DNA of 64,000 bases from Nitrospira sp. GTDB lineage: Bacteria > Nitrospirota > Nitrospiria > Nitrospirales > Nitrospiraceae. The first letter of the stretch is position 1, and the number at the start of each line of letters is the position of its first letter. Under the pieces are notes generated by a model, which did not search any database, was not told the DNA's origin, and saw nothing but the letters and a program-made list of their open reading frames with translations. Below are positions 1 to 64,000 of the stretch, piece after piece. Location: assembly GCA_022226955.1 (NCBI GenBank), contig CP092079.1, forward strand, positions 124,001 through 188,000, given 5' to 3'. Made by a program: the position numbers and the translations under genes.

Positions 1-1251
1 CCCGCTCCGGCGATCAATGCCACCGCGCCGCTCCAGATTCTCGTACTGGCGCTTGTCCAAGATCCGTATAAAGGCAAGATGGGAATTGGAAAGATTCAAT
101 CCGGTTCCATCGCCCGCCGGCAGGCGGTCATGCTGCTCGGGAAAGACGGCGCGCAGATCCCCGGCAAGGTGTCCGACCTGGCCGTCTATTCAGGCCTTGA
201 ACGGGTGGATACGGATCAAGCTAGCGCCGGTGAAATTGTGGCGGTGGCCGGCCTCGATGAGGTCAGTATCGGCGATACGATCGCGGATGCGGAAAATCCG
301 GTGGCTCTGCCGCGCGTGACTGTCGATGAACCGACCGTCCAAATGAGCTTCTCCGTCAACAACAGCCCGTTTGCCGGGCGCGAAGGGAAGTACCTAACCT
401 CGCGGCACTTGCGGGACCGCCTGTTCAAGGAACTCGAAACCAACGTGTCCCTGCGCGTGCATGAAACCGAGAGCGCCGACCGGTTTCTCGTCGCCGGCCG
501 CGGCGAGCTCCATCTCGGCGTCTTGATCGAACAGATGCGACGGGAAGGCTATGAGCTGCAAGTTTCCCAGCCTGAAGTCATCATTCATCGCGATGAGGCG
601 GGCAAGGCGACGGAACCGTACGAAGAACTGACGATCCAAGTGCCTGAAACCTACCAGGGAACGGTCATCGAGGAGATGGGCAAGCGCCGCGGCGAACTGC
701 GCCACATGCGCCTGATCCATTCCGATGTCGGCACCAGCGAAATGCATCTCGAATACCACATTCCCACGCGCGGCATCATGGGCCTCAAGAACCTTCTATT
801 GGCCAAAACCCGCGGCACGATCATTATGCATCACGTGTTTGCCGCCTATGAGCCGGCCGAAGAGCGCGACCTGCTCGTCGCGCCGCATGGCTCGCTCGTG
901 GCGCACGAAGACGGCACCAGCACCGGCTACGCCATCTTCATGACGCAGGAACGCGGCGTCATGTTCATCGGCCCCGGCGTCGAGGTCTATCGCGGCATGG
1001 TCGTGGGAGAAAACAGCCGGGACGAAGATCTGGATGTAAACGTATGCAAAGAAAAGCACCTGTCCAATATGCGCGCCTCGGGCACCGACGAAGCGCTGGT
1101 GCTGACCCCGCCGAAGGAAATGAGCCTGGAATTCGCATTGGAATATATCGGCCCGGACGAGCTGGTTGAAATCACCCCGCAAAACCTGCGTTTGCGTAAA
1201 CGGCTTCTCAATGCGGACGAACGCCGCCGCGCCAAAAAAGCCGGAAAATAG
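1..1251 (+). CDS. typA: Translational GTPase TypA/BipA, C-terminal part
   Basis: The frame is open from the first base and ends with TAG at 1249-1251, so the N-terminal GTPase domain lies before the window. What remains starts in the EF-Tu-like domain 2 (residues reading APLQILVLALVQDPYKGK), continues through an EF-G domain III/V-like region (GRGELHLGVLIEQMRREGYE is the typical signature) and ends in the TypA-specific C-terminal domain with a basic tail. TypA/BipA binds ribosomes and assists 50S assembly and growth under stress, especially at low temperature. The next gene follows after 12 bases on the same strand. Family assignment is firm; only the GTPase motifs cannot be inspected. Confidence 0.95.
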   Translation, partial: PAPAINATAPLQILVLALVQDPYKGKMGIGKIQSGSIARRQAVMLLGKDGAQIPGKVSDLAVYSGLERVDTDQASAGEIVAVAGLDEVSIGDTIADAENPVALPRVTVDEPTVQMSFSVNNSPFAGREGKYLTSRHLRDRLFKELETNVSLRVHETESADRFLVAGRGELHLGVLIEQMRREGYELQVSQPEVIIHRDEAGKATEPYEELTIQVPETYQGTVIEEMGKRRGELRHMRLIHSDVGTSEMHLEYHIPTRGIMGLKNLLLAKTRGTIIMHHVFAAYEPAEERDLLVAPHGSLVAHEDGTSTGYAIFMTQERGVMFIGPGVEVYRGMVVGENSRDEDLDVNVCKEKHLSNMRASGTDEALVLTPPKEMSLEFALEYIGPDELVEITPQNLRLRKRLLNADERRRAKKAGK

Positions 1252-1263
1252 CGAGACCTGACG

Positions 1264-2016
1264 ATGCGCATCAAGAAGAAGATCCCGAAGCCGTCGGCTA
1301 AACGCCCGCCGCTCTACTTCATTGGATATCGAGGCACCGTGCCGGGGCTCGATGAAATCGCGGCCTGGTACGATCGCGAATACGGCGGCCCGCTCGCGAT
1401 TCACCCCGAAGCCGGAGCGCCAGAGTCCTGGCAGGCTAACCACGGTCCCTGGTCTGCTCATGTCGTGATGCCGTTGCCTGCCACACACACCGGCGACATC
1501 ATGAAGAACCTGGCCTGGGAACACGATCAGATGGGGGCTATCGCCCCCACGCTCATGCCCAATCGGGACATGCCCGACCTCGTCTTATTCGCGGCCCGTC
1601 TTGCGCGGGGCCTCACCCTGCTGACCCAAGGCACCGCCTATGACGTCACCACGCAAGCCTACGTGAACCCCGCCGATTGGCAGAGCCGGACAATGGCCAG
1701 CTTTCTGGCCGACGACCATGTCGCCATCGTGCATGACGACCAAGTTAAACCGGATCAGATTTGGTGCCATACGATGGGCCTGACCAAGTTCGGCCTGGAT
1801 GAGATTGAAACCTTCTACAACAAAGGACTTCCGGAAAGCCCGGCCAAGAGTTTGCTGACCGAGGCCGCCATGGAATTGCTCCGCATCGGGCAGTCCCCCA
1901 AAGTGGGCGCCGCCTTCCGCCTCCCGCTGCTGGGCCGGACGATCCGGATCGTCAATTACCGCACCGCCGCCCCTGCCGGACGAATGATCGGATTCCGTGA
2001 GCTCCGGGACAGCTAA
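1264..2016 (+). CDS. Conserved hypothetical protein, 250 aa
   Basis: An ATG start sits 12 bases after typA, so co-transcription is likely. The product has a basic N-terminus (MRIKKKIPKP), no signal peptide and no membrane segment, so it looks cytoplasmic. It is rich in Trp, His and Met (for example PESWQANHGPWSAHVVMP and WEHDQMGAIAP) and alternates sheet-like and helical stretches. I do not recognise a family. The length, clean start and absence of a better frame support a real gene. A weak resemblance to proteins of the DUF4261 type came to mind, but I cannot support it. Confidence 0.75.
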   Translation: MRIKKKIPKPSAKRPPLYFIGYRGTVPGLDEIAAWYDREYGGPLAIHPEAGAPESWQANHGPWSAHVVMPLPATHTGDIMKNLAWEHDQMGAIAPTLMPNRDMPDLVLFAARLARGLTLLTQGTAYDVTTQAYVNPADWQSRTMASFLADDHVAIVHDDQVKPDQIWCHTMGLTKFGLDEIETFYNKGLPESPAKSLLTEAAMELLRIGQSPKVGAAFRLPLLGRTIRIVNYRTAAPAGRMIGFRELRDS

Positions 2017-2048
2017 AGCATTTGAAATTCAGCACGTTGCCGCTCATC

Positions 2049-2066
2049 GGCCTATGACGATAGGCC
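2049..2066 (+). terminator. Short hairpin after the 1264-2016 gene
   Basis: A perfect 7-bp stem (GGCCTAT / ATAGGCC) with a GACG loop lies 33 bases after the stop codon. There is no T-run after it, so termination is possible but weak. Confidence 0.35.
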
Positions 2067-2076
2067 TTCAGGCCCG

Positions 2077-2106
2077 TTGACAACCTTTCAAACCACAAGG
2101 TACAAA
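2077..2106 (+). promoter_or_regulatory. Candidate sigma-70 promoter of the peroxiredoxin gene
   Basis: TTGACA at 2077-2082 is a perfect -35 box. TACAAA at 2101-2106, 18 bases on, matches the -10 consensus at four of six positions. It lies 84 bases before the peroxiredoxin ATG at 2190, which also has a strong ribosome site (AAAGGAGG at 2176-2183). Confidence 0.45.
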
Positions 2107-2189
2107 GTTTGAAGGCTTCCACAGGGGTTCTCTCAATCCGAGACCTCACGTACACCCACATATAGCAATAGGCTCAAAGGAGGATAGCA

Positions 2190-2660
2190 ATGAGTGATGT
2201 AGCCCCGGAAATTAAGGTCGGCGATACCGCCCCGGATTTCAATCTGAAGGACCAAGACCAGAAGGACGTGAAGTTGAGCGACTATCGCGGCAAGAAAAAT
2301 GTCGTGCTGGCGTTCTATCCGCTGGATTGGAGCCCGGTGTGCCAAGGGGAGAACAAGTGCTTGACCGATGACTTCCCCAAGTTCCAAAACGCCAATGCCG
2401 AACTCTTCGGCATCAGCTGCGACAGCTTCTTCTCGCACAAGGCCTGGGCGGACTCCATGGACCTGAAGCACCGCTTATTGGCCGATATGCATCGGACCAC
2501 GGCCAAAGCCTACGGACTCTATTTCGAGCCGTTGAACTGCTCCAAGCGCGCCACCGTCATTGTCGACAAGAACGGCAAGGTGGCCTATGCGAAAGTGCAG
2601 GAGATCAAGGTCGCTCGCGAAGACAAGGACATCCTCGAAGCCTTGGCAAAGCTTGGCTAA
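2190..2660 (+). CDS. Peroxiredoxin (AhpC/TSA-like), 156 aa
   Basis: This is a thiol peroxidase of the AhpC/TSA superfamily that reduces H2O2 or organic hydroperoxides in the cytoplasm. The thioredoxin fold covers nearly the whole protein ([20 protein letters not shown] at residues 13-32). The peroxidatic site is PLDWSPVC with Cys51. Other cysteines at 57, 77 and about 115 could resolve it; the C-x5-C spacing differs from the C-x4-C of PrxQ/BCP, so the subclass is uncertain. A strong AAAGGAGG ribosome site fixes the ATG. A thioredoxin-like gene follows in the same direction, a natural reductant partner. Confidence 0.9.
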
Positions 2661-2673
2661 TCGGTAAGATCGA

Positions 2674-2706
2674 AACGGGGAGGCGTTCGAGAGAACCCTC
2701 CCCGTT
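2674..2706 (+). terminator. Intergenic hairpin between peroxiredoxin and thioredoxin-like genes
   Basis: AACGGGGAGG (2674-2683) pairs with CCTCCCCGTT (2697-2706); the 13-base loop can form a small inner GTTC/GAAC stem. It lies between two genes of related function and lacks a T-run, so it may attenuate or stabilise mRNA rather than end it. Confidence 0.45.
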
Positions 2707-2725
2707 CATCGGAGGAGACGGGACT

Positions 2726-3058
2726 ATGGCGGGAACGGTGGAAGACGTTCGAGATGAGAACTACAAAGAGTTCACCGATAGCCCCGGCGCGGTCGTCGCC
2801 TATGGGCTCGCCACATGCGAACCCTGCAAGACCTATGACCCCATCCTAGAGGAAACCGCCGCAAAGTTTCCGAACATCAAGATCGGCAAGGCCAAGATGC
2901 ATGTCCCCGGCCGCTGTCGGGAGATCAAAAAGACCCACACCTTTGAAACTTATCCTACGACGCACTTCTTCGCGAACGGCCAGCTCCTCCTGACCCGAGA
3001 AGGCGTCGTCGAACCAGCTGAACTCGCGGCATTGATTTCAGAGCACCTCGCGAAGTAG
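2726..3058 (+). CDS. Thioredoxin-like protein with CEPC motif, 110 aa
   Basis: A small thioredoxin-fold protein. The active-site-like motif is C31-E-P-C34, replacing the usual CGPC, and the cis-Pro loop is visible as YPTTHFF. A further Cys at GRCREIKK may be functional. There is no signal peptide. GGAGGAGACGG precedes the ATG. Thioredoxins reduce disulfides of client proteins; here the likely client is the peroxiredoxin encoded just upstream, but that is inferred from neighbourhood only. It converges with the gene on the minus strand ending at 3107. Confidence 0.85.
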   Translation: MAGTVEDVRDENYKEFTDSPGAVVAYGLATCEPCKTYDPILEETAAKFPNIKIGKAKMHVPGRCREIKKTHTFETYPTTHFFANGQLLLTREGVVEPAELAALISEHLAK

Positions 3059-3106
3059 CTCCTCGGAATTCGAGACCTCCCCACGGCAAACAGAGCCAAC
3101 AAGACG

Positions 3107-3589
3107 TCACGGCTTTGCGGCTTTCGATTTCGAACAGTGATCATGAAAAATACGCCAGACTGAACGCTCTTTACGCAAAAGACTCGTGCAGGTGCCCGCG
3201 TCTTGCCCCTCGATCTCACCGTCTCTGACAGCCTGAAACATATAGTCGTAGATCGCCCAGGCCGTCGCCCCCTCAAGGCCGGTCTTGAGATTCGACACGG
3301 CTCCAATGAAACGCAATCGATTGCCCTGCTTCAGTTCAGATTCGTAGTCAGTCAACCAACGATCAATAGCCTCTTTGGTTTCTGGCTGGCCATCTTGAGT
3401 TCCCGTGTAATCGTCCGCATACAACATCAAGACGGCCTGCTTATCGCGTGATTCTGAAAAGGTGGCGGTACCGGCAACGGCTTGCGTGATTGTATGAAGG
3501 ACCGCTTCTTCGTCCTGCCCCGCCCATGCGGACACAGTCCATCCAAAAGAGGCCGTAAAAAGCATGACCCACACCGGCTGGAACTTCAT
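3107..3589 (-). CDS. Exported SnoaL/NTF2-like (DUF4440-type) protein, 160 aa
   Basis: The N-terminus is a clear Sec signal peptide (MKFQPVWVMLFTASFGWTVS, then AWA before the mature end). The mature part resembles the cone-shaped NTF2/SnoaL fold: DKQAVLMLYADDYTGTQDG, then ATAWAIYDYMFQAVRDGEI and WRIFHDHCS. Such domains bind small ligands or have lost activity, so no reaction can be named. It is the last gene of the run beginning at rubrerythrin, starting six bases after the PTPS stop. Confidence 0.65.
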   Translation of the reverse strand: MKFQPVWVMLFTASFGWTVSAWAGQDEEAVLHTITQAVAGTATFSESRDKQAVLMLYADDYTGTQDGQPETKEAIDRWLTDYESELKQGNRLRFIGAVSNLKTGLEGATAWAIYDYMFQAVRDGEIEGQDAGTCTSLLRKERSVWRIFHDHCSKSKAAKP

Positions 3590-3595
3590 ATGAAT

Positions 3596-4351
3596 CTACC
3601 GGTGGTAGTCGAACGACAGATCGCGAGACTGCACGATACGGACATTCGTCAACGATCCGGATGGGAGATGGGACACGAGCGCGTGCCAGATGTATTCAGC
3701 CAGGTGCGCCCCGTTGGCCGCAGGCGCCTTGAGAATCTCGCGGAGATCCTGCCGGTCGCAGACCCGTATGACCCGCTCCTGCACCAGGCGGTCCAGCGCC
3801 CCGATATCCGTCACCATGCCGGTGACCGGATCGATGGTCCCATGCACGGTCACAAAGCAGTCCCACGTATGTCCCTGATGGGCATCCAGCAACGCCGTAA
3901 AGGAATACCGCCGGGTAACGCTAGCCACATCGAGCCCGCCGGCCGCCGTGATATCCGCGTAGAGATCCTCATCTTCATAGAGCCGAACCTGGTCCAAGGT
4001 GCCGATATCCGATTGCACTGCCAGCTTGGTCCAGAGCACACGCGCGATGTTTTCCGACGTCGGAATCCGGTCGCGGAAATAGGGCAGGTCGAGGTTGAAA
4101 TTCATGTGATCGAATTCTTCGATCACCGCAAGCAGCACTTGCTTCAAATCGAACAAATTAATAACCATGCCGGTCTTGGGATCCACCTCGCCCGACACCG
4201 TCACTTCCAGCAGATAATTGTGCCCATGCGCGGGCGGGTTATAGCAGGCGCCGAACACCGCGCGATTTTTTGCCTCATCCCACTCCGGCTTGATATACCG
4301 GTGCGCCGCGGAAAATTCGATTCGCTTAGTCAGCAGAACAGACGGCATCAT
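3596..4351 (-). CDS. Tandem-domain 6-pyruvoyltetrahydropterin synthase-like protein
   Basis: About 251 aa. Residues 1-125 are a canonical pyruvoyltetrahydropterin synthase domain: zinc ligands His17 (SAAHRY), His42 and His44 (HGHNY), with Cys36 five residues before the HGH, the spacing of true PTPS rather than QueD, and TSENIARVLW as the second signature. Residues 130-250 repeat the fold (HQGHTWDCFVTVHG, DPVTGMVTD) but lack the first zinc His and the Cys, so the second half is probably inactive. I chose the ATG at 4351 because it makes an ATGA overlap with the DUF3501 stop and follows GGAGGG; an ATG at 4372 is also in frame. The product may be a reduced pterin cofactor; the pathway is inferred. 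Confidence 0.85.
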   Translation of the reverse strand: MMPSVLLTKRIEFSAAHRYIKPEWDEAKNRAVFGACYNPPAHGHNYLLEVTVSGEVDPKTGMVINLFDLKQVLLAVIEEFDHMNFNLDLPYFRDRIPTSENIARVLWTKLAVQSDIGTLDQVRLYEDEDLYADITAAGGLDVASVTRRYSFTALLDAHQGHTWDCFVTVHGTIDPVTGMVTDIGALDRLVQERVIRVCDRQDLREILKAPAANGAHLAEYIWHALVSHLPSGSLTNVRIVQSRDLSFDYHR

Positions 4352-4932
4352 CCCTCCAAATCTCGCAACCATTCTTCGCGCATGCTGCCTGGCACCGGAA
4401 CCTCCGCCTGATAGCCGCCATGCTGCACGGACAGGCTCACTGGCACACGCAGATCCGCGAGCAGGTCCTTGATCGATGAGGCGATCTTGAACCGGATGAA
4501 ATGCACGGCGCTGATTTTCGTCTCGTGACTATGGCCGCCTTCGAATTCGGCGTAGATGCGCTCGCCCCCGACCGTGATGGCCACCTTCTGCCCATGATCC
4601 AGCCCCATGAAGGCATCGAGCCACTCCTTCATTCTGGTTTCATCGGTGATTTCGATCAACAAGGTGGCACTCAGTTCACTCTTGGCCGGCAGCAGCGCAT
4701 TGTACACATCGAGTTCTTCTTGGACCTTGGCCGGGTCGAAAATTCGCTCAACCCGCACCATCTCCTGGATCTGAAACAAAAGGGTCTCACGATTTTCAAA
4801 CACCAAGGTGATCAGCGGGCCGACCGAGATCCGCCGTCTCGTTTTCAACTGGATGATGCGCGCGCGAAACACGTCGCGTTGCCGCTCATAATCGGTGTAG
4901 GGAATGATGTCGCTGGGAAGCAGCGCGTTCAT
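4348..4932 (-). CDS. DUF3501 family protein, 194 aa
   Basis: The protein matches my memory of DUF3501, including the start (SDIIPYTDYERQRDVFRARI) and the ending region with HFIRFKI. It has no signal peptide, membrane segment or known catalytic motif. Function is unknown. DUF3501 genes usually sit beside a CCG-domain iron-sulfur protein and a rubrerythrin, exactly as here. Its ATG overlaps the upstream stop by four bases (ATGA), which indicates translational coupling. Confidence 0.85.
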   Translation of the reverse strand: MNALLPSDIIPYTDYERQRDVFRARIIQLKTRRRISVGPLITLVFENRETLLFQIQEMVRVERIFDPAKVQEELDVYNALLPAKSELSATLLIEITDETRMKEWLDAFMGLDHGQKVAITVGGERIYAEFEGGHSHETKISAVHFIRFKIASSIKDLLADLRVPVSLSVQHGGYQAEVPVPGSMREEWLRDLEG

Positions 4933-6203
4933 GACGGCAGCCCATAGGCATCGCGCACAATCTGAATCGGGTGCTTTGTCGCCTTGCCACCCACATGCGC
5001 TGGCGCGCCGGCTTGATCCAGCTGGAGCCCGGCCAGCGGACAGTCAGACGCCACAAGATCGGCCGGCGCCTGTTCGATGGCCTGCACCGCCTTCTTGGCA
5101 ATGGTCATGGACAGCGGGAAAAACTCCGTTTTGGCCGACCAGGAGCCGTCATGGCCGGAGCATTTCTCGATCACTTCGACCTGCGCTCCGGCGCATTCCA
5201 TCAGCTCCTTCGATTTGAATCCGATATTCTGGTCGCGAAGATGGCAAGGAATCTGGTAGGCCACCCGGCCAGGCTTGTTCACAAAATCGGTGACCAGCGC
5301 ACCTTCTTTCTTGAGCTTTATCAGGTATTCACAGACATCGAAGGTCCGCTCGCCGACCTTCTTGGACTCTTCCCCGCCGAGCAATTCAGGATATTCGCGC
5401 TTGAGCATCAGGCTGCAACTCGGCACAGGCACCACCACATCGTACCCCTGCTCGACCCAGGGCTGTAGGGAGCGAAGATTAGCCTGCGCCGCCTTCTGCA
5501 TCGCCGCCGTGTCCCCGATATCGAACGAGGGCATCCCGCAACATTGCTGCTCCGGCACAACCACTTGGATGCCGTTTTTCTCCAAGACTTGCACCGTGGC
5601 CTTCCCGACATCGGAGGCCTGATAATTCACCAGACAACTGGCGAACAGCGCCACTTTCTTTTGCGGCGCCTTCGACGGAGCCTGGACCGGACGCCGCTGA
5701 AACCAGCGTGAAAAGGTTTCGGTCGAGAAATGCATGATCTTTCGGTCGCGATGCACTCCGACAACCGTTTCCATCAACCGGCGCACAGGCCCGAAACTCA
5801 ACATCCAATTGGAGAATCCGGCGGAGATCGTCGACAGCCGCCCGATGAGATCGGTCTGGATCAGCAGCCGGTCGCGCCAGCGCACCCCTCGTTCGGCGGC
5901 ATACCGTTGCTTCCACAGGATCATGAGCTTGGGAAAGTCGAGCTGGTACTGATGTGGCGGCGTATAGGGACAATGGTTGTAACAGAGCTTGCAGTAGTAG
6001 CATTCGTCCACCACCTGCTGATGCTCGGCCGACATCACTTTATCCACATCACCGTCGTGCCGGTCGATTCCGTCGAGAAGAGTGTTAAAGGACGGGCACA
6101 GGTTGAAACAGCGACGGCATCCGTCGCAGATTTCATACACCCGCAGCGTATCCTTCGCCAGCTGCGCGGGGTCGGGCGGCTGAATCAGGCTTAAGGTTTT
6201 CAC
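4929..6203 (-). CDS. 4Fe-4S / CCG-domain (HdrD/GlpC-like) protein
   Basis: About 424 aa. Two ferredoxin-type cluster motifs stand near the N-terminus (CDGCRRCFNLCP with Cys26, 29, 32, 36, and CYYCKLCYNHCPYTPP). One canonical CCG motif (CCGMPSFD) follows in the middle, and a degenerate second one (CSGHDGSW) near residue 365. This is the architecture of HdrD/GlpC-like electron-transfer subunits. GTG at 6203 is preferred: AGGAG lies about 11 bases upstream and the first cluster follows at the usual distance. An extended frame reaches 6266 but adds non-conserved sequence. With rubrerythrin and DUF3501 it probably forms a peroxide-reducing or redox-sensing unit; the electron donor is unknown. Confidence 0.88.
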   Translation of the reverse strand: MKTLSLIQPPDPAQLAKDTLRVYEICDGCRRCFNLCPSFNTLLDGIDRHDGDVDKVMSAEHQQVVDECYYCKLCYNHCPYTPPHQYQLDFPKLMILWKQRYAAERGVRWRDRLLIQTDLIGRLSTISAGFSNWMLSFGPVRRLMETVVGVHRDRKIMHFSTETFSRWFQRRPVQAPSKAPQKKVALFASCLVNYQASDVGKATVQVLEKNGIQVVVPEQQCCGMPSFDIGDTAAMQKAAQANLRSLQPWVEQGYDVVVPVPSCSLMLKREYPELLGGEESKKVGERTFDVCEYLIKLKKEGALVTDFVNKPGRVAYQIPCHLRDQNIGFKSKELMECAGAQVEVIEKCSGHDGSWSAKTEFFPLSMTIAKKAVQAIEQAPADLVASDCPLAGLQLDQAGAPAHVGGKATKHPIQIVRDAYGLPS

Positions 6204-6252
6204 GATGCGTATTGTCTCCTGTTGGCCGGATAGAACACAAGGCTGAAAAGGC

Positions 6253-6288
6253 GAAGGGTGGATCAAGCCTCAGCCCAACCCACCCTTC
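6253..6288 (-). terminator. Hairpin between rubrerythrin and the CCG protein gene
   Basis: GAAGGGTGG (6253-6261) and CCACCCTTC (6280-6288) form a 9-bp stem with an 18-base loop, in the gap downstream of rubrerythrin. No T-run follows, so partial termination or mRNA protection allowing higher rubrerythrin expression is more likely than a full stop. Confidence 0.4.
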
Positions 6289-6311
6289 CTTCTCCGTGTT
6301 TATTGGTTCAA

Positions 6312-6740
6312 TCAGCCTTGCTTCAAGCCGTCGAACCCCTTTTGAAACCGGTTGGCATGCGAGCGCTCGGCCTTAGCCAGCGTCTCGAACCATTCGGCCA
6401 GTTCGATAAATCCTTCGTCCCGCGCGGTCTTGGCCATGCCGGGATACATCTGGGTGTATTCGTAGGTTTCCCCTTCGATGGCCGACTTGAGATTGTCCTC
6501 GGTATTGCCGATCGGCACACCGGTGACCGGATCCCCGACTTCCTTCAAGAAGTCCAGATGGCCGAACGCATGGCCGGTCTCCGCTTCAGAAGTATCGCGG
6601 AAGAGCCCGCCAACATCGGGATAACCTTCGATGTCGGCGCGGCGCGCGAAATAGAGATAGCGGCGATTGGCCTGCGACTCGCCGGCAAATGCGCTCTTCA
6701 AATTCTCGTGGCTTTTGGTTCCCTTCAAACTTTTCCCCAT
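6312..6740 (-). CDS. Rubrerythrin, rubredoxin-less, 142 aa
   Basis: A four-helix-bundle diiron protein. Glu21 ([11 protein letters not shown]) and the ExxH pairs E54-T-G-H57 and ERSH near residue 123 supply the diiron ligands. The C-terminal rubredoxin domain of classic rubrerythrin is absent, as in erythrin-type members. Such enzymes reduce H2O2 to water; with no rubredoxin domain, electrons must come from a partner, perhaps the iron-sulfur protein encoded next. GAAGGAGG is placed six bases before the ATG. It is the first gene of the redox run. Confidence 0.92.
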
Positions 6741-6851
6741 TGCATCCTCCTTCTATGACGACAAATCATGATGATGTGCGGTGATCGCCCACTGCATGGA
6801 CGATACGGCGTATAACATAGCGGGCGCGGGGGGTTCAACGGCCGGCCGGGA

Positions 6852-7412
6852 TTATCGACTCCCCGCCCACTGCGGCAGCTCACTCTGCAGTTCGGCCAAC
6901 ATTTTGTAGCCTTGATCTTTCTGAGAAACCAGGGGGTTCGCCACCGGCCAATCGATGGCCAGCTGTGGATCGTTCCATCGAATGCCTCGTTCATCCGACG
7001 GATTATAGTAGTCTGTGCACCGATACATGAATCCAGCCCGCTCGCTCAATACGCAAAACCCATGGGCGTAGCCGGGCGGAATATAGAGTTGCCGGCCATT
7101 CTCGGCCGAGAGTTCGACGCCATGCCATTGTCCGAACGTCGGCGATCCTTTCCGGATGTCGACCGTCACGTCGAACACCCGCCCCTCCACCACCATCACC
7201 AGCTTCCCCTGGGGGTGCCTGAGCTGATAGTGCAGCCCCCGCAACACGTTCGCCTGCGACCAGGAAAAGTTGTCCTGCACAAACACCGCCCCGATGCCCG
7301 CCTCTCGATAGCGCTCCTGATGATAGGTTTCGACGAAAGCCCCGCGCGCATCACGCCAGATTTTCGTCTCAATCACCAGGAGGCCTTCCAGCGACGTCGC
7401 GCTAACCTGCAT
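6852..7412 (-). CDS. rfbC: dTDP-4-dehydrorhamnose 3,5-epimerase
   Basis: About 186 aa, normal for RmlC. The cupin protein carries the family signatures FVQDNFSWSQANVLRGLHYQ, with the catalytic His in GLHYQ, then GKLVMVVEGRVFDVTVDIR and IPPGYAHGFCVLS. It converts dTDP-4-dehydro-6-deoxyglucose to the L-lyxo isomer in dTDP-rhamnose synthesis for O-antigen or other surface glycans. ATG 7412 is preferred over a TTG at 7433. No rfbA, rfbB or rfbD is in view, so the remaining pathway genes must be elsewhere. It overlaps the upstream gene by 11 bases. Confidence 0.93.
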   Translation of the reverse strand: MQVSATSLEGLLVIETKIWRDARGAFVETYHQERYREAGIGAVFVQDNFSWSQANVLRGLHYQLRHPQGKLVMVVEGRVFDVTVDIRKGSPTFGQWHGVELSAENGRQLYIPPGYAHGFCVLSERAGFMYRCTDYYNPSDERGIRWNDPQLAIDWPVANPLVSQKDQGYKMLAELQSELPQWAGSR

Positions 7413-7809
7413 GCCCGCCGTCCGGATCGACAATGTCAGGTGCGTCAGGGTACAGTTGCTGAAGGCGGTCGATCAACGGCTGAGCCTCCGGAGTACTGGT
7501 TCTTGTGGGAGGGCTCGGCGGGTGGTCCCAGGTAATCGTGGTGACTCCGGCGTCGCCCAGGATCGATTGGATCGCCTCCATGCACGCATCCAAGGTCAGT
7601 TCATTCCCATGGCGAAGATCGAGCACCCGCTCGCGCTTCGAGACCGGCGGCGGACCCGTATGGACCAGCGCCCAACAGCGCTCGAAAAGCTCGTCTCGAA
7701 CGGGCTGGGGAATATTCAACGTGGGGAGATCGGACGTGCACAGCGCCGACACGAACAGTACAAACTGCAAATCCGGCATGCCGGGATTGTAGATATCCAA
7801 CGATTGCAT
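7402..7809 (-). CDS. Hypothetical protein, about 135 aa
   Basis: The frame is open up to 7908, but an ATG there would overlap the start of the divergent gene at 7907, so I take the ATG at 7809 (MQSLDIYNPGMPDLQFVLF). The sequence PDLQFVLFVSALCTSDLPTL and the cluster KRERVLDLRHGNEL are not from a family I know. There is no signal peptide or membrane segment. It overlaps rfbC and is probably co-transcribed with it. Start is uncertain. Confidence 0.6.
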   Translation of the reverse strand: MQSLDIYNPGMPDLQFVLFVSALCTSDLPTLNIPQPVRDELFERCWALVHTGPPPVSKRERVLDLRHGNELTLDACMEAIQSILGDAGVTTITWDHPPSPPTRTSTPEAQPLIDRLQQLYPDAPDIVDPDGGHAG

Positions 7810-7906
7810 GATGGCGCTATTATCGGGATGCGGCGCGACTGAGTCAACGCCTGCCCGCGATTCAAGAACGAACATCTGAATACAAGCGCACGAAGGAGCT
7901 CTTTTC

Positions 7907-8182
7907 ATGGTGACAATTACGCTGACCGGTCAACTGCAAACCGCCGATGGCGAGCGCGACATGGCCTGTGAGATCCCGGCCTCGCTCACCGTCCGCCAGG
8001 TCATTCAGCGCCAAGGATTTCAACTCCGCCACCTCCTGCAACTGTTGCGGGAAAAGAAAGTGCTGGTCACAATCAACAAGCGCATTGCGAGCGAAGACTC
8101 TCTCGTGCAAGACGGCGACGCTATCAGGTTGGTCGGCCACGACGGCATGGGGGGAAGCGGCCTGGCCCCCTCGCACACCTGA
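7907..8182 (+). CDS. MoaD/ThiS-like beta-grasp protein, 91 aa
   Basis: The size and pattern fit a ubiquitin-like sulfur-carrier fold: ITLTGQLQTADGERDM, then ASLTVRQVIQRQGF and KVLVTINKRIASEDSLVQDGDAIRLV, which is the ThiS/MoaD pattern ending before the carrier tail. The tail reads GMGGSGLAPSHT, so a Gly-Gly exists but is not terminal; nine residues follow. Carrier proteins of this type accept sulfur on a C-terminal Gly-Gly, so either the tail is removed by a protease or this member is not a carrier. AAGGAG precedes the ATG at good spacing. No ThiF/MoeB-type activating enzyme lies nearby. Confidence 0.75.
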   Translation: MVTITLTGQLQTADGERDMACEIPASLTVRQVIQRQGFQLRHLLQLLREKKVLVTINKRIASEDSLVQDGDAIRLVGHDGMGGSGLAPSHT

Positions 8183-8210
8183 CTCCTCACGTTCTACGGC
8201 GCGAAATACG

Positions 8211-8244
8211 AAGGGCTGGCTTCCCTAACGGAAAGCCAGCCCTT
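8211..8244 (+). terminator. Rho-independent terminator-like hairpin
   Basis: A 15-bp stem with one mismatch, 8211-8225 pairing with 8230-8244 around a TAAC loop, lies 28 bases after the MoaD/ThiS-like gene. The following TTGCTCTG is only mildly T-rich. It may serve both the plus gene and the converging HU gene. Confidence 0.7.
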
Positions 8245-8324
8245 GCTCTGTCGCCATCTACAGCGGATAGACGCCTCGGAGCGCATCCATGGCGCTGCAC
8301 CGATGCCGGACGGAAACTCCTCGA

Positions 8325-8612
8325 TTATTTCTTTCCGAGGATTGCGTCCTTGGCCACCTTCGCGACGCGGAACTTCACCACTCGCTTGGCAGGGATCTTG
8401 ATCGGCTCGCCGGTCTGCGGGTTCCGGCCCATCCGGGCTTTGCGGTTCGCCAGCACCAACTTGCCGATCCCAGGCACCGTGAAGACGTTCTTCGCTTCAC
8501 GATAGGCCAAGGCGGCGAAATCGTCCATCATCTGAACGGCAGCCTTCTTGGTCAAACCGGACTTTTGAGCCATATAATCGGCGATCTGCGACTTCGTCAT
8601 TGATTTTGCCAT
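8325..8612 (-). CDS. HU-family DNA-binding protein, 95 aa
   Basis: A typical histone-like HU/IHF protein: N-terminal helical dimer part (MTKSQIADYMAQKSGLTKKA), the turn GIGKLVLANRKARMGRNPQTGEP, which is the DNA-bending arm with NPQTGE, and a basic C-terminal (IPAKRVVKFRVAKVAKDAIL). It bends and compacts DNA. AAGGAGG lies just upstream of the ATG. A second HU/IHF family gene exists at 61691, more IHF-like. Which of HU alpha, HU beta or a paralogue it is cannot be decided. Confidence 0.93.
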   Translation of the reverse strand: MAKSMTKSQIADYMAQKSGLTKKAAVQMMDDFAALAYREAKNVFTVPGIGKLVLANRKARMGRNPQTGEPIKIPAKRVVKFRVAKVAKDAILGKK

Positions 8613-8916
8613 TCGGAAACCTCCTTAGAAAGTGAGAAGAAAGCCGTAAGTTCAAATGTGAACTCGCCTGCGCTTGAACCAGCTGAATTGAGAATCGTCT
8701 GGCGAAAGGTTCTCCGACAACACTCTCACCAAGAAAACCCGCGAGAGTGTAGCCAAGAGTCCCTAGGCTGTCAACGAGAAAAACGCAGGCCAGGCCTGGG
8801 GAAATGCCGACAGCGCCCTCTTGCAGTTCAAATGGGCGCAGGCGTAGAGTATCGAAACGCCTCGATTTTGAGGTGGCCGCAGATTTGCAATCGCCGGGTT
8901 AAGTGAAAGGATCATC
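8613..8916. other. Divergent intergenic region with an inverted repeat
   Basis: These 304 bases separate the HU gene (minus) from the 8917 gene (plus) and must hold both promoters. ACACTCTC (8720-8727) and GAGAGTGT (8743-8750) form an 8-bp inverted repeat, spaced 15, which could be an operator. I found no convincing -35/-10 pair and no coding sequence. Confidence 0.4.
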
Positions 8917-9474
8917 ATGGGCAGGGAACTTCCGATTCTCCCCGCATCCACACAGGCGGATACAGCGGAACAGGCTGAAAACTTTGTATATTCTCGTGTG
9001 TTCTGTCAGAAAGAGAACTCCCCTCCGCTCCGACTCTTAATCGATTTTCTCAAAGCTCGCGGGCAGACTCCCATTGTGCCGAGCAATATCGATGACGCCG
9101 CCCTTGATGAGTGGGCCTGGGTGCAAATCTCGTTCGGTTATCACCGCGACCGCAAACCGGTGCAAATATTTTGCGTGCGTGACCGCGGCACCTATCAGGA
9201 CGTGTTCGAGCAGGAGCAACGGCAATTCCGCGATCTGCTGACCGCCTATGAGGATATTGAAGCCCAGCTCGCGCTCGAATTCGTCAATCGCGCGCAGTTC
9301 ATTCTCACGACCCGTTTTTCCAAAGACGACATGACCGATGAGGGCTACGACTTCAATGGCTGGATTCTGGAGTTTTACCAGGAACAGTGCAACGGCATTG
9401 TCCAGATCGACGACCAGGGTTTTTACTCGCCCAAGGGCGACCTCATTGTCGACATGGCTCCGCAGGAGGACTAA
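8917..9474 (+). CDS. Conserved hypothetical protein, 185 aa
   Basis: A soluble, acidic protein with no signal peptide. Recognisable stretches are WAWVQISFGYHRDRKPVQIF, then VFEQEQRQFRDLLTAYEDIE, a helix, and DFNGWILEFYQEQCNGIVQI. I do not recognise the family. Its stop lies only six bases before the GTG of the cysteine-cluster gene, so the two probably form one transcript. The frame is long, free of alternatives and of normal composition. Confidence 0.75.
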   Translation: MGRELPILPASTQADTAEQAENFVYSRVFCQKENSPPLRLLIDFLKARGQTPIVPSNIDDAALDEWAWVQISFGYHRDRKPVQIFCVRDRGTYQDVFEQEQRQFRDLLTAYEDIEAQLALEFVNRAQFILTTRFSKDDMTDEGYDFNGWILEFYQEQCNGIVQIDDQGFYSPKGDLIVDMAPQED

Positions 9475-9480
9475 CCCGTT

Positions 9481-10128
9481 GTGTCGACCACTCCGACACC
9501 GGCGACGACTCTCTCATCGCTTCCTGAAAAAACCTCACGATGGTTCGCGCGGGCCGCTGCAGCCCTTTTAGACCAGATTCCCTGCCGCCAAGGCTGTTGC
9601 CGTTGCTGCATCGGCACATTTCCCGTTACGATCCTTGATCGACAGCATCTCCTGGAAGGACTTGCCCAGCTTTCAGACGCTCAACGCCAGGCCATCCAAC
9701 AAAAGGCCCAGGATCAGATAGCCGCCATCGAAAACCGCTTCCCTCGCCTGGCTATGTCCCCGATAATCGACGAGTGGCCCGACCATCTCACCGAGCAACT
9801 AGCCGAGCAATTTCAAGACTTGCCTTGCCCGGCACTTGATATGAACGGGCACTGCGCAATCTATGCCTTTCGGCCACTCATCTGCCGTTCCATGGGCATC
9901 CCACCGGAGCAGGATGGAAATGTTGAGGGTGCGTGCGAGATTCAAACCGCTGTTCCGATCATTCGCCTCTCCTTGCCGTTTCGAGAAGAAGAAGACCGGC
10001 TGGCGGGAGAAGAGACCAACCACCTGACCGCGCTCCAACTCAGATTGCAATGCCAGGGCGAAGAGCTGCTGCTTCCCTATGCCTTTCTTCCGCAAGAAAG
10101 CCGCGTTATCTCCTCACACAGCGCCTAG
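9481..10128 (+). CDS. YkgJ-type cysteine-cluster protein, 215 aa
   Basis: The family signature is a set of cysteines thought to bind zinc or an iron-sulfur cluster: CRQGCCRCC at residues 35-43, CPALDMNGHCAIYAFRPLICR near 120-140, with the RPxxCR motif. Start is GTG at 9481 (GGAGG about 12 bases upstream). The role of this family is unclear. A second member is at 18645. It is followed by tRNA genes, so the operon ends here. Confidence 0.85.
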   Translation: MSTTPTPATTLSSLPEKTSRWFARAAAALLDQIPCRQGCCRCCIGTFPVTILDRQHLLEGLAQLSDAQRQAIQQKAQDQIAAIENRFPRLAMSPIIDEWPDHLTEQLAEQFQDLPCPALDMNGHCAIYAFRPLICRSMGIPPEQDGNVEGACEIQTAVPIIRLSLPFREEEDRLAGEETNHLTALQLRLQCQGEELLLPYAFLPQESRVISSHSA

Positions 10129-10175
10129 ACAGAGACTTTCACCCTATGATAAAGTCCCAGTCCTTGATTGAGGGA

Positions 10176-10252
10176 GCGCCTGTAGCTCAGCTGGATAGAG
10201 CATCAGCCTCCGGAGCTGAGGGCCACAGGTTCAAATCCTGTCAGGCGCACCA
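10176..10252 (+). tRNA. tRNA-Arg (anticodon CCG)
   Basis: A complete 77-base cloverleaf: acceptor GCGCCTG/CAGGCGC, D arm TAGCTCAGCTGGATAGAGC, anticodon stem TCAGC/GCTGA with loop CTCCGGA, T arm ACAGG TTCAAAT CCTGT, discriminator A and encoded CCA. Loop positions 34-36 read CCG, so it decodes CGG. TATGAT at 10145-10150 may be its -10 box. Confidence 0.97.
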
Positions 10253-10313
10253 TCAGCAAGCCCCGGCGAGGATTACGACTGCACAAAGACTTTCGCATCG
10301 CACATACCTAGGT

Positions 10314-10394
<81 letters not shown>

Positions 10395-10749
10395 TCTTCA
10401 TAACAAGAATCTTCCTACCTTCTAGCTAAAACATGCAGTGGAGCTTGCTAACCTAAAAAGACTCCCGACCCCTTTGTTTTTTCCTTTTTCACGGCCCACC
10501 TTGTAGACTTTCTGAATTAATACCTGTGAAAGCGGTGTTGAGGGTGCTGAACTGGCCCCCGTATCAAATCCCGGCTTCTATACCATTGGGAATTGTCATC
10601 CTACCATCATCGGTAAGGCATTGCGGATACCACTTGACTTCACAAAGTAATAGCAGTTAGCTATGCTCCGTTCTCATTTGTAACAAAGAATGAGTCTTGC
10701 CAACACATGGTTGAATTAGAAAGAGAAGAACTAAATCTCTAGGAGAATC
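10395..10749. other. Non-coding left arm of the element
   Basis: There is no credible reading frame in these 355 bases. They contain the tRNA-Lys 3'-end fragment at 10466-10500 and, before the lipoprotein gene, TTGACT (10634-10639) as a possible -35 box without a matching -10. AGGAG at 10741-10745 is the ribosome site of the following gene. Confidence 0.5.
10466..10500 (+). repeat. Degenerate tRNA-Lys 3'-end fragment
   Basis: CGACCCCT (10466-10473) and CACGGCCCACC (10490-10500) are the T-arm and acceptor end of the tRNA-Lys, in the right order, but separated by a T-rich 16-base stretch where the tRNA has a single A. This looks like an old, interrupted third copy of the attachment sequence. 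Confidence 0.5.
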
Positions 10750-12432
10750 ATGAAAAAGCCCCTCACTCTCTGCGCATTAGCAACTCTCATTCTCTCTTTG
10801 GCAAGTTGTGCTACCTACACCTTCCAATCGATGTACCCATCTCATTTTTCAAGCAAGTCACAAAATGACAGGGGCCAAATCCCTTCCTCGGAAATTCCAC
10901 ACGAAATTTTAGAGTCTCTTCCTCCAGACTTCGAACTAGCATATTACTCTGGCCACTTATGGTGTTTTCGTGATTGGGCTGGAAAGGTGCACCTGCTGAA
11001 TCTGATGAAATCCATCCAGCGCACTGAGTGGAGCGACAAATTTCAGCAACAGATGAACTTAGCTCAAGAGGACGAGCAATTTCGTGTGTTTACACCTGTA
11101 GGATACCCCCATGTTTATTGCGTTGTACCAAACGTAGATATCTACGCATTGTTTAACGAGACATGGTTTGAAGGATGGCTGACCTACCTGACCGAATGGG
11201 AAGATGCGGAGCTAGAAATTGAAGCGCTTTGGGAAAGCAATAAGAAGCTGGTTACTGAGATTGCAGATTTAAGAAAGACCATCGCCGAAACAGACGAATC
11301 TATAAAATCATATCAGGCTAGAATCAAGGAGAAGGAAGAATCAATAAAGGCAAATGAATCTGCGATTGCGGATCGCAAGGCAAAACTGGGAATGAAATTG
11401 TTTTCGGTGGAGCCTAAAAAGAAAGAACCGGAGCTACCACCTTTTGACCCCAAGATACCATACGACAGGAAAAATGACCCTTTCCTTAGCGTGGTCACCG
11501 ATCACTCTCAGGATGTATCAAGTAAACCATGGGCAAGTCAGCAAATGAGCGGCGGGAAATATATTGACCCTGAAATGGCCCAGAAAATTGACGAAATCAA
11601 CGCTGCCTTCTCTACGCCGGATAAGATATCAGACCCCGGACTAAAGAAAGATGTAAAGGAGTTAATTAAGAGGGGATTCTCTGGGGTTACAGTAACTTCG
11701 GGGACGAGAACACCATGGCGGCAAGCAGATCTTTATGTAAAAGCGAAGAAAGATGGCACTCCAGTTGGCAAGTATGTTCGAAGCGATCATATGTTTGGCC
11801 AAGCTGCTGACATGACAATACCTGCTGGCTGGGGATGGAATACATCGAATCATAAATTCTTGCGTGCAGTAATGAGGCAATTTGGTGTTGCTATGAACGT
11901 TCCTAAGGACCACGTTCATTTTACGCTGGCGAACCCTTCACATTCCTTCCTGGCTAGAAGGCTAGCAATGGTTCGTGCTTACCATGCGAAAGCGGGGGAA
12001 ATACGACAGGCACAAGGGGCCGTTAAAACGAATGCGATTTTCGAACAGAATAGAATAACCGAACAGAAGGCAAAAGTAGAAAAAGATTTGAGTGACAGAA
12101 AAGACGAGCTTACCAGACAGTCCAATATCTTTGTTCAAGTCTCTGCCAGGTATGTTGAAGTACAACAAGAATTGCAACGTCTGGATGCCGAAATAGCTCG
12201 CAGAGAAGCTGAAGCTCGGAGAGCTGCTGAAGCAGCAGAGCGCCATAGGGATAGGAGAGGCATCGACCGAGAGCCTAGAGGTGGTTGGGAAAGGCCTCAG
12301 CCTGATCCGCCTCCGGTGGACCGAACAGAACCACCACAACGTGAACGGCCTCGCGGAGAACAACCTCGAAGGGAACCTCCGAGTCGAGATACACCCAGAG
12401 AGACCGTACCAGATATAGGACGTATGCCTTGA
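10750..12432 (+). CDS. Lipoprotein with coiled coils and M15 peptidase domain
   Basis: 560 aa. The signal peptide ends in lipobox LASC, with Cys20 the lipidation site. A coiled coil (about 155-215, ELEIEALWESNKKLVTEIA and later) precedes an M15 (VanY/endolysin-type) domain near 285-400 whose zinc motif is complete: S345-D-H347-M-F-G-Q-A-A-D354 and D387-H388-V-H390. A second helical stretch follows, then an Arg/Pro-rich tail with REPPSRDTPRE. M15 enzymes cleave D-Ala or L-Ala/D-Glu bonds of peptidoglycan. The coiled coils suggest it spans the periplasm. Gene composition is more A+T-rich than its surroundings, and it is the only gene of the tRNA-Lys element. Function beyond peptidoglycan cleavage is unknown. 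Confidence 0.85.
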   Translation: MKKPLTLCALATLILSLASCATYTFQSMYPSHFSSKSQNDRGQIPSSEIPHEILESLPPDFELAYYSGHLWCFRDWAGKVHLLNLMKSIQRTEWSDKFQQQMNLAQEDEQFRVFTPVGYPHVYCVVPNVDIYALFNETWFEGWLTYLTEWEDAELEIEALWESNKKLVTEIADLRKTIAETDESIKSYQARIKEKEESIKANESAIADRKAKLGMKLFSVEPKKKEPELPPFDPKIPYDRKNDPFLSVVTDHSQDVSSKPWASQQMSGGKYIDPEMAQKIDEINAAFSTPDKISDPGLKKDVKELIKRGFSGVTVTSGTRTPWRQADLYVKAKKDGTPVGKYVRSDHMFGQAADMTIPAGWGWNTSNHKFLRAVMRQFGVAMNVPKDHVHFTLANPSHSFLARRLAMVRAYHAKAGEIRQAQGAVKTNAIFEQNRITEQKAKVEKDLSDRKDELTRQSNIFVQVSARYVEVQQELQRLDAEIARREAEARRAAEAAERHRDRRGIDREPRGGWERPQPDPPPVDRTEPPQRERPRGEQPRREPPSRDTPRETVPDIGRMP

Positions 12433-12496
12433 AGTTCTAGGCTTCATAGTGAATCTTACTTTTCAAGCTTAAAGGTAAGAGAGGGAGATGGCGGAG

Positions 12497-12538
12497 GCCC
12501 GCTGACTTTTGGCGATTCAGAGTAAAGCTCAGCGGGCC
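12497..12538 (+). terminator. Hairpin after the lipoprotein gene, sharing tRNA-Lys sequence
   Basis: GGCCCGCTGA (12497-12506) pairs with TCAGCGGGCC (12529-12538); CTTT/AAAG extends it past one bulge to about 14 bp. It lies 65 bases after the stop. Its right arm with the next two bases (TCAGCGGGCCGT, 12529-12540) is identical to 12 bases of the tRNA-Lys, so it may be a captured tRNA fragment rather than a simple terminator. Confidence 0.45.
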
Positions 12539-12913
12539 GTTGAGGCTGAGGTATCACAATCTCACCAATTTCAGCCTGAGCGTCCATCACAATGACAGCA
12601 GCTAGAATGATTGATCATTCAGGAACTTGCAGGCCATTACCAGGGAGGGCATCACACTGTGACAACCAGCACGAGAACCCCTAACTAGCCTGGTAACAGG
12701 CACGGACTGCGATAAATTAAGGTCAACTACGTAGACATGAGGTTACTGGTAGGCTCACAGCTTTTTCCTGTGATAATGTGTGCTAGAGGGGGTCAAAATC
12801 ACAGACTCTATCGACTCCATCGAATCTATAGAGCTGTCTGAACCGACTGAAAAACCAAAAGAACGGGGAAACCGTTGATCGATCAAACCCTTGTAAAAAT
12901 GACCTTGTTCGAG

Positions 12914-12963
12914 CTCTTAATCAGCGGGCCGTAGGTTCGACCCCTACACGGCCCACCAAAAAA
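12914..12963 (+). repeat. attR-like 50-bp direct repeat (orphan tRNA-Lys 3' half)
   Basis: Identical to 10345-10394. It begins in the anticodon loop and includes the T arm, acceptor 3' strand, CCA and A-run, but the 5' half of a tRNA is absent upstream, so it cannot encode a tRNA. It marks the far junction of the insertion. Confidence 0.9.
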
Positions 12964-13072
12964 CCCCTCAGCTTTCTACATTTCTTCGATTCGACTTCTC
13001 AGGATACAAACGGCGCGCTTTAACATAGAGCACACCCTCCTGTCTTGCCTGCTACAACTGGCTCTCGGCTCG

Positions 13073-14131
13073 CTAAAAACGATACTGTATCCCGAGTGAG
13101 GCATTGGTATTGAAGAACTCCCGGCTGCTCACGTTGGACGTGCGCTGCGAGCGCTGGACGCCCAGCGTCATGACGGCCGCATTGGAAAGCCGGTAGGAAA
13201 ACTCTGCTGCGCCCTGGTGTGTGGTATCCACGACTCCGCGATTCGAATCACCGACGATCTCGCTGGTAAACTCCTTGTGTCGATAGGCATAGCCCACCGT
13301 GAACGAGAGCGGTCCGGTAATCTGAACCGTGGCGCTGATCGACGCAAAGTGCTGGCGATAGGAGACATCGTCTCTGAAGTGGGTCTGCTCGTGTCCGTCG
13401 GCCAATCCTTGCTCGAATAAGTACGCCATGCTCAGCATGACTCTCGGCAGGATCATCCAATCTGTCTGTGGACCCACACTCCAGAATGCGGTATCGCGCT
13501 CGGCAAAGACGTCGTTGAATTTCCGAAGGCCATAGCGGCCGACCAGCGTACCGGTCACCGTATCGGACAGCCGCCGTTCAAGCTGCATCCGCCAAACATG
13601 GGATGTCACCCGCTCTTCCTCCGGAATGCGGAGACCGGTCCGGCGCTCCGTATTGGGACCGAGAAAAAGATTCGGAATAAACCGGTACCGAATCAAGATC
13701 GAGGTATCAGCGCCCAGCGCCTGCTTGACCTGGACGCGATAGTTGCCATGATTGAAAATCGGATTGTCCGTGAAGACAAAACCCGCGGCTTTCACCGACA
13801 CTTCCGTATCACCGAGACTGGTTGGACGCGAACGGTGGCGAAGATCGATGGAAGGCTCCCAGACCACATCGCTGGCTTTGTCGACAGGCACAATCGCCGG
13901 CTGACTGGGGTCTTCAGCCAGCGCCAAGCGGCGCGAGGAGGAGAACTCGAACACATTGTCGGTGTAGAGCACTTTGGTCTCAGCAATGGCAGACCATTCT
14001 GCTGCGGCGCGGCTGGGAACTCCGATCGGAACAAGAAGAAAGACCACGAGGAAGAACACAAGGCTGGAATGTGGCTGGGCCGTGCCGCTTGGATTACGGC
14101 TGTCCGAAGGATCGCACATAGAGCAGGACAT
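13073..14131 (-). CDS. Outer-membrane beta-barrel protein
   Basis: About 352 aa. A hydrophobic segment (VFFLVVFLLVPIGVPSR) with an AAA cleavage site forms the signal. The rest is a string of amphipathic strands (for example VWRMQLERRLSDTVTGTLVG, LSFTVGYAYRHKEF) and ends in Phe (LGIQYRF), as barrel proteins recognised by BamA do. Substrate is unknown. No strong ribosome site exists; ATG 14131 or 14119 are candidates, both inside the 3' end of the cytochrome gene upstream, so translation is probably coupled to it. Confidence 0.75.
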   Translation of the reverse strand: MSCSMCDPSDSRNPSGTAQPHSSLVFFLVVFLLVPIGVPSRAAAEWSAIAETKVLYTDNVFEFSSSRRLALAEDPSQPAIVPVDKASDVVWEPSIDLRHRSRPTSLGDTEVSVKAAGFVFTDNPIFNHGNYRVQVKQALGADTSILIRYRFIPNLFLGPNTERRTGLRIPEEERVTSHVWRMQLERRLSDTVTGTLVGRYGLRKFNDVFAERDTAFWSVGPQTDWMILPRVMLSMAYLFEQGLADGHEQTHFRDDVSYRQHFASISATVQITGPLSFTVGYAYRHKEFTSEIVGDSNRGVVDTTHQGAAEFSYRLSNAAVMTLGVQRSQRTSNVSSREFFNTNASLGIQYRF

Positions 14132-14552
14132 GCCAGGCTTCTTCTTCGGTGAGCACCAGCGGAACAAATGATGCCATATCGGTGCCCGGGCTCCCGTTCT
14201 TGAGAATCCAGATCAGCTCACCGTCCGTACGAGCGGCCTGCCAGATCTTATCAGTGAAATTGCGCGGAAGCTTTCCGACAAGGCCGGGAATATCGCCCAA
14301 TCCCTTGCCGTCTTTGCCGTGGCACGTCACGCAAAACGCCTTGCCATGAAAGAGGGCTCGCCCCTTCTCAATATTTTCCGGCGTCGCCTCGAACGGGTTG
14401 GTCCAGGTTTTCGCTTCATCGATTTTGTCGGCCGGCACCCGCGGCTTGAGCACCGCCGCCTCGGTCGCAAACGCCACGGTAGGGCCTTGCCCGATCAGTG
14501 CCATGAGAACCAGGCTCCGCAACACCCAGGATCGACAACGCTGCGCCATCAT
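14094..14552 (-). CDS. Exported c-type cytochrome, 152 aa
   Basis: A signal peptide (SLVLMALIGQGPTVAFA) is followed by a single class I cytochrome c domain: heme-binding CVTCH at about residue 74 and an axial Met in DMASFVP, with a C-terminal helix (EEEAWHVLLYVRSF). It carries electrons in the periplasm; donor and acceptor are not evident. Genes for a DUF1264 lipoprotein (upstream) and a barrel protein (downstream) lie in the same direction. Confidence 0.92.
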   Translation of the reverse strand: MMAQRCRSWVLRSLVLMALIGQGPTVAFATEAAVLKPRVPADKIDEAKTWTNPFEATPENIEKGRALFHGKAFCVTCHGKDGKGLGDIPGLVGKLPRNFTDKIWQAARTDGELIWILKNGSPGTDMASFVPLVLTEEEAWHVLLYVRSFGQP

Positions 14553-14598
14553 GACCTGCCCTCTCCCTCAACTCAGTCTGAGCCATGAACTGTCATAG

Positions 14599-14636
14599 TA
14601 GGGCCAGCCCGCCTCAACAAAGGCGGAGCTGGCCTA
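14599..14636 (-). terminator. Strong hairpin downstream of the DUF1264 gene
   Basis: GGCCAGC (14602-14608) pairs with GCTGGCC (14628-14634) and CCGCCT (14609-14614) with AGGCGG (14621-14626), with one bulged A and a CAACAA loop. It starts 12 bases beyond the DUF1264 stop. No clear T-run, but the stem is very stable. Confidence 0.6.
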
Positions 14637-14647
14637 CCAATGATCGC

Positions 14648-15169
14648 CTACTTGTCTGAATGTCCCGGGAATTGATGCCCGAGAGATTGCGGGAAGCTCA
14701 CGGTGCCGTCCGGGAATTCCTGCCCATGCTGCCAGAGATGATAAATCACGCCATCGGTCCCTGCGGCCACTTCGGCCACCTTTGCGGCTTGATCCGCCGG
14801 CATATCGAGAATCTGGACGCGGCCTGTGGCAATCTCTACTTTATGGTCGTGGAAATGGCGATGCCATTGAATGGCAGGCAGCTTTCTAGTGAGGTCTTTG
14901 GCGACGAAATATTCAATGGCAACCAGCTTCGCTTTCGGATCGGTGGAATCGAACAGGAGGCATTGCAAAATCTTGTCGGAGATTCCTTTGCAATAGTGAT
15001 GGAACGGGCCGCCCGGCTCTCCGTTCGGCATCAAATGCGGGGCCTGCACATGAATATCGAACCCTTCAACCGGCGATTTCGGCTCCCCGCTCATCGCCTT
15101 CTGGGGCGCCACTCCAGCACAGCCGATAGCTGTTGCCGCAATCATAATCAATAGTCCTTTTCTCATCAC
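14648..15169 (-). CDS. DUF1264 (oil-body-associated-like) lipoprotein, 173 aa
   Basis: The start is a lipoprotein signal with lipobox IGCA (Cys at about 17). The mature part matches DUF1264, known in plants as oil-body-associated protein: FHHYCKGISDKILQCLLFDS, then AKLVAIEYFVAKDL and QWHRHFHDHKVEIATG. The His-rich stretch (WHRHFHDH) could bind metal. Biochemical activity is unknown in bacteria. AGGAGG lies just before the ATG. The 291 bases upstream (15170-15460) contain no gene and should hold its promoter. Confidence 0.85.
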   Translation of the reverse strand: MMRKGLLIMIAATAIGCAGVAPQKAMSGEPKSPVEGFDIHVQAPHLMPNGEPGGPFHHYCKGISDKILQCLLFDSTDPKAKLVAIEYFVAKDLTRKLPAIQWHRHFHDHKVEIATGRVQILDMPADQAAKVAEVAAGTDGVIYHLWQHGQEFPDGTVSFPQSLGHQFPGHSDK

Positions 15170-15460
15170 GTCGAACCTCCTGATTTAGGGTTGGAATATA
15201 CGGCACGGGCACGGTCGGCTGCTCCTCCTTGAACATTCACCTACTGAGAGTAGAATGGGCCGAAAAGGATTCGGAATTATTTCACGCGGTTTTTCAATCC
15301 ATTGGGCATCAACCATGGCCAAGTGTCTCTCGATTGTATGCGACACCTGACATTCTTGCACCTGCGATCTCTTGCCATGGCTGGCTTCAGATAGAACACA
15401 GGAGGCGGATTAGACGCGCAACACGAAAAAAAATGAATGGATTGAGCGAGAGAATCGACT

Positions 15461-16225
15461 CTAGGAAGATCGGGCGGGCGGAATCGGGCGTGAGGGAGTG
15501 ATCAGCTTTTGAACCGGTGCAGAAACAGCGCCCTGCGCGTCCATCATTTCGAACATGAGACAACACTTCAATCGCCCACAGACACCGAGCAACCGGGGGT
15601 CCTCAACCTGCAATCCCAACGTTCTGGCTTGCTTTACCGTTACCGGCTTCACTTCCGTCAGAAAGCTCGTGCAACAGAGCACCAACCCGCAGGTATCGAG
15701 TCCGCCCAGTCTCCTCGCCTCCTCGCGCACCCCGACTTGGCGCATCTCGATCCGGCCGCCGAATCGCCGCGCAAGATCGCGCACGAGTTCACGAAAATCG
15801 ATGCGATCGTCCGCAGTATAGACGAAGGTCAGCTGCCGGCGTTGAAGTGCGCCATACACTTCTACCAGCTTCAGCCGGAGCTTGATCTCACTGGCCTTGG
15901 CCCGGCAATAGACCATCGCCTCTTGAGACAACCGCTCAAGCCGCACCACTAATGCGGCATCTTCCCCGTTCGCCTTGCGGAGAATCGGCTTCAGCACGCG
16001 CATGGGCGGAATAAACGGCGTCTCGTACGGCGCCGTGTAGACGACGCCATAGGTCATTTCGCCATCGACTTCCAAGAAAACCCGGTCGCCAGCCCGCAAA
16101 CACAGATCTCCGGCATCGAGTTTTTTCACCTCTCCACGATCCCGGATCTTGACTTCCGTCAGCCGGACCGATTGGGGGTAGGCCTTGACCATCTCGTCGA
16201 TTGTGACCTGATTCATAACCGGCAT
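15461..16225 (-). CDS. PSP1-domain protein, RicT-like
   Basis: About 254 aa. The C-terminal PSP1 domain is clear: DRIDFRELVRDLARRFGGRI, then QVGVREEARRLGGLDTCG, and LGVCGRLKCCLMFE. The Cys residues of TCGLVLCC and VCGRLKCC are those that hold a 4Fe-4S cluster in the RicA-RicF-RicT complex of Bacillus, which helps RNase Y process mRNA. In Gram-negatives the role is not known. ATG 16225 is taken; the frame is open further upstream without conserved sequence. Confidence 0.85.
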   Translation of the reverse strand: MPVMNQVTIDEMVKAYPQSVRLTEVKIRDRGEVKKLDAGDLCLRAGDRVFLEVDGEMTYGVVYTAPYETPFIPPMRVLKPILRKANGEDAALVVRLERLSQEAMVYCRAKASEIKLRLKLVEVYGALQRRQLTFVYTADDRIDFRELVRDLARRFGGRIEMRQVGVREEARRLGGLDTCGLVLCCTSFLTEVKPVTVKQARTLGLQVEDPRLLGVCGRLKCCLMFEMMDAQGAVSAPVQKLITPSRPIPPARSS

Positions 16226-16447
16226 GATACACGAGTTCACCCTGAAGGGAAACGGTGAAGAAGCTGCCGCGCTCAATCGCGTCTGCGACACAATCGCACC
16301 GCAAGCCATTGATATATATGAGATAAAATGGAGAGTCCTTGCCGATACTTTGTGGTAATGTACTGATGGCCTGCAGAGGGGATCGTCAGGGACCGCATGG
16401 ATGGCATGACCAGAATATATTGCCGCTGATAAAGGAGCCGGCTTCGC

Positions 16448-16696
16448 ATGGTACGAATCCCGACCAGAGTTATCCTCCCCTTCGGCTATCAGATTTCAGT
16501 CCGCCAGCTGACGGATACTGAAATGGATAAGCGTGACGCCAACGCGGATGGCATCTGGGATGACGACAGCAGAACTATTTATATTCGCAAGCGCCTCCCG
16601 ATGACCAGGCGCCGCTATATCCTCGCGCACGAGCTGGGCCATGCCTGGCTCGACTGGCAGCATCGCCATCTCGACGAAGGCAAAGCCAGCGCCTGA
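16448..16696 (+). CDS. Small HExxH metallopeptidase-like protein, 82 aa
   Basis: The protein ends in a helix with HELGHAWLDWQH, the zinc motif of ImmA/IrrE-type peptidases, preceded by DDDSRTIYIRKRLPMTRRRY as in that family. It is shorter than usual and has no HTH partner next to it. AAGGAG precedes the ATG by 11 bases. It may be a minimal peptidase that cleaves a regulator; no substrate can be named. It faces the EVE-domain gene on the other strand. Confidence 0.75.
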   Translation: MVRIPTRVILPFGYQISVRQLTDTEMDKRDANADGIWDDDSRTIYIRKRLPMTRRRYILAHELGHAWLDWQHRHLDEGKASA

Positions 16697-16708
16697 CGAG
16701 CTACAGGA

Positions 16709-17182
16709 TTACTCCTGAGCCAGCTTCAGTATGTGCTCCCACTCCCTATTCGTCACCGGCTGAACCGACAAGCGTGACCCCTTTTGTAACAACGCCATGC
16801 CTACGAGCGCCTTCTCGCCCCGCAGAGAGTCGAGCGAAATTGGAGCCGTGAAAGTCTGAACATGGCGGATATCGACCATGTCCCAGCGCGGCGCCTTGGG
16901 ATCGCTGGCGGAATCGAAATGCTTGTGGGTCCGCTCGAACTGGGTTGGGTCTGGATACGCCATGGCAGCAACTTCCGCGATCCCCACGATGGCCGGAGGA
17001 TTCGCGTTGCTGTGATAAAACAGCACCCGGTCGCCCAGCTTCATCGCCCGCATGAAATTTCTGGCCTGATAGTTTCGCACACCATCCCAACAGGTCGTGC
17101 GCTTCGGCGCTCCCGCCAGATCATCAATCGAAAACACTGACGGCTCTGATTTCATCAGCCAATACTGCCTTGCGTGCGACAT
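16709..17182 (-). CDS. EVE domain-containing protein, 157 aa
   Basis: One EVE domain (a PUA/YTH-like fold) covers the protein: YWLMKSEPSVFSIDDL, then CWDGVRNYQARNFMRAMK, and DRVLFYHSNANPPAIVGIAE. EVE domains recognise modified bases in DNA or RNA; bacterial single-domain members are common and their ligands mostly unknown. No defence or restriction genes are beside it. Confidence 0.9.
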   Translation of the reverse strand: MSHARQYWLMKSEPSVFSIDDLAGAPKRTTCWDGVRNYQARNFMRAMKLGDRVLFYHSNANPPAIVGIAEVAAMAYPDPTQFERTHKHFDSASDPKAPRWDMVDIRHVQTFTAPISLDSLRGEKALVGMALLQKGSRLSVQPVTNREWEHILKLAQE

Positions 17183-17268
17183 CGCTCAGATCCTCTCTTG
17201 GTCCAACCTTCCGCGACTGCTATGCTGCGGACCCCAATGCCCGCCGCCATCCATCATAAGGAACACCC

Positions 17269-18084
17269 ATGGAACCAACCCCGTTTTTCTTCGGCCTCTA
17301 TAAACTCGTCAAATACGGCGTATATCCCCTGACCTGGATCGTCGGCCTCTCGGGGCTTATTCTGCTCTTCGCCTGGCTTCCATTCTCTCCCACACGACAG
17401 CGCTGGCTCCGCATGAGCGCCATCGCGCTGAGTGCACTCTTGCTCATCCTCACCTCTCCACTGGTCGCGCATGTGCTGGTCGCCACACTGGAGGGGCAAC
17501 ACCTTCCGGCAGGGGTCCCAGAACCAGTTTCGAATGGCACCATTGTGGTGCTGGGAGGCGGGCTTCGCGACGCCGGCTCGCTACGCCCCACTATCGAACT
17601 GACGGAAAACTCCATGCGGCAAACGATCTGCGGCGCGGACCTATATCATCGCGGCATCGCCCCAGCCCTGCTCATTACCGGCGGAGACGCCCGCGTATTT
17701 GGATCGGGGCCTGCCGAGGCAACCGTCATGAAAGAATTGGCCGGCCGCCTTGGAGTCCCTGCAACATCCATCATCACAGAAGACCAAGCCCGTACAACCT
17801 ACGAGAATGCCACAAACACTAAAGCCCTGCTCGGCGACCGCAGCTCCATTATTCTGGTCGCCTCGGCAACCCACATGCCAAGAGCCGCGGCGCTATTCCG
17901 CGCCCAAGGATTCGACGTACGGCCTTTCCCCTGCGGATTTCAGCAGCAACACCGGGGCACGGAAGGTTGGGAGACCGTCTCCATCTTCGATATGATTCCT
18001 TCTCTCTGGGCTTTTCGAGACATATCGGACGCGATCGAAGAGCTCGCCGGCATCGCCATCTATCGGCTCGCGGGAAAGCTATGA
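17269..18084 (+). CDS. YdcF/ElyC family membrane protein, 271 aa
   Basis: Two N-terminal membrane segments (about 18-37 and 46-65) are followed by the DUF218 domain: GTIVVLGGGLRDAGSLRPTI, then ADLYHRGIAPALLITGG, EDQARTTYENATNT and VASATHMPRAAALFRAQGF. ElyC-type proteins act in envelope polysaccharide or peptidoglycan metabolism at the inner membrane. The DUF218 domain should face the periplasm. No operon partners are evident. Confidence 0.88.
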   Translation: MEPTPFFFGLYKLVKYGVYPLTWIVGLSGLILLFAWLPFSPTRQRWLRMSAIALSALLLILTSPLVAHVLVATLEGQHLPAGVPEPVSNGTIVVLGGGLRDAGSLRPTIELTENSMRQTICGADLYHRGIAPALLITGGDARVFGSGPAEATVMKELAGRLGVPATSIITEDQARTTYENATNTKALLGDRSSIILVASATHMPRAAALFRAQGFDVRPFPCGFQQQHRGTEGWETVSIFDMIPSLWAFRDISDAIEELAGIAIYRLAGKL

Positions 18085-18133
18085 ACGCGGCCGCCTCCGA
18101 TCCCACAAATTCGGCTTTGCCTCAAGAATCGAA

Positions 18134-18559
18134 TCAGGACTTGATCCTACCTTCCGCGCCCGGTTCCTCCTGAGACGACGCCCGCCCACGAGCCTCAATG
18201 AACGCCAGCAACGCCCGATACGTCAGCTCTCTGGTTCTCGCTGTACTCCCCGCTTGAGGTTCCATATTGGATTCCACATACACACGATCGGCCACCTGGC
18301 TACGGGCCTCATTGCACAGGCTCCACATCTCATGGAGAAAGCCTTCGGGCAACCCGACCTGCAGCCCCTCGGATTCAATCCGGTCATCGAGCAACGCCAA
18401 TAAGTCCGAGATAGCATGGTCGGCGCGGTAGGCGGTTGCAGCGAAACCGAATCGCTCTTGCGCCAGCGTATCCTGCCGCGCCTGCTCCACCAAATCCTGC
18501 ATGTATTCTTTGAGAATGCCGATGACATGGCCTGACAGCATAGCCGTCATTATCGGCAT
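18134..18559 (-). CDS. Hypothetical protein, about 141 aa
   Basis: A largely helical soluble protein (KEYMQDLVEQARQDTLAQER, then HAISDLLALLDDRIES, and FLHEMWSLCNEARSQ). No family recognised. Several in-frame ATGs (18559, 18550, 18541) compete and none has a clear ribosome site, so the start is approximate. It converges with ydcF and diverges from the YkgJ-type gene. Confidence 0.55.
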   Translation of the reverse strand: MPIMTAMLSGHVIGILKEYMQDLVEQARQDTLAQERFGFAATAYRADHAISDLLALLDDRIESEGLQVGLPEGFLHEMWSLCNEARSQVADRVYVESNMEPQAGSTARTRELTYRALLAFIEARGRASSQEEPGAEGRIKS

Positions 18560-18644
18560 TCCATGGATGGGGAGCAAGGCGGGGATGCGGTTGACCCTGC
18601 GGTAAACGCTTCTCTATGATGCGTCCATCTGATCCCCTCGCAAC

Positions 18645-19418
18645 ATGACAACTGAACGATACGATATTTCCCTGAACACCCCCGCGGGACAACTCACCAG
18701 CGCGGTCGAGGTGCCCGCCGGCTTCGTGCCGGTCTCGGCGATTGTGCCGATGATGCGGCGGCTGGGAGAAGAAGCCCAGGCCCTGGAAGAACGGCGGAGC
18801 CTTGATGCCGGACATGCCATCTCTTGCCAAAAAGGCTGCGCCGCCTGCTGCCGCATGCTCGTGCCGGTCTCGCCCCCGGAAGCCTTCGCGCTGCGCGACT
18901 ACGTGCAGACATTGCCCGAAGCGGAACAAGCCCGTCTGGCTCAACGGTTTGCCGTCACACGAACGGCGCTGCTAGCCCGCGGACTCTGGAATAGTTTGAT
19001 CGAGATGGGCGAATCGACAAACCCGCCTGACGATGCCGCGCTGGAGCCGGTCAACCGCGCCTATTATGCCCTGCGGCTTCCTTGCGCGTTTCTGGATCAG
19101 GAAGTCTGCACCATTTACGAGCAACGGCCGGCGGCCTGCCGCGAGCTGCTGGTGACCTCGCCGCCCGAATGGTGCCAGAACCCAGCAGAGCATCCCGTTG
19201 CCGCATTGCCGGTTCCGGTGCGGATCGGGCCGGCGCTGAGCCTCTTATGGGGCGAGCTGGCCGGGCAGCCGCCAAGACTGATTCCCCTCGCGACCGCGCT
19301 CGATTGGGCCGCCCGCCACGGACAGGAAAATCAGCCGCGCTGGCAGGGCACCCACATTCTCGATCGCGCGCTCGATAAAGTCTGGCGATTTCTCAGCCAG
19401 GCGTTTCAGCAAACATGA
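18645..19418 (+). CDS. YkgJ-type cysteine-cluster protein, 257 aa
   Basis: The family signature reads CQKGCAACCRMLVPVSPPEA near residues 62-80, with later cysteines in CAFLDQEVCTIYEQRPAACR. It probably binds zinc or an iron-sulfur cluster. It is a larger relative of the protein at 9481. The thrH gene follows after 34 bases, but the link is not known to be functional. Confidence 0.85.
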   Translation: MTTERYDISLNTPAGQLTSAVEVPAGFVPVSAIVPMMRRLGEEAQALEERRSLDAGHAISCQKGCAACCRMLVPVSPPEAFALRDYVQTLPEAEQARLAQRFAVTRTALLARGLWNSLIEMGESTNPPDDAALEPVNRAYYALRLPCAFLDQEVCTIYEQRPAACRELLVTSPPEWCQNPAEHPVAALPVPVRIGPALSLLWGELAGQPPRLIPLATALDWAARHGQENQPRWQGTHILDRALDKVWRFLSQAFQQT

Positions 19419-19452
19419 CGACCCGATACGTAATGGGAAAGGAGAATCTCGC

Positions 19453-20070
19453 ATGCAGAAGCCTGTGATTGCCTGTTTGGACTTGGAAGGAGTGCTCGTG
19501 CCGGAAATCTGGATCAACGTTGCGCTGAAGACCGGCATCGAAGAACTCAAGATCACGACGAGAGAAATGCCGGACTACGACAAGCTCATGAAGCGCCGGC
19601 TCGCGATCCTCGACGAGCATAAATTGACCATTGCCGACATTCAAAGCGAGATCAACAAGATGGGACCGCTGGAAGGGGCGCCCGCATTCGTGTCCTGGTT
19701 ACGGGAACGATGCCAGGTGATTATTCTCTCGGACACGTTCTATCAATTCGCGCTGCCGCTCATGCGCCAACTGGGTTATCCCACATTGTTCTGCAACCAG
19801 CTTGAAATCGACGGCACTGGACGGATCGTGGCGCACCATATGCGGATGCCGAATCAGAAAAAACATTCCGTCGCCGCCTTCAAATCGTTGAACTTCTTCA
19901 CCATGGCCGCCGGCGATGCGTACAACGACACCGCCATGCTCGGCGAAGCCGATGCCGGATTCTTCTTCCGGCCTCCGGATCATTTGCCGAAAGAGTTTCC
20001 GAATTTTCCAGTGACTCAGACGTATGGCGAACTGCAAGAGCGATTTGCGAAGGCAGGCAATCTGACGTAA
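19453..20070 (+). CDS. thrH: ThrH-like phosphoserine phosphatase/homoserine phosphotransferase
   Basis: A 205-aa HAD-superfamily protein. The nucleophile motif is DLEGVLVPEIW (DxEG rather than DxDG), which is characteristic of ThrH; motif II is ILSDTFYQF and the acidic motif IV is AAGDAYNDTAML. ThrH dephosphorylates phosphoserine and can transfer the phosphate to homoserine, linking serine and threonine synthesis. GGAG lies 12 bases upstream of the ATG. Confidence 0.92.
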   Translation: MQKPVIACLDLEGVLVPEIWINVALKTGIEELKITTREMPDYDKLMKRRLAILDEHKLTIADIQSEINKMGPLEGAPAFVSWLRERCQVIILSDTFYQFALPLMRQLGYPTLFCNQLEIDGTGRIVAHHMRMPNQKKHSVAAFKSLNFFTMAAGDAYNDTAMLGEADAGFFFRPPDHLPKEFPNFPVTQTYGELQERFAKAGNLT

Positions 20071-20075
20071 CGTCC

Positions 20076-21941
20076 TTATTCTCCGTTCAGAATCTCAAGG
20101 ACCCGGCGGCCATACCGCTCGATCTTCGCATCGCCAATGCCGGGGATTTCCAGCAAGGCCGCCCGGGTCGCCGGCTTATGGCTGGCAATGGTGCGCAATG
20201 TTTTGTCGTGAAATATGACGAACGGCGCAACGCCTTCTTCTTCCGCGAGGGCCGTTCTCAGCCGGCGGAGCCGCTCGTAGAGCTGCGGGTCGCCCGGCAC
20301 GGAGCGTTCGATTGAACGAGCCGGCCGCCGCTCAACCGCTGGCGTTGCCGCTTGTGCGCCGGTCGCTCCCTTGCCCACCTGCCGCACGCTGAGAGATCGA
20401 GTCCCGTTCAGCACCTCGCGGCCCAGACGAGTCAGATCGAGCACAGGATATTCCTGGCCGATAACCGCGAGATGCCCTGAATCGATCAGGTCTTTCACGA
20501 TATGCGTGACGGTCGTTTTTGAAAAGTCCCGGCAGAGACCATAACTCTCACACCCTTCAGCGCCTTGCGACAAGATCGCCTTCGATTGGCTGCCGCGAAG
20601 AATCTCGACCACACGAGTTACACCGAATCGCCCATCGCACCAAGCCACCGTCTGGAGCACGGCCTGCGCACAGGCCGCTTCATCCTGAAGGGAGTCGGAC
20701 GCCTCATGCGCCTCGGCCCGGCAGCGATCGCAGAGGCCGCAGGGGCCCATCGCCCGCTCTCCGGCATCGCTAAAGTAATCCAAAATCGCCAACTGGCGGC
20801 AGGTGCGGACAGACACATAGGCCAGCATCTCGCGCAGCAATGTCCGCATACGGGCCGCGCGTTCTCCGCTCGACGGATCTTTCGCCGCCTGTTGAATGAA
20901 ATACTCCTGCGTGGAGAGATCACGCTCGTGAAACAACAGGACGCACGCGGCCGACAAACCGTCGCGCCCGGCGCGGCCCGCCTCCTGATAGTACGCCTCA
21001 ATGCTTCCCGGAATGTCGATATGGACCACCACGCGCACATCTGCCTTATCGATGCCCATGCCGAACGCATTGGTGGCCACAAGAATGCGAAGTTGCCCCT
21101 GGCGAAACTCATCATGAACGAGCCGCCGCTCTTCGTCGGAAAGCCCGGCGTGGTAATAGCCGACGGACGGATGGGTTTGCCCAAGCCAGCTGGCGACGTC
21201 CTCAACCGTCCGTCTGGTGGCGCCATAGATCAGTATGGTGCCTCTGTCGCAGGTCCGAACCAGCCGATCCAACTCCGTCAGCTTCTCCCCAAGAGACGAG
21301 CAGAGACGGACGGACAAGGCGAGGTTATCCCGGCGGAATCCTGTCACCATCGACAGCGGATCGCACAACGCCAGCCGTTCGCAGATGTCGGCCTGCACCC
21401 GCGCCGTCGCCGTCGCCGTCAAGGCGAGACAAGGCGGAAGGTTGAGCTCCTGGCGCAACCGCCCGAGCTTCATATAGTCGGGCCTGAAATCGTGCCCCCA
21501 CTGCGAAATGCAATGCGCTTCATCGACAACCAGGAGCGAGACGAGACATTTTCTCACCAGGCGCAGAAAGCCCTCGTGTTGAATCCGCTCCGGCGCCACA
21601 TAGAGCAGCTTGAGACTTTGAAGATGGAGCCCCTGAATGACTTTGTCCCGCTCTTGCCCCGTCAACCCCGAGTGAAACGCCGCAGCGGATATCTTGCGCT
21701 GCTTCAAACTCTCGACTTGATCCTGCATCAACGCGATGAGTGGAGACACCACGATGGTCAGTCCTGGCAAGACGGTCGCGGGCAGTTGATAGCAGAGCGA
21801 TTTCCCCTGGCCGGTCGGCATCACGACCATCGCATCGCGGCGGGCCAAAACCGCCCGCATCACGTCTTCCTGGCCCGGTCGAAACCCGGCAAACCCCCAA
21901 TGTGTTTTGAGCTGTCGAGTGAGGTTATCCAAGGGAAACAT
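20076..21941 (-). CDS. recQ: ATP-dependent DNA helicase RecQ, 621 aa
   Basis: Full-length RecQ: helicase core with Walker A (MPTGQGKSLC), DEAH box (VVDEAHCISQWGHDFRP, also the RecQ-specific loop), and motif VI (QEAGRAGRDG); then the zinc-binding RQC region (GPCGLCDRCRAE) with winged helix, and a C-terminal HRDC domain (VIFHDKTLRTIA). It unwinds 3'-5' in recombination and fork repair. A 500-codon frame runs antisense but is a shadow of this GC-rich gene. Confidence 0.96.
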   Translation of the reverse strand: MFPLDNLTRQLKTHWGFAGFRPGQEDVMRAVLARRDAMVVMPTGQGKSLCYQLPATVLPGLTIVVSPLIALMQDQVESLKQRKISAAAFHSGLTGQERDKVIQGLHLQSLKLLYVAPERIQHEGFLRLVRKCLVSLLVVDEAHCISQWGHDFRPDYMKLGRLRQELNLPPCLALTATATARVQADICERLALCDPLSMVTGFRRDNLALSVRLCSSLGEKLTELDRLVRTCDRGTILIYGATRRTVEDVASWLGQTHPSVGYYHAGLSDEERRLVHDEFRQGQLRILVATNAFGMGIDKADVRVVVHIDIPGSIEAYYQEAGRAGRDGLSAACVLLFHERDLSTQEYFIQQAAKDPSSGERAARMRTLLREMLAYVSVRTCRQLAILDYFSDAGERAMGPCGLCDRCRAEAHEASDSLQDEAACAQAVLQTVAWCDGRFGVTRVVEILRGSQSKAILSQGAEGCESYGLCRDFSKTTVTHIVKDLIDSGHLAVIGQEYPVLDLTRLGREVLNGTRSLSVRQVGKGATGAQAATPAVERRPARSIERSVPGDPQLYERLRRLRTALAEEEGVAPFVIFHDKTLRTIASHKPATRAALLEIPGIGDAKIERYGRRVLEILNGE

Positions 21942-22003
21942 CGATCAGTAGGAGGCCACGAAGAAAGAGAGAGGACCTTGAATGAACCGGCAATTGAAGA
22001 AGC

Positions 22004-22258
22004 TTATTCTTCTTCGATTTGCCGCCAGCCTTTTTGCTGGAGACATTTCGCGAGCCTCATGCGCTGAGCGCTCTGATTATCGAGCATCCCTGCGGCGCCT
22101 GGATTCTTCGCCATGAGGTTGAGCCAGTCGCGCTCACAGGCATTCCAGTCGGCCGTGAGTTGGTCTTCTTTTTTTGTCGGATGGACCCATCGAGTCGATG
22201 AACAAGACAGCCATACGGTTGAGAGCGCGAGAGCCAGCACGAGATGAACCCAACGCAT
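22004..22258 (-). CDS. Small lipoprotein, 84 aa
   Basis: A lipoprotein signal with lipobox WLSC (Cys at about 19) is followed by a short helical domain with two Cys (WNACERDW and LAKCLQQKGW) that could form a disulfide. Family not recognised. It precedes recQ on the same strand but reads like an independent small gene. Confidence 0.6.
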   Translation of the reverse strand: MRWVHLVLALALSTVWLSCSSTRWVHPTKKEDQLTADWNACERDWLNLMAKNPGAAGMLDNQSAQRMRLAKCLQQKGWRQIEEE

Positions 22259-22460
22259 AGAGGCCTCCCCCGATAGAGAATCCGCTCACGAGAGCTGGCA
22301 GGATAGTTGAGTCGTCCCCGGAAGGTCAAGAACAAGCTCTCCATCAATTGCGTCCGGCATTCTTCGAATCGAAGACTCCTCCATCGGCAGACGTGACGGC
22401 GCACTGTCCCCCGCCACGTCTACCCTGGAGTCATGACGCTACTGCGGCTTCGGGCCACGT

Positions 22461-23222
22461 TCAGGATTTCGGCCAAGCCTCTTGCAACCGGACCACGGCC
22501 TGCTCCAAGGCTTCATCGCCGGCCATGCTGCGCAGGATGTCCTTCGCATCTGCTTCCGGCGGGTAGATCGGCGCCGGACGGAGTGAGCGATGAATCACGG
22601 GATAGGCGTTTGAGGCCAGCGGCACATTCAACCGATTCAGTCTGGTCCAGGCCCGCCCATCAGACTGGGCGACGACTCGCCCGGTAGCCGCATCGATCAA
22701 GGCTAGTTCGGCTAATGCATAGTTCACCGCTTCATACCCGGGAACCGTCGGACGGCTCCCTCCCTGCTCGGGATCGCCGGTAATCGGGAGATAGGCTGGC
22801 ACTTCCGACTCGGCGCTGGAAAACAGCGCAACTAACAAATAAGGCTGCCCGGACTCCTTGGCTATTTTTGCCAGCGCCTCCTGGCCATGAGGCGGCGCCC
22901 CGGCGCCGGGCGAGAGAATCGTCTGAACGTGAATCGCCGTCATGGATTGGACTCGCTCACGAACGCGATCGGTGAGGAAGGCCTTGCCCTTCTCGGACAA
23001 CGCCGGCGCCGAGCCCTGCGCGTTCGTATCGTTAATCAACATGAGTCCGACATTGAATGGTCCTGCCGCCTGTTCCGGTTGAACCACCGCCGAATCAGAC
23101 CCTCCTTGCCCCGCGCTGCCGCCTAGATAGGTCCCCATCAAGGGTAACGGTCGCTGGGCACATCCGCTCATTATCGCGACACTCATCGAGAGCGCCACTG
23201 AAAGCCATCGAGACCAGGCCAT
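22461..23222 (-). CDS. Putative lipoprotein, 253 aa
   Basis: The signal peptide ends in lipobox MSGC. The mature protein has an NDTNAQGSAPALSEKGKAFL stretch and YLLVALFSSAESEVPAYLPI, reminiscent of CsgG/GNA1162-type accessory lipoproteins, but I cannot assign it. It is transcribed divergently from the lipoprotein gene at 23394 (171 bases apart), so the two may act together. Confidence 0.7.
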   Translation of the reverse strand: MAWSRWLSVALSMSVAIMSGCAQRPLPLMGTYLGGSAGQGGSDSAVVQPEQAAGPFNVGLMLINDTNAQGSAPALSEKGKAFLTDRVRERVQSMTAIHVQTILSPGAGAPPHGQEALAKIAKESGQPYLLVALFSSAESEVPAYLPITGDPEQGGSRPTVPGYEAVNYALAELALIDAATGRVVAQSDGRAWTRLNRLNVPLASNAYPVIHRSLRPAPIYPPEADAKDILRSMAGDEALEQAVVRLQEAWPKS

Positions 23223-23393
23223 GCGTCACCTCTGGGTGAAAGGATTCAGTGCTGTGCTATCTGCTAAAGCATGGTCGCCCGGCTGCCGATTAGTCAAGAT
23301 CGTCAGGCTCGCGACAATGCTCATGCGATCCAACTGCTTATCCGGCGCAATATCCTCGTTGTATCGCTCCACTTCATCGGGTATTCTAACCGG

Positions 23394-24881
23394 ATGTTCA
23401 TACGGATCCGCTCCTTCGCTTACGCTGCTATCGTTGGATTTCTCTTCTGTGTGACGGCAGCCTGCGAGGGCTTCAAGAGTCCGATTCTCCTAGACTTTGC
23501 GCCACCGCAAAAAATGCTGCCGGCCGCGGTCACCGTGAGCTTCGATCCGTCCGTTCGGTCCGCTATTCTTGAACACACCGCCTGCGCCGATACTCCTTGG
23601 AAAGGAAAACTGGGCGAGGCGATCATCCGCTCCTTTCAAGAAACGGGACGGACCAGATTCGTCCAGATCGCCATCGTCGACACAGCGGACGTCCTTCGGC
23701 CGGTCTCCACCGTACCGGGAGTAATCCCGGTCTCCGCCACCGTCAAGCTCCTCAGCCAATCCATCACTGCCCGCACGCGCACGGGAGCAGATGATCGATA
23801 TACCGCACAAGTCGATATTCGCATGGTCGCCACTTTTTACGATGCCCAAGGGCAGCCCGTCCCTGATGCGCCCATGACCTATTCCGAAGGAGTGAGTATT
23901 TTTACGCCTCAGTTCGGAGGCAGCGGCCAATGCGCCACGCAAGATTTGGATGGGGTGATGACTACAGCCGTGGAGCACCTCACCAGGCAGTTCGGAAACT
24001 ATGTCGAGCAACTTCTTGCGAAGCTCCAGAGCCAACCCAGGCCGGTCACACAGACCGCGGCGGCGGCTCCCGTTCAACCTGCGCAACCATCGGTGGAACC
24101 CACAGCTGGACTTGCCCGCGCCACGACCGCGCCACTAGCTCAAGCATCAGCCGCGAACAATTCCGATCAAAATCGCTATGCCGTAGTGGTGGGACTAAGC
24201 TTGTACCGATCTCCCTGGCCAGGCTGGCGGGATGGGCTCCTGCTCGATAGCGAGGGAGCCCTGTCTCAAGTCGCGCGCACATTAAGCGTCCCCGATAACC
24301 ACACGCTGCTGCTGCAAGATGAATTGGCCTCTCAAGCGGATATTGAAGAGGCCCTAGGCTCCTGGCTCCCCAAGCGGGCCGGCAAAGACTCTCTTGTGTT
24401 CGTCTATATCAGTGGCCAGTTCATGGCCGATCCAAAAACAGGCGAGATCTATTTGATTCCCTACGACAGCACTCCAGCCTCTTCGCATACTCGTCTGATT
24501 TCACTCCGCTGGTTGCAAAGCCGCCTGCAAAAGCTGGGTGCGAAACTGACTCTGGCCGTCCTCGATTCGCCACTCATCGGCATAGCCATCCAGAAAGACG
24601 CAAAAGCCAAATCAGCTGCGCCGAATTGGGCGGCCGATCTCGCGGGGCCTTCCGGAACAGCCGACGCTTCACTGATCCAGATTGCCAGAATGCCGGATGC
24701 ATCGCGTCAACAGACAAGCCTCCTCGCAGGACTGAACGGCCCGGCCGACCTCGATCACGATGGCATTGTGACGGTCGGTGAATGGCTTCGCACTCTCAGA
24801 GGAAATGCCCTCACCGTTCCGACACTGCCCCCTACAGTAACCGTGCAGTCGATCCCCCTAACCCGCATCAACAACCGTTAA
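23394..24881 (+). CDS. Lipoprotein with degenerate caspase-like domain and EF-hand
   Basis: About 495 aa. ATG 23394 begins a lipoprotein signal (FCVTAAC lipobox); the frame is open to 23271 but without conserved sequence. Residues 30-215 form an unassigned LpoB/CsgG-like periplasmic part, then an Ala/Pro/Gln linker, then a caspase-fold (C14) region from N260 (NRYAVVVGLSLY). Its catalytic His position is Gln342 (YISGQF instead of SGHG) and the Cys position is Pro393 (LDSP instead of DAC), so it should not cleave peptides. A canonical EF-hand loop (D452-L-D-H-D-G to E463) follows. Confidence 0.75.
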   Translation: MFIRIRSFAYAAIVGFLFCVTAACEGFKSPILLDFAPPQKMLPAAVTVSFDPSVRSAILEHTACADTPWKGKLGEAIIRSFQETGRTRFVQIAIVDTADVLRPVSTVPGVIPVSATVKLLSQSITARTRTGADDRYTAQVDIRMVATFYDAQGQPVPDAPMTYSEGVSIFTPQFGGSGQCATQDLDGVMTTAVEHLTRQFGNYVEQLLAKLQSQPRPVTQTAAAAPVQPAQPSVEPTAGLARATTAPLAQASAANNSDQNRYAVVVGLSLYRSPWPGWRDGLLLDSEGALSQVARTLSVPDNHTLLLQDELASQADIEEALGSWLPKRAGKDSLVFVYISGQFMADPKTGEIYLIPYDSTPASSHTRLISLRWLQSRLQKLGAKLTLAVLDSPLIGIAIQKDAKAKSAAPNWAADLAGPSGTADASLIQIARMPDASRQQTSLLAGLNGPADLDHDGIVTVGEWLRTLRGNALTVPTLPPTVTVQSIPLTRINNR

Positions 24882-25023
24882 TTCTTGCTCCTTCACGCAG
24901 ACATTGCTGCATCGACATCCTGCAGGGGAAACACCTGTACGCCATTTTCCTCTTGGCAAAGACTGACCATGGGAGGGTGAAGATCTCAACCGCGCGATTG
25001 ACACGCACGTATTCAGTAGCCTG

Positions 25024-25458
25024 TCAGATGGAGGGAAAACTGAGCATCCGCGCATGCAGCCGGACAGAAAGTACTTCAGCGTATCGCTCGAAATCTCGAT
25101 CAGTGGTAAAGATCGACAGGCCAAATCGCGCGGCTGCGGCACATACCATCATATCAATGGCAGTTCCCATCACACCCTCCGCACGGCAACGATTAAAACA
25201 CGCGGCAGCCTCTTCATACAGCGCTGCATCGAGAGGAAGATCTGGAAAAGGCATCAGCCGTGCCCGAAGGTTTTCAAAGACACGTACGGATCGAATACCG
25301 GATAGAATCTCTTGGCGAATAGGACCGATCATGGCCACTCGCCGCTGCTCAATGAGCGTCCGCCACTCCATCACTAATTGCTGCTGCCGTTCATTCAACT
25401 GGGCTGACGATCGGCGCAACGCGATCGACCAGACAGACGTATCGACCAACACGATCAC
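25024..25458 (-). CDS. vapC: PIN-domain toxin VapC, 144 aa
   Basis: The PIN nuclease quartet is in place: Asp6 (VLVDTSVW), Glu50 (GPIRQEIL), Asp102 (GTAIDMMVC) and Asp120 (IFTTDRDF). VapC toxins cut RNA, often tRNA, until bound by VapB. It overlaps the vapB stop by four bases, the usual arrangement. Target is unknown. Confidence 0.93.
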   Translation of the reverse strand: MIVLVDTSVWSIALRRSSAQLNERQQQLVMEWRTLIEQRRVAMIGPIRQEILSGIRSVRVFENLRARLMPFPDLPLDAALYEEAAACFNRCRAEGVMGTAIDMMVCAAAARFGLSIFTTDRDFERYAEVLSVRLHARMLSFPSI

Positions 25459-25673
25459 GCCAGAGACCGGCCTGATTTCTTGGCGCGCAGCCGTTTGTAG
25501 TCATACGAAGAATCGTACTCGATTTGGCCGACCAGCTCCAACACTCCCAGTTGCTTTCGCCCGCGAACATACTCGCGGAGCGCCGCTGTGACCGCTTCTT
25601 TCTTGGTCTTATGATGTCCCATTTCTACCGCTTCACGAATCAGCTTATCGTCAAGCGCCAAATTCGTCGCCAT
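25455..25673 (-). CDS. vapB: Antitoxin VapB, 72 aa
   Basis: The N-terminal half is a ribbon-helix-helix-type DNA-binding segment (TNLALDDKLIREAVEMGHHK, then KEAVTAALREYVRGRKQ), the C-terminal half a toxin-binding tail with YDSSYDYKRLRAKK. ATG 25673 is chosen because GGAGG lies six bases upstream; the frame continues to 25856 but crosses the promoter. It neutralises VapC and probably represses its own promoter. Confidence 0.9.
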   Translation of the reverse strand: MATNLALDDKLIREAVEMGHHKTKKEAVTAALREYVRGRKQLGVLELVGQIEYDSSYDYKRLRAKKSGRSLA

Positions 25674-25704
25674 CGCACACCTCCGTTGTTTGCACCGGAG
25701 CTTT

Positions 25705-25733
25705 ATCTTACACATCGCACTGTGTAATGACAA
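25705..25733 (-). promoter_or_regulatory. vapBC promoter with palindromic operator
   Basis: Read on the minus strand: -35 TTGTCA (25733-25728), a 17-base spacer, and -10 TAAGAT (25710-25705). The palindrome TTACACA-N6-TGTGTAA (25708-25727) fills the spacer and touches the -10 box, so VapB or VapBC binding would block RNA polymerase. Confidence 0.75.
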
Positions 25734-25786
25734 GATCGTGTGCGTCGCCCGGCAAGCGGATTCTCCAGTCATTGCACGCAAAGAAA

Positions 25787-25819
25787 AACCCCGCCGAGGG
25801 GATCGCCCTCGGCGGGGTT
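25787..25819 (-). terminator. Rho-independent terminator of the porin gene
   Basis: A perfect 14-bp stem (AACCCCGCCGAGGG at 25787-25800, complement at 25806-25819) with a GATCG loop. On the minus strand it is followed by TTTTTCTTT. It lies 60 bases beyond the porin stop and also separates it from vapBC. Confidence 0.9.
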
Positions 25820-25879
25820 CATATTCTTGGGGTTGTTGCGCGACGGTCAGACGCACAACCGCTCCGCATCGCGCGTCAA

Positions 25880-27463
25880 CTAGAAGTTGACTTGCAACTG
25901 GCTATACATCCAGGTGGAGTTCCGAGCACCACCTTGAGCCACTGCATTACCTTGCGCATTGACCATCTGATCCATGCCACCGCTAGCCCAGAGATAGGCG
26001 CCGCCGGTCTGCCAAGCCACCTTGTTGTTCTTGAAGAACATGGTGAAGATCAGGTCTAACTCTTTATAGAGCGAATTGTTGGTCGTCCCGCCAACCCCTT
26101 GGCAGGCCTGGGACGCTGTATACCAGCAATCGCCATTGTTGGCCTTGCGGAACACCCAGAAGCGGCTTTCCAGGTGAGTCTGCTGCGTCGGGTTCAACTG
26201 CAGGCTTCCACTGTACCCAACCATATTCCGCCAGGCCATGCGATCGGCATAGCCCATGACAATGTGGTTGGTTGGATAGAGGTTCTCAAACGTGTTCGCG
26301 TTGCCGTTACAAGCAGCCTGGCCATTTTGGGCACAAGCCTTTCCATCGCCATCGCCTGAGGCATAGTTGAATTCCGCACCAAGGCGCGGAGTGGTCGGCA
26401 CATCCTTCAGCGTGATACCGCCTTCGACGGCCATGGCGACTGCGTTGATGCTGAGATTTTGACCATTGCTCAGCTCAAAATGTCCGGTCTGCCAATAGGC
26501 TTCAGCCGTTCCATCGAACAGGCCCTGCCGATAAGCGACCCGGCCACCGAGGGTATGCCGGCTTTGCCCAGGGGCATGAGCAGCAAGAATACCGTTGGCT
26601 CCAGGAGCAAGAGGAGTAACACCGAGACCGCCCGCCGGGCTTGATCCCGTCTTATTGTTCTGCCAAACCCAGAGAGGCTCGATTGCCAAACCAGCGATCG
26701 GCTTGAAGGCTACGCGCGTGAAGAGGATGTCGGCATTTTGCCCACCACCGGTGGCAGCGTTCGCAACCGCACCAGCTGATGCGCCAGCAGCAACAGCATC
26801 AGAATTTCCTGCGTGCAACCAACCTCCCCACACTTCATACATGGGCTGGTTGTATTGGAACGTGATACCGTCATGCGAAAACGCCTGGTTGTTCCAGTCG
26901 AAATGGCCGAACAGACGATGGTTACCCATCACGACCAATTGACGACCGACCTTCAGGCTCAACCCGTCAACACCCAGGTTGCGGATCATGATGAAGGCCT
27001 GACGCACGCCGAGCACACTACCATTAGTGTTCCCCGTCTGCGAGGATGAGTCATTCGCCAAACCAGCATTGGTTGATGCGCCACCCCAGTTCTTCGAATA
27101 TTGAATCTGGGTGAACACGTCCACATCTTGAGAAATGGCATAGTTCAGCCCGAGCCGCGCCCACTGCTGGATAAACGTATCGGCTTTCGAAGCGGCAAAA
27201 TTAGGATTGGTCCGCGACTCTCCCCTGATGCGCGCGTCGCCTGACAGGGTGAACTTGCTGATATCGAACAACGGGCTCTTGGGCGGATCGAAACTCCAAT
27301 AGGGAATCAGGTCCGGCATCCCACGCGGCACCGGCACACCGTGCATAGGCCGATCGATCACGGTCGGGGCTACTGGCGGATCGGCCAAGGCCAGGCCGAT
27401 CGGCATCGCGACCAATAGGGCCGCTGCCAGCACCCACTTTGTTGCATCCTTGCTTCGTCTCAT
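25880..27463 (-). CDS. Alginate-export-type outer-membrane porin
   Basis: About 527 aa. ATG 27463 has AGGAGG at ideal distance, followed by a signal peptide (WVLAAALLVAMPIGLALA). The mature protein is a large beta barrel of the alginate_exp family: LSGDARIRGESRTNPNF near the start, a long run of alternating strands such as YGVSQDVDVFTQIQYSKNW-like segments (exact wording NYAISQDVDVFTQIQYSKN), and terminal Phe (YSQLQVNF). Such porins let anions or sugars pass the outer membrane; in Nitrospira the substrate is unknown. Upstream, 27464-27727 has no gene. Confidence 0.85.
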   Translation of the reverse strand: MRRSKDATKWVLAAALLVAMPIGLALADPPVAPTVIDRPMHGVPVPRGMPDLIPYWSFDPPKSPLFDISKFTLSGDARIRGESRTNPNFAASKADTFIQQWARLGLNYAISQDVDVFTQIQYSKNWGGASTNAGLANDSSSQTGNTNGSVLGVRQAFIMIRNLGVDGLSLKVGRQLVVMGNHRLFGHFDWNNQAFSHDGITFQYNQPMYEVWGGWLHAGNSDAVAAGASAGAVANAATGGGQNADILFTRVAFKPIAGLAIEPLWVWQNNKTGSSPAGGLGVTPLAPGANGILAAHAPGQSRHTLGGRVAYRQGLFDGTAEAYWQTGHFELSNGQNLSINAVAMAVEGGITLKDVPTTPRLGAEFNYASGDGDGKACAQNGQAACNGNANTFENLYPTNHIVMGYADRMAWRNMVGYSGSLQLNPTQQTHLESRFWVFRKANNGDCWYTASQACQGVGGTTNNSLYKELDLIFTMFFKNNKVAWQTGGAYLWASGGMDQMVNAQGNAVAQGGARNSTWMYSQLQVNF

Positions 27464-27727
27464 AGCGTTCCTCCTGTGAATTGGATAACAGCCCCTGTTG
27501 GCTCCACTCCTACAGACAGGCTGCCGACTTGAGATCCAACTACCTCCACTACGACAACTTCCTTGTCCCGACCCTGCCACTTCACCGACATTGTGTATCG
27601 TTCGTTTCCGTTGCGCGCGTTTTGCTTGTACAAAGAATTCCGGCGTCTGCCTTCAAAAATCTCCCTTTCAGTCCGGTGCAGCGCTTCCCGCCACCTCCTT
27701 CCCTGAAAGGATTCCGTTCCCGCGAAT

Positions 27728-28027
27728 CTACACCTGTCCAGACTGGCTGATGGACTTGGTCCCGTCCTCCGCCCGCTGCCCGGCCGCGTTGATTTCCTCT
27801 TCCGCTTCTTTCATCGACGCCTGGAAATCCTGCTCGACCATCTTCACTTCCTGCTGAATCATGTTGATCTCGGGCTCTACCGACTTCCGCAGATCTTCCG
27901 CCGTCTCCTTGAACCCCTTGACGGCCTTGCCAACCTGCCGCCCGACTTCAGGAAGTTGCTTGGGCCCGAATAGCAGGAATGCGATTACCAGGATAATTAA
28001 GACTTCGCCGGCACCTAATCCAAACAT
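27728..28027 (-). CDS. Twin-arginine translocase TatA/TatB-like protein
   Basis: About 99 aa. One N-terminal membrane helix (VLIILVIAFLLFGPKQLPEV, including the FGPKQLP hinge) and an amphipathic helix (VGKAVKGFKETAEDLRKS) followed by a charged tail. ATG 28027 starts at MFGLGAGE. The longer tail favours TatB, but the FGP hinge is TatA-like. A second TatA-family gene lies just upstream and no tatC is in view. Confidence 0.82.
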   Translation of the reverse strand: MFGLGAGEVLIILVIAFLLFGPKQLPEVGRQVGKAVKGFKETAEDLRKSVEPEINMIQQEVKMVEQDFQASMKEAEEEINAAGQRAEDGTKSISQSGQV

Positions 28028-28105
28028 GGTGTAACCCAATGACCGGTGAGAGAGTTTGGCTGTCGTCGCTCATCGCGCATCACTCAATCCCGGTTCACTG
28101 CTTTC

Positions 28106-28381
28106 TTATCCCTGTTTCGGTTGTCCCGGCTGTGCGGCTTGGGTCGGCGCGGCCTGCGGCGGAGGCGCCGTTTCCTGCTGAGCCGTGACTTGCGACGGCG
28201 CGGCCTGCGGCTGATCGCCCGGCGTCACATCGATGGCATCGGCCTCATGCACGGACTTCTTAAACCCCTTGATCGCCTTGCCCAACCCTTCGCCCAGTTG
28301 CGGCAATTTGCCAGCGCCGAAAATGATCAACACAATGATCAAGATCAGCATCAATTCCATCCAGCCGAAGGAACCAAACAT
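28106..28381 (-). CDS. tatA: Twin-arginine translocase subunit TatA
   Basis: 91 aa with the TatA pattern: membrane helix (LMLILIIVLIIFGAGKLPQL), Phe-Gly hinge, amphipathic helix (GLGKAIKGFKKSVHEAD) and a Pro/Gln/Ala-rich tail. It forms the pore-like assembly of the Tat system that exports folded proteins. 78 bases separate it from the TatB-like gene downstream, so the two are probably co-transcribed. Confidence 0.88.
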   Translation of the reverse strand: MFGSFGWMELMLILIIVLIIFGAGKLPQLGEGLGKAIKGFKKSVHEADAIDVTPGDQPQAAPSQVTAQQETAPPPQAAPTQAAQPGQPKQG

Positions 28382-28648
28382 GTTATGTACCTCGTGTGAC
28401 CTGCGCGGTTGGCCTAGTTTCGCCGACGCGTCTCGATTTACTACGAAAGAGGGGAGAGATACCTAAAACGCGGAGAAGGCTATAGAAAATTCAAGGGCAA
28501 GTCAAGGGGAAACTCGCGGGAACGCGCGAAGGACGCGGACTCTCGCCGATAACGCGTTCAGAACTACAGCCGAAACAAACTGGTTTTCATGAGCCGATCT
28601 GCCTTCAATCCGACGTGCGGGAGCTGAGAATTGCGGCGATTCTATATC

Positions 28649-30064
28649 TTACTTACAGAAAAAATGATGATATTCGATCGGGCTGGGCGGCGCGGTGAGC
28701 GCCACATTCAGCGTATCGGGATCGTAGCCGACGGCTTCCAAATCTCGCGCCGTCGCGGATAATTCTTCCTCGGTCACATACGCCACAGTGTCCGGCACAC
28801 CGGTGCGCTTGAGCGAGAGCACCATCCCGTTCAACGTCTCCCGCTCTTCCATCGGCATGTTCTGCGGCAATGGAAACTCCAACGTGCGGCTATAGGGGCT
28901 TTCGTAAGCCTCGTTCAATGCCTTAATGGTTTTCAGCACCAGGAGATCCTGCTCCCATGGCTGCAACTTCGGCCCGGCAGAAGGATGGGTTGCCAGCAGA
29001 TCCATCAGCGTGATGACGTTGGTATTCAACGACCGGCCGATGAATTCCCGCTGCGGCTCGATCTCGACCTTCGCCAATCCCACATGCTTTGCAACCGCTT
29101 CGACTAAGGAGAAATTGATCATGAAACTGTACTGTCCACCGAATTGGCCATAGCAAGGCTTGTCCGGATCGTTAAGGACGTCCATATCCGCCGTGCCGGC
29201 ATCGAACGCGCTGAAGCCGATCGCATCGGGCGCGAGCAGCCGCTTCGCTTCCGTCAACGTCGCGAAGGCGCCTAAATTGATTGGAACCAGCACTTGTTCG
29301 TCGATGGTCTTCAGAAATTCGGTAATCGTCTTGCGGTATGGGACATCTTTCCACTCGACCTTGCGGTACTCTTTTTCCCAGACCAGGTCATCAAGAAACG
29401 GCGGGAAGGTCTTGAGCGTCTCAACATCTTTGGCCTCGAACGCGCGCACAAATCCCGACCAATCCTGAATGGTCGCATGAAGCGATTCGCTCAGATTGGG
29501 GCGGAGAAATTCCTCTTCGATCTCACCGGCGTTTTTCGCCATCAGCTTGGTCGGCAGATCGTTCCACAGTTCGTTGCAGATAATCCGGTCGACCGTGCGG
29601 TCCGCCGCGCCGGACACCTGGTCGACGGTGGCCAGCTGGCTCTGGATGCGATCCTTGTGCGGAGCCAGATCCGCATGCGCCAGCGCGCTATCCAGCACCG
29701 ACTGCTCCCAGTCCACCAACACATATGTGACGCGCGGATAGACCTGCCCGGCTTTATCGATCGCCTTCAGGTGGTTCAAGAAACAGGCGGCCAGATTGCC
29801 GTTCCCCGGCCCCCATTCATGCACGATGAGCGGAGCGGTCGAGGCTCCGCTGGCCTTCTCCCGCTTCACGACTTTCTCGAAATAATCCGCGGCCAGCGCA
29901 TGCGCCAACCGATAGTCGGCCGACGCAAAGGTCTGGTAATAGGTCCGCAACTTATCGCCCCGGAGACGATAGAAGAGCGTATTGAGATGGGCTTGCCACT
30001 GATCCAGCGGCTTGTAGTCCCCAATCAACTGCGGCAATGCATCGGCATCTTGTAACGTGTTCAT
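28649..30064 (-). CDS. SAM-dependent methyltransferase, MidA/NDUFAF7-like
   Basis: About 471 aa. A class I SAM motif reads VHEWGPGNGNLAACFLNHL, followed by TYVLVDWEQSVLD as the acidic motif II, matching the DUF185/MidA family. NDUFAF7 methylates an arginine of a complex I subunit in mitochondria; the bacterial substrate is not established. ATG 30064 is chosen (GAGGGGCGGG upstream), the frame being open to 30151. The 28382-28648 gap before tatA holds no gene. Confidence 0.72.
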   Translation of the reverse strand: MNTLQDADALPQLIGDYKPLDQWQAHLNTLFYRLRGDKLRTYYQTFASADYRLAHALAADYFEKVVKREKASGASTAPLIVHEWGPGNGNLAACFLNHLKAIDKAGQVYPRVTYVLVDWEQSVLDSALAHADLAPHKDRIQSQLATVDQVSGAADRTVDRIICNELWNDLPTKLMAKNAGEIEEEFLRPNLSESLHATIQDWSGFVRAFEAKDVETLKTFPPFLDDLVWEKEYRKVEWKDVPYRKTITEFLKTIDEQVLVPINLGAFATLTEAKRLLAPDAIGFSAFDAGTADMDVLNDPDKPCYGQFGGQYSFMINFSLVEAVAKHVGLAKVEIEPQREFIGRSLNTNVITLMDLLATHPSAGPKLQPWEQDLLVLKTIKALNEAYESPYSRTLEFPLPQNMPMEERETLNGMVLSLKRTGVPDTVAYVTEEELSATARDLEAVGYDPDTLNVALTAPPSPIEYHHFFCK

Positions 30065-30249
30065 GTGGTTCCCGCCCCTCGTAAAGGATTGCGATTGTAA
30101 CAGACGGCTCGAAAGCGCCGCAATCGGGGAATGCGCCTCTATTGTCCTCAACTCCCTCTCCTTCGTAAGGAGGGGACAGGGGAGAAAAAGGGAAGAGTGT
30201 GGGCTCGCTCTTGACTCTCTCTGGAAAGCGGGTGTACCAAATCTCCCGT

Positions 30250-30804
30250 ATGATTCGGCTCTTTCCCATTCTCGTCGCCCTTACGGCGCTGACTGCCTGG
30301 CCAGCCACCACCTGGGCCGGAGAACTGCCCATCACAAAAAATCTTCCTATCCCAGAGTTTCAGAATCGGTCGGAAGATGCCGCACCGTACAACTTCGATG
30401 CGCCCCCGCAGGGGATGTTTCGTTCCATCACGATGGCCGAAGGGTTTGAAGAAGAACTGGGGGTTCACCAGACCCATGAGATTGTGCCGGTTAATCCGAC
30501 CGAACAGTTTCCCGTGAACGCACCGGCCATCTTCATCGTCTTCACCCTCCACCAACATTACCAGGCGTTCAAAGTCTTCGGCCGGTGCTTTCCCGACGGA
30601 ATACCCGGCGCCGAGCCAGAAACGATTGTGAGCGAGGACGCCATGCACATGGCGCTGGAAGACGAAAGCGGCTACCTAAAGCTGCTGCCGCAAACTGAAC
30701 GCTGGATGCCGGGGCGCTACAAAGTCGAAATCCACGCCGGCGAACAAGTGAGCGAGATGAGCCTCATCGGCACGATGCGGTTTACAATCGTTGCAGGACC
30801 GTAA
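30250..30804 (+). CDS. Exported hypothetical protein, about 184 aa
   Basis: ATG 30250 starts a signal peptide (LFPILVALTALTAWPATTWA). The mature part includes IFIVFTLHQHYQAFKVFGRC and RYKVEIHAGEQVSEMSL, which suggests a beta-sandwich. No family recognised. It is transcribed divergently from the methyltransferase. Confidence 0.68.
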   Translation: MIRLFPILVALTALTAWPATTWAGELPITKNLPIPEFQNRSEDAAPYNFDAPPQGMFRSITMAEGFEEELGVHQTHEIVPVNPTEQFPVNAPAIFIVFTLHQHYQAFKVFGRCFPDGIPGAEPETIVSEDAMHMALEDESGYLKLLPQTERWMPGRYKVEIHAGEQVSEMSLIGTMRFTIVAGP

Positions 30805-30920
30805 TGCCAGTCATCATTCATCGCCTTCTCATCATCTCCCTCGTTTGACGGTCCCCCAGCCATTCGTTAGAATGCCAACGTGACGACATTGCGACATTTA
30901 TCACGGCAACCCCACGCTTC

Positions 30921-31655
30921 ATGAGTTCATCACCCCGTCCATGGGCCTCCGTCGTCATTCCCATCAAAGATGAACGGGACAACCTCACACCGCTGACCGA
31001 GCGAGTACTGAAGGTATTGTCGGCCCGCGAAGAATCCCGAACGGCATCGTTCGAGCTGGTATACGTGGACGACGGCAGCAGCGACGGCAGCAGCGAACTA
31101 TTAGACGACCTGCAGCAGCGTCATCCCGCTATCGTCCGCGTGCTGCACTTCGACCGGAACTACGGGCAATCCTCCGCCTTCGACGCCGGATTCAAATATT
31201 CCACCGGCGACCTGGTCATTACCCTGGACGGCGATCTGCAAAACGATCCGGCCGATATCGACAAGATGCTGCCGCTTCTACAGAACTTCGACCTCGTCTG
31301 CGGCTGGCGGACCACCCGCAACGACAGTCTCGTCAGAAAGATCTCTTCGCGCATCGCCAACACGGTGCGCAGCGCCGTAACCGGCGACCGCGTGCACGAC
31401 ACCGGCTGTTCATTGAAAATCTTCCGGCGCGCCGTGGTAGACAAGCTGCAACTCTTTACCGGCATGCACCGATTTTTCCCAGCCCTGGCCATCATGCATG
31501 GCTTCACTGTCACCGAGATTCCGGTCAGCCACTATCCCCGAGCGCACGGCATCTCGAAATACGGGGTCGGCAACCGGCTCTTCAAAAGCCTCTACGACTT
31601 GATCGCCGTGCGATGGATGCAACATCGCTGTTTACGATATACCCTGCGCACCTAA
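30921..31655 (+). CDS. Glycosyltransferase family 2 (DPMS/ArnC-like), 244 aa
   Basis: A GT-A domain: VVIPIKDERDNLTPLTERV, DDGSSDGS (nucleotide-binding), then DGDLQNDPADIDKML (DxD-like). The ending KYGVGNRLFKSLYDLIAVRWM is typical of dolichyl/undecaprenyl-phosphate sugar synthases but without C-terminal membrane helices. It probably loads a sugar onto a polyprenyl phosphate at the cytoplasmic face for the glycosyltransferase encoded two genes on. Confidence 0.88.
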   Translation: MSSSPRPWASVVIPIKDERDNLTPLTERVLKVLSAREESRTASFELVYVDDGSSDGSSELLDDLQQRHPAIVRVLHFDRNYGQSSAFDAGFKYSTGDLVITLDGDLQNDPADIDKMLPLLQNFDLVCGWRTTRNDSLVRKISSRIANTVRSAVTGDRVHDTGCSLKIFRRAVVDKLQLFTGMHRFFPALAIMHGFTVTEIPVSHYPRAHGISKYGVGNRLFKSLYDLIAVRWMQHRCLRYTLRT

Positions 31656-31674
31656 CTCACGACGCCCTCTTCTT

Positions 31675-31965
31675 ATGTTCACCACTGAAACCATCTGGGT
31701 TGTGACAGGATTTCTCGGCCAAGGGCTGTTCTTCGGCCGCTGGATCGTGCAGTGGCTTGCCTCGGAACGCAGCGCGGCCAGCAAAGTGCCGGTCTCGTTC
31801 TGGTACTTGAGCCTCGTCGGTGGTCTGATCACCCTGGCCTATGCCATCTATCGAAAAGATCCCGTTTTCATTGCTGGACAAAGCATCGGGGCCGTCGTCT
31901 ACGTGCGCAATCTCATGCTGATCTATCGCCCAAAGGCCGCAAACCCCGCCAAGAGTGCCTCGTAA
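31675..31965 (+). CDS. Lipid A biosynthesis N-terminal domain membrane protein, 96 aa
   Basis: A small membrane protein with the LABN signature (GFLGQGLFFGRWIVQWLASE, then VPVSFWYLSLVGGLITLAYA and SIGAVVYVRNLMLIYR). In other genomes this domain occurs alone between GT2 and ArnT-like genes. It may help transport or present the polyprenyl-linked sugar; this is inferred from context. Its TAA overlaps the next ATG by one base (TAATG). Confidence 0.9.
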   Translation: MFTTETIWVVTGFLGQGLFFGRWIVQWLASERSAASKVPVSFWYLSLVGGLITLAYAIYRKDPVFIAGQSIGAVVYVRNLMLIYRPKAANPAKSAS

Positions 31966-33743
31966 TGGACGAGTCCGTCGCGCAGACGCCCGGGCCATTG
32001 CCCAGCGCTCCAGCTCCCACCGTTCGCCATATCGGATTACTGCTGGCCCTTTGCGGCATGCTGTTCTTTTGGAATCTGGGCGCGCTCGGCTTGACGGACC
32101 GCGACGAAGGCCGTAACGCCGAAGCCGGCCGCGAGATGCTCGAGACCGGCGACTGGATGAGTCCCACCTTCAATTACGAACCTCGCTACGCCAAGCCCGC
32201 GCTGGTCTATTGGTTGATGGGCGCCTCTTACAACATGTTCGGCGTCAGCGAATTCGCCGCGCGATTCCCGTCGGCCTTCTTCGGCACAGGCCTCGTGCTC
32301 ATGCTCTATCTGTTTCTCGCGCGTCTGCGGGACGCGAATACGGGTCTGCTCGGGGCACTGATGCTCGCGCTCAATCTCCAGATGATCGGGCTCAATCGCA
32401 TGGCCCTGACCGACAGCGTGCTGATTTTTTTCACCACCCTCTCGCTCGTCGCCTTCTGGCTGGGGTTTCAGACCACCAGCGAGCGACGGCCATGGCTGTG
32501 GGTTTGCTACATCGCCATGGGCATCGCCACGCTAACCAAGGGGCCGGTGGGATTTCTGGTTCCGCTGATCGTGATCGCGCTCTACCTGACACTCACAACA
32601 CAATGGCGGCCCTTCTGGCAAAATGGACGGCCGCTCGCGGGCACGGCGCTGACAATCCTGATTGCGGTACCCTGGTATGCCGGCATGTGGTGGCTTCATG
32701 GCAGCGAATACACCGATTCCGCGCAAGCCAACACCGTCGGGCGCTTCCTCAAACCGATGGAAGGGCACAGCTTCGGATTTTTGTTCTATCTTCCGGTATT
32801 ACTACTCGGCTTTTTCCCTTGGAGCGGCTGGCTGCTCTTCGCCTGGCCCGCCGCCTATAAGAACTGGCGCGAGGCGCGCAAAACAAGCGCGGTATCCGAT
32901 GCGGCACAGGCTGATAAACTCGACTGGTTTGCCGCCGCATGGATCTTCGCAACCTTCATATTTTTCACGCTCTCATCGACGAGACTCCCCCATTACATCG
33001 GGCCGCTCTTTCCCGCTGCCGCGATGCTGACTGCCTCCTATTGGTCCCGCTGCGTGAGAGACCCTGCCACGCGAGGAGCCAATGCCTCCGTTCACCTAAT
33101 CATGTGGCTGGGATTTGCCTTGGCGGGAGCGATGGCCTGCCTGCCCTGGATCTACGACACGATGCTGGCAGGCAAACTCACGAAGGAATATCCGCTGGCC
33201 ACCCAGCTCTCGCTGGGCAGCGGGCCCTATGTCGCCGCCACGGTGCTGTTGATCGGCATGGGGCTGGTCGGATTATTCGGCCTGTCCGACAACCGGCGCG
33301 GCGCGGCATTTTGGGCGGCCGGCGGGTCGCTGTTCGGCGTCGTGCTTGTGCTGATGATCTTCGTCTTGCCCGCGGCCAATAAATACTTTGTCGCGCCGCA
33401 GCAGGAGCTGGCCTATGCGGCAGGATTGAACCTGGCGCCGGGCGAACAGTTGATCGCCTATGGGGCGACGAGGCCCTCGACGGCTTTTTATGCCAGACGG
33501 AAAGTCCTCTTCGTGGGATCCGGCGAAGAAGAAAAACTTCGCACGGCTCTGGGCCAGCCGGGCCGCACGATGATCCTGCTGCCAGAATCGTTTGTGGACA
33601 GGTTGCCGGGGGATCTGAAGAACTATCAGCCGATCTTAAAGCGCTACGGCTATCTGCTCTTGGCCAGTGAACCGATGGTGAAGATTCCGGAAGGATTGCT
33701 CCCGCCGCCACCGGCGCTTGAACCCAAGGTCTTCGGCCACTGA
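31965..33743 (+). CDS. ArnT-like GT39 glycosyltransferase
   Basis: About 592 aa with many membrane helices. The first periplasmic loop has the GT39/GT83 motif LTDRDEGRNAEAGREML with Asp and Glu residues typical of ArnT, followed by FNYEPRYAKPALVYWLMG. It should move a sugar from an undecaprenyl phosphate carrier to lipid A or another surface acceptor in the periplasm. The ATG is translationally coupled to the LABN gene. Confidence 0.9.
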   Translation: MDESVAQTPGPLPSAPAPTVRHIGLLLALCGMLFFWNLGALGLTDRDEGRNAEAGREMLETGDWMSPTFNYEPRYAKPALVYWLMGASYNMFGVSEFAARFPSAFFGTGLVLMLYLFLARLRDANTGLLGALMLALNLQMIGLNRMALTDSVLIFFTTLSLVAFWLGFQTTSERRPWLWVCYIAMGIATLTKGPVGFLVPLIVIALYLTLTTQWRPFWQNGRPLAGTALTILIAVPWYAGMWWLHGSEYTDSAQANTVGRFLKPMEGHSFGFLFYLPVLLLGFFPWSGWLLFAWPAAYKNWREARKTSAVSDAAQADKLDWFAAAWIFATFIFFTLSSTRLPHYIGPLFPAAAMLTASYWSRCVRDPATRGANASVHLIMWLGFALAGAMACLPWIYDTMLAGKLTKEYPLATQLSLGSGPYVAATVLLIGMGLVGLFGLSDNRRGAAFWAAGGSLFGVVLVLMIFVLPAANKYFVAPQQELAYAAGLNLAPGEQLIAYGATRPSTAFYARRKVLFVGSGEEEKLRTALGQPGRTMILLPESFVDRLPGDLKNYQPILKRYGYLLLASEPMVKIPEGLLPPPPALEPKVFGH

Positions 33744-33755
33744 GGACGAGACGGA

Positions 33756-34880
33756 TCAGGACAGCGGCAGAATACCGCGCGCGGCAATACAAATCGCGCC
33801 ACTTGCCAGCACGGCCGCCAGCAACTCACACTCCCTCAGCGCAGCAATCCCTCGCGGCTCTTCCGCTGCCGCCGGTATCCGATTCTCGCGAAACCACAGC
33901 GCAGTACAGAGCAATCCAACAGCCGCCATCACAATAGGGGCCGTGGACATCAACGACAATCCAATGGCCATCGCCATGACCGCCCCTCGCGCTAAACTCG
34001 ATGCAGGAAGCGCCTGGTTCGCCTGCCATCCACGGATGCGACTCCACAGACCGATAGCCACCAGCAACGCGCCTGCCCCGATGAGCACCATACTCTCCGG
34101 CCCTTGCTCGACCGGATAGGCCAGCGCCCAGACCAGCGCAAATCCCCAAACCGTTCCAATGGCGGCATGATAGAGCGCGGACTCGACCGACTGCCGCCAG
34201 TCTTTCCACGGCGCGACCGCAACCATCCCACTCACTGTTCCCAGCACCCACCCGCCGAACACATCGCTGGGAAAATGCGATCCGCGCAGCACACGGCTGA
34301 GTGCGACAAATGCCGCGATACCCAGGAACAGCGCCGCCAACATGGGGAATCGCCGGCTCAACACAATCGCCAGCGCAAAGGTTGCCGTGGTATGGCCGGA
34401 AGGGAATGAATCGAACCCGGAGGTTAGCGAGGGCGCGATGGACCAATCGCCCGATGCGGAGAATTTCGGCCGCGGCCGGCCGACAAGATGCTTCACCGTA
34501 TGCACCAGCACCGTCGCCAGTCCATGCGCCCACAGCGTTTGCACGCCCGTCGCAAGGCCGCGCGAAGCCGGCCACATCCACCCCACAGCCAAGAGGATCG
34601 CACTGACGATCAGCAACTGCCGTCCGTCGCCAATCCAGTTTCCAGCATGGCTAACGAACGCCATCCAGGGAATCGTCAGGGTCCCGCCGCCTTCCGGCGT
34701 GGTAATCGTTCGCAGATAACGCGCGGTGGGGCCATCGAGCTGGCGGAAACCCCAGAACACACAAGCCAGCGCCGCCACCAGGCTGGTGAGAGACGCAAGG
34801 CGGGCCCAGCGATGGGTGGTGGACGATGAGTGATGGGCAGGAACCACGCTGGGTTGTTCGTCCTTCGCTGCCTCGCCCAT
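33756..34880 (-). CDS. PAP2-family phosphatase, membrane protein
   Basis: About 374 aa with several membrane helices. The three acid-phosphatase motifs are present: KHLVGRPRP, FPSGHTT and SRVLRGSHFPSD. Likely substrate is a lipid phosphate such as undecaprenyl pyrophosphate, which fits beside polyprenyl-sugar genes. ATG 34880 follows an in-frame GTG at 34883. It converges with the GT39 gene. Confidence 0.9.
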   Translation of the reverse strand: MGEAAKDEQPSVVPAHHSSSTTHRWARLASLTSLVAALACVFWGFRQLDGPTARYLRTITTPEGGGTLTIPWMAFVSHAGNWIGDGRQLLIVSAILLAVGWMWPASRGLATGVQTLWAHGLATVLVHTVKHLVGRPRPKFSASGDWSIAPSLTSGFDSFPSGHTTATFALAIVLSRRFPMLAALFLGIAAFVALSRVLRGSHFPSDVFGGWVLGTVSGMVAVAPWKDWRQSVESALYHAAIGTVWGFALVWALAYPVEQGPESMVLIGAGALLVAIGLWSRIRGWQANQALPASSLARGAVMAMAIGLSLMSTAPIVMAAVGLLCTALWFRENRIPAAAEEPRGIAALRECELLAAVLASGAICIAARGILPLS

Positions 34881-34908
34881 CACTGATTACTCATCCCTCA
34901 TCGCTCCC

Positions 34909-36051
34909 TTACGGCACCCACTCCGCCAGGAACACATTGAATTCCCCCGGCTGTTTCGTATTGCGATCGGAGACCCACACGACACGTTTGCCGTCCGGCG
35001 AAAACATCGGGAAGCTGTTGAACTGGCCTTCGAATGTCAGGCGTTCCAATCCAGCGCCGTCATCGCCCACGAGATAGAGATGAAAGCTGGGCCTGCCGCC
35101 CTCGCCGCGGGTCTCGACATTCGAGGAGAACACGATTCGCTTCCCGTCTGGGTGAAAAAACGGCGAGAAGTTCGACGCGCCGTTGGACGTCACTTGATGC
35201 CGTCCGCTGCCGTCGGCGTTCATGATGAACAGTTCAAGCTGGCCCGGCTCGACCAGCCGTTGCTCCAGCAACTCTTTGTACTTCGCGATCTCGGCTGGGT
35301 CCGTGGGATGCGAGGCCCGATAAACGATGCGTTTGCTGTCCGGTGAAAAGAATGCCCCGCCATCGTACCCGACATCGTCGGTCAGGCGGCGATGGTGCGA
35401 TCCATCCAGATCCATCGCGTAAATATCCAAGTCGCCGTCTCTGACGGAGGTCCAGATAATGGTTTTGCCGTCCGGCGAGACCGTGGCTTCCGCATCATAG
35501 CCGGGCGTATTGGTCAGCCGCTGCATCTCCTGCCCGTCGATGCGGGCGGCGAAAAGATCATAATCGTCGAGGGCCCAGCGATAGGCACCGTCCCGCTTCG
35601 GTTTAGGCGGGCAGTTCGGGCCGTGGAGATGGGTGGAGGAATAGAGGATGCGCCGGTCGCCCGGGAAAAAATACCCGCAGGTCGTGGAACCGGACCCCGT
35701 GCTCACGAGGCGCACGCTCTCGCTGTCCAGATCCATCACGTACATCTGATAACAGCCCAGCGGAATGTCGTCCGGCTTCAACGTCGCCGCATACGTGTCT
35801 TTCATCCAGTTGTTGGTCGATTGAAAGATGAGCTTATTCCCCGAGAAGGAAAAATAGGCCTCGGCGTTTTGCCGGCCGAAGGTGAGCTGTTTGATGTTCT
35901 TGAAGTGCCGCTCGGCGCTCGCCGGGGCCTTGGCTTGCGCCGGAGCCTTGGCGCGGTCGGCAGCCGCGCCAACCTGCGGCCACAGCATGAGCGCGATCGC
36001 AACACCGATCAAACGGCCCGTCAGACTGCAAGTTCGGTTACCGCTGTTCAT
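34909..36051 (-). CDS. TolB-like WD40/beta-propeller exported protein, 380 aa
   Basis: A signal peptide (LIGVAIALMLWPQVGAAA) then repeated blades with the PD40 pattern SPDGKTIIW, SPDSKRIVYR, HPDGKRIVFSS and SPDGKRVVWVS. Such propellers bind partners in the periplasm. GGAGG precedes the ATG, which overlaps the peptidase gene by 14 bases, so the two are translationally coupled. Confidence 0.85.
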   Translation of the reverse strand: MNSGNRTCSLTGRLIGVAIALMLWPQVGAAADRAKAPAQAKAPASAERHFKNIKQLTFGRQNAEAYFSFSGNKLIFQSTNNWMKDTYAATLKPDDIPLGCYQMYVMDLDSESVRLVSTGSGSTTCGYFFPGDRRILYSSTHLHGPNCPPKPKRDGAYRWALDDYDLFAARIDGQEMQRLTNTPGYDAEATVSPDGKTIIWTSVRDGDLDIYAMDLDGSHHRRLTDDVGYDGGAFFSPDSKRIVYRASHPTDPAEIAKYKELLEQRLVEPGQLELFIMNADGSGRHQVTSNGASNFSPFFHPDGKRIVFSSNVETRGEGGRPSFHLYLVGDDGAGLERLTFEGQFNSFPMFSPDGKRVVWVSDRNTKQPGEFNVFLAEWVP

Positions 36052-38281
36052 CGAGTCGAACCTCCTTCATTGCCTGAAACTCCTGCCACATGTCTCGTTT
36101 TGTCACCGTACCGTCATCAAATACCACCGCGCTCTGCCAGCCATAAAAGAAGAGGAGCCGGGCGATCTTCACGGCCGCCGTGGGATCGATGGCATAGACA
36201 ACCGTGACAACCGACCCTGGCGCATCCGGCCGGTGGCAAGACCAGAGCGCCGCCATGCGGCGGCCATCGTAGGATGTGCCGGCAAGACGAAACCACTCCC
36301 GCCCCACCTGCGCCAAATCTCCGCAGGCCTGCGCGATCAACGATTGTACCTGAGTATGGTAATCCGATGTCGCGACAATCAACACCGACCCTGACGGAGG
36401 CAGCGCGCCGGTTTCCGCCGGAAGAATATCCGTCTTCCGTTCTGTCGAACCCTGCGAAGCCTGCGCGTTATGCGCCTCGATCCGGGCGACCAGCTCCTTG
36501 AACGGCGTCGCGCTGTCAGGAAACAGCGGCAACAACGCCTTTCGCTGGTCCGTTACAAACAGATTCAACACCGGCGCCAATTGTTCCCGCTTCAGCCGCT
36601 GGAGACTCATGAACTCGGGATCAAGCGAGACCGTCAACGGCTCAGCTGGCACCACCAATTCGACATCCTGTTGACCGGCGGACAAAGGCACCCTCACCGA
36701 AGTGGTCGACCCTTTCATTGCGATGGCCAGCGGCAGAATGAACCGAAACGCTCCGCCCTCACGCATTAACCTGACACGTATCTTATACGTCTGTGGCTGA
36801 CCGGGAATGAGCGATGCGTTCGCTTCGGAAATGCCTATGGCAGGCGCGCCAGGCCGCTCGATCCATTGCGCAAAGAACCACCGCAACTCCTGCCCGCTAA
36901 CCTCGGTAAATACCCGCTCAAGATCCTGCCAATCGGCATGCCGTCCCGAATACTCTTTGATTAGCTGCTTCACCGCGCGCCAGAAAGCCTCGTCGCCGAT
37001 CTCCATCCGCAACTGATGAAACACCATCGCCGCTTTTTGATAGCCGATGGCATTGTCTTTCTCATCGCTCTTTCGTTGAAACGCTGCGATGGGATAGTCC
37101 GACTGCGGCGTCACATAGAGACTGTAGCCCTGCAACATCAATCGTCGCTGCTCGCGCGCTTGCCGGTCGTCGTGGACCAACTCGTGCCAGTAATAATTCG
37201 TCAGATACGTGGTCAGCCCCTCGACCCAATTGCCGCTCTCGGGGCGATTCCATACCGCGTTGCCGATCCAGGAATGGACGATCTCATGCCCCAAGGCATA
37301 GGGCTGCGTGTAGTGGCGCTTGATGCTGCCGCTCCCCAACAGGGTAAAGGACGGCATCCCCAAGCCGCTCGCAAAAAAGTTTTCCACCACGGCAAACTGC
37401 TCGAACGGGAACGCGCCCAGCAACGGAACATAGGCGTCGAGGTATTTTACCGTCGCATCCAGATATTCATCCGCCAGCGTGGCATCGTCGGGAAACAGAT
37501 AGGCAGCCAGATGGACCGCTTGCCCGCTGGCACTCTTCCAATCCCTTGTCTTGACCGCGAATCGGTTGGCCACCAAAGTGAGCGCTTCGGTCACACCCGA
37601 GTTCCACCTTTGCACAGTGCGGCAGGCCTCATCGGAAGGAGGCTGGGCGCAATTCTGCTTCGTTTCCCCACGCCCCTGACTCACCGTGGTCCAGCCATTC
37701 GGCATCTCAACCGTCACATGGTAGGAGGCGAGTGAACCGGCGAGATCGGGATACCAGCCTGTTTCGCTGCTCAGATACACGCCTTCTGGGCCGATATGTC
37801 CGGACGTTTCGCTCGGCGTCACGAATCTCAGATGACGCGGCTCGCGCGGCGGATCGTCGATCGTCCCGCGATAGCGCCATTCCAGCGTAATCTCCCCTTG
37901 CTGATTTCCTTGCTGGCGATCCGACAGCGAAAGACGAAGGATTTGCAGATTGGAACCGGCCTCACTATCGTCCGGCGACATCGAGACGGGAGTGAGAGGT
38001 TCCCCCCTTCCCGCCTCTGTCACCAGCGCAATACTGCTAGGGCGCAACGACTTCGCCAGTGTGAAAGCCAACGTTGGCCGAGAGCCATCGACTCGCACGA
38101 CCATCCGGTCGATCACGGTCAGCTGATGCTGGTCAGGGTCGATGCTGGCACGAAGTTCATGCCGAATAATGGCAGGAGCAGGCGTCGGAAGATCGCCGGC
38201 TTGCCCCTGTGTCAGGGGTAGGAGCAGCGACAATCCAATGAGACGAGCGATGAAATAAAAGCGCGCGGTTCCGGCTGGCAT
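36038..38281 (-). CDS. M1-like zinc metallopeptidase, exported
   Basis: About 747 aa. The signal peptide (ARLIGLSLLLPLTQGQA) is preceded by ATG 38281, chosen because it avoids overlap with the gene ending at 38292. The zinc motif is GHEIVHSW, with the third ligand in GNWVEGLTTY. The spacing is HExxH-x17-E, one residue shorter than classic M1 (x18) but as in the GNWxEGLT bacterial subfamily. The N-terminal domain is beta-rich. It likely trims peptides in the periplasm. Confidence 0.87.
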   Translation of the reverse strand: MPAGTARFYFIARLIGLSLLLPLTQGQAGDLPTPAPAIIRHELRASIDPDQHQLTVIDRMVVRVDGSRPTLAFTLAKSLRPSSIALVTEAGRGEPLTPVSMSPDDSEAGSNLQILRLSLSDRQQGNQQGEITLEWRYRGTIDDPPREPRHLRFVTPSETSGHIGPEGVYLSSETGWYPDLAGSLASYHVTVEMPNGWTTVSQGRGETKQNCAQPPSDEACRTVQRWNSGVTEALTLVANRFAVKTRDWKSASGQAVHLAAYLFPDDATLADEYLDATVKYLDAYVPLLGAFPFEQFAVVENFFASGLGMPSFTLLGSGSIKRHYTQPYALGHEIVHSWIGNAVWNRPESGNWVEGLTTYLTNYYWHELVHDDRQAREQRRLMLQGYSLYVTPQSDYPIAAFQRKSDEKDNAIGYQKAAMVFHQLRMEIGDEAFWRAVKQLIKEYSGRHADWQDLERVFTEVSGQELRWFFAQWIERPGAPAIGISEANASLIPGQPQTYKIRVRLMREGGAFRFILPLAIAMKGSTTSVRVPLSAGQQDVELVVPAEPLTVSLDPEFMSLQRLKREQLAPVLNLFVTDQRKALLPLFPDSATPFKELVARIEAHNAQASQGSTERKTDILPAETGALPPSGSVLIVATSDYHTQVQSLIAQACGDLAQVGREWFRLAGTSYDGRRMAALWSCHRPDAPGSVVTVVYAIDPTAAVKIARLLFFYGWQSAVVFDDGTVTKRDMWQEFQAMKEVRLDEQR

Positions 38282-38291
38282 CTGAAGGGTT

Positions 38292-39077
38292 TTAGCACTC
38301 GCGGCACACGAGCACAAGCTGGATGGCGGTCAATAAGCGGTCGAGTGCGATCGGCTTCCCCAACACTTCTTGCGGCCCCAACGACCAAGCCTCTTCCAGC
38401 ATCTCTTCGTTGTGGCTCCCGGTCATGATGATGACGCCGCCGGGATACTCTTTTTCCCGAAGCGTTTTCAAGACGTCGATCCCAGACAGCCCGGGCATCA
38501 CCATATCGAGCAATATCAGGTCTGGCGCAGATTGTTCGACGACCTGCAACGCTTCATGTCCATCCTTCACACCCAGCGTTCGATACCCGCGCAGGCTGAG
38601 GAACTGCACGAGCAAATCGCGCACTAGCGGATCGTCATCGACGACGAGCACCGACTCCGCGGTCTCCTGCCCTGAAAACGCTGGAACTGGAGGAACCGGC
38701 GACGGATTAGGCCGCGCCGGCAACTGCGACACTCGATGCACCGCTTCGACCAGAATGTCGAGAGACAGGCCTCGACGGATAAAATCGGTGACGCGCAGGG
38801 AGCGCGCCTGATTCTCCTGCACTTCGGTGGCACCGCCTCCTAAAATAATGACCGGCGCCTCCGGATCGATGGCTCGAATCTCTTTCAAAACCGTCAACCC
38901 ATCCATCTCCGGCATGCGCAAATCGAGCAGCGTGATACGCGGAGCATGCTTGCGGAACAGGTTCAGCCCCTCGCGACCGCTGGTCGTAGTCATCACTTGA
39001 TACCCATGCCGCATGAACACGGTCTGGAGAAGATCGCAGTTCATCTGGTCATCGTCGACAATAAGGATCTTGATCAT
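38292..39077 (-). CDS. Double-receiver response regulator
   Basis: About 261 aa with two CheY-like domains and no output domain. The second (VVDDDPLVRDLLVQFLSLRG, then LILLDMVMPGLSGIDVL, IIMTGSHN, LGKPIALDR) has all key residues. The first (ILIVDDDQMN, LLDLRMPEMDGL) lacks the usual Thr (ILGGGAT) and Lys (FIRRGL), so its signalling is doubtful. ATG 39077 is chosen since it begins with MIKILIVDDD. The linker is Pro-rich. Confidence 0.88.
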   Translation of the reverse strand: MIKILIVDDDQMNCDLLQTVFMRHGYQVMTTTSGREGLNLFRKHAPRITLLDLRMPEMDGLTVLKEIRAIDPEAPVIILGGGATEVQENQARSLRVTDFIRRGLSLDILVEAVHRVSQLPARPNPSPVPPVPAFSGQETAESVLVVDDDPLVRDLLVQFLSLRGYRTLGVKDGHEALQVVEQSAPDLILLDMVMPGLSGIDVLKTLREKEYPGGVIIMTGSHNEEMLEEAWSLGPQEVLGKPIALDRLLTAIQLVLVCREC

Positions 39078-39183
39078 CGCAAAACCTCTGCTCTGAATCG
39101 GGTCAATTCCGTCGACAACAGGCGTCAACACAACACGACACCACCATAACACAGGCAATTGGGAGCGAAAAGAAAATGGCGGG

Positions 39184-40119
39184 TTATGACCGAGCGGCCG
39201 GCTGGCCGAATAGCGCAGCAATGAAGGCTTCCTGATTGAAATCCTGCAAGTCTTCGACCGCCTCTCCCACACCGATCAAACGAACAGGCAGCTTCAACTC
39301 CTCGGCTATGGCCACGACAATCCCACCGCGCGCCGTGCCATCGAGCTTGGTCAGCGCCAATCCGGTGACACCGACGACTTCCTTGAACTGCCGCGCTTGC
39401 ACCAGCGCGTTCTGCCCGACCGTCGCATCCAGCACTAGCAGAATTTCATGCGGCGCTCCCGGCAGAGCCTGGCCGATCACTCGAACGACCTTCCGCAGTT
39501 CCTCCATCAAATTCGACTTCGTATGCAACCGGCCGGCCGTATCGATGAGCACCACATCGGCGGCGCGCGCCTTGGCTGCCACGATGCCGTCGAACGCGAC
39601 CGCCGCCGGATCCGCGCCATGGCGATGCCGGATCACATCCACACCGACCCGATCCGCCCACACTTGCAGCTGTTCGATCGCCGCCGCGCGAAAAGTATCG
39701 CCGGCCACGAGCAGAGGGCGCCGGCCGTTCTGCGCCAACCGCTGCGCCATTTTGGCGATGGTCGTCGTTTTCCCAACGCCATTCACTCCGACCATCAACA
39801 CCACAAAAGGCTTCGGCCCTGTTTCGATCAGCTGTTCCAGCGACGGTCCCTGCACCGGCGCCAACACCTCGTACAATGTCTTGCTCAACACATTTTGCAA
39901 TGCCTCGGGGCTAGCCGCATCCGCGCCTCTGGCATGTTCACGCACATGGGTCATCACCCGGTCTACCACGCGCACACCCAAGTCCGCCGCAAGCAAGGCC
40001 TCTTCCAACTCCTCCAGCATCGCCGGATCGGGCGTGCGCCCCAACACTCGATCCAGTGACTGCCGGACAACTTGGCGCGTCTTGCTGAGCCCATCGCTCA
40101 GTCTCTGAAACCATCCCAT
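39184..40119 (-). CDS. ftsY: Signal recognition particle receptor FtsY, 311 aa
   Basis: NG domain complete: GVNGVGKTTTIAKMA (G1), DTAGRLHTKSNLMEEL (G3), LTKLDGTARGG (G4). The acidic A domain is absent, so this is a short FtsY. It docks SRP-ribosome complexes to SecYEG. It lies downstream of ybeY with two bases between the stop and start, so they form an operon. Confidence 0.95.
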   Translation of the reverse strand: MGWFQRLSDGLSKTRQVVRQSLDRVLGRTPDPAMLEELEEALLAADLGVRVVDRVMTHVREHARGADAASPEALQNVLSKTLYEVLAPVQGPSLEQLIETGPKPFVVLMVGVNGVGKTTTIAKMAQRLAQNGRRPLLVAGDTFRAAAIEQLQVWADRVGVDVIRHRHGADPAAVAFDGIVAAKARAADVVLIDTAGRLHTKSNLMEELRKVVRVIGQALPGAPHEILLVLDATVGQNALVQARQFKEVVGVTGLALTKLDGTARGGIVVAIAEELKLPVRLIGVGEAVEDLQDFNQEAFIAALFGQPAARS

Positions 40120-40121
40120 CG

Positions 40122-40622
40122 CTACCCTCTCCTCACCTTCGCTGTCCTACCGTCAATGCGACGCACCCTCGGCACCGTCGCCAATGTCGGAATCGGCCGC
40201 AACGCTTTTAATATCGCTTGTTCCCGCCGTTTCATACGGCGCGCTTCCGTATCGCTCCGCTCATGATCGTAGCCACAGAGATGCAACACCCCATGAACCA
40301 ACAACCAGGCTATTTCCTCACTGAGCGATCGCCCTCCCTCTTTCGCCTGCCGTTGCGCCGTCGGGATGGAAATCACGACATCGCCGAGCAGCATAGACAC
40401 CGGACCGGCCGACTCCCGCATGGCAAAGGCCAGCACATCGGTGGTGCGATCTTTTTTTCTGTATTCTCGATTTAACCGGCGCATGCGTCCGTCGCCCACG
40501 AGATCGATGCTAAGCTCAGACTTCGCTTCGCCCACGGCCGCAAGCAGGCGCTCCGCCAGGCGCTTGAACAAAGCTTGGCGCACCGCCACACGAGTCAGCC
40601 GCACACTTACATAGACCGCCAT
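40122..40622 (-). CDS. ybeY: Endoribonuclease YbeY, 166 aa
   Basis: The zinc motif of YbeY is HGVLHLCGYDHERSDTEA. The central part (RRLNREYRKKDRTTDVLAFA) is diagnostic. YbeY matures 16S rRNA and supports ribosome quality control. Its ATG directly abuts the phoH stop. Confidence 0.95.
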   Translation of the reverse strand: MAVYVSVRLTRVAVRQALFKRLAERLLAAVGEAKSELSIDLVGDGRMRRLNREYRKKDRTTDVLAFAMRESAGPVSMLLGDVVISIPTAQRQAKEGGRSLSEEIAWLLVHGVLHLCGYDHERSDTEARRMKRREQAILKALRPIPTLATVPRVRRIDGRTAKVRRG

Positions 40623-41687
40623 TTAATGGGGTTGGCCTGGGGAATTTCGCAACGGAGGCCCGGCAGGAGGCCATTTGTTGGAGTCAGATAGCGACCGATG
40701 AGACGATGCCGCCCCTCGCGCATTCCTAGAATCGCCGCCGGTTGTAGACTGATGCCGATCGTAGGCTCTGACGATGTCCTGAACTAGCCGATGACGCACC
40801 ACATCCTTCTCATCGAAATACACGAAGGCAATGCCGTCGATGTCCCGCAAGATCTCCTTCACTTCGATAAGACCGGATACCCGGTCCGATGGCAGGTCGA
40901 TTTGCGTAATATCCCCGGTCACGACCACCTTCGAATGAAACCCCAACCGGGTCAGGAACATTTTCATCTGCTCCGCCGTCGCATTCTGCGCTTCGTCTAA
41001 AATGACAAACGAGTCGTTCAACGTGCGCCCGCGCATGAACGCTAATGGCGCAATCTCGATATCGCCGCGCTCAATCATGCGATTCGCCCGCTCCATATCC
41101 ATCATGTCGAATAAGGCATCGTACAGCGGACGAAGATACGGATTTACTTTCGCAAACATATCACCTGGCAAAAAGCCCAACTTCTCCCCGGCCTCGACCG
41201 CGGGCCGCGCCAGAATGATGCGGCTCACTTCTTTCTTCATGAGAGCGCTGACCGCCATGGCCATGGCCAGGTATGTCTTCCCGGTACCGGCTGGCCCAAT
41301 CGCGATCACAATATCGTGTTTCTCAATCGCCTCGATATAAGATTTCTGAGTGGGAGATTTCGGACCGACAAACCGTTTTTTCGTGACGATTGTCGTGGCA
41401 TTGGTCAAGACCTCCTTGATGGAGACATCAGGAGTCTGGCGCAATGCCGTCAACGCATGCGTGACATCGTCCGCCTGAAGGACCAGCCCTTCGTTGGTGA
41501 GATTGGCGAGTTCGAACAGAATCCGTTCAGCCTGGCGGGTCGCGTCGGGAAGACCGTCGAGCGTAACCTCTTCACCGCGCGCGGACAATCGCACGCCAAG
41601 ATCGTCCTCAATGAGCTTGAGGTGTCGGTCGTGGTGACCGAAGAGGGCGGCAGTATTCGTGCCTTCTCGTAGTTTTAGTTTACGCAC
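40623..41687 (-). CDS. PhoH family protein (PhoH-like ATPase), 354 aa
   Basis: Walker A is GPAGTGKTYLAMAMAVS and Walker B is FVILDEAQNAT, followed by the PhoH region GFHSKVVVTGDITQIDLP. It begins with GTG at 41687, the first in-frame start. The family is an RNA-helicase-like ATPase that in many bacteria is next to ybeY, as here. The N-terminal KH-like part also fits. Confidence 0.92.
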   Translation of the reverse strand: MRKLKLREGTNTAALFGHHDRHLKLIEDDLGVRLSARGEEVTLDGLPDATRQAERILFELANLTNEGLVLQADDVTHALTALRQTPDVSIKEVLTNATTIVTKKRFVGPKSPTQKSYIEAIEKHDIVIAIGPAGTGKTYLAMAMAVSALMKKEVSRIILARPAVEAGEKLGFLPGDMFAKVNPYLRPLYDALFDMMDMERANRMIERGDIEIAPLAFMRGRTLNDSFVILDEAQNATAEQMKMFLTRLGFHSKVVVTGDITQIDLPSDRVSGLIEVKEILRDIDGIAFVYFDEKDVVRHRLVQDIVRAYDRHQSTTGGDSRNARGAASSHRSLSDSNKWPPAGPPLRNSPGQPH

Positions 41688-41771
41688 AAATGCGGGTTAG
41701 TCTCCCCCTAGACATTCTAGTTGAGAAGATTCTAGCAGAGGACGAAAAGGCGAGACAAGCGGATCGATGAA

Positions 41772-42740
41772 TCAGACACCGGCAGGCTTGGCAGATGCGG
41801 TTTCATTTGCAAAAGTTAAATCAAATTCTTGATAGGCGGCAACGCCCTGTCCATCTTTCGCAAGCACTCTCACATGAAACACACCGACGTGATTGGCCGG
41901 CACCGTCCAGCTGAGGCGGCCAGTTGTTTCATCAATGGTCATTCCAGAAGGCGCTTGCTCCAACTGAAACGCAATTTGATCGCCATCTTCATCAACAGCC
42001 TTGACAAAATATTCGTATCTTCCTGTCCCTGAGGGGACAGGAGGAGTCGAGACGATTTGGGGAGCATGGTTGTCCAGCAAAAGAGGCATGGAGCGAAATG
42101 GCTTGCTCGCCACTTCTGGGTCCCGTGCAGTGACCTCTGCAAACACGGGCACTTTTGGGCTCAGTCCCTTGGTAGAGAGCGATGCCTCCTCACCTTCCTT
42201 GATGACAATGTTCCCTTGAAGCCATCTATAGGTGAGATCTATCCGATCATAATCAGGATCGCTGGCCGTAACGTTCGACTCAACTCTGGCGCCGCTATCC
42301 GCGAGCTGCAAGACTACCGAGGAAACCGTGGGAGGAGTATTTCCAACGAGTGCTTCTGCCGTCTTATAGACCCGGCCTTTCTGCACGGAGTCGGCAGGAA
42401 CAATCTCGACGCTGATACGCTGGCCGCGTCGGAGCCCTTCCGCAGGCAACGTCGGATTCGTTTGACCCGCCAGGGGAGCTTCATTCACATACCATTGATA
42501 TTGGAAGGTAACAGCTTCCCGCTCCGGATCTTCAGCTTGGACTTGCACAGAAACAGGAGCCGTCAATGATAGCGGGGTATCGAGAATTTTGGCGGCGATC
42601 ACAACTGGGGGTTGATTTGCCGCTACTTGAGCCTTGGCATAGGGCCCATCCCCTGTGCCACCACCGCTACAAGCGGTCCCGCACAGCAAGCCCAGAGCTC
42701 CAACCCCTACAATCAATCGTCGATGATGCTGAGAATACAT
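41772..42740 (-). CDS. Lipoprotein with Ig-like/cadherin-like repeats, 322 aa
   Basis: Lipobox GTAC (Cys at about 24) then repeated beta-sandwich domains (NQPPVVIAAKI, NTPPTVSSVVL, NHAPQIVSTPP, each starting a domain) and a putative Ig-fold ending in VRVLAKDGQGVAAYQEFDL. It is the last gene of the pilus locus on the minus strand. It may hold PilY1 or a pilus tip at the surface; that is inference. Confidence 0.75.
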   Translation of the reverse strand: MYSQHHRRLIVGVGALGLLCGTACSGGGTGDGPYAKAQVAANQPPVVIAAKILDTPLSLTAPVSVQVQAEDPEREAVTFQYQWYVNEAPLAGQTNPTLPAEGLRRGQRISVEIVPADSVQKGRVYKTAEALVGNTPPTVSSVVLQLADSGARVESNVTASDPDYDRIDLTYRWLQGNIVIKEGEEASLSTKGLSPKVPVFAEVTARDPEVASKPFRSMPLLLDNHAPQIVSTPPVPSGTGRYEYFVKAVDEDGDQIAFQLEQAPSGMTIDETTGRLSWTVPANHVGVFHVRVLAKDGQGVAAYQEFDLTFANETASAKPAGV

Positions 42741-42811
42741 ATCTTCCTAACACTCACTTTCCATCGAGAGACACCCCAAATGCTCTATGCCTGTTCGTGC
42801 CTCTCGATAGC

Positions 42812-45800
42812 CTAGTCTCGCTGATGCACCCAATTCACAAAGCGGCTGTAATGTCCCTCGGGGTTCACATCGATCGATGTGGAATTACCAGAAGACATTT
42901 GATTTTTGAAGCTACAGTCTTGACCGCAATGCACGGTACCGCTAGACCCTAACCCAACCCCATTACTACTCTTGCTATTTACAAGCGTATTTGAACCAGA
43001 CGGCGTCGTTCCAATTACCGGCACGGTGGAAGCTGTGCCCGTTTTATAGAACAACACATAGAGATAACTCACGCCGTCGGAGGCACAGAAATTACTCGCC
43101 GGCGCGAAAGTCGGGAAAAAGATCGTCCCGGCAAACAACGTCGGATTCACCACAGACCGCTCAGCCGCGTAGTTCGTCGCAATCCCGCTAACCGAATCGG
43201 TCAGCGTCACAGGGCCTGGCAAACTCACCCGCCATCCATCCTTGCTTTGCACCAAACCCATCATAGAAGTCGTACCTGTCCCATTAAACGAAGTCACTCC
43301 GGGATTTGTGGGATCTGTGACTTGATTGGTACTCCCGCTACAAATGAGGCAGATGACCGCCTTGGTTACATCCACAAGATCATCATCGTAACAACTCGTG
43401 ATACTGCTTTCCGTGCAAGTTCCACTCAGTACGGAATCTTTGACCCCGAATAATCGTTGTATGGTGTTATCGACTTTGTCCGGATTACTAAAATAGCGCC
43501 CCGTGCCAAAGAACACCCACATCTTATTGGCGTCATCGACTGTCACCGCCGGAGATGCCGCGGAAGGCCCCATCTCCTTGGTCGTTGAACTGGCCGCGTC
43601 CCAAAATGTATCCAGCACCTCCGTCGGTACGCGATTCCCCCCGCTGGCAATCCCCCAACTGGTCGGAGCGCAGGGAGCCGCAGAGCATCCCATGGTCAAG
43701 CGATACATCTTTCCTCGCCAGGGCAATGATCCGTCATGGAGAGTCCTGGCCGCATAAGCGACGTCCGTCCTCCAGTCCCCATCTTTGTCAACGGCCACGA
43801 CATGCCCCATAAAAGATCGCCAAGTGCCTACCGGCATCGTGGTCAAACTCCCTCCGGCCGCAGCCTTTGGCCCAAATTTCAGATCGACAGTATAGAGACT
43901 GGCCTTCTGCTCAGGAGTGGAAGGCAGATCAGCCTGATACCCATTCGGGCCAGACCCAAAGAGCACATACCATTTCTCATTCGTAGGATCGATAGAGGAA
44001 TCCGTCGTCGGATTCATGCGCGCTACAGCCGGATAGCTCGTGGTCAACCCTAATCCACTATCGGTGAACACCCATAGCAGTTTGGGGTCCACTTCGGGAT
44101 TGGTCACATCCAGCGCAAAGTACGCACTGTGGAATGTGCGAGAGACTCCACCGATTGTGGCGGTCATCGGAGGCGCTCCCAATCCGACTGCGCATTGTCC
44201 GCAGCTGCCGCCCATCCGGAATCCTCCAATGAGAATTGTGCCCCACCCACCGGGATGATCGGCATCAGGGGTGAAGACTCGCGCCTCCGTGATCGTCGGC
44301 TTGAGATCGACATAATACACATGGGTGTAATCTGTCCGCGCCAACCACTGCAACTGCGGTAACAGTTGGTGCGGAATAAACGACCATAGCTCAGCGCCGA
44401 GGTTAGGACCGCTGGAGTTGTCTATCTTATTTTTTGTATACCAGCCATGTTCGACCGTCGTGTTGGTCGCTGGATTATCCCCTTTGTGGTAGAAACCTCC
44501 ATTGAATGCGTGGAGCATGCCGTCGTTGGCTCCCACATAGACAACCTGTCGTCTCATACGATACTTCGCATAAAACGCGGTGTACGTTGCATCGCCATAC
44601 GCTAAATCATAGCGTGCTTTAGGCGCCGCAACGACCGTGGGAGTTGAATGGATCGGGTCTCCAAGGCTCCACACTTTGAAATTGCCGCTTCCAACAGGAA
44701 CTTCCAACATGCGTGTCCGCAACCCAGCCACCTCATCTCCCCGAATGAAGTTAATCAGATTCATGGCATTGCTCGATCCTGAACAAGCATCGCCTGCATA
44801 CCGGAGATAGTCTCGCAGAGCCGGACAATTAGCCGTCGTAAAGTCAATCTGCTCGCCCGCGTCGACAACACCATCGTTATCAGGATCAATCCACGTCAAA
44901 ATTTTTCGAGAGGCTGACGTACCCAGCGCCAGCTCTTTCCCCGCCTCCCATATCGGTAACACCGACCGAAGGTCGCCGGTAAACACCGGGGTGGCGCTGT
45001 CGGCAACGCCATCTGCAGGGCTGATATCCTCAAACTTGTCGACCATGACCTTTTGGTAGTTCGGACTGGACGGATCATTGTCGTACCGGCTCACGATGAT
45101 GCGGTCTAGTTCGTAGGTCAGGACTCCATCCTGATTAGTATCCTCGCGGAAGTTTCCGAAGGTATCGACAAACAAGGCATGGGTATACCCCGTCCATTTC
45201 ACATTGGCGCCGCTCTGCCCCACATCGGTTGTAAAAAAATAGGCCTGATAGATAGACCCTTCGCCCGTGGATGACGTCGCCAACACTGAAATCGACGTAC
45301 CTGACGCACTCTTTCGTAGAATCGCCGTAATCGCCGCCATCAAGCGGTCTTGCAGATCATCCACGTTGGAAGACTCAAAGTAATTATCCGGAATCCCGTC
45401 GGTCCCCGGCGCGCCCGTCGCGTTAATGACCTTGTCCCACTCCGACGTCAAATCAGGAAGATTATTTCCGTTGGTGTCCTCAAATCCACCGAGCCGCGCG
45501 GCATGCATCAAGATTTCACGACCGGCAATATTCCCGAAGGCAAAAAAGGTATAGAACGTGATATTCTGAAAACCCTGCAAACAGTGGCCGGTCACTCCCA
45601 GCACCGGAATGGTTCCATCAGCCGTCCCACTACAGGGCCGCATGTCATTCGTGTGCGCCCAGAATGCCACATCATCAAGATAATGGTTGCCGCTATCTGC
45701 ATAATCAGTTTTATGCTCGCCAAGCAGCGTGGCTGGTGGCGTGTTTTGATTTGTATTACAGGTCCCATTAGGCGCATGAATGATCGAATTGCCACCGACA

Positions 45801-47125
45801 CAATGCTGTCCATGCTGACCGTGCGCATAATCGCGCAGCCCGGCGGGAATATTCGTATCCTGCGTCGGCGCTCCATCCGTCACAAGAATGACAAAGGTCT
45901 TGCAACAGGTCACCTGAGTCGAGGTTGAAGCCCAGGGCGGCGTGTGATTGCTTCCGAAGAAAAATGGATCGCGACCGCAAGCGTTAGCAATATATCCAGC
46001 TGGGCAGGTTTCCGTGCCAGTCAGAGCCGAGATCTCCGATGTTCCGATAGAACCAACGCCATTGGCGGCAAAACTTACACCATTGGAATTACCGCCTGAA
46101 AAAGCGATGGGAAACACGTACGATCCGGGAAGATATGTGGAATTAATCTGCGCTACATATCGAACCGTCTCATAGAGCGACTCAGAGAGCGGCGTCCAGG
46201 TCGAGGGAAACGACTCTTGCACCGCATCGACCATTGCCGCAACGTTCGTGTTAAATGTTTCGACCGCGCCTCCACTAAAATCGATCGATTGCCGGGACCC
46301 AACGCCCACCAACATTCTGGCGCCATCGCCGGCCGGCTTGAACTCAAATAAGCCGAACCTCGCCTGCGCGCCAATCTGCTGAATCACACCGGCCGGCTCC
46401 GTGCTGTAACCAATCTTCAGTTCGTACTTCCGCTGGCTATAGCCGTCACTACAATTGCTATTGAAAGAGTTATCGTTATCGACGCAAAAATAGGCGGCAT
46501 CCGTTCCGAAATATACGGTCCCGGGACCGGCGGCTCTGTCCGCCAGGGGAATTCTCCCAACCAGAGCCCCAATCGCTATCGATGCCAACTCGGTATTGAC
46601 ACCCGAGGCTTGTGTGCGAACAGTCTTTAAGGGTGGCGTTCCGTTCGTAGGACATGTCCCATCCGCTGCCCGCGCCACAACACAGTCGCCCCCGATCATC
46701 GATTTTTTCAATGCATCGAATCGTCTAAAGGTCGCCCAGTTCAAAAAATTGCCGTCCCATTGGGTGGTCGTGCAATCCGTAGACAAGAGGGCTTTCGTCG
46801 AAGCCGGCTCAAAGCGCGTGTCCGTCGTGTCGTAGGCATAACAGGTGAGAGAATCGAAATAGCCTGAATAGGTCGTGGTGCTGGCAAAAGCTTGGTCGGC
46901 CCCGTCCACGCAATCCCCATCGTCATTCCGGTCGCATGCCAATCCGCTCATGCTGCCTGAGTTATCGAGCAGCAAGATGATGTTCGGAAGGACCTGGTCG
47001 CTCACAAATGGAGGCACCGCATAGTATTGATCCATCGTTTGAGCGGAGCTGGTATTCGGCCCCAAAAGAACACAAGCCAACGCGGTAATGACGGCTCCAC
47101 GAAATGCGATCTTCCGGCGTTTCAT
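42812..47125 (-). CDS. pilY1: PilY1-like type IV pilus tip adhesin
   Basis: About 1437 aa. The signal peptide (AVITALACVLLGPNTSSA) is followed by a VWA-type domain with MIDAS D54-N-S56-G-S58, then Ca-binding loops such as DTNQDGVLTYE and DPDNDGVVDAGE, and a C-terminal PilY-type beta propeller beginning near YVGANDGMLHAFNG. ATG 47125 has GGAGGG upstream. PilY1 proteins control pilus extension and retraction and bind surfaces. It ends the second minor-pilin cassette. Confidence 0.93.
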   Translation of the reverse strand: MKRRKIAFRGAVITALACVLLGPNTSSAQTMDQYYAVPPFVSDQVLPNIILLLDNSGSMSGLACDRNDDGDCVDGADQAFASTTTYSGYFDSLTCYAYDTTDTRFEPASTKALLSTDCTTTQWDGNFLNWATFRRFDALKKSMIGGDCVVARAADGTCPTNGTPPLKTVRTQASGVNTELASIAIGALVGRIPLADRAAGPGTVYFGTDAAYFCVDNDNSFNSNCSDGYSQRKYELKIGYSTEPAGVIQQIGAQARFGLFEFKPAGDGARMLVGVGSRQSIDFSGGAVETFNTNVAAMVDAVQESFPSTWTPLSESLYETVRYVAQINSTYLPGSYVFPIAFSGGNSNGVSFAANGVGSIGTSEISALTGTETCPAGYIANACGRDPFFFGSNHTPPWASTSTQVTCCKTFVILVTDGAPTQDTNIPAGLRDYAHGQHGQHCVGGNSIIHAPNGTCNTNQNTPPATLLGEHKTDYADSGNHYLDDVAFWAHTNDMRPCSGTADGTIPVLGVTGHCLQGFQNITFYTFFAFGNIAGREILMHAARLGGFEDTNGNNLPDLTSEWDKVINATGAPGTDGIPDNYFESSNVDDLQDRLMAAITAILRKSASGTSISVLATSSTGEGSIYQAYFFTTDVGQSGANVKWTGYTHALFVDTFGNFREDTNQDGVLTYELDRIIVSRYDNDPSSPNYQKVMVDKFEDISPADGVADSATPVFTGDLRSVLPIWEAGKELALGTSASRKILTWIDPDNDGVVDAGEQIDFTTANCPALRDYLRYAGDACSGSSNAMNLINFIRGDEVAGLRTRMLEVPVGSGNFKVWSLGDPIHSTPTVVAAPKARYDLAYGDATYTAFYAKYRMRRQVVYVGANDGMLHAFNGGFYHKGDNPATNTTVEHGWYTKNKIDNSSGPNLGAELWSFIPHQLLPQLQWLARTDYTHVYYVDLKPTITEARVFTPDADHPGGWGTILIGGFRMGGSCGQCAVGLGAPPMTATIGGVSRTFHSAYFALDVTNPEVDPKLLWVFTDSGLGLTTSYPAVARMNPTTDSSIDPTNEKWYVLFGSGPNGYQADLPSTPEQKASLYTVDLKFGPKAAAGGSLTTMPVGTWRSFMGHVVAVDKDGDWRTDVAYAARTLHDGSLPWRGKMYRLTMGCSAAPCAPTSWGIASGGNRVPTEVLDTFWDAASSTTKEMGPSAASPAVTVDDANKMWVFFGTGRYFSNPDKVDNTIQRLFGVKDSVLSGTCTESSITSCYDDDLVDVTKAVICLICSGSTNQVTDPTNPGVTSFNGTGTTSMMGLVQSKDGWRVSLPGPVTLTDSVSGIATNYAAERSVVNPTLFAGTIFFPTFAPASNFCASDGVSYLYVLFYKTGTASTVPVIGTTPSGSNTLVNSKSSNGVGLGSSGTVHCGQDCSFKNQMSSGNSTSIDVNPEGHYSRFVNWVHQRD

Positions 47126-47186
47126 GGCACCCTCCATGTTCACCCCCTGCAACGTACGGTCGCGCATTGCATCCCTCAGGTTTTTC

Positions 47187-47576
47187 TTATTCGGGAAGAA
47201 TCAGCAGCATCCAATCGATTTTGTCGATGGTTCCTTTTTGGATGTGATATCTCACATCGATATCGACTCTCAGGGCAGCCGGCGGCAACGGATCGCCATG
47301 GCGATCGACCAATACGGCTTCCGGCGCAAGACTGACTGTTCGTCCGTCAATCTGAAAGGTTGTCTCGTGAATCGATGTAATTTTCCCCGTCGGATAACTC
47401 GCCACGGCAGCCGGAAACGGCTCATCGGCATAACTCGATGGGGAGGCAGCCATGGCAATAAAAACAGCAACAACCAAACAAACCGTTGCCACGCCACGCC
47501 ACCGAATCAAAATACTGCCACTCTGCCGTTGACGGTTCATGATCCAGGCACTTGTCCTAGGTTGTTCCTCAGCCAT
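47187..47576 (-). CDS. Small exported pilus-operon protein, 129 aa
   Basis: A membrane/signal segment (GVATVCLVVAVFIAMAAS) followed by a small beta domain (GKITSIHETTFQIDGRTVSL, then VDIDVRYHIQKGTIDKID). No family recognised. It overlaps the PilX stop by eight bases and is encoded just upstream of pilY1, so a role with PilY1 is likely. A second ATG at 47540 is possible. Confidence 0.7.
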   Translation of the reverse strand: MAEEQPRTSAWIMNRQRQSGSILIRWRGVATVCLVVAVFIAMAASPSSYADEPFPAAVASYPTGKITSIHETTFQIDGRTVSLAPEAVLVDRHGDPLPPAALRVDIDVRYHIQKGTIDKIDWMLLILPE

Positions 47577-48177
47577 TACTTCCTCGCTTTACACAGCCTT
47601 CACCGGTGGTGTTCAGACAATCAAAAGTTACGATAACCCGGCTGGTAGCGCCTGTCGCCGCATTCGCCGCCACACAGTCTACGCGATAGAATTGATCGTA
47701 GGTTGGCTCGGTAAAGTCACTTCCAACCCTTTGCTTGGAATAGAGAAAATCGATATCTCCGTTCACCACATATCCGTTCACATTCATCGTGAGATTAGGC
47801 ACGTTGCCAGCCCCTATCGCGACGTCTGAATTATTCCTGAGCGTTCCATTTATTTCCTGTGTGAACACCGCCTTATTAAGGGCAGGAACGGGTCCGAGCG
47901 GCGCAATAAGAATCGCCGCAGAATCATCCATTTCTGGGTCATCGATTGTTAATCGGATCGCGCGAACCGCAGTTCCCACACAGGACTCCGCAGCACTGGT
48001 GCCCTCCTCGACCATGCGAATCGAGCCGGCCATCGAGTTTTCAAGCCCGCTCATGGTTAACGCAGCAACCCCTAAGGAACCGGTAATCAACATCAACAGC
48101 ATGACCGTCATGAACGACGTCCCTCGTTCATCACTGCATAGCGAGCCCTTGTTCGATGTCGCATGACAGGTCAACAT
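47569..48177 (-). CDS. PilX-like minor pilin, 202 aa
   Basis: The N-terminus has a pilin-type helix (FMTVMLLMLITGSLGVAALT, then SGLENSMAGSIRMVEEGTSA) typical of PilX, with no classical GFTL motif. The C-terminal part has cysteines (SCVG, DCVAA) that could form disulfides. It helps start pilus assembly. The stop overlaps the next gene. Confidence 0.8.
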   Translation of the reverse strand: MLTCHATSNKGSLCSDERGTSFMTVMLLMLITGSLGVAALTMSGLENSMAGSIRMVEEGTSAAESCVGTAVRAIRLTIDDPEMDDSAAILIAPLGPVPALNKAVFTQEINGTLRNNSDVAIGAGNVPNLTMNVNGYVVNGDIDFLYSKQRVGSDFTEPTYDQFYRVDCVAANAATGATSRVIVTFDCLNTTGEGCVKRGSNG

Positions 48178-48179
48178 GA

Positions 48180-49406
48180 TTACAGCCTTTGGTTGCGAAG
48201 TTCGATGGTCCTGGTCAAGATGCGCCGGCGAAACTGGAAGTAGGCCGCTTGCTGCGCCGGAGAGGCATTATCCCCGAAAGCAAAAACGCCATTCGCATGA
48301 TTGTGGTCGCTGACAACCGGAATCGTCATGCTATGCACCGGCGTAGAATTAGCTTCCCCTATACCCTGATCGGCTCGGGTTTCGCGAGCAACGATGTTGA
48401 CTTGAACTAATCGTATTTTGCTCGGAGTCATGTAGGTGCCATAGGGTCCAGCCGTGCCAAACCAGTTCCGATCAGTAATGAAATCGGCCTGGTCGAACTG
48501 GTTGGACAAATTCAAGTCATCCGGCTGCAAGTCAGGCTTCGCGTCATTCACGCGAGGATCGCAGCCGTCGCAGGCATAGGCCAGTTGAAGATCCTCTACT
48601 CCATCCATAATTGGGATGCAGCCAGAATTATTCTGGTTACAGTTCGGCGGTCCGCCAGGCCCCACCATGGCAATCGGAACAGCGCCGCGTACCAAGCAGG
48701 GCGCAGATCCCTGGCAAAGATTGAGTGCATCGGGGGGAGGAATCACCTGATAAGTGATGCACTGAAGCAGGTAGACCTGAGTGCCCCCGCCGAATGCAAC
48801 CGGCCCAGGAATAGCCGGATTCAGCGTCAGCCCTCCGGCATTCACGGACAAAATTGCCGAGCCAGACACGCCTCCCAAAGAAACCGGCATGCCAAGAAGG
48901 GCGGCCGCGCCACCAGGGATCGCGTTAGCCATCGCGTTTGTGGCATTGGCCGGCATCGGAATATTGGTAATTGCCCCACCTAATCCGCCGATAATTCCTC
49001 CAGGGGGAAGAAACACCTGCCAAAGCGGCCCCACAGCGGCAATCGAGTTCGTCATCGGAACGACCATAGAAACGGTGTCGGACCCGAAATCGGCTCCTAA
49101 CGGATTATTGTCGCCAGGAATCAGCGCCGATGGCATGCCATTGATGTGACATCCGCCTACAGCCGTTGTTAATCCTCGCATCCCGAATCCGGCCAGCTTC
49201 AGATCCGCGGTGATCATGTCGAGAGCGGTTCGCGCGGTCGCCTGGGTTTGACCGATCTGCCCGGTAATACGCGCGCTCTTTTGGCTCACGACGAGCGCGC
49301 TGAACCCCGCCGCCACAATAGCGGTGGTCATCATCGTTGCAACCATGACCTCCATGAGCGTGAAGCCCTTCTGGTCATGCGCCTGCACACCCAGCAATCG
49401 CCCCAT
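48180..49406 (-). CDS. PilW-like minor pilin
   Basis: About 408 aa. Prepilin cleavage motif KGFTLMEVMVATMMTT is followed by the pilin helix. The long Gly/Pro-rich domain has several Cys (YACDGCDPRV, NCNQNNSGC). ATG 49406 follows AGGGGGT at good spacing. A start at 49442 is possible. It is the third gene of the second cassette. Confidence 0.85.
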   Translation of the reverse strand: MGRLLGVQAHDQKGFTLMEVMVATMMTTAIVAAGFSALVVSQKSARITGQIGQTQATARTALDMITADLKLAGFGMRGLTTAVGGCHINGMPSALIPGDNNPLGADFGSDTVSMVVPMTNSIAAVGPLWQVFLPPGGIIGGLGGAITNIPMPANATNAMANAIPGGAAALLGMPVSLGGVSGSAILSVNAGGLTLNPAIPGPVAFGGGTQVYLLQCITYQVIPPPDALNLCQGSAPCLVRGAVPIAMVGPGGPPNCNQNNSGCIPIMDGVEDLQLAYACDGCDPRVNDAKPDLQPDDLNLSNQFDQADFITDRNWFGTAGPYGTYMTPSKIRLVQVNIVARETRADQGIGEANSTPVHSMTIPVVSDHNHANGVFAFGDNASPAQQAAYFQFRRRILTRTIELRNQRL

Positions 49407-49452
49407 GGGCACCCCCTGCACTCTCGTTTTATGCATACCCACTTGATACCCT

Positions 49453-49977
49453 CTATTCCGGCTCTATCACGGTCTGAAACGCCACCGCACGCGTACGTTG
49501 CGTTGAGGTGCGTTCCGTCCATTGAAGCCGTACCGTCACTTGGACGGCACTTGAACCGTCGCGGACCGGCAACACCGGCACGACTTGGACGGTGCCACGA
49601 GGATTCAACAAATTCGAGGCCAAGACCAACGTTCGCCACTGCACACAGTCGCCCTGAATCCCTCTCCTCGCCGCAGTCGATGGCGTGACCCATGAGAATG
49701 GCGCGGCTGGTGCGGGAGCGGGAATTCCCCCGACCAAACAATTTCCAGGCCCAGTGGTATCCACATTATGATAGGCCCAGGAAAACTGCCGGTTGCTTTG
49801 AATCCGCTCCATCATATCGGCCGCAACATTTGTCATAATCGAAAGGTCATTGGCGTCGACGTTTTTAGTGAACGATACGCCTTGCATGGCCGCCATCCCC
49901 ATCACCCCTACCCCTAGGATCGCAGCGGAGACGAGAACCTCCACCAGCGTGAATCCTTTTTCATGACCGACTTTCAT
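49453..49977 (-). CDS. PilV-like minor pilin
   Basis: About 174 aa. Prepilin motif KGFTLVEVLVSAAILGVGVM, then the typical PilV helix (AADMMERIQSNRQFSW). ATG 49977 is the start nearest the signal. It is part of the minor pilin complex that primes pilus assembly. Confidence 0.88.
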   Translation of the reverse strand: MKVGHEKGFTLVEVLVSAAILGVGVMGMAAMQGVSFTKNVDANDLSIMTNVAADMMERIQSNRQFSWAYHNVDTTGPGNCLVGGIPAPAPAAPFSWVTPSTAARRGIQGDCVQWRTLVLASNLLNPRGTVQVVPVLPVRDGSSAVQVTVRLQWTERTSTQRTRAVAFQTVIEPE

Positions 49978-49997
49978 GGGCTGCCTGCTCCTTCTCC

Positions 49998-50513
49998 TCA
50001 CGATGCCGCATTGATCACGCAGGGATTGATAGCCTGCCGACACCAAGTCACCTTCCCTGAAGGCGCAAGCGAGATCGTATAAATCAGACTGGGATCGCGC
50101 ACGCTTTGCAGTTGAATTGTCTGAGCCGCCAGAGGCGACGTACTCAACCCTCTAGGGGTATACCCGATTGGATTGACGGGCAATGGCAGAACCAATTTCA
50201 CATTAAGCGGCAACGTTTCTGCTCCAAGTGGAGGTGTGAATGTCACCTGGTCTAGACCCATCGGCATATTGACTGGAGTCGCCACAATCATGGCGTTACG
50301 GCTGATAGCAGCGGAGCGCGCCAGAATGAGCCGGTTATAAATCGTTGTGGTGGTTTGATAGAGCTCGTACTTGGCATACATGAGCGCCAGGTTCGGAACC
50401 GTCAGCCCCGCGGCAATGCCAATGATGACAACCACGATCATGATTTCAAGAAGGGTAAATCCGCCTTCTTGTGGGTGGATCTTGCTCAGCTTTTTCGATT
50501 GATGGTGCAACAT
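49998..50513 (-). CDS. FimT/GspH-like minor pilin, 171 aa
   Basis: Prepilin motif GGFTLLEIMIVVVIIGIAAG with a Glu at +5, then the pseudopilin helix and a GspH-type domain (NRLILARSAAISRNAMIV). It heads the second minor pilin cassette. TATAAA at 50580-50585 (minus strand) about 70 bases upstream may be the -10 box. Confidence 0.88.
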   Translation of the reverse strand: MLHHQSKKLSKIHPQEGGFTLLEIMIVVVIIGIAAGLTVPNLALMYAKYELYQTTTTIYNRLILARSAAISRNAMIVATPVNMPMGLDQVTFTPPLGAETLPLNVKLVLPLPVNPIGYTPRGLSTSPLAAQTIQLQSVRDPSLIYTISLAPSGKVTWCRQAINPCVINAAS

Positions 50514-50855
50514 GGCATCCCCAACCGAGCAAGGGACATGCCGGTGACGAGGCTCCGTCTCAACGCCTTAACAATTTGATTTATAAAAGGTTGCCGGCGA
50601 TAAACCTAAAGTTGTGATGGTCGATTTTCGCGCAATGTGCCGACAAATTTTGTCCGAATCAGTTGGACCAGCGCGCACACTCACCGTGCGAGATGTGAAG
50701 AAGACTCTCTAATGCCCCACCATATGCCTATGGTGGGGCATCAAATATTAGAGATGCACCGAGGCCGATTTCCAAGGATAGTCACTACCATGAGAGGACT
50801 GGGCAATGAGGATGTTCCTGGTAACAGAACGGCACGAGAAAATTTAATCCAGCTT
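50514..50855. other. Intergenic region between the two pilus cassettes
   Basis: 342 bases without a gene. It holds the perfect hairpin at 50712-50741, which likely ends the ATPase transcript, and the promoter area of the fimT-like gene (TATAAA on the minus strand at 50585-50580; no clear -35). No sigma-54 GG-N10-GC site was found. Confidence 0.5.
50712..50741 (-). terminator. Perfect 13-bp hairpin after the PilB-like gene
   Basis: ATGCCCCACCATA (50712-50724) and its complement (50729-50741) flank a TGCC loop. It lies about 115 bases beyond the ATPase stop on the minus strand; TAGAGAGTCTTC follows, so the T-run is weak. Confidence 0.65.
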
Positions 50856-52703
50856 CTATTTCACCGCCACGGCGCGGACTTGCCGATAGGTCGTGGCGCC
50901 TTCGAAGACTTTCTGAATTCCGTGTTGCAGTAATGTCGCCATTCCTTCACGCTTTGCGACTTCGGCAATCTCCGTCGCTCTGGCTCGAGACTGAATACAG
51001 CGCTTCACCTCATCGGAGCCGGCCAGCAACTCATGCAACGCCATCCGGCCTTTAAATCCGCTCTGATTGCATCGCTCACACCCCTGCGCCCGATAGAGGC
51101 TCAACTCCGGCGAATACATGACGCCTACTCGATCCCAGTCAGCCACTCCATAGGCCTGAACCAGATCGTCAAATTCTTGCCGATCAGGGTGGTATGCCTC
51201 TTTACAGTGCACACAGAGACGCTTGCATAATCGTTGCGCCAGCACGCCGAGCATCGCATCGGAAAAGTTGAATGCGTCGCACCCCAGGTCCAACAATCGC
51301 GTCACGGTCTCAACCGCGCTGTTAGTATGCAGCGTGCTCATCACCAGGTGACCTGTCAATGACGCCTCAATCGCGATATCCGCTGTTTCTTTATCACGCA
51401 TCTCCCCGATCATGATGACATCCGGATCGGCCCGCAGAAACGCCCGCATCGCCGCAGCGAAGGTGAAACCGATCTTGGGGTGCACCTGCACTTGGCGAAG
51501 CCCCTCTTGGGTCAGCTCAATCGGATCTTCTGCCGTCACGATCTTGCGCGCATCGGTATTCACATGCTTCAGCAAGGCATGCAAGGTTGTCGTCTTCCCA
51601 GACCCGGTCGGACCCACGCAGAGCAGAATGCCTTGCGGACGTTCGGCCAACTCTTTCATAACCTGCACAACGCTCGGCATAAACTCCATGGACTCCAATG
51701 GCATCGGCGTTTTTGCGGTTAAAAGTCGCAGCGTCACATCTTCGTTTTCTCCCGCTGTAGGAAGCGTCGCCACACGCAGTTCAAGATCCCGGTCTTTTCC
51801 AAGGCGATAGCGAATCTTGCCATCCTGCGGTTTGCGCCGCTCCGCAATATCGAGATTGGCCATGATCTTGATGCGCGACACCACCGCTCGCCGGTAGCCG
51901 GAAGGAATCTTCATGTAGGGAAAGCAAGTCCCATCAACACGGAAGCGCACAGCCGTGTCTCGCCCGGTTGAGTACGGCTCAATATGAATATCCGAGGCTC
52001 CCAGTCGATCGGCCTCTGCAATCAGATGATTCGCTAATCGCACAATAGCTGAATCGTGCTCCATAATTTGTTGGATTTTGCCGTCGACATCGTTCCAAAC
52101 TTCATGCACGAGTTCGCCAAGAATGTCGGCGATCGCCCCTCGAGCCGACTGCTCTGTGGCCAGAAGCAGCCACTTCTCAAGATCGCGCTGCAAGCCAACC
52201 ACGACTCGAATCGTCAGCCGTGGAAACGCCCGCCGAATATCCGGATCTTTATCGAGGTCCTGCGGGTCTGTTCTCAGAATCTCTACTGCCGTTCCTTGCC
52301 GCTTAATCGGCACCCACCCGCTTTTCCGAAGATACTCAACGCGCAGATTTTTAAGGAGTGCTGTGTCTAGAACGGCGCGGTCATCGTACGCAAGAAACGG
52401 ACAATTGAAATACTCGCTGAGCGCAGCGCCGGCGTCCGACTTGGCAACGTGATAGGTGTCGAGAAGAAGCGGTTCCAGATCAACGCCTTGCGTTTGCACC
52501 GCTTCATACGCTGCCTTCATCTCATCCTGACTGAGCGCGCCGCGAGCCACCAATAGCGTAAGGAGACGGCGCTCCCGCTCCATGCCGCCAGACGGATGTT
52601 TACGTACTAGACGGTCGATGTTATCGGAATGAATTGAGCCAGAAATCTTTTCATTTGAACTCTTCACCAGGCCTCTTCTTTCTGTCCTGTCATGGTCACT
52701 CAT
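50856..52703 (-). CDS. PilB/GspE-type assembly ATPase
   Basis: About 615 aa. The N-terminal MshEN-like domain precedes the ATPase with Walker A (GPTGSGKTTTLHALL), Asp box and Walker B (ADPDVIMIGEMRDKETADIA), and the His box (MSTLHTNSAVE). A C-terminal tetracysteine zinc site (CVHCKEAYH...CERCNQSG) is complete. It powers pilus extension or type II-like secretion. ATG 52703 overlaps the PilX-like stop by eight bases. PilB versus GspE cannot be resolved here. Confidence 0.93.
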   Translation of the reverse strand: MSDHDRTERRGLVKSSNEKISGSIHSDNIDRLVRKHPSGGMERERRLLTLLVARGALSQDEMKAAYEAVQTQGVDLEPLLLDTYHVAKSDAGAALSEYFNCPFLAYDDRAVLDTALLKNLRVEYLRKSGWVPIKRQGTAVEILRTDPQDLDKDPDIRRAFPRLTIRVVVGLQRDLEKWLLLATEQSARGAIADILGELVHEVWNDVDGKIQQIMEHDSAIVRLANHLIAEADRLGASDIHIEPYSTGRDTAVRFRVDGTCFPYMKIPSGYRRAVVSRIKIMANLDIAERRKPQDGKIRYRLGKDRDLELRVATLPTAGENEDVTLRLLTAKTPMPLESMEFMPSVVQVMKELAERPQGILLCVGPTGSGKTTTLHALLKHVNTDARKIVTAEDPIELTQEGLRQVQVHPKIGFTFAAAMRAFLRADPDVIMIGEMRDKETADIAIEASLTGHLVMSTLHTNSAVETVTRLLDLGCDAFNFSDAMLGVLAQRLCKRLCVHCKEAYHPDRQEFDDLVQAYGVADWDRVGVMYSPELSLYRAQGCERCNQSGFKGRMALHELLAGSDEVKRCIQSRARATEIAEVAKREGMATLLQHGIQKVFEGATTYRQVRAVAVK

Positions 52704-54168
52704 ATCGAACCATCCAGGTCCCTGGCGCTCGCACGACAACCGGAATTCCACGAAACAACCCTCGCCCCATTTCATGGTCGTACCACAACTCCATCGTCAC
52801 CCCAGGATGGGCAGTCGCAATCGTGCCTTCTACCGCAACTGCGCCGAACGCCCGTATGGAGCGATCGAGCGTGATGTTCCCTGCCACATAGAGCGCTCCG
52901 TTCAGATGAATGTCTGAGAGTTGAACGGAAGCCCGGCCCCCAGCCTCTCCGTTTCCTGTTGCAGGAGGGCTCAATACAGACAGAGACTGCCCCAACCCAA
53001 CAGGCCCCATCGTCACATGGCCCTGCACGACAAGGACCGCTTCAAGATAGCCCGCATTCAATCGAACCACTCCAAGGTTGTCGACCCGCGGAGCCTTCTG
53101 ATCCAACGTATCGATGAAGATGAGTCCTCGGATATCGCCAACGCTGCGCGAGCGCAGATAGTCGTCAGGCGTCACGCCATGCCCCGGCTCTACCAACCCA
53201 CTTGTATAGAGAAGGCCCTCCCGATCGATGGCCAGGTAGGTGCCATATTGTTTAGCGAGCTGCTTGAGCTGTTCATACCCCCAGCGATCTCTCCGCACCC
53301 CGGGAGCCGGATGCCGATTCGCATGGACATTGAGAGGAAGCACAACACTGCTGCCCGACCCCGGTGAAAGTTGCATGAGATGAACCGGCCCTCCTATCCA
53401 CATCGACAGCCATCGGTCTTCGCGATGAGACATGTCGCGATAACTCACGCCGGCCACCGATGCGCTGTCACTCTGCGAGGGAAGATCCTCCACCCGTTGC
53501 ATGGTCAAGTCGCCGCCGACCGCCAGATCTCCCCAATGCACCAGCGCGCCTGACTCCGGCGCAATCTGCGGCAGGCCAAGACTTCCTCCAACCTGGATCC
53601 CGGCGCGCAACGCCGGAATATCCAGGGCGCCGAGTTGCATCGAGACGGCATGTCTCGTGGATGAGTTCACCGTCGCAACCGTTGCATCGACCGTACAGAG
53701 CAACCCAGGTGCGCTAGGCGCATAGACCTTTAGCTCTTGCACTGATCCAAGATCTTCCAGCAATCGAAACATTCCTGCGCCGGCATCGTTCAACAGCTGT
53801 TGATCCGCACTCCGTGATGCATCGAGCCGCACATCGGGACGGCTAGTCGTCCCGCTGAATTGAGACCGGCCGGCCTGATCGAAGAATGAGGGACTTCCAT
53901 CCGATGACAACTGCCGCTTGGCCAAGAATGCCGCCACTGCCGGCGGACTCGTGTGCGGACGATGAAACCAGGCCACGACTAGATCTTGCGCCGCATCGGC
54001 AACAGCCTGAGCCACCGCAACCTCGGTGGCACCAGCAGCGCTCGACACCTCTTGCCCCGCCAGATCAAGCAACGCGGCACCAACCAGCGCCAGCACCAAC
54101 GCAAGAATGATGACGCCAAGCAGTGCGATACCCTGTTCGTGAGAGGCGCGTGGATGAACGGTCTTCAT
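52696..54168 (-). CDS. PilX-like pilus protein, 490 aa
   Basis: An N-terminal hydrophobic helix (IALLGVIILALVLALVGAAL) is followed by a long domain with beta-strand repeats (LGVVRLNAGYLEAVLVVQGH, then SVQLSDIHLNGALYVAGN), reminiscent of adhesin-like or polymer-forming domains. It lies in the cassette as the PilX position. Much larger than PilX (about 200 aa), so it could carry an extra function at the pilus tip. Confidence 0.75.
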   Translation of the reverse strand: MKTVHPRASHEQGIALLGVIILALVLALVGAALLDLAGQEVSSAAGATEVAVAQAVADAAQDLVVAWFHRPHTSPPAVAAFLAKRQLSSDGSPSFFDQAGRSQFSGTTSRPDVRLDASRSADQQLLNDAGAGMFRLLEDLGSVQELKVYAPSAPGLLCTVDATVATVNSSTRHAVSMQLGALDIPALRAGIQVGGSLGLPQIAPESGALVHWGDLAVGGDLTMQRVEDLPSQSDSASVAGVSYRDMSHREDRWLSMWIGGPVHLMQLSPGSGSSVVLPLNVHANRHPAPGVRRDRWGYEQLKQLAKQYGTYLAIDREGLLYTSGLVEPGHGVTPDDYLRSRSVGDIRGLIFIDTLDQKAPRVDNLGVVRLNAGYLEAVLVVQGHVTMGPVGLGQSLSVLSPPATGNGEAGGRASVQLSDIHLNGALYVAGNITLDRSIRAFGAVAVEGTIATAHPGVTMELWYDHEMGRGLFRGIPVVVRAPGTWMVRYE

Positions 54169-54195
54169 GGCACCTGGCTCCTTTCATCCGATGCG

Positions 54196-54936
54196 CTAGG
54201 AGCGCACCGTGACGTCTCGAACAACCTTGGGGTCACCGGCAATGGGCAGAAACTCCACGACGACACGAACGATCCGACCTATGTCTGCACCAGCCCTACC
54301 CCACTCATCCCAGTAGGACAACCGCACTGACTGCAAGTCGCCAATCAGCACCCCGGCCCCTCCATCGACCTGCCGCATCAGCTGCATGCGATCTCGATCA
54401 TCCATCCGCGTGTAGTACGTCACTCGATTGCGCACCTCTACTGACGCACCAGCTGGATAGGTTCCTCCGACTGGGCTACTCAACAACAGTTGGCTGCGCT
54501 GGCCTGGGATCCCCAGCCGATGAGATTCGCACCGGCTGACTCCGCAAAGCACGATAGGTTTGCCGGCCTCCCACCCGCTGCCATTCTGCACCGGCAAGAC
54601 AGTCTGACCGGCCGCGACAGAGCCAGTTGTCACGGTCCGCAACCCATGGATGTTGGCGGAAAACTCAAAGCGGTCGGATCTGGCAATGACGATAGTCGCA
54701 GACGACGCCATCCGTACTTCCTGTTCGAAGACTTCCAGGCCCAACCGCATCTCTTGCTGAGCGGCCATGACACGTTGCTGTCGAACGGCCTGCGCCTGCA
54801 CGATGTTAAACGCCTCCAGACTTCCCGCCAAAACCAACGTGCCGATTGCCAACGCGACCATCAGTTCCGATAAACAGACCCCAGAATCCGAGGTCAGGCC
54901 GTTCAACCGCCTGAGATGTCGACTCGGCCCGCTCAT
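54196..54936 (-). CDS. PilW-like minor pilin
   Basis: About 246 aa. The N-terminal prepilin helix (LSELMVALAIGTLVLAGSLE) follows SDSGVC, a non-standard cleavage motif with the Glu at +5 in place. Helix continues as RQQRVMAAQQEMRLGLEVFEQE as in PilW. Its ATG overlaps the PilV-like stop by four bases (ATGA). Confidence 0.82.
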   Translation of the reverse strand: MSGPSRHLRRLNGLTSDSGVCLSELMVALAIGTLVLAGSLEAFNIVQAQAVRQQRVMAAQQEMRLGLEVFEQEVRMASSATIVIARSDRFEFSANIHGLRTVTTGSVAAGQTVLPVQNGSGWEAGKPIVLCGVSRCESHRLGIPGQRSQLLLSSPVGGTYPAGASVEVRNRVTYYTRMDDRDRMQLMRQVDGGAGVLIGDLQSVRLSYWDEWGRAGADIGRIVRVVVEFLPIAGDPKVVRDVTVRS

Positions 54937-55412
54937 TGAGCCCCTGTAAATGCCGGATTGGCGCGCACGGTTCCCACCTCCACTACCTGAAGGCCGCCGA
55001 GCGCCGGATAGGATGCCGCCGCCCGAATCACTACTAATCCGGCCATGCTGAGTGGCCCCGGACGGTCCATCGCCACAGTCCATTTCAAAGTCACGCCGTC
55101 ATGCTCCCACTGCGCCGAGTAAATGCCATCGCCCGCTGAAACATCGGCCCCTTGACCATCATCCGCCATCATCACATCCGCGCTGCCATCATGGTCGAGA
55201 TCGTCTTGCAACAGCGCCTCCCACCGCACGGACCGCTTCGCTTCCAAACGCCCCTGTGTCAACGCCAGCGCCCTAGTTTTGAGCGTCCCCTGTTGGACAA
55301 ACTTGGCAGACACCTCAAGCGCCGCCATCCCTCCCATCACGACGACCGTTGAAATACTCATGGCGACCATCGCCTCCACCAGGCTGAGCCCTCTGTCGTG
55401 CGGCGCTCTCAT
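54933..55412 (-). CDS. PilV-like minor pilin, 159 aa
   Basis: Prepilin motif RGLSLVEAMVAMSISTVVVM with Glu at +5. The rest resembles PilV/PulI-type pseudopilins. ATGA overlaps with both neighbours show tight translational coupling. Confidence 0.85.
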   Translation of the reverse strand: MRAPHDRGLSLVEAMVAMSISTVVVMGGMAALEVSAKFVQQGTLKTRALALTQGRLEAKRSVRWEALLQDDLDHDGSADVMMADDGQGADVSAGDGIYSAQWEHDGVTLKWTVAMDRPGPLSMAGLVVIRAAASYPALGGLQVVEVGTVRANPAFTGAQ

Positions 55413-55876
55413 CGGAGCGAGACTCGCCCTGTGAGGCTCACGGTGATCGTGCGAGCATGCCCCTGGCCGTTATGAAATTGAATCGTGGTGGCGGTCGCAG
55501 AACGCCCGCTCGGATGAAAGACGACATCCGGCCCCGCGCTCGGCTCATCGATCTCAAGCCCTTTGTGCTGATACGACAATTGGTGATGCTGTGCACGGTC
55601 GTTGCCAACCTGGACAACGATGGCTTGGCGTTCTTGGTCGAATACCAGCCGGACACGGTCGCGTTTCGAGATCGCCCATTGCCGTGCCCAGCGAAGCTCA
55701 GAGGAAACCTGCTGCGCAAAGACGTCGGCTTGCATACGCGCGTTCAGCGCCATCAGATTGGGAATGGCCAGCGCCGACACAAGTCCGACGATGGCTATTG
55801 AGGTCAGCGCCTCGGTCAGGCTGAACCCCTTCTCGCTCCCCAGGAAAGACGCGCTGTTTGCACGGTATCGATTCAT
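55409..55876 (-). CDS. FimT/GspH-like minor pilin
   Basis: About 155 aa. Prepilin motif KGFSLTEALTSIAIVGLV with Glu at +5 and a GspH domain (SSELRWARQWAISKRDRVRL). It heads the first minor pilin cassette. ATG 55876 is chosen because it leaves a short leader as usual. Upstream, 55877-56120 holds no gene. Confidence 0.88.
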   Translation of the reverse strand: MNRYRANSASFLGSEKGFSLTEALTSIAIVGLVSALAIPNLMALNARMQADVFAQQVSSELRWARQWAISKRDRVRLVFDQERQAIVVQVGNDRAQHHQLSYQHKGLEIDEPSAGPDVVFHPSGRSATATTIQFHNGQGHARTITVSLTGRVSLR

Positions 55877-56120
55877 ACTTAGGATACATATCAAGAGCCA
55901 TGCCCACAGCGCATGACACTGCACTACGACACGAGCCAATGGGGATACACCGTCGATCCCGTTGAATCTCACAGGAGAATCGGCAGAAATCTAAATGAGC
56001 GCAGGAGGCGAGATCTCCAGCGATGCCACGCGCAACCCATGCCCGCGTGACAAGACAGATACAGCCGGGAAATGATTAGATACAGAGGAGAGCGAATGGC
56101 ATGAATTAATGAGAAGGAGA

Positions 56121-56891
56121 CTAGCCCGCCAACAACCCTTGGTACCACTCAAGAATAACAGGACCGAAGAAAATGGCGCTCACTGCGCCCAGAACCAGAA
56201 AGGGGCCGAAGGGAATATACTCCTCGCGCTTGATCACACCCGCCGCAAGCAGCGACACACCGACAACCGATCCGACCAGAGACCCAATCATGATGGTCAT
56301 CAATGCCAGCTTCCATCCCAAAAATGCCCCGACCATTGCCAGTAATTTGATATCCCCGCCGCCCATCCCTTCCTTGCCGAACAGATAGGGGCTGGCCCAG
56401 GCTAACAGCCACAAAATCCCCCCGCCGACGAGGAGTCCGATGAAGCCATTCAGCAATCCCAATGGCAGAACGGTAGCGGCACTCACCAGCCCCAGGCCGA
56501 TGCCTGGGAACGTCACGGCATTGGGAATAATCTGATGGGACAAGTCCGTCCCCGTCACGACAAGCAAGGCGGAAAAAAGAATGGCGTAGACCACCGCCAC
56601 CATCGTGGGCCCAAAGAACCAGAGGATGGCCAGATACCCTGCAGTATTCAGAGCTTCAACCATTGGATAGTGGAGCGGAATGCCGACTGAACAGGCACGG
56701 CATCGCCCCGCAAGCATTAGATAGCCAAGCATCGGCACATTGTCGTACCATGCAATCGGCTTGGAGCAGGCAGGACAATGAGAGCCTGGCCAGACAATAG
56801 ACTCATGGCGAGGCAACCGGTAAATGCACACATTGAGAAAACTCCCAATGAGCGCACCTAAGAGCCCTGCAATGAGATAGAGTTGCCACAT
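56121..56891 (-). CDS. pilD: Prepilin peptidase (A24 family)
   Basis: About 256 aa, multi-spanning. The N-terminal domain has CPAC and CRAC zinc cysteines (HCPACSKPIAWYDNVPMLGY, ...RCRACSVGIPLHYP). The aspartate catalytic pair is in TGTDLSHQIIPN and GGGDIKLLAMVGAFLG. It cleaves prepilin leaders and N-methylates the new N-terminus at the inner membrane. ATG 56891 matches family start; a TTG at 56930 is also in frame. Confidence 0.93.
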   Translation of the reverse strand: MWQLYLIAGLLGALIGSFLNVCIYRLPRHESIVWPGSHCPACSKPIAWYDNVPMLGYLMLAGRCRACSVGIPLHYPMVEALNTAGYLAILWFFGPTMVAVVYAILFSALLVVTGTDLSHQIIPNAVTFPGIGLGLVSAATVLPLGLLNGFIGLLVGGGILWLLAWASPYLFGKEGMGGGDIKLLAMVGAFLGWKLALMTIMIGSLVGSVVGVSLLAAGVIKREEYIPFGPFLVLGAVSAIFFGPVILEWYQGLLAG

Positions 56892-57045
56892 ACCGCGCGA
56901 AGCCCCTGTCACAACCGAGACAGCGTCCAATTTCTCTCTAGCTGGTTACGAATACTCTGGTTTCCGTACTCAGTAACCCTACTAGGGCCATTGTGCTTGC
57001 ATTTACATGTATTACAAAGGCCTCTATACTTTTTCTGCGGTGCGC

Positions 57046-57074
57046 TTGAGGCGTAGTCGCGCGTTTAGTATACC
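57046..57074 (+). promoter_or_regulatory. Candidate promoter of the LuxR-type regulator
   Basis: TTGAGG (57046-57051), 17-base spacer, TATACC (57069-57074); four of six matches at each box. It lies 30 bases before the ATG, with AAAGGAG in the leader. Confidence 0.45.
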
Positions 57075-57103
57075 TTAAGCTCCGGAGATTCAAAGGAGAA
57101 CCG

Positions 57104-57388
57104 ATGATCATGGCCAAAGCAACGACGAAGCCACGGGTGCGCAAATCCCTGGCAGACCTTGAGCCGCCGCCGCGCAAGAAACGGCCGGAGTCACTCACCA
57201 CGCGCGAGCAGGAGATTCTGGAATTGATCTGGGCCGGATTTAAGAATAAGGAAATCGGCACCAAGCTCAAGATCAGTGTGAAAACGGTGGAAGCGCACCG
57301 CGCCAACATGATGAAGAAAATGCGGGTCTCCAACACCGCGCAGCTCCTGAAGAACGCCATTCAAGGCGGCGTGCTGAAAATCCGCTAA
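57104..57388 (+). CDS. LuxR/FixJ-type HTH regulator, 94 aa
   Basis: A stand-alone GerE helix-turn-helix: SLTTREQEILELIWAGFKNK, then EIGTKLKISVKTVEAHRANM. There is no receiver domain. The N-terminus is basic (KATTKPRVRKS). It likely binds DNA and may be controlled by a partner protein. Its stop overlaps the convergent rlmB stop by four bases. Confidence 0.88.
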   Translation: MIMAKATTKPRVRKSLADLEPPPRKKRPESLTTREQEILELIWAGFKNKEIGTKLKISVKTVEAHRANMMKKMRVSNTAQLLKNAIQGGVLKIR

Positions 57389-58320
57389 TGTGAGCGGGTT
57401 GGCGTAGGCAACCCACGCTGCCGCACTGCCTCGAACAGCGTCACCGCCGCAGAAGCCGAGACATTCAGCGACTGCACATGACCCTTCATGGGAATGCGAA
57501 TCCGTTCATCGCAATGCTGCAACACTCCAGGACGAATTCCCGCGCCCTCTCCCCCGAACACCAATCCGACAGGGCCTCGAAAATCCACTTCAGTGAACAG
57601 TTTCGTCGCCGTCGGCTCTAGGCCATAGATCCACACTCCTGCCGCTTTCAAGAACTCCAGCAAGCGACTGGTATTCGTCACCCGCGCAACGGGAATATGG
57701 TCGATCGCGCCAGCCGATACCTTTGCCACCACCGACGTCAACCCGGCTGCCCGCCGCTCAGGAATAAATACACCATGCACCCCGGCGCCTTCGGCCGTGC
57801 GAAGCACCGCGCCGAGATTGTGCGGATCCTCCACACCATCGAGAATCACCAGAAGCGGCGGCTCGTTTCGTTTCTCGGCGAGAGCGAGGATGGATTCTTC
57901 CGTCTGATAGGCCTTTGCTGCGGCAAACGCCACGATGCCCTGATGCCGGCCACCGGGCGCCAGCCGATCGAGCGATGCGAGTGGCTGGATATGAATCGGC
58001 ACATGCAGCGCTTTGGCCAACTGCACCAGTTCAGCGAACTGCTTGTCGGTCCGAACAACATGCAGCCGCTGCAACGGCCTCGTCCCAGCCTTCAGCGCTT
58101 CCCGGACCGCGTGGAGACCATACAGGATCTCCTGGCTGTCACCGCTTCCATCGACTGGTGCCGTCGGGCTTATCCTCGATGGTGACGCCTTGGGCTGCCA
58201 GTTCCGCTCGAATGGCGTCGGCGCGTGCGAAGTCTTTCCGCTTCTTGGCTTCCGTTCGTTCGGCAATTTGCCTCTCAATCTCGACCTCACTGGCAAGGGA
58301 ACGAGGTCCCCCGGTTTCAA
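57385..58320 (-). CDS. rlmB: 23S rRNA 2'-O-methyltransferase RlmB (TrmH family)
   Basis: The SPOUT domain is clear: DGVEDPHNLGAVLRTAEGAG, then GLVFGGEGAGIRPGV and IPMKGHVQSLNVSASAAVTL. The N-terminal substrate-binding domain starts at ILYGLHAVREAL (about 58128). It methylates G2251-type guanosine in 23S rRNA. There is no ATG before that point: only TTG at 58320 and a few other TTG/GTG codons, all inside the 3' end of cysS. I give the longest frame; the true start is uncertain. Confidence 0.85.
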   Translation of the reverse strand: MKPGDLVPLPVRSRLRGKLPNERKPRSGKTSHAPTPFERNWQPKASPSRISPTAPVDGSGDSQEILYGLHAVREALKAGTRPLQRLHVVRTDKQFAELVQLAKALHVPIHIQPLASLDRLAPGGRHQGIVAFAAAKAYQTEESILALAEKRNEPPLLVILDGVEDPHNLGAVLRTAEGAGVHGVFIPERRAAGLTSVVAKVSAGAIDHIPVARVTNTSRLLEFLKAAGVWIYGLEPTATKLFTEVDFRGPVGLVFGGEGAGIRPGVLQHCDERIRIPMKGHVQSLNVSASAAVTLFEAVRQRGLPTPTRSH

Positions 58321-59572
58321 CGTTGAACACCCACCGATCCAGCTGAAACAAGGCCAACACTTGGCCCAGCGACCGAAAGGCCTCTCGAGCCTTTTGTCGC
58401 GCAGCCGTCGACAAGCCCTCGGCCAGCAGTTTATTCAGATCGCTGCGTAGCCCTTGCAACGCCGCAATCGCCACCGGCGTATTCATATCGTCGTCCATCG
58501 CCGACCGAAAGGCGGCAGTGCATCGCTCAATCGCCGGCTCCACACCGGCATCGCCTGACGCATTGTCACTCGTCTCGGCCAGGCGCGCAAAGAGGTCATA
58601 GAGCCCATTCACCGCCTGCTTGGCATCTTTCAAGGCTTGATCGGAAAAATCCAGTGGACCCCGATACTGCGTCGCCAGCAAAAAGTATCGCAACAGCTCT
58701 CCGGTTTCCGCTTCCGGCCATTCGGACTTCTCAAAAATTTCTCGGATCGTAAAGAAGTTTCCCAGGGACTTGGACATCTTCTCTTGATTGACCTGCACAA
58801 ACCCGTTGTGCATCCAATAGCGGGCGAATTCCTTTCCGGTCGCCCCGCACGATTGGGCGATTTCGTTCTCATGGTGCGGGAAAATCAGATCCATCCCGCC
58901 ACCGTGAATATCGAAGGTCTCGCCGAGATGCCGAATGGACATGGCGGAACACTCGATATGCCACCCAGGCCGTCCTTGCCCCCAAGGGCTCGGCCAGGAC
59001 GGCTCGCCAGGCTTGGCGGTTTTCCATAGCGCAAAATCCATCGGGTGATGTTTTCGCTCGTCCACATCCACACGAGCGCCGGCTTGCAGATCCTCCACGC
59101 GCCGCTTGGACAGCCTTCCGTAATCGGCATACCGGTCCACTGCAAAATACACGTCGCCATCTACCTGGTACGCCAATCCTTTCGCGATCAACGCTTCGGT
59201 GAGATGCACGATCTCCGTCATGTGCTCGGTAGCCCGAGGTTCAATCGACGCCGGCCGCACGCCTAACCGCTTCATATCGTCGTGATAGGCTTGAATATAC
59301 TTTGCGGTAATCGCGTCGCAACTGACATGCTGCTCATTGGCGCGCTTGATGATCTTGTCGTCGACGTCGGTGAAGTTCTTCGCAAACGTGACTCGATAGC
59401 CTGAATATTCGAGATACCGCCGAAGGACATCGAAGACCAGGGCGCTGCGGGCATGGCCAATGTGAGAATCGTCATAGACCGTGACGCCGCACACGTACAT
59501 CCGCACGGTGCCAGGCACGAGCGGTTCAAAGGCCTCCTTCTTCCCGGTCAGCGTATTATGAATTTTCAGCAT
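58139..59572 (-). CDS. cysS: Cysteinyl-tRNA synthetase
   Basis: About 477 aa. Class Ia signatures HIGHARS and KMSKSLGN are present, and zinc ligands Cys in VCGVTVYD and ECSAMS. It charges tRNA-Cys. ATG 59572 starts directly at MLKIHNTLTG; the frame is open upstream to 59620. The 3' part overlaps the extended rlmB frame. Confidence 0.96.
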   Translation of the reverse strand: MLKIHNTLTGKKEAFEPLVPGTVRMYVCGVTVYDDSHIGHARSALVFDVLRRYLEYSGYRVTFAKNFTDVDDKIIKRANEQHVSCDAITAKYIQAYHDDMKRLGVRPASIEPRATEHMTEIVHLTEALIAKGLAYQVDGDVYFAVDRYADYGRLSKRRVEDLQAGARVDVDERKHHPMDFALWKTAKPGEPSWPSPWGQGRPGWHIECSAMSIRHLGETFDIHGGGMDLIFPHHENEIAQSCGATGKEFARYWMHNGFVQVNQEKMSKSLGNFFTIREIFEKSEWPEAETGELLRYFLLATQYRGPLDFSDQALKDAKQAVNGLYDLFARLAETSDNASGDAGVEPAIERCTAAFRSAMDDDMNTPVAIAALQGLRSDLNKLLAEGLSTAARQKAREAFRSLGQVLALFQLDRWVFNVETGGPRSLASEVEIERQIAERTEAKKRKDFARADAIRAELAAQGVTIEDKPDGTSRWKR

Positions 59573-59580
59573 ACGGCCAT

Positions 59581-60219
59581 CTAGGACTGTGGCTCCCGTC
59601 GCTTCGGCCAATGCGACCACACAAAGAGCCCAATGAAGACCGCCAGAATCACGCCAATCACGACATCAAACCCATGAAAATATTGCCGCAGATCTTCCCA
59701 ATGCTCGCCCATCTTGAACCCGATATACGCGAGGAGATAACACCAAGGCAGAGCGCCAAGGAACGTAAAGAGCACAAACCGCGGGAAGTTCATCCGGGCG
59801 ATACCGGCCGGCAACGAAATAAACGTGCGCACCACTGGGAGCATCCGGCTGAAAAACACCGCGGCTTCGCCGTATTTCAGAAACCACCGATCGGCAATAT
59901 CGAGATCCCGGTGCGAGACGAGAAAATAGGACCCATAGCGCTCGACAAACGAACGCCCGCCCCACACGCCGGCGTAATAGGCCGCAATCGACCCGACGAC
60001 GTTCCCAATTGCCCCTGCCAGCGTTACCCCCAGCATCGTAAACTGCCCGGACAAGACCAGATAGCCGGAAAACGGCATGATGATCTCACTCGGCAATGGA
60101 ATGCACGCGCTCTCCACGGCCATCGTGAAGAGAATGCCGGCATACCCGAACCGAGAAATGCAGGCGATGACGAAACGGCTTAGCTCACCAATGATCGCTT
60201 CAATGATACCGCCAATCAT
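59581..60219 (-). CDS. DedA family membrane protein, 212 aa
   Basis: DedA signature: ACIPLPSEIIMPFSGYL, then GNVVGSIAAYYAGVWGGRSF, and SRMLPVVRTFISLPAGIARM. Several membrane helices. DedA proteins flip lipid carriers such as undecaprenyl phosphate. It lies two genes before cysS in the same transcription direction. Confidence 0.92.
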   Translation of the reverse strand: MIGGIIEAIIGELSRFVIACISRFGYAGILFTMAVESACIPLPSEIIMPFSGYLVLSGQFTMLGVTLAGAIGNVVGSIAAYYAGVWGGRSFVERYGSYFLVSHRDLDIADRWFLKYGEAAVFFSRMLPVVRTFISLPAGIARMNFPRFVLFTFLGALPWCYLLAYIGFKMGEHWEDLRQYFHGFDVVIGVILAVFIGLFVWSHWPKRREPQS

Positions 60220-60222
60220 CGC

Positions 60223-61026
60223 TCAGCCTTTTCGCCGTGAGACAACTTGCGCGCGAGTCTTGGGACGCAAAGCCTTGTCATGAATCATCAGCTCCCAGGC
60301 GCGAAAGTGATCGAGCACTGCATAGTTGGTGCAATCCAAATGAATCGGCGTCACCGACACCCACCCCTGCTCGATCGCTTCATGGTCGGCATTCTTGCTC
60401 CGGCTCCAGGACACCCGCGTCCCGGCAATCCAGAAATATTTTCTGCCATGCGGATCGCGCTTCTCGATAATCGGATTCTCAAAGCGCCGGCGGCTGAGGC
60501 CTGTGACCCGCGCGCCCTTGATGGAGCGCAGCGCGCGATTCGGCACATTCACATTCAGCAACGTTTCTTCTGGCAACCCTTGCTCCAGCACAAGCCGGGC
60601 GACGCGCGCCGCATAGTCCGCCGCGACGGAAAACCGAAAGCGCTCCCGCCCTTCTTGCGAGACCGCAATAGATGGTACGCCAAGAATCGTCCCCTCCATG
60701 GCCGCGGAAACCGTTCCAGAATAGAGGACATCGTCTCCGAGATTCACACCTTTGTTGATTCCGGACACCACGAGAGCGGGAGGTTTCGGCATCACCTTGA
60801 GCAAAGCCAAATTGACGCAGTCCACTGGCGTGCCATTCACGGAAAATATGCGCGGGGCCAGCCGATGCAGACGAAGAGGTTTATGCAGCGTCACCGCATG
60901 CGCCACAGCGGTGCGCTCTCGATCGGGAGCCACGACCCAGACTTCGCCGACCGCCCGGAGCGCATCGGCCAATGCCGCCAAGCCTGGCGAGTCGATCCCA
61001 TCGTCATTTGTGACCAAGATTCGCAT
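60223..61026 (-). CDS. surE: 5'-nucleotidase SurE, 267 aa
   Basis: The metal-binding start ILVTNDDGIDSPGLAALADA is diagnostic, followed by SGINKGVNLGDDVLYSGTVS. It hydrolyses nucleoside 5'-monophosphates. Stop lies three bases before the DedA start. Confidence 0.95.
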   Translation of the reverse strand: MRILVTNDDGIDSPGLAALADALRAVGEVWVVAPDRERTAVAHAVTLHKPLRLHRLAPRIFSVNGTPVDCVNLALLKVMPKPPALVVSGINKGVNLGDDVLYSGTVSAAMEGTILGVPSIAVSQEGRERFRFSVAADYAARVARLVLEQGLPEETLLNVNVPNRALRSIKGARVTGLSRRRFENPIIEKRDPHGRKYFWIAGTRVSWSRSKNADHEAIEQGWVSVTPIHLDCTNYAVLDHFRAWELMIHDKALRPKTRAQVVSRRKG

Positions 61027-61044
61027 CAGCGTCCAGTCATAAAA

Positions 61045-61065
61045 AAAGCTGCGCGCGGCAGCTTT
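61045..61065 (-). terminator. Rho-independent terminator of tRNA-Pro
   Basis: AAAGCTGC (61045-61052) pairs with GCAGCTTT (61058-61065), loop GCGCG. On the minus strand the stem is followed by a T-run of seven (complement of 61041-61047). It separates the tRNA from surE. Confidence 0.92.
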
Positions 61066-61143
61066 CTCTTTATCCCTCCGGCCGTCGAAATGGCCGCGCC
61101 ACTATCGCTGCCACGTAAAGACGCCGAGGGCTCTGTCGAAGAT

Positions 61144-61220
61144 TGGTCGGGGCGGCGGGATTTGAACCCACGACCACTCGCACCCCAAGCGAGTACGCTA
61201 CCGGGCTGCGCTACGCCCCG
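61144..61220 (-). tRNA. tRNA-Pro (anticodon GGG)
   Basis: A complete 77-base cloverleaf on the minus strand: acceptor CGGGGCG/CGCCCCG, D arm TAGCGCAGCCCGGTAGCG, anticodon stem CTCGC/GCGAG with loop TTGGGGT, T arm GTGGGTTCAAATCCCGC, CCA encoded. GGG decodes CCC. Confidence 0.97.
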
Positions 61221-61296
61221 ACATCTTCTCTGTATGATTCGGTCTCTATTGTCGCTTGTGCAACCCTGGAAAGGCAATGGGGATGTTACGGAAGAC

Positions 61297-61647
61297 TTAC
61301 CGTGAATGCGCTTCGATAATTTTCACAATGGCCTGGAGGTCCCCGCGCAGCTTCTTGGCCAATTCCTGCGGGGATAACTTTCGAGCCGCGGCCTTCCCAC
61401 GTCTAGCCCAATACCGCTTTACGCCTTCGAGCGTGTGGCCTTCCTCATACAACATCCGCTTGATTTCAAGAACGGTCTCAATATCCTTTTGAATATAGAG
61501 ACGCTGATTGCCTCGACTTTTCTTCGGGCTCAGGAACTTAAACTCGGATTCCCAAAAACGCAGCACATAAGCGGGGAGCTTCGTCAGTTGGCTGACCTCC
61601 CCGATTTTATAAAAAACTTTGCTCCCCAGCCTGGGTTCAATCCCCAT
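61297..61647 (-). CDS. MerR-family regulator, 116 aa
   Basis: The N-terminal winged HTH is KIGEVSQLTKLPAYVLRFWE with the second part RLYIQKDIETVLEIKRMLYE. There is no long C-terminal effector domain; the rest is a short coiled coil (ELAKKLRGDLQAIVKIIEA). Its position next to the ihfA-like gene is common in bacteria (pheT-ihfA-merR order). Confidence 0.9.
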   Translation of the reverse strand: MGIEPRLGSKVFYKIGEVSQLTKLPAYVLRFWESEFKFLSPKKSRGNQRLYIQKDIETVLEIKRMLYEEGHTLEGVKRYWARRGKAAARKLSPQELAKKLRGDLQAIVKIIEAHSR

Positions 61648-61690
61648 GACCGGCCCTCATGCAGTGGTCGCGATGCAGGTCTCGCGATGA

Positions 61691-61966
61691 CTATGAATTG
61701 ACGTACTTCTTAAAGACTTGGCTTGGGCGGAATGTGACAACGCGACGCGGGGTAATCCCAATTTCTTCTCCTGTGCGAGGATTGCGCCCCTTGCGGGACC
61801 CCTTGCTGCGAACGACGAAATTACCGAACCCTGCAATCTTGACGGACTCGCCTTTTTGCAGCACCGACTTGAGGAGATTGAGCACCAGTTCGACGATATC
61901 GGCCGCCTCATTTTTCGAAATACCAACCTGCTTGAATATCTCGTTTGCGATATCAGCCTTCCGCAT
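61691..61966 (-). CDS. ihfA: Integration host factor alpha-like protein, 91 aa
   Basis: HU/IHF family: MRKADIANEIFKQVGISKNE, then SVKIAGFGNFVVRSKGSRKG and RNPRTGEEIGITPRRVVTFR. NPRTGE is the arm Pro loop. It bends DNA for recombination and transcription. A MerR gene follows at 44 bases, the usual neighbour of ihfA. HU versus IHF alpha is judged from that context. Confidence 0.88.
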   Translation of the reverse strand: MRKADIANEIFKQVGISKNEAADIVELVLNLLKSVLQKGESVKIAGFGNFVVRSKGSRKGRNPRTGEEIGITPRRVVTFRPSQVFKKYVNS

Positions 61967-62109
61967 GCCACCCCCCTCCGTAACCGCTGCACATTCCCAT
62001 CACGCCACCTCCGATGAGGCTGCACCCTAGACGGAAAGTTCTGCTTAAGTTACGTGAGGTTACGAGATCTGTCAAGAATAAATATCGGCAGGGATGCGGT
62101 GGCCGCTGA

Positions 62110-63759
62110 CTACGGCTTGGAAAGAAGCTTGTATTCGATACTGTCCGCCAGCGCTTGCCAGGTGGCTTCAATGATGTTCTCCGACACACCGACAGTGCCC
62201 CACTTATCTTTGTGGTCGCCGGATTCGATCAACACCCGCACCTTCGACTCCGTGCCCCTATTGGCTGCGAGCACTCGCACTTTGTAGTCGAGTAATTTCA
62301 CTTCTTGCAATTGCGGATAAAACTTTTCCAACGACTTGCGCAGCGCATGATCCAGCGCATTCACCGGTCCGGCTCCGACCGCGGCGGTATGCTCAACCGC
62401 TCCGCCCACCTTGACCATGACGGTCGCTTCTGAAAGTGGCGCGCCATCCTCCTGCTTCTTTTCAACAATCACGCGAAATCCCAGCAGTTGAAAGGCCGCT
62501 TTATGCGTCCCCATCGCCTTGCGCATCAGCAATTCGAACGAACCCTCAGCGCCTTCAAACTGGTAACCTTCATTTTCACGTTCTTTCAGCGTATCGATCA
62601 GCTCTTGCACCTTGGCGTGATCCTTCGACAACGTGATGCCATACGCCTCGATCTTTTCCAGAATCCCGCTTCGCCCCGCATAGTCGGACACCAGCATGCG
62701 CTGGCGATTCCCCACTTTTGCTGGATCGACATGCTCATAGGTCGACGCATTCTTCAGCACCGCGTGAATATGCACGCCCCCCTTGTGCGCGAACGCGGAA
62801 TCGCCCACATAAGGCTGATGCTTGTTGGGCATCAAGTTCGCAATTTCCGTGACGAATCCCGATACATCTTTCAAATGACTAAGCCGGTCGCCGAGCGCCG
62901 GACGGCGCATCTTCAATTCGAGATTCGGGATGATTGAGCACAGATTGGCATTTCCACAGCGCTCGCCGATGCCGTTGATCGTCCCCTGCACCTGCACAAT
63001 GCCGGTCTCGATGGCGACCAGCGAATTCGCCACGGCCATCTCACAATCGTTGTGCGCGTGAATCCCCAGCGGCACCTTGATTTCCTGGCGAACCACTTCA
63101 CAGATCTCTCTGATCTCCCACGGCATCGCTCCACCGTTCGTGTCGCAGAGAATGACGCGTTCAGCCCCTGCCTCCACGGCCTTGCGGATTGTATTCAGCG
63201 CGTATTCCGGATTCGTCTTATAGCCGTCGAAGAAATGCTCGGCATCGTAGAACACCCGGCGGCCTTTACTTTTCAGATGGGCAATGGAGTCCTCGATCAA
63301 CTCCAAATTCTTCGCGAGCGAAATCCCAAGCGCATCGGTCACATGCAGCGACCAGGTCTTCCCGAAAAGCGTAATAGTCTTGGTTTCTGCCGCAAGCAGC
63401 GCCTGCAGGTTTTGATCTTTCTGAACGGAATTGCTGGCCTTGCGCGTCGAACCGAAGGCAATGACCGAGGCATGTTTGAGCGGAGTCGTTTTCATAATCC
63501 GGAAGAACTCGATGTCCTTCGGATTGGCTCCCGGCCAGCCGCCTTCGATGTAATGCACGCCCAATTCGTCCAGCTTTTGCGCCACACGAACTTTGTCTTC
63601 CGCCGAAAAGCTGACATCCTCGGCCTGCGCGCCGTCTCGAAGCGTCGTATCGTAAATCTCCAGGGCAGCGGCTCGTTCGACGGTGAGAGCAGGGATGACG
63701 ACGGGCTCTTTCGGTAGAGCGCGGCGAGAAGGACGGGCCTGTGAGGATTTTCGAGCCAT
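62110..63759 (-). CDS. cimA: (R)-citramalate synthase, CimA-type, 549 aa
   Basis: A HMG-like TIM barrel: [20 protein letters not shown], then [14 protein letters not shown] and [17 protein letters not shown], then [11 protein letters not shown]-like (exact wording [13 protein letters not shown]), and a C-terminal LeuA allosteric domain. It condenses pyruvate and acetyl-CoA to citramalate in threonine-independent isoleucine synthesis. The aspartate kinase gene lies upstream. Confidence 0.92.
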
Positions 63760-63818
63760 CGGTCAAAAGAGTAACAGGAGTGGGAAGGATCTGTCGAGCC
63801 CGGCCGATCGGATCCGCC

Positions 63819-64000
63819 TTACTTAGACGGCTGATCCCCCGGCACGGCTCGATCGAGCCCGAATGCGGTATGCAGCGAGCGCATCGCAAGTTCCAAGTAC
63901 TTCTCGTCGATCACGCAGGAAATTTTGATCTCCGACGTGCTGATCATCATGATGTTGACCCCCTCGCGGGATAACACCTCGAACATCTTCGCCGCGACAC
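63819..64000 (-). CDS. lysC: Aspartate kinase, 3' fragment
   Basis: The window ends inside this gene. The last 60 codons, ending with TAA at 63819-63821, encode an ACT domain: [20 protein letters not shown], then [20 protein letters not shown], the C-terminal part of aspartokinase. This domain binds lysine or threonine as feedback inhibitor. Confidence 0.88.

Follow-up and report, generated by a model that had tools for sequence, protein, structure and literature searches.

The CIME, or cis-mobilizable element, is defined by integration and transfer genes that were lost and by attL and attR sites that were kept (PMC5704250). At ssrA of Dehalococcoides, 15 islands lack integration modules, and these are described as possible CIMEs (PMC3146451). 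Exported M15 peptidases are likewise already known. That the M15 family includes lipoproteins with a part in wall remodelling is shown by ZrlA of Acinetobacter baumannii, which has HxxxxxxD and xxH motifs (PMC7812711). ZrlA is reported to be present in all sequenced strains of the species, Zur-regulated, and to have an 86-residue domain (PMC7812711).

The locus studied here lies in the window, i.e., the whole 64,000-nucleotide stretch of a Nitrospira contig that was analysed. The reading considered reasonably probable is that of an island remnant with one gene, which would encode an exported, arm-mounted wall peptidase lipoprotein of M15 type, named P0001. Like CIMEs, the unit has kept its att repeats and lost integration and transfer genes, and it lies in a hotspot of the tRNA or tmRNA kind in which islands also stand in tandem (PMC5704250, PMC3146451). 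Unlike CIMEs, it is very small (2.57 kb, one gene) and its left arm is not recognisable.

The unit at tRNA-Lys

An intact tRNA-Lys (CTT) gene, the attachment site of the unit, was identified by ARAGORN and Rfam (RF00005) at 10314-10389; this and the following features are on the + strand unless stated. The repeat search gave two copies of a 50-nt direct repeat, i.e., the 3' part of tRNA-Lys plus AAAAAA, at 10345-10394 (left) and 12914-12963 (right), with 100% identity and a spacing of 2569. The site is empty in four relatives (G091, G119, G054, and G075), whose retrieved stretches contain one tRNA-Lys each without a second copy. In these four, the downstream barrel-protein gene follows tRNA-Lys directly. 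The right flank of the unit aligned to G091 with a local score of 84, and the best of 1,000 shuffles reached 27. Because of the perfect repeats and the four empty sites, the unit is an insertion at tRNA-Lys. The G+C content is 46% inside the unit versus 57% in the window. Only one long ORF, the P0001 gene, lies between the repeats. The earlier note had described the gene as element-borne and as the only cargo, and both descriptions hold. To these the analysis adds the missing integrase and a left end unlike that of the related islands.

No integrase or transfer gene was found in the unit by ORF list and tblastn. The left non-coding end (10395-10749) showed no integrase and no left arm motif as in related islands, by tblastn, motif scan, and DNA and arm searches. 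A candidate integrase remnant in this end was rejected, with a best tblastn E of about 0.07 among the matches listed and a tail resembling tRNA antisense. Two minor observations were made in the left end. A 19-column likeness to what follows tRNA-Lys in G091, found post hoc, was reached by 2 of 1,000 shuffles. At 10456-10487 lies a short dispersed repeat (about 20-37 nt), which has 11 further places in the genome at E<=0.18 and resembles a string near the left end of the G116 unit.

The right end holds the conserved right arm (12768-12907), common to the tRNA-Lys islands of relatives. Just 3' of the P0001 gene, an inverted repeat without strand assignment (12496-12538) was predicted by RNAfold to form a strong hairpin; it contains CAGCGGGCC, which occurs in tRNA-Lys as well. 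The stretch of G139 that matches the right end of the unit starts at this hairpin, i.e., at 12496.

The lipoprotein gene and its M15-type domain

The P0001 gene has 560 codons (10750-12432), and AGGAG, a possible ribosome-binding site, stands 4 nt 5' of its ATG (10741-10745). No ORF longer than 221 codons arose when the 2,519 bp that separate the repeats were base-shuffled 1,000 times. The translation begins with a hydrophobic signal sequence and the lipobox L17-A-S-C20 (10750-10809). A first long helix was predicted at residues 137-218 (11158-11403), with pLDDT up to 89 per ten residues in the alignment-free model. The M15-type domain covers approximately residues 285-402 (11602-11955), as placed by PHROG 2649, the alignment of 33 M15 rows, and the VIA-align rows at 283-402. 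A second long helix follows at residues 396-502 (11935-12255) in the single-sequence model, with slightly different ends in the aligned one, and then an Arg/Pro-rich tail at residues 503-560 (12256-12429), of low confidence in both models. The motif S345-x-H347-x-x-G350-x-A352-x-D354 was read in the translation, with H390 further on; the columns of H347, D354, and H390 are invariant or nearly so in the 33 M15 sequences. A complete M15 motif, a lipobox, two helical arms, and an Arg/Pro-rich tail had all been proposed earlier, and each is present, the long helices standing on either side of the domain in both models. We take L-A-S-C to be a lipobox because it fits the usual pattern, as read by eye in the translation. 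The residue after it, Ala21, would presumably favour the outer membrane if the sorting rule of E. coli applies.

The domain was recognized by profile searches. PHROG 2649, an endolysin family, matched P0001 at E 3e-4 in full length and 9.7e-5 with the domain only, and two further PHROG endolysin families ranked after it. When P0001 was left out of the profile and 33 M15 sequences made it up, P0001 scored E 2e-6, whereas none of 2,000 shuffles did better than 0.055. There is a mild circularity, in that the rows trace back to searches seeded by weak hits of P0001; the PHROG result is free of that. No other ORF of the window scored near the P0001 frame with this profile. Ten endolysin rows alone gave E 3.5e-5. 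The 23 tape-measure-type rows alone gave E 0.012, where the best shuffle gave 0.010, i.e., no separation. The identity between P0001 and the M15 rows compared is about 23-34%. In Pfam and NCBIfam, no M15 model was matched by P0001, and in Pfam the domain matched none even at E up to 10. The domain is a remote M15-type domain, with a membership that the profiles indicate to be remote but real. Because no curated M15 model of Pfam or NCBIfam was matched, this label is used rather than a named M15 subfamily.

With a tblastn cutoff of E 10, four phage records were hit. Three of them are annotated as endolysins or L-alanyl-D-glutamate peptidases (two being versions of one phage), and the fourth has an M15 stretch inside a tape-measure-like protein. 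Among plasmids, two of seven records were annotated as M15 and five were not. In a human faecal phage (MT835603; locus L119, 82-3105), a tape-measure-like protein carries an M15 stretch between helical regions. P0001 also had coiled-coil matches in Pfam, NCBIfam, PADLOC, and PDB, which were put down to the composition of its helices and disregarded. The PDB hits of the M15-row profile A2 rest mainly on phage rows and were uncounted as evidence on P0001.

Structure prediction, proposed in the earlier note, gave long helices in both models. The single-sequence model showed long helices at residues 137-218 and 396-502 (ten-residue pLDDT reaching 91) and left the M15 region unfolded (pLDDT 30-44 per ten residues at 311-400). 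The aligned model showed helices at 137-212 and 400-505 and a domain with pLDDT of about 61-78; it was built with the M15 rows, so the M15 likeness of its fold is not independent. In VIA-align, this model matched VanXYg (Z 8.8), LysB4 (Z 8.6), and VanXYc (Z 8.4), values for which the tool itself warns that a Z near 8 may reflect a common arrangement. Many more M15 and hedgehog rows matched P0001 at residues about 283-402. Foldseek gave nothing at E<=0.001 for P0001 in either library and returned mostly helical proteins.

Full-length relatives of P0001 were found in none of the 174 other genomes of the family, the own genome being the only match in 175. The earlier note had set ubiquitous housekeeping homologues against its own proposal, and a gene in one of 175 family genomes is far from that case. 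None was confirmed in phages, plasmids, genome contigs, or viral contigs, the scans of the two contig sets being seeded by exact 8-residue patterns that would miss diverged relatives. Two domain hits in the 395 phylum genomes (L110, E 0.004; L111, E 0.007) were rejected, as no M15-like ORF was listed there. The papers listed for Nitrospira included no description of the P0001 island, and those listed for M15 lipoproteins and tape measures included none on the P0001 architecture.

Related islands and cargo at the same site

With the unit as DNA query, 17 of 175 family genomes, own included, were matched in 4 genera. The matches outside the own genome were all in the right end, at about 12768-12907, apart from the longer match of G139. 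At 11 of 18 such places, the arm is followed by a tRNA-Lys 3' copy (G139, G055, G129, G155, G150, G060, G143, G116, G153, G068, and G031). One place in G142 has a degenerate copy, and under the limits used the copy is absent at six places, i.e., in G075, G136, G025, the second of G142, and the two of G048.

Seven units have the right arm and both repeats on one contig. The integrase is complete in two of them (G060 and G150), partial beside an assembly gap in G068, and absent from four, i.e., the own unit, G116a, G055, and G139. A TGTGNTA-type double motif was found at both ends in G060 and G110, and at the right end only in the P0001 unit. This motif may be the arm site of the integrase. The G139 unit (L244, 17088-18386) is 1.26 kb long, lies between two tRNA-Lys 3' copies, has the same right arm and no integrase, and contains two small genes resembling a toxin-antitoxin pair by eye. 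The tRNA-Lys site of G116 (L076/L077) holds two tandem units, a small one of 4.1 kb, whose ORFs suggest arsenic resistance by eye, and a large one with a truncated integrase.

The tRNA region was matched in 79 of 79 genomes of the genus, and a separate tRNA-Lys 3' copy was found in at least 19 of them, own included, with some of the extra copies at contig ends. Both copies lie on one contig in nine genomes, i.e., own, G121, G116 (tandem), G073, G060, G055, G068, G110, and G056. The ORF lists of their islands differ widely. By PADLOC at 1e-5, nine of ten island proteins had a match and the tenth (G060) had none, in a hand-picked sample of large and mostly already suspected ORFs, so that nine of ten is not a rate. 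The matches were to SIR2 and HerA in the G060 island, PD-Lambda-2_B in G055, HEC-06/GmrSD and a methylase-like protein in G110, and MzaB, MzaC, and MzaE in G056. In G129, a cytosine methylase was matched next to the shared right arm. Defence islands at the tRNA-Lys site of the genus were recorded as loci L079, L080, L082, L083, L084, and L252. Other units at the site appear by eye to carry arsenic, toxin-antitoxin, or Fic cargo.

Mobility, function, and known systems

The unit shows features of a CIME, with direct repeats at both ends (50 nt, 100%) and no integration or transfer genes. Its att sites are recognized by sequence only, the right arm being kept and the left arm motif not found. The relatives with an integrase, i.e., the G060 and G150 islands, are likewise known from sequence, and a conjugative ancestry of the unit is putative. 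The integrase domain PF00589 had seven matches in the own genome. Judged by size and score, two of them are presumably Xer. The remaining five are a fragment, two ORFs (429 aa and 602 aa), and a pair of pieces that make up one broken gene. The 429-aa ORF is a distant relative of the G060 integrase (about 26%). The broken gene (L114/L115, C1:1009908-1010379), of the same integrase subfamily, is split, holds a stop, and is the genome's nearest to the G060 integrase, with 61% over 69 aa. Among these seven matches, none is an intact gene closely related to the G060-type integrase, and the unit is therefore best read as a decayed remnant of cis-mobilizable type. Because it has no integrase or transfer gene and no left arm like that of relatives, and because the nearest integrase is broken, the P0001 gene probably has no active element to serve. 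Competition, phage-related lysis, or wall remodelling to the carrier's benefit, as suggested in the earlier note, are hypothetical roles, and the part of the carrier in them is weakened by this.

The following course is proposed. A tyrosine-recombinase island specific for tRNA-Lys would have inserted and duplicated the 3' half of tRNA-Lys. It would then have decayed to the 2.57-kb unit, in which both repeats and the right arm stayed, and the integrase, transfer genes, and a recognisable left arm disappeared. P0001 would be exported by its signal, lipidated at C20, and anchored in a membrane by its N-terminus. The long helical arms would hold a putative zinc peptidase of M15 type away from the membrane; should the two helices pack together, it would form the tip of a hairpin. 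Peptidoglycan within range of the anchor may then be accessible to the domain, which would cleave its peptide stems or cross-links, to a possible benefit of the cell. P0001 is thus likely a lipid-anchored peptidoglycan peptidase, as judged from its predicted features.

Against decay, the unit may still be mobile as a minimal one, in which the repeats and the arm suffice and an integrase acts in trans or from a neighbouring island. Four of the seven right-arm units lack an integrase and yet retain both repeats, tandem islands occur at the site in G116, and the right repeat is identical to the tRNA part though nothing obvious holds it. This is rather doubtful, as the double motif of the P0001 unit stands at one end rather than two and the nearest integrase gene of the genome is split and holds a stop. 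A bolder idea joins both questions, i.e., that P0001 is a tethered, arm-mounted endolysin acting on the envelope as single-gene defence cargo, and that right-arm cassettes without integrase are swapped at tRNA-Lys by the integrases of neighbours; it is judged highly unlikely.

The function of P0001 can also be explained otherwise. An effector of anti-phage defence or abortive infection would keep phages from entering, or would respond to infection by lysing or remodelling the envelope. The defence genes in islands of relatives, and the methylase by the arm in G129, make such a role possible in a defence-rich hotspot. However, the proteins scanned there were chosen, other units carry different cargo, and the PADLOC matches of P0001 itself are weak and mainly in its long helices, which leaves this explanation distinctly improbable. 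About as improbable is a phage tail origin, where a tape-measure fragment with M15 between helices gained a signal sequence. It draws on the top-listed phage hit, the M15 stretch in the tape-measure-like, 1,007-aa protein of MT835603 (34.7%, tblastn E 1, pairwise E 2e-9), and on the tape measure family PHROG 16823, which matches that stretch at E 2e-4 and the P0001 domain at E 0.061. Yet other phage and plasmid M15 enzymes match P0001 about equally well, its helices have no significant tape-measure match, and the tape-measure-type profile did not lift it above shuffles. P0001 is also 560 aa long with a lipobox, in a unit that has no phage gene. A loss of enzyme activity, which would leave a wall-binding or structural lipoprotein, is slightly less improbable and still unlikely. 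The similarity is remote, the gene is an orphan, and hedgehog proteins of the same fold class are among the structural matches; the three metal-site residues and the S-x-H-x-x-G-x-A-x-D motif are nevertheless kept.

The preferred reading, a remnant carrying a wall peptidase lipoprotein, can be compared with known M15 systems. Phage M15 endolysins (L-alanyl-D-glutamate peptidases such as LysB4, LysECD7, and T5 endolysin; PHROG 2649) share the metal-site motif, domain length, and predicted fold of P0001. However, the phage endolysins are small lysis enzymes, whereas P0001 is a 560-aa lipoprotein with helical arms, outside any phage. The wall-acting D,D- and L,D-peptidases VanX, VanXY, VanY, and LdcB have a fold like that predicted for P0001 (Z up to 8.8), but the identity is 15-22% over about 100 residues, the arms have no counterpart in the alignments, and the unit has no resistance genes. 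Phage tape-measure M15 (L119; PHROG 16823) also has the M15 stretch between helical regions, in a longer protein that has no lipobox and lies in a phage record. ZrlA, as described, resembles P0001 in being a lipoprotein of M15 type with these motifs (PMC7812711).

Integrase-less islands are already known as well. If small units of this kind move, single cargo genes would be traded at the tRNA-Lys site as in a natural exchange of cassettes. New compared with these systems is the combination of a lipoprotein, an M15 domain between long helices, no full-length relative in the collections searched, and a place in a defence-gene hotspot. If active, P0001 would be an unusual tethered wall enzyme.
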